A stretch of DNA of 22,211 nucleotides from Auxenochlorella pyrenoidosa (Eukaryota; Chlorophyta; Trebouxiophyceae; Chlorellales; Chlorellaceae): contig KQ482011.1 of assembly GCA_001430745.1 (NCBI GenBank), forward strand, positions 125,570-147,780. The letters are read 5' to 3'. The notes beneath the pieces were generated by a model. The model was not told where the DNA came from and did no database searches. It saw nothing but the letters and a program-made list of their open reading frames with translations. A program made the position numbers and the translations under genes. This document shows, in pieces, positions 1 to 22,211 of this stretch; the first letter of the stretch is position 1; every line of letters starts with the position of its first letter.

Positions 1-479
1 ACCCCCCCTGCGCCTGCAGCCCCTGGTGTCATCCTGCTCCTTTGGCCGTTCGTCTTTGATGCGGCGGTGGACGTTTGGTCCGCGATCCAAGCCGACCCAT
101 GACCTGGAGGCATTGCTGATAACCACTATCATTTGATCTCTAACTCATACCTGCAAATGTGTGAATAGGCGCCGAGGGCGAACACCTGAGCAGGCCGGGA
201 CTAGGGAACCGCATGAGCAACACACAACATCGTTTCGTGAGCCTCTACTCAACAACCCGCAGAGGGCAATGTTCTCCGGTCACGCATCTCCATGCACGGA
301 CACACTGTGTACTAATCGAATTCCCACAACACAAATGCCAGTGTAACAGCTCAAGCAGCTGATAATTGGCACCCTGCCTCCCCTGTGCACGAGGCGCCTG
401 CTCTGGCAGCAGCGGCGGCGGCAACAAACCTAATCCCTTTGAGTGCATTGCACGCATCCTCAATTGGCTCCCGGCCACC
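1..479. other. Upstream region without a recognised gene
   Basis: No reading frame here resembles a known protein, and the only ORFs are short and of low-complexity composition. The stretch should hold the promoter and 5' UTR of the HisRS gene that starts at 480. Several ATG triplets occur between about 200 and 335 and would be upstream start codons if the transcript begins that far out. I see no clear TATA box. The 3' end of a preceding gene could lie in the first 100 bases, but nothing shows it. Confidence 0.4.
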
Positions 480-3400
480 ATGGCTCCCCATGCTGTCATC
501 GCTGGCGGGGCTGGGGCCACCCTGAGCCTGGACCAAGTTCTGGCGGTCGTGCATGGCGCCCAGGTGGTGCTGGACAGCGCAGCATCGCAGCGCGTGAAGA
601 AGGAGTCTCCACCTCCCAAGTCGTTCCAGCCTGAGCAGCCGCCAGCAGAGGCCCCACCATGCAGCTCGGCCCTTGATCGGCAGCAGTGCCGGGCGGCCCT
701 GTTTTACAAGCTGCTTGCGCTCATCAACGGCAAGAGCGGCGTGCGGCTGGCGGTGGTCGAGGCGCTGGCCGCCCTGCTCAACTCCAGCGCCACGCCCGTG
801 CTGCCGGCAGCAGATGCCGATGCGGCGCCGCTCGCCTCTCTGGCAGCCTTCCTTCAGGGCGTGGGTGCTGCCGCCAGCGCTGATGGGGCGCAGCAGACGG
901 CGGCAGATGCCCTGGCAGCGGCAGGTGTGGAGGCTCCCGGCCTCAGCGCAGCCGAGCGGGCACTGGTGCAGGATGGGCAGAGCGTGTCGGCAGGCACCGC
1001 AGCCATTTGTGTGCAGGCCGGCAAGCTGCTGCTGGCTGTGGCCAACGCCGCAGCGGCGCTGTCGGCAGAGGCGCTGCAGGCAGATGTGAGTGGGCAGGGT
1101 GGCATGCTGCGCGTTTCATTGGTTAGGTTGCCTGGCGGTTGGGGCCAGCTGCTCCGCACTAGCAGTGCTGAACACAGCTGTTGCATGTGGGTGGCGTTGA
1201 GGGGGCTACACAGCAGGATGGGTCGGAGACTCGCAGAGCATGCCAGCGGCCCGCGAAGGGCCGCCTCCCAAGCCGCCACTCGCAGCCCACCCTGCAGCCG
1301 CCTCTGCCGTGGATGGTCCCCTTCATCCGCAGACAGTGGCCCTGGTGCTGGCGCTGCGGCTGTGCTTTCTTGCCCTGGGCGGCCTCACCAGGCTGCCTGC
1401 GTGCCTGCCTGCCCCCTCCCCTCTGCTCCCTGCCCTGCAGGTCAAGGCCCTGGATGCTGATGCTGTAGAGGCGCAGCCCCACAAGGGCGCCCTGGAGGCT
1501 GCCGAGGAGATTCGCGGCCTGCTGGACGGCTCCCGGCAGGTCAACGGCAAGAAGGCCGGCGCCGGCAGCGTGGCGGCGCTCAACTCGGCGCCGCAGGTGG
1601 GCAGGGGAATGACCAGGGCGGGCGCTGGTGGGGCGTCCCTGTCTGTGGCGTCGCCATGCATGCTGGGGCACCCCTGTGTGGTGGTGATAAGCCCAGCCGT
1701 GCTTGCCATGCCTGCGCTTGCTGGCTGCCCGCCGATGGTGCCATGGCCCGATCGGGCGTATGGGGTGCCAATCGCAGCAGGCGCTGCCTCATGACAGGGC
1801 GTTGACGCGTCCTGCTGGCACTGCCCCCTTGCACGGCAGGTGCACGGCGCGCTGCTCGAGGCGCTGAATGCGGCGGCAGCACCCGCCAAGGCCGAGCTGG
1901 CCGCCGCGGCGCTGCCGCCTGCCAAGGATGGGCAGCCGCAGCAGGCGGGCTCCCCCGCCCTGGCTGCGGGCCTGCTGCTGCTGTCCACAGCGTTCCTCAA
2001 GACTGCGGGCCTCAGCCTCAAGCGCAGCGCAGCCATTGCCGGCCGCCTGCCGACTGTCGCGGCAGCGGCGGCAGCAGGCGCGCCGCCGGCGGATGTGGCG
2101 CCCCTGCAGGCGGCGCTGCAGGCGGTGGCGGGCGCGGCGGGCGCGGCGGTTGACGCTGGCAAGCGGCAGGCAGCGGAGACGAGCAGCAAGCTGGCGCTGG
2201 CAGAGCCAGATGAGGCTGCACCCGGCTTGGCGGCTGCGCAGGCGGCCTATGCTGCGCTGCACGCTCTGCGGCAGGCGCTTGCAGTGGAGGCTCTGGCGGC
2301 GGCCACCAGCCTGCGGCTGCAGGAAGGGAAGCCCGCCGACGGTGCCGCCGCTGCGGCGGCGGCGGCGGCAGAGGTGGTAGCGGCAGCGGCCAACGGCGGC
2401 GCGGACGGCGGGAAGAAGAAAGACAAGAAAAAGGACAAGGGCGGGCCGCAGGGCATGCAGTTGGGCAAGGGCGCCGCGCAGCTGCGCGCCTTTGTCGAGC
2501 ACGCAGCCGCGGGCGGCAGCCCGAGCGCCGGCGGTGATGACGTGGCGGGCGCGCTGCGCACGCTGAGCCTGGACGGCGGCGACGCTGACCTGGCGGCGCA
2601 GCTGGCCCGCGTGGCGGCGGCGCTCGACCCGCTGGGCCATGGCCTGGCGCAGCAGCTGGCGGCGCTGCGGGCCGTCATCGAGGCCAACCAGGTGGGCTGC
2701 CTGCCTTTGCTTTTTATCTTTTTCTAAAATGTCGGTAGCGCTCTTGTTTGGCACAGGGGCTGCCGTCCCAGGCACGGGGTCTGATCCCCCCTGCGCCTGC
2801 TGCATTCCCTCCTGCTCCCGCTCGTTAGCTGCGCACCATAAGCTGCAGCGCACGATCGCGTGTGGGCATCCCCGTTCTTGCACTGCAAAGCGGTGGGAAC
2901 GATTGCCAGCCAGGCCGGCACAGGCCCAATTTGGATCCAGTGGGCAACGCTGCTGGCGCCTGCCGATACCAAGAGCTAACCCCCCACCCCCCAACCTCCA
3001 TCCCCCCTCTTCTTTCCCGCCCTTCCCAGGCACGGCGCAAGCCCAAGATTGCCAAGGGCGCGCGAGACTTCATGCCCGACCAGATGGCGATCCGAGAGGT
3101 GGGCGGGGCGCCCAGCAGAGCGGCACAACCGGGCCTACAAACCCCAACCCGCTGAAGATTTCCCTTCCCCTAGCGGCGTGCTGGGTGGGCTGCTGGAGGA
3201 AGCAGCCAGCCTCTTCATGCGCACTGCTGTGACAGGCGCTGCCCGGTTGTTCTCTTGTTGTCCAGGCTCGCCCCAGGATCGCCCTCGTCTGTTTTGTGCA
3301 CAGCCACCCAGGCAGGCCTGCCCACAACCTGCTCCGACCTCTTGGCCCGCTGCTGTCCCTGCGCAGGTGGCCTTCTCCAAGATTACCGGCGTGTTCAAGC

Positions 3401-6400
3401 GCCACGGCGCCGTGTCCATCGACACCCCCGTCTTTGAGCTCAGGTGATGCCGCTGGGGGCATGGGGTCAAGAAGGCACAGCTGCAGGGGGCGTTGAGCCT
3501 TGTGCGTAGGCAGCGCTGTGCGGGTGTGGCACGAGTGCGCGGAGGCAAGAAGGCACAGCTGCGGGGGGCGTCAAGCCTTTTGCGCAGGCTGTGCTGCGTG
3601 GGTTCGGCAGAAGGCCGGCCTGCGCACGCCCGCGGCTGCTTCAATCAGCCCCTTAGCCATGTGCACGGCCGACGGCCCTACACCCGTGCGCCTGCCCCTG
3701 CCCCTCCCGCCCATGCCTGGCCTGAACGCCGCCTGAACGCCGCCTGAACACCCCTGCATTGCCACCGACCCCTGCATTGCCACCGACACGAACGGTCTGC
3801 AGGGAGACGCTGATGGGCAAGTATGGCGAGGACTCAAAGCTAATCTACGACCTGGCCGACCAGGTGGGCCCCCTCAGCCACCCTCGTCCTTCTTTTCTTG
3901 CTCAGGGCACTGCAAACCTGCATTCTGGTTCCGGGCATGTGAGCCGCCAGGAACAATCGGGGGGGAGGGGTTGTTTTCGTTCCGTACCAAACGTTCGTAC
4001 CAGCGCCACAAGGAAAAGAAACAACAGGTATCGCCAGAAGCTCATCTACGACCTGGCAGACCAGGTGGGCCCTCATACTTGTTTGTATTTAGTTGCTTCG
4101 AACGATGCATATTGAGTTTGGCCAGGCTGGCAGACCAGGTGGGGCCCCCTCCGCCAGCCTTGGCTGTCTTTTCTTGGTTGCCTCTGGCTGTTGTCTGTGG
4201 CCTGCGATTGAGCACGTGTGGCAGGGCACACCGCGCGGCGCGCATGCTATTGCTGCGTTGCGGCAGCCATCCTGCACATGCGCAGCTTCCCTCGGCTGCA
4301 TGCCCAACGTTGTTTAGCTTCCGAGCGGAGCAGAGGTACACACCAGCGCACCAGCAGCTGGCAGCTCGGCATGCTGCAGCGCGTTCAAGCATGCCAGTGG
4401 TTTGGCAGGCTGAACGCGTTGCAGCATCCCAAGCCAGCTGCGGGTGCGCTGATGCGCCAGCAGCTCGCTCAGGGTGCAGCATCACTCATCTCTTTGAAAT
4501 GGCCTGGCCGGCCGGCGGCCGCCGTGCAGGGCGGCAAGGCCCGGTCGCTGCGCATATCGTTTGCACCGCCAGCTGGCGCTCACCCCTGCACTAACCCTAA
4601 ATCCGCGCTGAGCTGCCCCCGCAGGGCGCCAAGATCCTGTCGCTGCGCTGCGGTACGATTATGCACCGCCAGCTTGCACCTGACCTCAACCCCTGAACCC
4701 CCCCTACCTGCCCCCTTCAGGGCGGCGAGATCCTGTCGCTGCGGTACGACCTGACTGTGCCCTTTGCGCGCTTTGTGGCGCTGCACGGCGTGGGCAACAT
4801 CAAGCGGTACCACATCGCCAAGGTGCACATGCTTAGATGTTTGTCATTGATTATGTCGCCCCGCTTGAATGTACACACAAGCCCGTGGCCTCTTTGCCTG
4901 CGCCTTCAGCCCACGATCCGGGGGCTGTCTGCCTGCCGTGGTTAAGCTGCGGCTGGTCACTTGCCCTCTGCCGTCCCTGTGTGTGTTGCTGTTTTCAGCT
5001 CGTGCCTGCCATTAGACACTGCCTGCACTGCTCCAGCGGCATTTGCGTTTCCCCGTCCTCCTGCACTACCGCTTTGACAGCGCCTCCCCTCGCCTTGCCA
5101 ACAGCCCCCGCCCGCCCCACCGGGCCCCCCCAACCCCTTGGACAGGTGTACCGCCGCAACCAGCACACATGCACACACACACTCACACACACACACACAA
5201 GACGCACCCCTTACGCCCCCCAGCAGGTGTACCGCCGCGACCAGCACACATGCACACACACACACACACACAAACACACACCCCTTACGCCCCCGGCAGG
5301 TGTACCGCCGCGACCAGCCGCAGATGAACCGCGGCCGCTTCCGCGAGTTCTTCCAGTGCGATTTCGACATTGCGGGCAGCTACCCCGCCATGGTGCCCGA
5401 CGCAGAGGTGCTCAAGGTGCGCGGCATACCCCCGCAGCTTGCTGGTTCCCTGTCAATCTCAGTGCAAAGTCAGTGTCTGGGGCGGTGGCCCGCCATTGTG
5501 CCCATCGCCGAGGTGCCCTTTGCCGGCCCGCCTCCGCTGCAGGTTTCCTCCCAACCCCCCCCGGCCCGCGGAGATCTTGGACAAACTCTGATCCCCTTTC
5601 TTCTCCCTGCCTCCCCTCCCTCCCCCCTCCACACAGGTGCTGGTGGAGATCCTGGGCGACCTCTGATCTCCCTTCCTTGGCTTGGCCACCCTCTCATCTC
5701 CATTCCTTCCCTCTCTTTCTCCTGTCCAGGTGCTGGTGGAGATCCTGGACGACCTGTCGCTGGGCGAGTACGAGGTGAAGCTCAACCACCGGCGGCTGCT
5801 GGACGCCATGCTCGACATCGCGGGGGTGCCGCCCCAGGTGCGCCGCATGCAGCCCTGTCGACTGTTTTTTTCTTTTCTTTTTTCTTTGGGTTCCTGGCAG
5901 GCAGGGAGCCCACACGTCGCTCTTTCCTGGTGCACTTCTACCCCCGTAGGGGGGGAGGGGGGGGGGGTATGCTGCCAGTGCGCAGCTGCCCCGCTGAGCA
6001 GCCTCGCCTGTGGTTCTGGGGCCCGGGCCGCGCTGCAACGCGCACCCTGGTGCCTGTGGCATGGCCGACCGGCCTTGCAGGGAATCTGCCTGCCAGGCCA
6101 CGCCGGCTCATCAAATCGCGCTGCACCCCGACACCTCTGCGGCCCCTTTGCGTCTTTCCCCCTTCAGCGCTTGCGCCCTACTTTCCAACCCCGCAGAAGT
6201 TCCGCCCCATCTGCTCTGCCATCGACAAGCTTGACAAGGAGCCTTGGGAGGCTGTCCGCGAGGGTGAGGCTTGCCTTTCGCAGGCACTCTCACACCCCGC
6301 GCTCGCCATGCTCTGGGTTGTCTGCTGTGGGTGCCCTAGTGCAGCGCTGGGCACGCAGCCCTGGCAGTCGGCTGGCCCTGTTTGGCAAGCACCCTGTGCC

Positions 6401-8903
6401 GCGTGCACATTGCCACCCTGTGGCCTTGGCCTCTGCCCCTGTCGTTGTTGTGAGGAAAGCAAGGTCGTTTTGGTTAGTTCTGCTCCCTTTGCCTCTGCTT
6501 GATGCCTCTGCCAAGGGTGTTTGAGAGGAGAGAGGCCACGCGCGGCCTCCTGAGGTTCCAGGGTTGAGCGCAGCACAGTGTGCTCTCTACCAGCTCCCCC
6601 TTTTCCCCTTGGGCTGCGTGCAGAGATGGTGGAAGAGAAGGGGCTGCCCGGCCACGTGGCCGACCGCATCGGCGAGTTTGTGGTTCTGCGGGGGAAGCCG
6701 ATGGAGCTGCTGGAGAAGCTGAGCGAAGCAGGTGAGGCGGCAGTACCTGGCATACCAGAGGTGGGGTGGTGTAGTGCATGTTCATGCGGCACGGCTCACA
6801 GAGATTGCGCTCTCGCTCTCAGGTGCTGTGCCCCGGGCCACCGCCGACAGCTGCCTTGTACGGACTGCACAGAGCACGGCTGCCTGCATGTCTGCCCCCT
6901 CGCCGTGCCCTGCAGCGCACCCGCTGGCGCAGCACGCCGAGTCGGCAGCAGCGCTGGAGGAGCTGCGCACCCTGTTTGGCTTCCTGGAATCGATGGGCGC
7001 GCTGGGCCCCATCGTGTTTGACCTCAGGTCCGGATGCGCAGGGCAGGCAGCGCGTGCAGCCAGCCGACGCCGGCATGCAGCGCGCGCCTGCACCGGCCCC
7101 TGGCGGCCCTGGGGTGCACGCTGTCATGCGCAGCACCCACCTCGTGGTTGACCAGGTTTGACCGGCATTGACCGGCCCCTCCGTGCCCGCCTACCCTGCA
7201 GCCTCGCGCGCGGCCTGGACTACTACACCGGCGTGATCTACGAGGCCGTGCTCAAGGGGGCTAACGTGGGCAGCATTGCCGCGGGCGGCAGGTGCGCCGC
7301 GCGCCGCGCTCACTGTCGTGCACGGCGCCGCGCCGGCGCTGCACGTCTGGCACGCCTGGCGCAGCGTGCTCCACTGCTCAGCCTCGACCCGCCTCAAGCC
7401 AGCTCCCGCCTCTGCTTCTGCCCGACCCGCCTCGCCCCGGCATCCTTTTCTGTTTCTGCCCAACCCGCCTCGCCCGGGCGCCCGCCCCTGCCTCGCCCCG
7501 ACCCGCCTCGCCCCAGCACCCCTTCTCTTTCTGCCCGACCCGCCTCGCCCCGGCATCCCTTTCTCCCTCTGCCTGCAGGTACGACAAGCTGGTGGGCATG
7601 TTCAGCGATGTGCATGTGTACCTTCAACCCCTCGCCCCAGCACCCCCCTCTTGCCGTGCCCCGCAGGTACGACAGGCTGGTGGGCATGTTCAGCGGCAAG
7701 GAGGTGCCCGCCGTGGGCGTGTCCATCGGCATCGAGCGCGTGTTTGCCATCATGGAGGCCCAGCTGCGCGCGCAGGCGGAGCAGGCGAGGGGGCGAGGAG
7801 GTTCTGGCTGACCGGGTGTCGTGCGCCAACCCGCTTCCTGCGTTGGGACAACCGCAAGGCCCGCTCAACGGCGGGCTTGTGCAGCGCCATGCACGGCCGG
7901 CTTGCAGTCCCCCCCACCCCCCGCCTGCGCTCTGCCCTCTGGCGCAGTTCATGGCGGCCCGCATGCTCGGGCCGATGCCCCTCGCTTGCCAGCCCTCCCG
8001 AGCGCTCCCGCTCCCGCTCCCACCGCGGCCCTGCAGGCGGGCGGTACCATCCGTGAGACAGAGACCGAAGTGCTGGTGGCCTCCATCGGTGGCGGCATGC
8101 AGCCGCGGCGCATGCACATCTGCGCCGACCTGTGGGCTGCGGGAATCAAGGCGGAATTTGGCTACAAGGCCAACCCCAAGATGCCAGACCAGGTGGGGCC
8201 AGGCGCCCTGCCCTGACTGTGTGGTTTGGTTGACCCGAGGTTCCCTGTGCCCTTCGGCTTGCCGCGCCCGGCTCTCACCCGGCCTGCTCCTGTGTTCGTT
8301 GCGTTGCACCCCCGCAGCCGGGCTATGCGCACGCCTTCTGCGCATGGCACCGTCACCTTTCAGTCTGGCTACACCTGGCTCACATCTGGCCCCTCCTTTT
8401 CCCCCCTGTTTGTGCCCCGCAGCTGGGCTACGCGCTGAAGCAGGGCATCCCCTACATGGTGCTGTTTGGGGAGAGCGAGCTGGCGGCGGGGGTGCTCAAG
8501 ATCAAGGACCTGGATGCCGGCACCGAGGAGGCTGTCCCAGAGGTCAGGGGGAACCGAATCTTGCCCAGCTGACGCACGCGTGGCTCCGGCAGCTGTGTGC
8601 TTGGCAGGCTTCCCTGGTTGGGTTCAGACAGCGCGCCAGTCGCGCTTTGCATGGGCATCGCGTGCAGCTCTCTGCGCGCGCCCGCCCTGCCCCCGCCCCC
8701 AGCCCCCACCCTACCCCACCACAACGCACACACACACGCACGTGCACGCGTTTGCACGCGCGCACGCACACACTCTTTCCTACCCACCCCACCCACGCAC
8801 CCAACCCCCGCAGGCGGAGCTGGTGGGGCGGCTGCAGCAGCTGGTCAGGACCAAGGCGGACCGGCGCATCGTGTACCAGCAAAAGGACGAGGGCCAGGCA
8901 TGA
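480..8903 (+). CDS. HisRS: Histidine--tRNA ligase, cytosolic plant type, with ammonia-lyase-like N-terminal domain (17 exons)
   Basis: Class II aminoacyl-tRNA synthetase that charges tRNA-His with histidine using ATP. Exons: 480-1085, 1441-1596, 1840-2691, 3030-3098, 3367-3443, 3803-3863, 4721-4822, 5300-5416, 5730-5837, 6197-6263, 6624-6731, 6916-7027, 7202-7291, 7667-7784, 8037-8192, 8423-8542, 8814-8903. All phases fit and give 1002 residues. Residues 1 to about 538 form an alanine-rich region ([12 protein letters not shown] near the start, a Lys/Asp run near 445) like the histidine/phenylalanine ammonia-lyase-like part of plant HisRS. The catalytic core starts at [10 protein letters not shown] (about 548) and shows [13 protein letters not shown] (motif 2, about 655), ARGLDYYTG (histidine-binding loop, about 814) and GVSIGIERV (motif 3, about 859). 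Exons 15-17 are the anticodon-binding domain. The start ATG sits in GGCCACCATGG. No transit peptide is obvious, so the enzyme is probably cytosolic. Intron 14 has a GC donor at 7785. Exon calls are strong in the core and less certain in the N-terminal part. Confidence 0.93.
3467..3625. repeat. Tandem repeat of about 78 bases in HisRS intron 5
   Basis: The segment beginning CAAGAAGGCACAGCTGC at 3468 recurs at about 3546. The match continues as GGGGGCGTTGAGCCTT against GGGGGCGTCAAGCCTT and then a TGCGTAGGC/TGCGCAGGC stretch. Two diverged copies are visible, lying between exon 5 and exon 6. No coding role is evident. Confidence 0.75.
3719..3790. repeat. Two short tandem repeats just upstream of HisRS exon 6
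   Basis: CCTGAACGCCG is repeated about three times from 3719. It is followed by two near-identical copies of CCCTGCATTGCCACCGAC between about 3751 and 3788. They sit directly before the acceptor of exon 6 (exon start 3803) and replace the usual pyrimidine tract. Confidence 0.7.
4033..4178 (+). repeat. Two degenerate copies of the 3' end of HisRS exon 6 with copied donor sites
   Basis: Exon 6 ends KLIYDLADQ at 3863, followed by the donor GTGGGC. Downstream, 4036-4064 encodes the same peptide with synonymous and silent changes and is again followed by GTGGGCC at 4065. A third, shorter copy ends GCAGACCAG at 4138 with the donor-like GTGGGG at 4139. The intron side also matches: the first and third copies both run on through a CCCCCTC stretch to TCTTTTCTTG. 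These look like tandem duplications spanning the exon-intron border. Confidence 0.85.
4524..4720 (+). repeat. Two degenerate copies of the 5' end of HisRS exon 7 with copied acceptor sites
   Basis: True exon 7 starts at 4721 with GGCGGCGAGATCCTGTCGCTGC after TTCAG. The same edge appears at 4625 (after CCGCAG, as GGCGCCAAGATCCTGTCG) and at 4530 (after TGCAG, as GGCGGCAAGGCCCGGTCG). Spacing is 95 and 96 bases, so the three edges form a ladder. Flanking bases also match, for example a GCACCGCCAGCT segment in both upstream copies. The copy at 4625 is in frame with exon 7 but runs into TGA before reaching it. Confidence 0.85.
5140..5299 (+). repeat. Two copies of the 5' end of HisRS exon 8 joined to CA microsatellites
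   Basis: True exon 8 begins at 5300 with GTGTACCGCCGCGACCAG. Nearly identical edges with copied CAG acceptors begin at 5146 and 5227. Both read VYRR(N/D)Q and then turn into CACACATGCACACACA repeats (about 5161-5200 and 5242-5281). Spacings are 81 and 73 bases. Use of either copied acceptor would shift the frame (offsets 154 and 73). Confidence 0.88.
5486..5520 (+). repeat. Degenerate copy of the 3' end of HisRS exon 8
   Basis: CCCGCCATTGTGCCCATCGC followed by CGAGGTGC matches the exon 8 end, where CCCGCCATGGTGCCCGACGC is followed by AGAGGTGC (about 5384-5411). It lies about 107 bases further on, inside intron 8. It has lost the terminal CTCAAG and the donor that follow in the real exon. Confidence 0.7.
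5562..5729 (+). repeat. Two copies of the 5' end of HisRS exon 9
   Basis: Exon 9 starts at 5730 with GTGCTGGTGGAGATCCTGG. A near-perfect copy with its own ACACAG acceptor starts at 5637, and a more decayed one without an acceptor aligns from about 5562 (GAGATCTTGGAC). Both copies continue into CTCTGATC, so each would place TGA in frame soon after the copied acceptor. The offset from the first good copy to the true exon is 93 bases, a multiple of three. Confidence 0.88.
5949..5967 (+). repeat. Guanine run in HisRS intron 9
   Basis: A run of guanines interrupted once by adenine, preceded about 65 bases earlier by a thymine-rich tract (5873-5888). Such a run could form a quadruplex in the transcript or be length-uncertain in the assembly. 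No other role is visible. Confidence 0.7.
7377..7666 (+). repeat. Minisatellite and copied exon 14 start in HisRS intron 13
   Basis: A unit of roughly 40 bases built around CCCGACCCGCCTCGCCCC and a following pyrimidine run (TTTCTGTTTCTGC type) occurs about five times between 7383 and 7571. The last unit ends in CTGCAG and a copy of the exon 14 start at 7579 (GTACGACAAGCTGGTGGGCA). The true exon starts at 7667 with GTACGACAGGCTGGTGGGCA, and a further CTCGCCCCAGCACC remnant lies between them. The copy is 88 bases upstream, so its use would shift the frame. Confidence 0.87.
8309..8345 (+). repeat. Copied acceptor and 5' end of HisRS exon 16
   Basis: CCCCGCAG followed by CCGGGCTATGCGC at 8318 resembles the true acceptor and exon start at 8423 (CCCCGCAG, CTGGGCTACGCGC). 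The two starts are 105 bases apart, a multiple of three, and the frame between them has no stop codon. Splicing to the upstream site would therefore add 35 residues. Confidence 0.7.
8722..8778. repeat. Alternating purine-pyrimidine tract in HisRS intron 16
   Basis: CA dinucleotides mixed with CG steps (ACACACACGCACGTGCACGC and onward) run for about 50 bases before the pyrimidine tract of exon 17. This is a microsatellite, and in principle a Z-DNA-prone sequence. Confidence 0.75.
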
Positions 8904-9000
8904 GCGAGAGCAGCGTATGCATGCGCCAGGGCGCCCGCGGCGTGGCTGCCATGGCAGCGCTGTTGCTTTGGCTGGGGGCCTGCCGCGCCCAGCACACAGA

Positions 9001-9005
9001 TGTAA
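9001..9005 (+). terminator. Polyadenylation signal TGTAA for HisRS
   Basis: TGTAA, the usual chlorophyte poly(A) signal, lies 98 bases after the HisRS stop codon. The cleavage site would be expected some 10-20 bases downstream. Confidence 0.6.
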
Positions 9006-9273
9006 CTCATGCGCCGGCCGCCACGGGCAGTGGGCATGCATCCAGGTACAGCAAAGCGCAGCATGACCCTAAAGAATACCCAGTTTGTTGTGGTAATTCA
9101 TGAGGTATGGCCACATTCAGGTAGAGCACTCCTCATGCCTGTGAGCGCGGAGTAGGTGCAACCGCACCCACTTCTGCAACGGCTAGGACTGGGTGCCTGT
9201 TGTTTGTGCCCAGCTGCCATCAGCTTGGTAAGAGGGAGCACTGTAGTGCGTTACCTGCCGAGGCGGGAATGCT

Positions 9274-9300
9274 CTGGCCGCCGCGAAGCACGGCGGCCAG
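9274..9300. repeat. Perfect 10-bp hairpin
   Basis: The arms CTGGCCGCCG (9274-9283) and CGGCGGCCAG (9291-9300) are exact reverse complements with the 7-base loop CGAAGCA. Confidence 0.85.
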
Positions 9301-9573
9301 GCACAGCGCCAACCGCTGCTCATGGGCTGCTGCTGCTGCCACTGCCTGCCACCTTTGCATCCAGCTTGACTGCCATGGCATCTCTTACACGATGCCACAC
9401 TTCCAGCCTGGTGCTCAAGCCAGGCCAGGAGCTAGGCTGCCCAGCAGCCTGGCCTGGAAAGAAGAAGGTATGGATAATGTAGCAGATGGGGAGGGAACTA
9501 ACATACATCCGGCCAGTGGCGGCCTGCCGTACCTGGCGGCATCGGCGGGAAAGCTAGCTAGACGCGGTATAGT

Positions 9574-9600
9574 AGCTGGCCAGGCCACACCTGGCCAGCT
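9574..9600. repeat. Perfect 11-bp hairpin
   Basis: The arms AGCTGGCCAGG (9574-9584) and CCTGGCCAGCT (9590-9600) are exact reverse complements with the 5-base loop CCACA. It shares the CTGGCC core with the hairpin at 9274. Confidence 0.85.
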
Positions 9601-10389
9601 TCCCTAGCCCAATATCACGTTCGTACTCTTTCTTTCTTTTCTTTTCGAGCTAGGCACAGGGCAGACTGGACAAGGAAGGTGTGTAGGCTGAACGTGATCA
9701 CGCAAGCAGCGCACCGCGCAGTGCGCACACAGGCCAGGTGTTGGCCGGCGTTTACCAGAACCCCTTCCCTTCCAATTGCAGATTTGAAGTGCGGTAAAAT
9801 CGTAGCAAGCCTTCATTTCCAATTGCCGACAGCTCATCGCACATAGACAATGCCCGTCACCGCTGCCGCCACTGCCCTGCTACTGCCCGGCCACAGCTGC
9901 TGGCACCTGCCTCAGATGTCGGCGGCCGCATACTCGATCGCAATCTCAGGGCCTCCTAATGCGTAGCAGCGCCTTGCAGGGCCGTTCCCGTGTCCTCCCC
10001 GCAGCATTCGCCCCAGCACGCTCCGGGAATTCCCCCTCTCAGGAATCGCCCTCAAGCCGCTCTTTTTCCTTGACGCGCTGGAGCCTGCAGAGCCGGTCTG
10101 TGACGAGAGCCTGAGGTGAGCAGGGGCTCAGTCCCGATGTTCGTGATCATTGCCCTTTTTCTTGCCTGGGCAGGCCTAGCAGGCTGCCATTTGTGCGGTC
10201 CGCGTGGTTAAAAAAATGATCCGATGGCTGGCCAGTCAGATGGCGTATGAGCGGCTTGCTGCTGGGCATAAAAGCGGGCTTTTTGCAGCTGGTTCCAGCT
10301 TGAGGTGTTGTGCATGGCCGCAGGTTGATGCAGTAGGACGCTGCTTCTGAACACTGCTGCCTGTTTGCTAGCTGCCGCTTCCTGTCTTG

Positions 10390-10416
10390 TGTCGCAAGTT
10401 CCGTTGCAATTAGACA
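10390..10416 (+). repeat. Dispersed hairpin motif, copy 1
   Basis: TGTCGCAA, loop GTTCCG, TTGC, five bases AATTA, then GACA. The outer TGTC/GACA and inner GCAA/TTGC segments can pair, leaving a 5-base bulge. It lies upstream of the small gene, in its 5' UTR or a 5' intron. Related copies occur near 13395, 16311 and 19558. Confidence 0.75.
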
Positions 10417-10480
10417 GACTGGAAACACAAGCGGCTGCTCCCACCCATTTGCTTCAAATCTCCCTATCTCGTGCAGAACC

Positions 10481-10961
10481 ATGGCGCAGTTGTTCACAGA
10501 AGCAGAGCTGAGGGCCATGGACCCAGCTGTCGCCAATCGAGTTCGTGACATTCAGCACGAGCTGGATGCGCTGAGGTAAGGTAAAGAGGTATGATGACCA
10601 TCACTAAGTGATGGTCATCATGTGGGATGGATTGTGCTTGAATCGAACGACAACACGGCGGTCCGTTGCCTCGTCATCTGGTTGCGTGCCTTTATGATGC
10701 AGGTTTCGCCACCTAGTCCCGGCGATCCAAGCCGAATTTGAGGCAATCCCCAAGGGCGGCATTGACCGGGACGTCCTGGCAGCCAAGCTGCTGAAGCTGG
10801 TGCCCTGGGGAGGCAGAACCACGGACGTTAACACCCCGTCCAATCGCATGCAGCAGAAGCTTGAGGACTTGAAGGCGGCTGGCGCGTTGAAGCGCAACAA
10901 CAACACCTACACCTTGGTCCATGTGCCAAAGCCTACCGAGATTGCCGCATGGTGGTCATGA
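10481..10961 (+). CDS. Conserved-looking small protein of unknown function (117 residues, two exons)
   Basis: I do not recognise this protein. Exons 10481-10575 and 10703-10961 join through a good donor (GTAAGG) and a GATGCAG acceptor. The protein starts MAQLFTEAELRAMDPAV and ends IAAWWS. The first 32 residues look helical and polar. The second half (AAKLLKLVPWGG, then MQQKLEDLKAAGALKRNNN and TYTLV) has the spacing of a winged-helix fold: a helix, a Gly-containing turn, a basic wing and a strand. That is inference only. The start lies just after an intron-like CGTGCAG acceptor (about 10477). An in-frame open segment ending at a GTGAGC donor near 10115 could be spliced on, so the true protein may be longer at its N-terminus. 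It ends about 300 bases from the stop of the convergent IMPL2 gene. Confidence 0.75.
10591..10621. repeat. Perfect 31-base palindrome inside the intron of the small gene
   Basis: The arms of 15 bases (ATGATGACCATCACT and AGTGATGGTCATCAT) are exact reverse complements around a single adenine at 10606. It starts 15 bases after the 5' splice site of a 127-base intron. In RNA it would fold into a tight hairpin close to the donor. Confidence 0.9.
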
Positions 10962-11058
10962 ACCGCTGTCCACAGGCACTGTCCACGGGCGTATTCTCCG
11001 CCAAGACCATACCTTGTTCCCGATGCCTAAATGAACTTGGGCAAGTTGTCCTTTTGTA

Positions 11059-11063
11059 TTACA
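11059..11063 (-). terminator. Polyadenylation signal TGTAA for IMPL2
   Basis: Read on the minus strand this is TGTAA, 198 bases beyond the IMPL2 stop codon (11261-11263). It is the first clear copy seen downstream of that gene. Confidence 0.5.
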
Positions 11064-11078
11064 GTTCCACGCTTTCCT

Positions 11079-11083
11079 TGTAA
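11079..11083 (+). terminator. Polyadenylation signal TGTAA for the small gene
   Basis: TGTAA lies 118 bases after the stop of the small gene. Together with the opposing signal at 11059-11063, it implies that the two convergent transcripts overlap by some tens of bases at their 3' ends. Confidence 0.55.
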
Positions 11084-11260
11084 GCAGTACACAGTCATGC
11101 AGTGGGGGCAATTTCCCGCCCAAGCCGTCAACTTGCGTAAGAGCAGGGTGTGCAGGATCGGAACCAGCATGTGAACCTAGCAACACAAATTCCCGGGCAT
11201 GCAGTATCAACTGGAGTGCGAGGCAACTAGCAAGGAGGAGAGCGGTCACTTGGTACTACA

Positions 11261-14101
11261 TCACCGCCACTGCAGCAGCTCAAGTGCCTGCTGGTGCGCG
11301 CGGGCATCCCCTGCCGCCAGCACCTCGCCGCTGCAGGCAGTCACGTCCCCCTGCGGCGGAGCGCAGCGGGGAGGAGGGGGGGCGGGCAGGCGGAGGCGCG
11401 TAACCGCCTGGTCGCGCCTGGGCTGCAGGATATCAAAACAGCATGCATGCAGCCCTCCCTGTGTGCACTTCTCCGGGCGCTCTGCTGCCCGGGTCGCCAC
11501 GCGCCACCCATCCCTTTGGCCGCCTCATCCCCTGGCCTAATGCGCTCCACAGCCCATGTCTGAACCAATGCCGCTGCGCACCGCCCGGCCTGCATACAGC
11601 CTGCCTCCCTCCCCCGCTCACATGGCTGTCCACCGCCCACCGCAGCGGCTGGCCACGCCAGTCGGTCACCACGCCGCCAGCCCCCTGGATAATGGGCACC
11701 AGTGCCATGTAATCATACCTGCGAGGCAGGGGAGCATGCGCAGGAGGATCACGTGGAGGGGGCCGCGGATGTAATTGCGGAAAACTGGCGCCAGGGTAAC
11801 CCGCCAGCATGCCGGCAGCGGGCGCCTGCCTGCCCATGTGCTGCATGCACGACACCCAGCCGCCGCCACTCGCAGCCCGAGCACATGCAGGGCTAGTACC
11901 GCACCCTCCGCCCCTAGCTCCATGTCGGCATCTTCCAGAGGCCGGGCAGGCAAACAGACGCGGCACCTGGCAGGGCAGCGTTCACGAGCATGCACGGGCT
12001 GTAGTGGAAGCATGCTCTGCGGGTGCACCACGGTGCACATGCCCTGGCGCACTCACGGCTTCAAGTCTGCCTCCACTACAAGGTCGGCATAGCCAGCTGC
12101 CAGCAGGCCATAGGCGTAGCAGTCGCAGCCATACATGGGGATGCGCACTGCGGGGGCGCACAAACAGCAAAGGGACCGTTAATGACCAGAGGACACATGG
12201 GAATGCGCACTGCGGGCGCGCATGAGCAGCGCGCCGCCTGGCGCTCCCAGGCGCTGTAGATGGCCAGGGCTTCGAGGGGCGAGGGCGTGCAGAGGCGAGG
12301 CATGCGAGGAAGGAGAGGGGTCGCACTGTACTCGCACGCGCACGGATCCAGAGGGCTTGCCACAGGCTCGTCAGCCGTGCTGAACAAGCATGCGCAATGC
12401 CATGTAGGCTGCAGCCGCCCACGGCCACTGGACCATGCAGGCAAGGCCCCGCGGGCCCATTGTACGCTGCCAGCTAACACGCGGCATAGAAAAGGGAGGT
12501 CGCCCGAAAGTCAATACAGAAATACAGAAACTTGTTGTCATGTATTTGATTCAAAAGTTGATTCAAAAAAACAATTGGCTGCTTGCCTGCATCCCGCACG
12601 CGGTTGAAGGCCGCCTCGGTCTCCCCCGAGAACATGTGCGGCGTGGTGGCATACAGGTAGGCGTCGCTGATGGCGCCGCACGCGCGCGTGCTGATGGGCG
12701 CGCCGTTGAGCGTCGACAGCTGCCCCGCCACGCCCAGCCAGCGCTCCTGCCAAACCAATCCATCAACGAATCAATCAATCAATCACGCCAGGGGCGGGGT
12801 GCGCGGAGCTGGGCGCGTTGATGGCGGCAGCAGCAGGGCAGCTCATACGCAGCACGGCCTCCCTTCCCTTTCCCCCTCCCGGGAACTTGGGGCGGTGGAC
12901 GATGGCCACCAAGCTGGCAAGCAGGGGCAGCAAGGCAGCCAGCATTCTGCTCATGGACTGGCCGGCCCCCACCTTGAGGATGGGCTGGTCGATGATGCCC
13001 AGCACGGGCGTGCCGCGGTGCAGCAGCGCTATGAGGGTGCCGAACAGCGGCTTGCCTGGGGTGGGGGTGGGGTGGGAAGTTGGGTGTGTGTGTGGTGGTG
13101 GTGGTGGTGGTGGTGGGAGGGGGGTGGGGCTGGCATGGATGGAAGGGTGACTGATCAGGGCTGTGCAGCAGTGAGGCGGGGGTGTGGCCAGGGCTGAGAG
13201 GGTTGGCTGCATCTCCGACTCTGTGCACGGCCTTGTGGCATGCCTGGCTGCCTTGGCCCACAGGGCAGCCCATTCAAACCGGGACTGTGCCACCTCAGAG
13301 TACAGCGCAGTGAGCGATGCAAGGCAGCAGGCAGCTGGTCTGCATGGCAGGCCGTGGCAGGCATGATGGACAAGTGGCCCGCCCCTCCTGTCTGTGTCGC
13401 AAGTTCCGGTGCGGTTAGACAGCCTTCAACCCAAACAAGCAAGCACGAAACTGCCCGTGCCCCCCCAGCGCCTGCCTGTGATGAAGCTCTTGGTGCCGTC
13501 GATAGGGTCGATGACCCACAGCCACTCGCTGCTTCCGCCGCCAGCCAGGTAGCCCTGCTCCTCTCCAAAGATGGCATGGTCTGGGCAGCGCTCGGCCAGC
13601 AGCGCGCGCACCGCCGCCTCTGCTTCCCGGTCCGCAATGGTCACAGGGCTGGCGTCGCTCTTCACGTCCACCGGCACCGGGGTGCGGAAGTAGCGCGCCG
13701 TCACCTCGGCCGCTGCGTCGGCCAGGCTGTGCGCGACGCCAATCAGCTCGGGTGTGACAGCGGTGGTGGCGGCGGCGGCAGAGGAAGATGCATCAGGCCC
13801 TGCCGAGGCTAGCACCACGGCCGCCATACGTCGCCGTCGGCTGAGGGCGGGACACCTGAGGGATTAAATGCGCTGAGTGTAAGCACACCAGGCTGAAGGT
13901 TAGAACATCAGGTTGGAGGGTGCATTGCTGAGGGCAGCAGGCACCAGCGAGAGTAGGGGTGGCGGCAGTGGCGGCGGCGGTGGCGGCAGGCAGTCTAGAC
14001 TTCGTAAGCGGAATTGAGCACCTGGGTACGGATCGAGTCGATGTACGCTGCTGGCAGACAGGGGGACAGCTCCTGTCAAGGCCCAGGGCGGCTGCACGCA
14101 T
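11261..14101 (-). CDS. IMPL2: Histidinol-phosphatase, plastid, inositol-monophosphatase-like (IMPL2/HISN7 type), 7 exons
   Basis: Expected to remove phosphate from histidinol phosphate, the penultimate stage of histidine synthesis, with Mg. Exons in transcript order: 14101-14022, 13855-13476, 13055-12973, 12746-12587, 12147-12057, 11718-11622, 11350-11261, giving 326 residues. Metal-site motifs of the inositol monophosphatase fold are present: GEEQG (about 124) and WVIDPIDGTKSF (about 141), then YDYMALVPIIQGAGG (about 266). The stretches ITGKPLFGTLIALL, GCDCYAYGLLAAGYADLV and the C-terminal HQQALELLQW are typical of plant IMPL2 rather than generic IMPases. The first exon plus the start of the second encodes MRAAALGLDR onward to RRRRMAAVV, a basic, Ser/Thr-containing transit-peptide-like leader; a start at 13827 is the alternative. 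Introns 2 and 4 have GC donors. It is divergent from LysA and convergent with the small gene. Confidence 0.9.
12180..12215 (-). repeat. Copied acceptor and 5' end of IMPL2 exon 5
   Basis: On the minus strand, GCCCGCAG followed by TGCGCATTCCCATGT (copied start 12209) duplicates the true acceptor and start at 12147 (CCCCGCAG, TGCGCATCCCCATGT). The match extends into the intron side (GCGC, then a GCTG/GCTC segment). The copy is 62 bases upstream in the transcript, so using it would shift the frame. Confidence 0.8.
12766..12785. repeat. AATC microsatellite in IMPL2 intron 3
   Basis: About four and a half ATCA units lie next to the acceptor region of IMPL2 exon 4 (exon start 12746 on the minus strand). 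Confidence 0.8.
13083..13117. repeat. GT/GGT microsatellite in IMPL2 intron 2
   Basis: Four to five GT units followed by about seven GGT units. On the transcribed strand this is a CCA/CA tract upstream of the exon 3 acceptor (exon start 13055). A similar CCA-rich tract precedes LysA exon 8 at about 16925-16985. Confidence 0.8.
13395..13421 (+). repeat. Dispersed hairpin motif, copy 2
   Basis: TGTCGCAA, loop GTTCCG, GTGC, GGTTA, GACA. It matches copy 1 at most positions and both are preceded by CCTGTCT. It lies in IMPL2 intron 2, antisense to that gene. Confidence 0.75.
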
Positions 14102-14388
14102 ACTGGTCTCGTTGAGGAGGTCGCGAAATGACTGTTGTCAATCGTGAAATTTCAGATCGGAAGCAAGCGATATATAGGATCGATCAACTTCGACCATCGG
14201 GGCGCCAACGGCACTAGGAGACTCGCAGCAGAGCACAGCAGCTGCACGAGGCTGGCTGTGCGGAGTGCACCGCCCTCTTGCGCGCCTGCATCTATTGTCG
14301 CACCGGTGCAGCTGTTCTGAACAAGTCTTTTTGAGCAGCGCTAGACCCGTGGGTGGAGCAGGGCCTCCCTTCCTTGAGTCCAGCAACC
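14102..14388. promoter_or_regulatory. Probable bidirectional promoter between IMPL2 and LysA
   Basis: The 287 bases separate the start codons of two divergent genes and must hold both 5' UTRs and promoters if the starts are right. GATATATAGG at 14169-14178 contains TATATA at 14171-14176, about 70 bases from the IMPL2 ATG. Read on the minus strand it could serve as the IMPL2 TATA box, and on the plus strand it lies 213 bases before the LysA ATG. No other element is clear. Confidence 0.5.
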
Positions 14389-20052
<5,664 letters not shown>

Positions 20053-20305
20053 GGGGCGCCCCAGGGGCGTGGGAGCGCCGACGGGGGGGCAGGCAGCGCC
20101 CCGCTGGGCGGGGCGCAGCGAGCAGGCGCTCAGGCGTGCTAGGCATGGTGCCAGCAGCTTGCCGCCGCCCGCAGCCTGGCCGTCCCTCCCAGCAGCCTGA
20201 TGGCCCCTCCTCGTGCTGGTGTGCATGCGCCCCTTGATTCTTTTGGATCTGCAGCACTTCCCTTTCTCCTGACACAGCAGCAGAGCAGAGCGCAGCGGTC
20301 TGCTA

Positions 20306-20310
20306 TGTAA
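20306..20310 (+). terminator. Polyadenylation signal TGTAA for LysA
   Basis: TGTAA lies 254 bases after the LysA stop codon at 20050-20052 and is the first clear copy downstream. Confidence 0.6.
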
Positions 20311-20745
20311 ACCCTTGGCACTGGCATGCGACACAGTGACGAATGTGTTACGGCGACGGGCATGTGCGGGCCCTGGCTAGCAGCAATCTCGTTGCAATTC
20401 TGGTGTGGGGGGTGGTTTAAAACCGTCACAAATACGTAAGTCACACCTGATGTGCCATGTACAGTGGAATGGAAGCTTGCACAGCCGCCCAGAGGCAAGG
20501 GAACGGCTGAGCAGGGACGGGAGCAGAGGCAGCTGCAACAGGGCGTGAGTGCCCAACGCGTGCAGGAGCGGGGCCCAACAGACCTTTCATTGCTTCTCTA
20601 ACGAACTGCGAGGGCCAGAAACGCACCTGGTGCACCCTGCAGCCCACATGGCCACCCGCATGCTGCGCGCCCGAGGGATTGGCAGCAGGGCAGGCGGCCA
20701 GACACCTTGCCCCGGCCGATGCTTTGCTGTTCATCGCCAATCAAC
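20311..20745. other. Spacer and promoter region upstream of the translocator gene
   Basis: No protein-like frame is seen. The stretch includes an AT-richer patch (TTTAAAACC near 20415) and should carry the promoter and 5' UTR of the gene starting at 20746. No core element is convincing. Confidence 0.4.
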
Positions 20746-22211
20746 ATGGCTCTGTGCATCACAGCCCCCAGCAGCCGCCTGGCGCCGGTGTGCAGCAGCC
20801 GGTCAGGGCTTCGGCCCCTGGCCGCGGCGAGGCCCGCACTGGTGAGCCCATCAGCGATCGGATGCCCATCGGGCGGGTACCGGGCCCCACCGGGGCGGCG
20901 GGCCCCTCGCGGAGGCACTGGGGCTCTTCTCAAGCAAGCTGGCGCTGCCTTGTCTGCCGCAGGTGCCGGCCGGCCTGCGTGCATCTCCCCTGGTGCGCAC
21001 AAGCTTGGTTGAGCAGCAGCGGCGCGCCGTTCAGGCCCGTGCGCAGCAGCAGCCGGTCGTCGCTGCGGCAGCAGACGAGGCGCAGCTGGACCCCCTGGAG
21101 AGGTGAGATCGGGCTCTTGGTATCGGCAGGGGTTAAAGGATCGCGTCCGATCAGCAGGTGGCAGCTGCAGCAGGTGCGTGGCTGTTGGCACCGGGCGGGG
21201 GCGCCTGGGCAGGAAGAGCACAGCCTCAGCCTTTCTCAGATGCCAGATGCATGGACAAACTGCGCATCTGTGTGTGTTTGTGAAGACAAGAGCAGAATGG
21301 GATGCAGGTGGTGCAGACCTAGCAAACCATGACAAGACGGTGGGCAGTGTGCTCAGCCCGCTGCCATGTGCGCTGCCTCCTCATCTGCAGCACCTTTGCC
21401 AAGGTGGTGGGTCCCAAGGCCGCCCCCACGGTGGTGACCCTGGCCTTCATCACCTTCTGGTACGCCCTCAACATCGCGTTCAACCTGCAGGCAAGGGCCA
21501 GCGGAAGCGTTGACGCCTAGCTTGCGCTCCCTGCTTGCTCGCCCCTGACAGCGCTGTTCCTGCTGCGGCTTGTCGAGGGGGGTCGAGCAGTTGCCGCCGC
21601 AGCATAGCTTCACTGCGACAGAAGTTTTACTGGAGTCGCTGGCATGGAGTCATTGGGAATTGGCAGGATGTGTGTTGCGTGGCATGCAGTCGCCCCTACC
21701 CGGCGAGGGCTGCTGCTCACCAATACCCCATGCCCTGCCCTCCATATCGCTTTGCCTGCCGCGCAGAACAAGGTCATGCTCAACTACTTCCCCTGCCCAC
21801 CTGAACGCGTCCTTGCTACCCCTGTTTCTTTCTTCTCTTGCCCTGCAGAACAAGGTCATCTTCAACTACTTCCCCTACCCCTGGTTTGTGTCCACCGTGC
21901 ACGTGGTGGTGGGCGCGCTGTACTGCATTGTCGCCTACCTGCTGGGAGCCAAGAAGGCCTCCTTTGAGCGGGTGAGAGTCGAGGCAGGGCAGGGCAGCGC
22001 GGGAGGGGCAGTTACTGGAAGAGGAGGAGAGGGGGAGGGTTTTTGTTGCCGCCCCGGTCGGGGGTGAGAGCAACTGGTGCTGACCCCCAGCCCCCGTGCT
22101 GCCGACTTGCAACACCCAAGGCACGAGAGCCCCGGCGGCGACGCCCCCACCGCTGGCATCATTCTGGGCGGCATGCTTGTGAGCGCCCCGACCCTCCGGC
22201 TGGCCCAACCC
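20746..22211 (+). CDS. Triose-phosphate/phosphate translocator, plastid inner envelope, 5' part only
   Basis: A plastid phosphate translocator that would exchange triose phosphate for inorganic phosphate. Exons seen: 20746-20841, 20963-21102, 21391-21490, 21849-21971, giving 153 residues. The rest lies beyond the window. Residues 1-78 (MALCITAPSSRLAPV onward) form an Ala/Arg/Ser-rich transit peptide. The mature part begins with a hydrophobic segment TLAFITFWYALNIAFNL, then NKVIFNYFPYPWFVS and a second hydrophobic segment VHVVVGALYCIVAYLLG. The NYFPYP(W/Y)FVS stretch favours the triose-phosphate class over the glucose-6-phosphate or phosphoenolpyruvate classes. The intron after exon 3 has a GC donor (CAG then GCAAGG). 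The last exon ends at a GTGAGA donor at 21972. Nothing translator-like was found between 21972 and the window end, so that part is intron. Confidence 0.85.
21762..21800 (+). repeat. Copied acceptor and 5' end of translocator exon 4
   Basis: CGCAG followed by AACAAGGTCATGCTCAACTA and CTTCCCCTGCCC (start 21767) duplicates the true exon start at 21849 (AACAAGGTCATCTTCAACTA, CTTCCCCTACCC). The copy keeps about 30 bases with very few changes. It is 82 bases upstream, so its use would shift the frame. Confidence 0.9.

What the first reader, a model, noticed from the sequence alone, without database searches (positions are those of the whole stretch)
3838..21880. Ghost exon edges: introns repeatedly carry tandem copies of the adjoining exon border, splice site included
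Seen directly at HisRS exon 6 (3' end), exon 7, exon 8 (both ends), exon 9, exon 14 and exon 16, at IMPL2 exon 5 and at translocator exon 4; weaker cases occur in LysA. Each copy keeps 15-30 exon bases plus the neighbouring intron bases and a CAG acceptor or GTG donor, and lies 60-200 bases from the true site. This affects unrelated genes on both strands, so it looks like a genome-wide process: local tandem duplication across exon-intron borders, followed by decay. Known models propose that duplication of AGGT-containing segments can create introns. Here the same kind of event may lengthen introns and seed decoy or alternative splice sites. I know of no description of this as a recurrent pattern in such algae, but cannot search.
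Basis: partly seen in the sequence, partly recalled or inferred. Interest (0 to 1): 0.85.

Follow-up and report, generated by a model that had tools for sequence, protein, structure and literature searches.

The report
Duplicated exon edges in algal introns
In one histidyl-tRNA synthetase gene of a Micractinium-like green alga, small tandem duplications have repeatedly copied the edges of exons, mostly with their splice sites, into the neighbouring introns; this is a known kind of event, unusually concentrated in this gene, and a small sample of the rest of the genome does not show it.

Summary
The core observation is real. With curated gene models, 7 of 76 exon edges have a strong copy in their own intron, against 0 of 2676 non-adjacent and 0 of 76 reverse-complement comparisons. 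A border-crossing search finds 12 copies at 9 borders, 7 of them in HisRS; 11 of 12 keep AG or GT. LysA cases are not supported. Nor is the genome-wide claim: in 192 predicted introns elsewhere, 0 of 384 edges are strong, although 200 of 210 planted copies were found. Best explanation: ordinary local tandem duplication that sometimes spans a splice border, tolerated because the outer site still gives the right mRNA; the inner copy then decays. Exon parts diverge 8.4% and intron parts 18.1%, close to the expected 1:2; codon positions are hit evenly, and borders are crossed about as often as chance predicts. The same anatomy is published for a potato gene (PMC4974935). Unexplained: the roughly tenfold excess in HisRS, and an annotated Chlorella sorokiniana HisRS 'isoform B' carrying the 7-residue duplication that the exon-14 copy would give.

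The parts
480..8903 (+). HisRS gene, 17 exons, 16 introns; carries 10 of the 12 border copies
   Evidence: Translation gives 1002 aa; 97% identical to a Micractinium sp. CCAP 211/92 protein over residues 540-1002
3837..3871 (+). Source: end of exon 6 (3803-3863) plus donor
4038..4072 (+). Ghost of exon 6 donor border (27 exon + 8 intron bp, 33 of 35 identical, GT kept); also preceded by an AG, so it can be read as a 27-nt in-frame mini-exon
4127..4176 (+). Second ghost of exon 6 donor border (12 exon + 37 intron bp aligned)
   Evidence: range
3904..4040 (+). Low-copy dispersed element lying between the first two copies in intron 6; probably stretches their spacing from about 80 to 201
   Evidence: Three other places in the genome at 76-84%; the effect on spacing is inferred
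4595..4658 (+). Ghost of exon 7 acceptor border, 96 bp upstream of the true site
   Evidence: range
4518..4552 (+). More diverged ghost of exon 7 acceptor border, 191 bp upstream
   Evidence: range
5180..5245 (+). Ghost of exon 8 acceptor border, 73 bp upstream (exon part 19 of 19, intron part 41 of 45)
   Evidence: range
5134..5164 (+). Second ghost of exon 8 acceptor border, 154 bp upstream
   Evidence: range
5489..5549 (+). Ghost of exon 8 donor border; donor lost (TT)
   Evidence: range
5594..5662 (+). Ghost of exon 9 acceptor border, 93 bp upstream (exon part 25 of 26)
   Evidence: range
7543..7607 (+). Ghost of exon 14 acceptor border, 88 bp upstream (exon part 28 of 29)
   Evidence: range
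7579..7599 (+). 21-nt potential mini-exon inside the exon 14 ghost; inclusion would read GGRYDKLVGMYDRLVGMF, the kind of insertion annotated in C. sorokiniana HisRS
8310..8330 (+). Weak ghost of exon 16 acceptor border, 105 bp upstream
   Evidence: score 32; range worked out from the ghost site at 8318 and the 8 intron and 13 exon bases aligned
12195..12230 (-). Ghost of IMPL2 exon 4 acceptor border (true exon 12057-12147), 62 bp away
21757..21798 (+). Ghost of translocator exon 4 acceptor border (true exon from 21849), 82 bp upstream
3468..3609 (+). Intron-only tandem duplication in HisRS intron 5 (period 78)
7385..7573 (+). Intron-only tandem array in HisRS intron 13 (period 38)

Best explanation
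These are remnants of ordinary local tandem duplications, mostly of about 60-105 bp, arising inside or across the ends of introns. When a duplicated unit spans an acceptor (intron tail plus exon head) or a donor (exon tail plus intron head), the outermost site still yields the original mRNA, so the event is tolerated, the intron grows, and an inner 'ghost' border is left to decay. Shown by the calls: the copies, repeated intron parts beside the exon parts, decay without coding constraint, a pooled frequency of border crossing at chance level, and the concentration in HisRS relative to the sample. Inferred: the splicing outcome, and replication slippage or end-joining as the mutational source. 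Why HisRS is a hotspot is not explained.
For: Own-intron matches 7 of 76 edges, against 0 of 2676 non-adjacent and 0 of 76 reverse-complement. The match crosses the border in 12 copies. Aligned exon-part positions are 240 of 262 identical and intron-part positions 227 of 277: divergence 8.4% and 18.1%, ratio about 2.1, as expected if only the true exon is constrained (11 copies, the weakest dropped, gaps not counted). Exon-part mismatches over the 12 copies fall 5, 7, 6 by codon position and are 13 non-synonymous, 5 synonymous. Pooled duplication pairs cross a border 7 of 20 times, expected 7.8. Intron-only tandem duplications lie beside them. Use of the ghost site would shift the frame or add a stop in 10 of 12 cases.
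Against: The two data sets behave differently: border crossing is 7 of 11 in the window (P = 0.12 for an excess) and 0 of 9 in the sample (P = 0.015 for none), and offsets are longer in the window (median 88 against 46, p = 0.002), so the pooled agreement may hide two regimes. All 9 ghost acceptors score below their true site, which could mean selection against decoys rather than pure neutrality, although the score model was trained on the true sites; of the 3 donor copies one equals, one exceeds and one has lost its site. An annotated C. sorokiniana protein suggests a duplication at the same exon 14 border in another genus, which a purely random process would not predict.
Confidence: 0.8

Rival explanations
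1. A genome-wide process that specifically duplicates exon borders.
For: Copies in three unrelated genes on both strands; about a twofold excess of weak adjacent matches in the sample (8 against 2.75 at score 26; crossing 11 against 5.5 at score 27 and 2 against 0.7 at score 33).
Against: 0 of 384 sample edges strong, with 200 of 210 planted copies detected; LysA 0 of 28 edges; border crossing not above chance when pooled.
Confidence: 0.07
2. The HisRS ghosts are kept for a function: alternative or poison splice sites, or mini-exons, that tune HisRS output.
For: 11 of 12 copies keep the splice dinucleotide; 10 of 12 would give frameshift or stop if used; C. sorokiniana 'isoform B' carries the 7-residue insertion that the exon 14 mini-exon would give.
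Against: Ghost exon parts decay evenly over codon positions, mostly non-synonymously; the predicted protein of Micractinium sp. CCAP 211/92 lacks the insertion; the C. sorokiniana insertion may be a gene-prediction artefact.
Confidence: 0.08
3. Chance similarity in GC-rich, low-complexity sequence.
For: Weak matches such as LysA intron 4 (score 21) lie in the range seen for non-adjacent or shuffled introns of other edges.
Against: 0 strong matches in 2676 non-adjacent comparisons; 0 repeat pairs in locally shuffled sequence against 29 real, window and sample together.
Confidence: 0.02
4. Assembly error.
For: None found.
Against: Copies differ from the source by 0-19% in the exon part, and the one with an identical exon part differs in its intron part.
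Confidence: 0.01

Closest known systems
Tandem duplication across an intron-exon boundary in the potato RdRp gene (Ma, Lan and Niu 2016, PMC4974935; abstract and Results and Discussion section read)
   Same: A tandem duplication covering intron tail plus exon head, copies slightly diverged, acceptor and polypyrimidine tract inherited, and a second, intron-only 83-bp tandem duplication in the same gene.
   Different: In potato a new intron is supported by RNA reads and phylogeny; here only the anatomy is seen, the inner copy is taken to be fully intronic, and several borders of one gene are hit.
[quoted passage not shown] passages read)
   Same: Local tandem duplication places extra splice sites in a gene.
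   Different: That model starts from duplication of an exonic segment and makes a new intron; here existing borders are copied and, as modelled, the intron count does not change.
Tandem-duplication introns in Drosophila (PMC2891723; passages read)
   Same: Duplicated splice-site-like segments inferred from sequence; the authors report a premature stop in all 18 such intron sequences.
   Different: New intron positions in coding sequence, found by comparing species.

Membership tests
Tandem duplication across an exon-intron border | Two or more head-to-tail copies that include exon and intron bases in register | tested here: met
   12 copies crossing 9 borders; period-73 array at exon 8
Tandem duplication across an exon-intron border | Splice site carried in the copy | tested here: met
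   11 of 12 copies; the exon 8 donor copy has lost it
[quoted passage not shown]
   The predicted Micractinium sp. CCAP 211/92 protein shows no insertion; C. sorokiniana shows a 7-residue duplication at the exon 13/14 junction; relatives' DNA was not looked at
[quoted passage not shown]
   No RNA reads
Genome-wide border-duplication process | Excess of strong own-intron border copies across genes | tested here: not met
   0 of 384 sample edges, 200 of 210 planted copies detected; weak matches show a twofold excess

The most novel reading that the evidence does not exclude
HisRS is a long-lived hotspot in the Chlorella-Micractinium group where exon borders are repeatedly duplicated. At exon 14 the ghost works, in at least one genus, as an alternatively included 21-nt mini-exon that duplicates seven residues: an incipient intron gain, or a regulated decoy, caught in progress.
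Probability: 0.12. Interest if true: 0.65.

Novelty: new member of a known kind. Interest (0 to 1): 0.35.

Why it matters
It gives a compact set of border duplications of graded divergence in one gene, with a measured ratio near 1:2 of exon-part to intron-part divergence and a simple expectation for border crossing. That is a usable null model for claims about intron growth and intron gain by tandem duplication. It also flags a likely source of gene-prediction errors: the simple gene finder used here called several ghosts as small exons, and an annotated C. sorokiniana HisRS contains the insertion that one of them would give.

Tried and rejected
Rejected: chance similarity and LysA ghosts. Dispersed repeats as the source of the ghosts: searches of the own genome with introns 6 and 13 report no place elsewhere that matches a ghost unit, only a low-copy element inside intron 6; intron 7 has twelve other matches, nearly all to its CA-rich stretches, one of which (C58, 77%) spans a ghost unit. 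The tool warns that no match does not show rarity, and introns 8, 15, translocator 3 and IMPL2 3 were not searched. A tail pyrimidine excess as the cause of the HisRS hotspot was not significant (0.66 against 0.61, p = 0.055). Tandem-like insertions in relatives: 0 among the best 120 proteins each for LysA and IMPL2, 2 among the best 120 for HisRS beyond residue 530; the second, P0204, is a repeat of about 80 residues in a protein predicted from an assembled transcript.

Corrections: my first IMPL2 model had exons 5 and 6 wrong; relatives' proteins showed it and it was corrected without changing the strong count. still use the old model, which does not touch the intron 3 case. One search wrote the gene finder but its test stopped in a wrong Python version. 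One search had a self-overlap fault that printed 20-base self matches, and it ended in an error; its counts are not used, only alignment ranges of copies that one search also reports. One search missed the motif copy at 10390 that one search lists.

Literature: the Chlorella variabilis NC64A genome paper is not held, so whether it describes such copies is unchecked. Ten searches listed no paper whose title or abstract describes recurrent border copies in green algae; only the top of each list was shown and only open-licence papers are searched.

Limits: the sample rests on a home-made gene finder trained from the window. After retraining, 37 of 42 hand-modelled window exons were exact, two of the hand models being wrong at that time; run on the window it recovers all six strong HisRS edges and misses the translocator one. 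The sample comes from two contigs plus eight 3-kb loci, with about 96 kb of 274 kb reading N. Before counting, 85 short or weak predicted exons were dropped, and introns with N or over 1500 bases were left out. The 210 planted copies came from three draws of 70 of the 192 introns. The window was chosen because it looked odd, so p-values against the sample overstate the case for a hotspot, and the repeat pairs within HisRS are not independent. No structure prediction was run.
Full report
What is in the window. The window lies in a 51.6-Mb genome of 65 contigs. Its LysA protein is 96% identical to one of Micractinium tetrahymenae and its HisRS, over residues 540-1002, 97% identical to one of Micractinium sp. 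CCAP 211/92, so it is a Micractinium-like green alga. This gives 38 introns and 76 exon edges.

The observation. Each 40-base exon edge was aligned to its own intron, as its reverse complement to the same intron, and to non-adjacent introns. Seven of 76 own-intron scores reach 34; none of 76 reverse-complement (maximum 33) and none of 2676 non-adjacent comparisons (maximum 30) do. Six of the seven are in HisRS introns 6, 7, 8 and 13 and one in translocator intron 3. A second search with 45 exon plus 45 intron bases, requiring the match to cross the border, finds 12 copies at 9 borders with score 27 or more, adding second copies at exons 6, 7 and 8, IMPL2 exon 4 and a weak case at HisRS exon 16. 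At a threshold of 33 the same test on 2676 non-adjacent pairs gives 4 matches, 2 of them crossing. LysA has none.

The copies are tandem units. They include repeated intron sequence next to the exon part: 45 aligned intron bases with 19 exon bases at exon 8, 41 with 26 at exon 9, and 36 with 29 at exon 14; others carry only 8-11 intron bases. Tandem Repeats Finder sees the exon 8 array as period 73. Intron-only repeats stand in introns 5 and 13. The larger spacing at exon 6 (201) spans a low-copy dispersed element at about 3904-4040 with three other places in the genome, which probably inserted later.

How the copies decay. Over the 11 copies scoring 33 or more, aligned exon positions are 240 of 262 identical and intron positions 227 of 277. 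Divergence is 8.4% and 18.1%, close to the 1:2 ratio expected if the ghost drifts while the true exon is held and both intron copies drift. Mismatches in the exon part fall 5, 7 and 6 on the three codon positions, 13 non-synonymous and 5 synonymous, over 12 copies. The ghosts show no sign of coding constraint. At exon 14 the ghost has a lysine codon that the four relatives fetched (P0121, P0123, P0126, P0132) also have, while the true exon has arginine, so there the true exon has changed. Eleven of 12 copies keep AG or GT. All 9 ghost acceptors score below their true site; of 3 donor copies one equals, one exceeds and one has lost its site. Using a ghost would shift the frame in 8 of 12 cases and add an in-frame stop in 2 more; two (exon 6 donor at 201, exon 16 at 105) would stay open.

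Is it genome-wide? About 179 kb of readable DNA from the same genome was held outside the window: searches (200 kb, much of it N; 50 kb, partly N) and eight 3-kb loci. A gene finder trained on the window and retrained on the sample gave 192 usable introns. Of 384 edges, 0 reach 32 and 1 reaches 30, against 0.25 and 0.65 expected from non-adjacent introns. As positive controls, the same pipeline recovers all six strong HisRS edges but not the translocator one, and 200 of 210 artificial ghosts planted in the sample are found at score 32. A scan that needs no gene models gives 11 local repeat pairs of score 20 or more in the 22-kb window against 9 in the sample. Against my reading, weak matches are about twice as common as expected in the sample: 13 against 6.1 at score 24 and 8 against 2.75 at score 26; crossing matches 11 against 5.5 at score 27, 3 against 2.3 at 30 and 2 against 0.7 at 33. 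These may be old, decayed copies or local composition. Strong ghosts are thus rare in the sample, while HisRS is rich in them (6 of 32 edges).

Is border crossing special? If tandem units of length d fall anywhere that leaves the mRNA intact, the crossing fraction is 2(d-1)/(intron length-1). The 20 pairs of window and sample should cross 7.8 times; 7 do. Taken apart, the window has a slight excess (7 against 4.6, P = 0.12) and the sample none (0 against 3.15, P = 0.015). Crossing may be selected against in most genes, since it makes a decoy. HisRS introns hold 9 pairs where the sample rate predicts 0.85, but these are not independent events and the window was picked for its oddity.

A lead from relatives. 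Among the best 120 HisRS relatives, the annotated C. sorokiniana 'histidyl-tRNA synthetase isoform B' has a tandem insertion YDKLVGM exactly at the exon 13/14 junction. Including bases 7579-7599 of the window as a mini-exon would make the corresponding insertion here, and the gene finder proposed that mini-exon unasked. At the exon 8/9 junction C. vulgaris has a 15-residue and P0137 a 24-residue insertion, neither tandem-like. LysA and IMPL2 relatives show no tandem-like insertion (0 of 120 each).

Known or new. A tandem duplication crossing an intron-exon boundary, with inherited splice signals, is described in a potato gene together with a second, intron-only tandem duplication (PMC4974935; abstract and Results and Discussion). 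Tandem genomic duplication is reviewed as a route of intron gain (PMC3443670, passages) and reported in Drosophila (PMC2891723, passages). The present case is a new set of examples, notable for its number in one gene. The ten searches named under Tried and rejected listed no paper whose title or abstract describes recurrent border copies in green algae; they cover open-licence papers only.

Verdict. The HisRS concentration and the C. sorokiniana insertion are the parts worth following.

Noticed in passing
window 10390-10417 and 13395-13422; diverged copy at 19557-19584: A dispersed 28-bp motif (TGTCGCAAGTTCCGNTGCRRTTAGACAG) has 242 matches with up to 3 mismatches in the genome, on both strands, and none for the reversed-pattern control. 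The copies at 13395 and 19557 lie in introns; one copy in the sample lies outside predicted genes. It may be a very short mobile element or a shared signal.
   Followed up: partly
HisRS intron 14, translocator intron 3, IMPL2 introns 1 and 3: GC-AG introns: 4 of 38 curated introns. The predicted sample gives 43 of 192, which includes predictor noise. This looks high.
   Followed up: no
window 3904-4040: Low-copy dispersed element in HisRS intron 6, three other places at 76-84% identity.
   Followed up: partly
window 9849-10961: A possible small gene between HisRS and IMPL2, seen by eye, with plausible exons near 10477-10575 and from 10703; it was not modelled or identified.
   Followed up: no
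sample loci L006, L009-L033: The 9 tandem pairs of score 20 or more in sampled introns have shorter offsets (33-63) than most of those in HisRS, and none crosses a predicted border although 3.15 are expected.
   Followed up: partly
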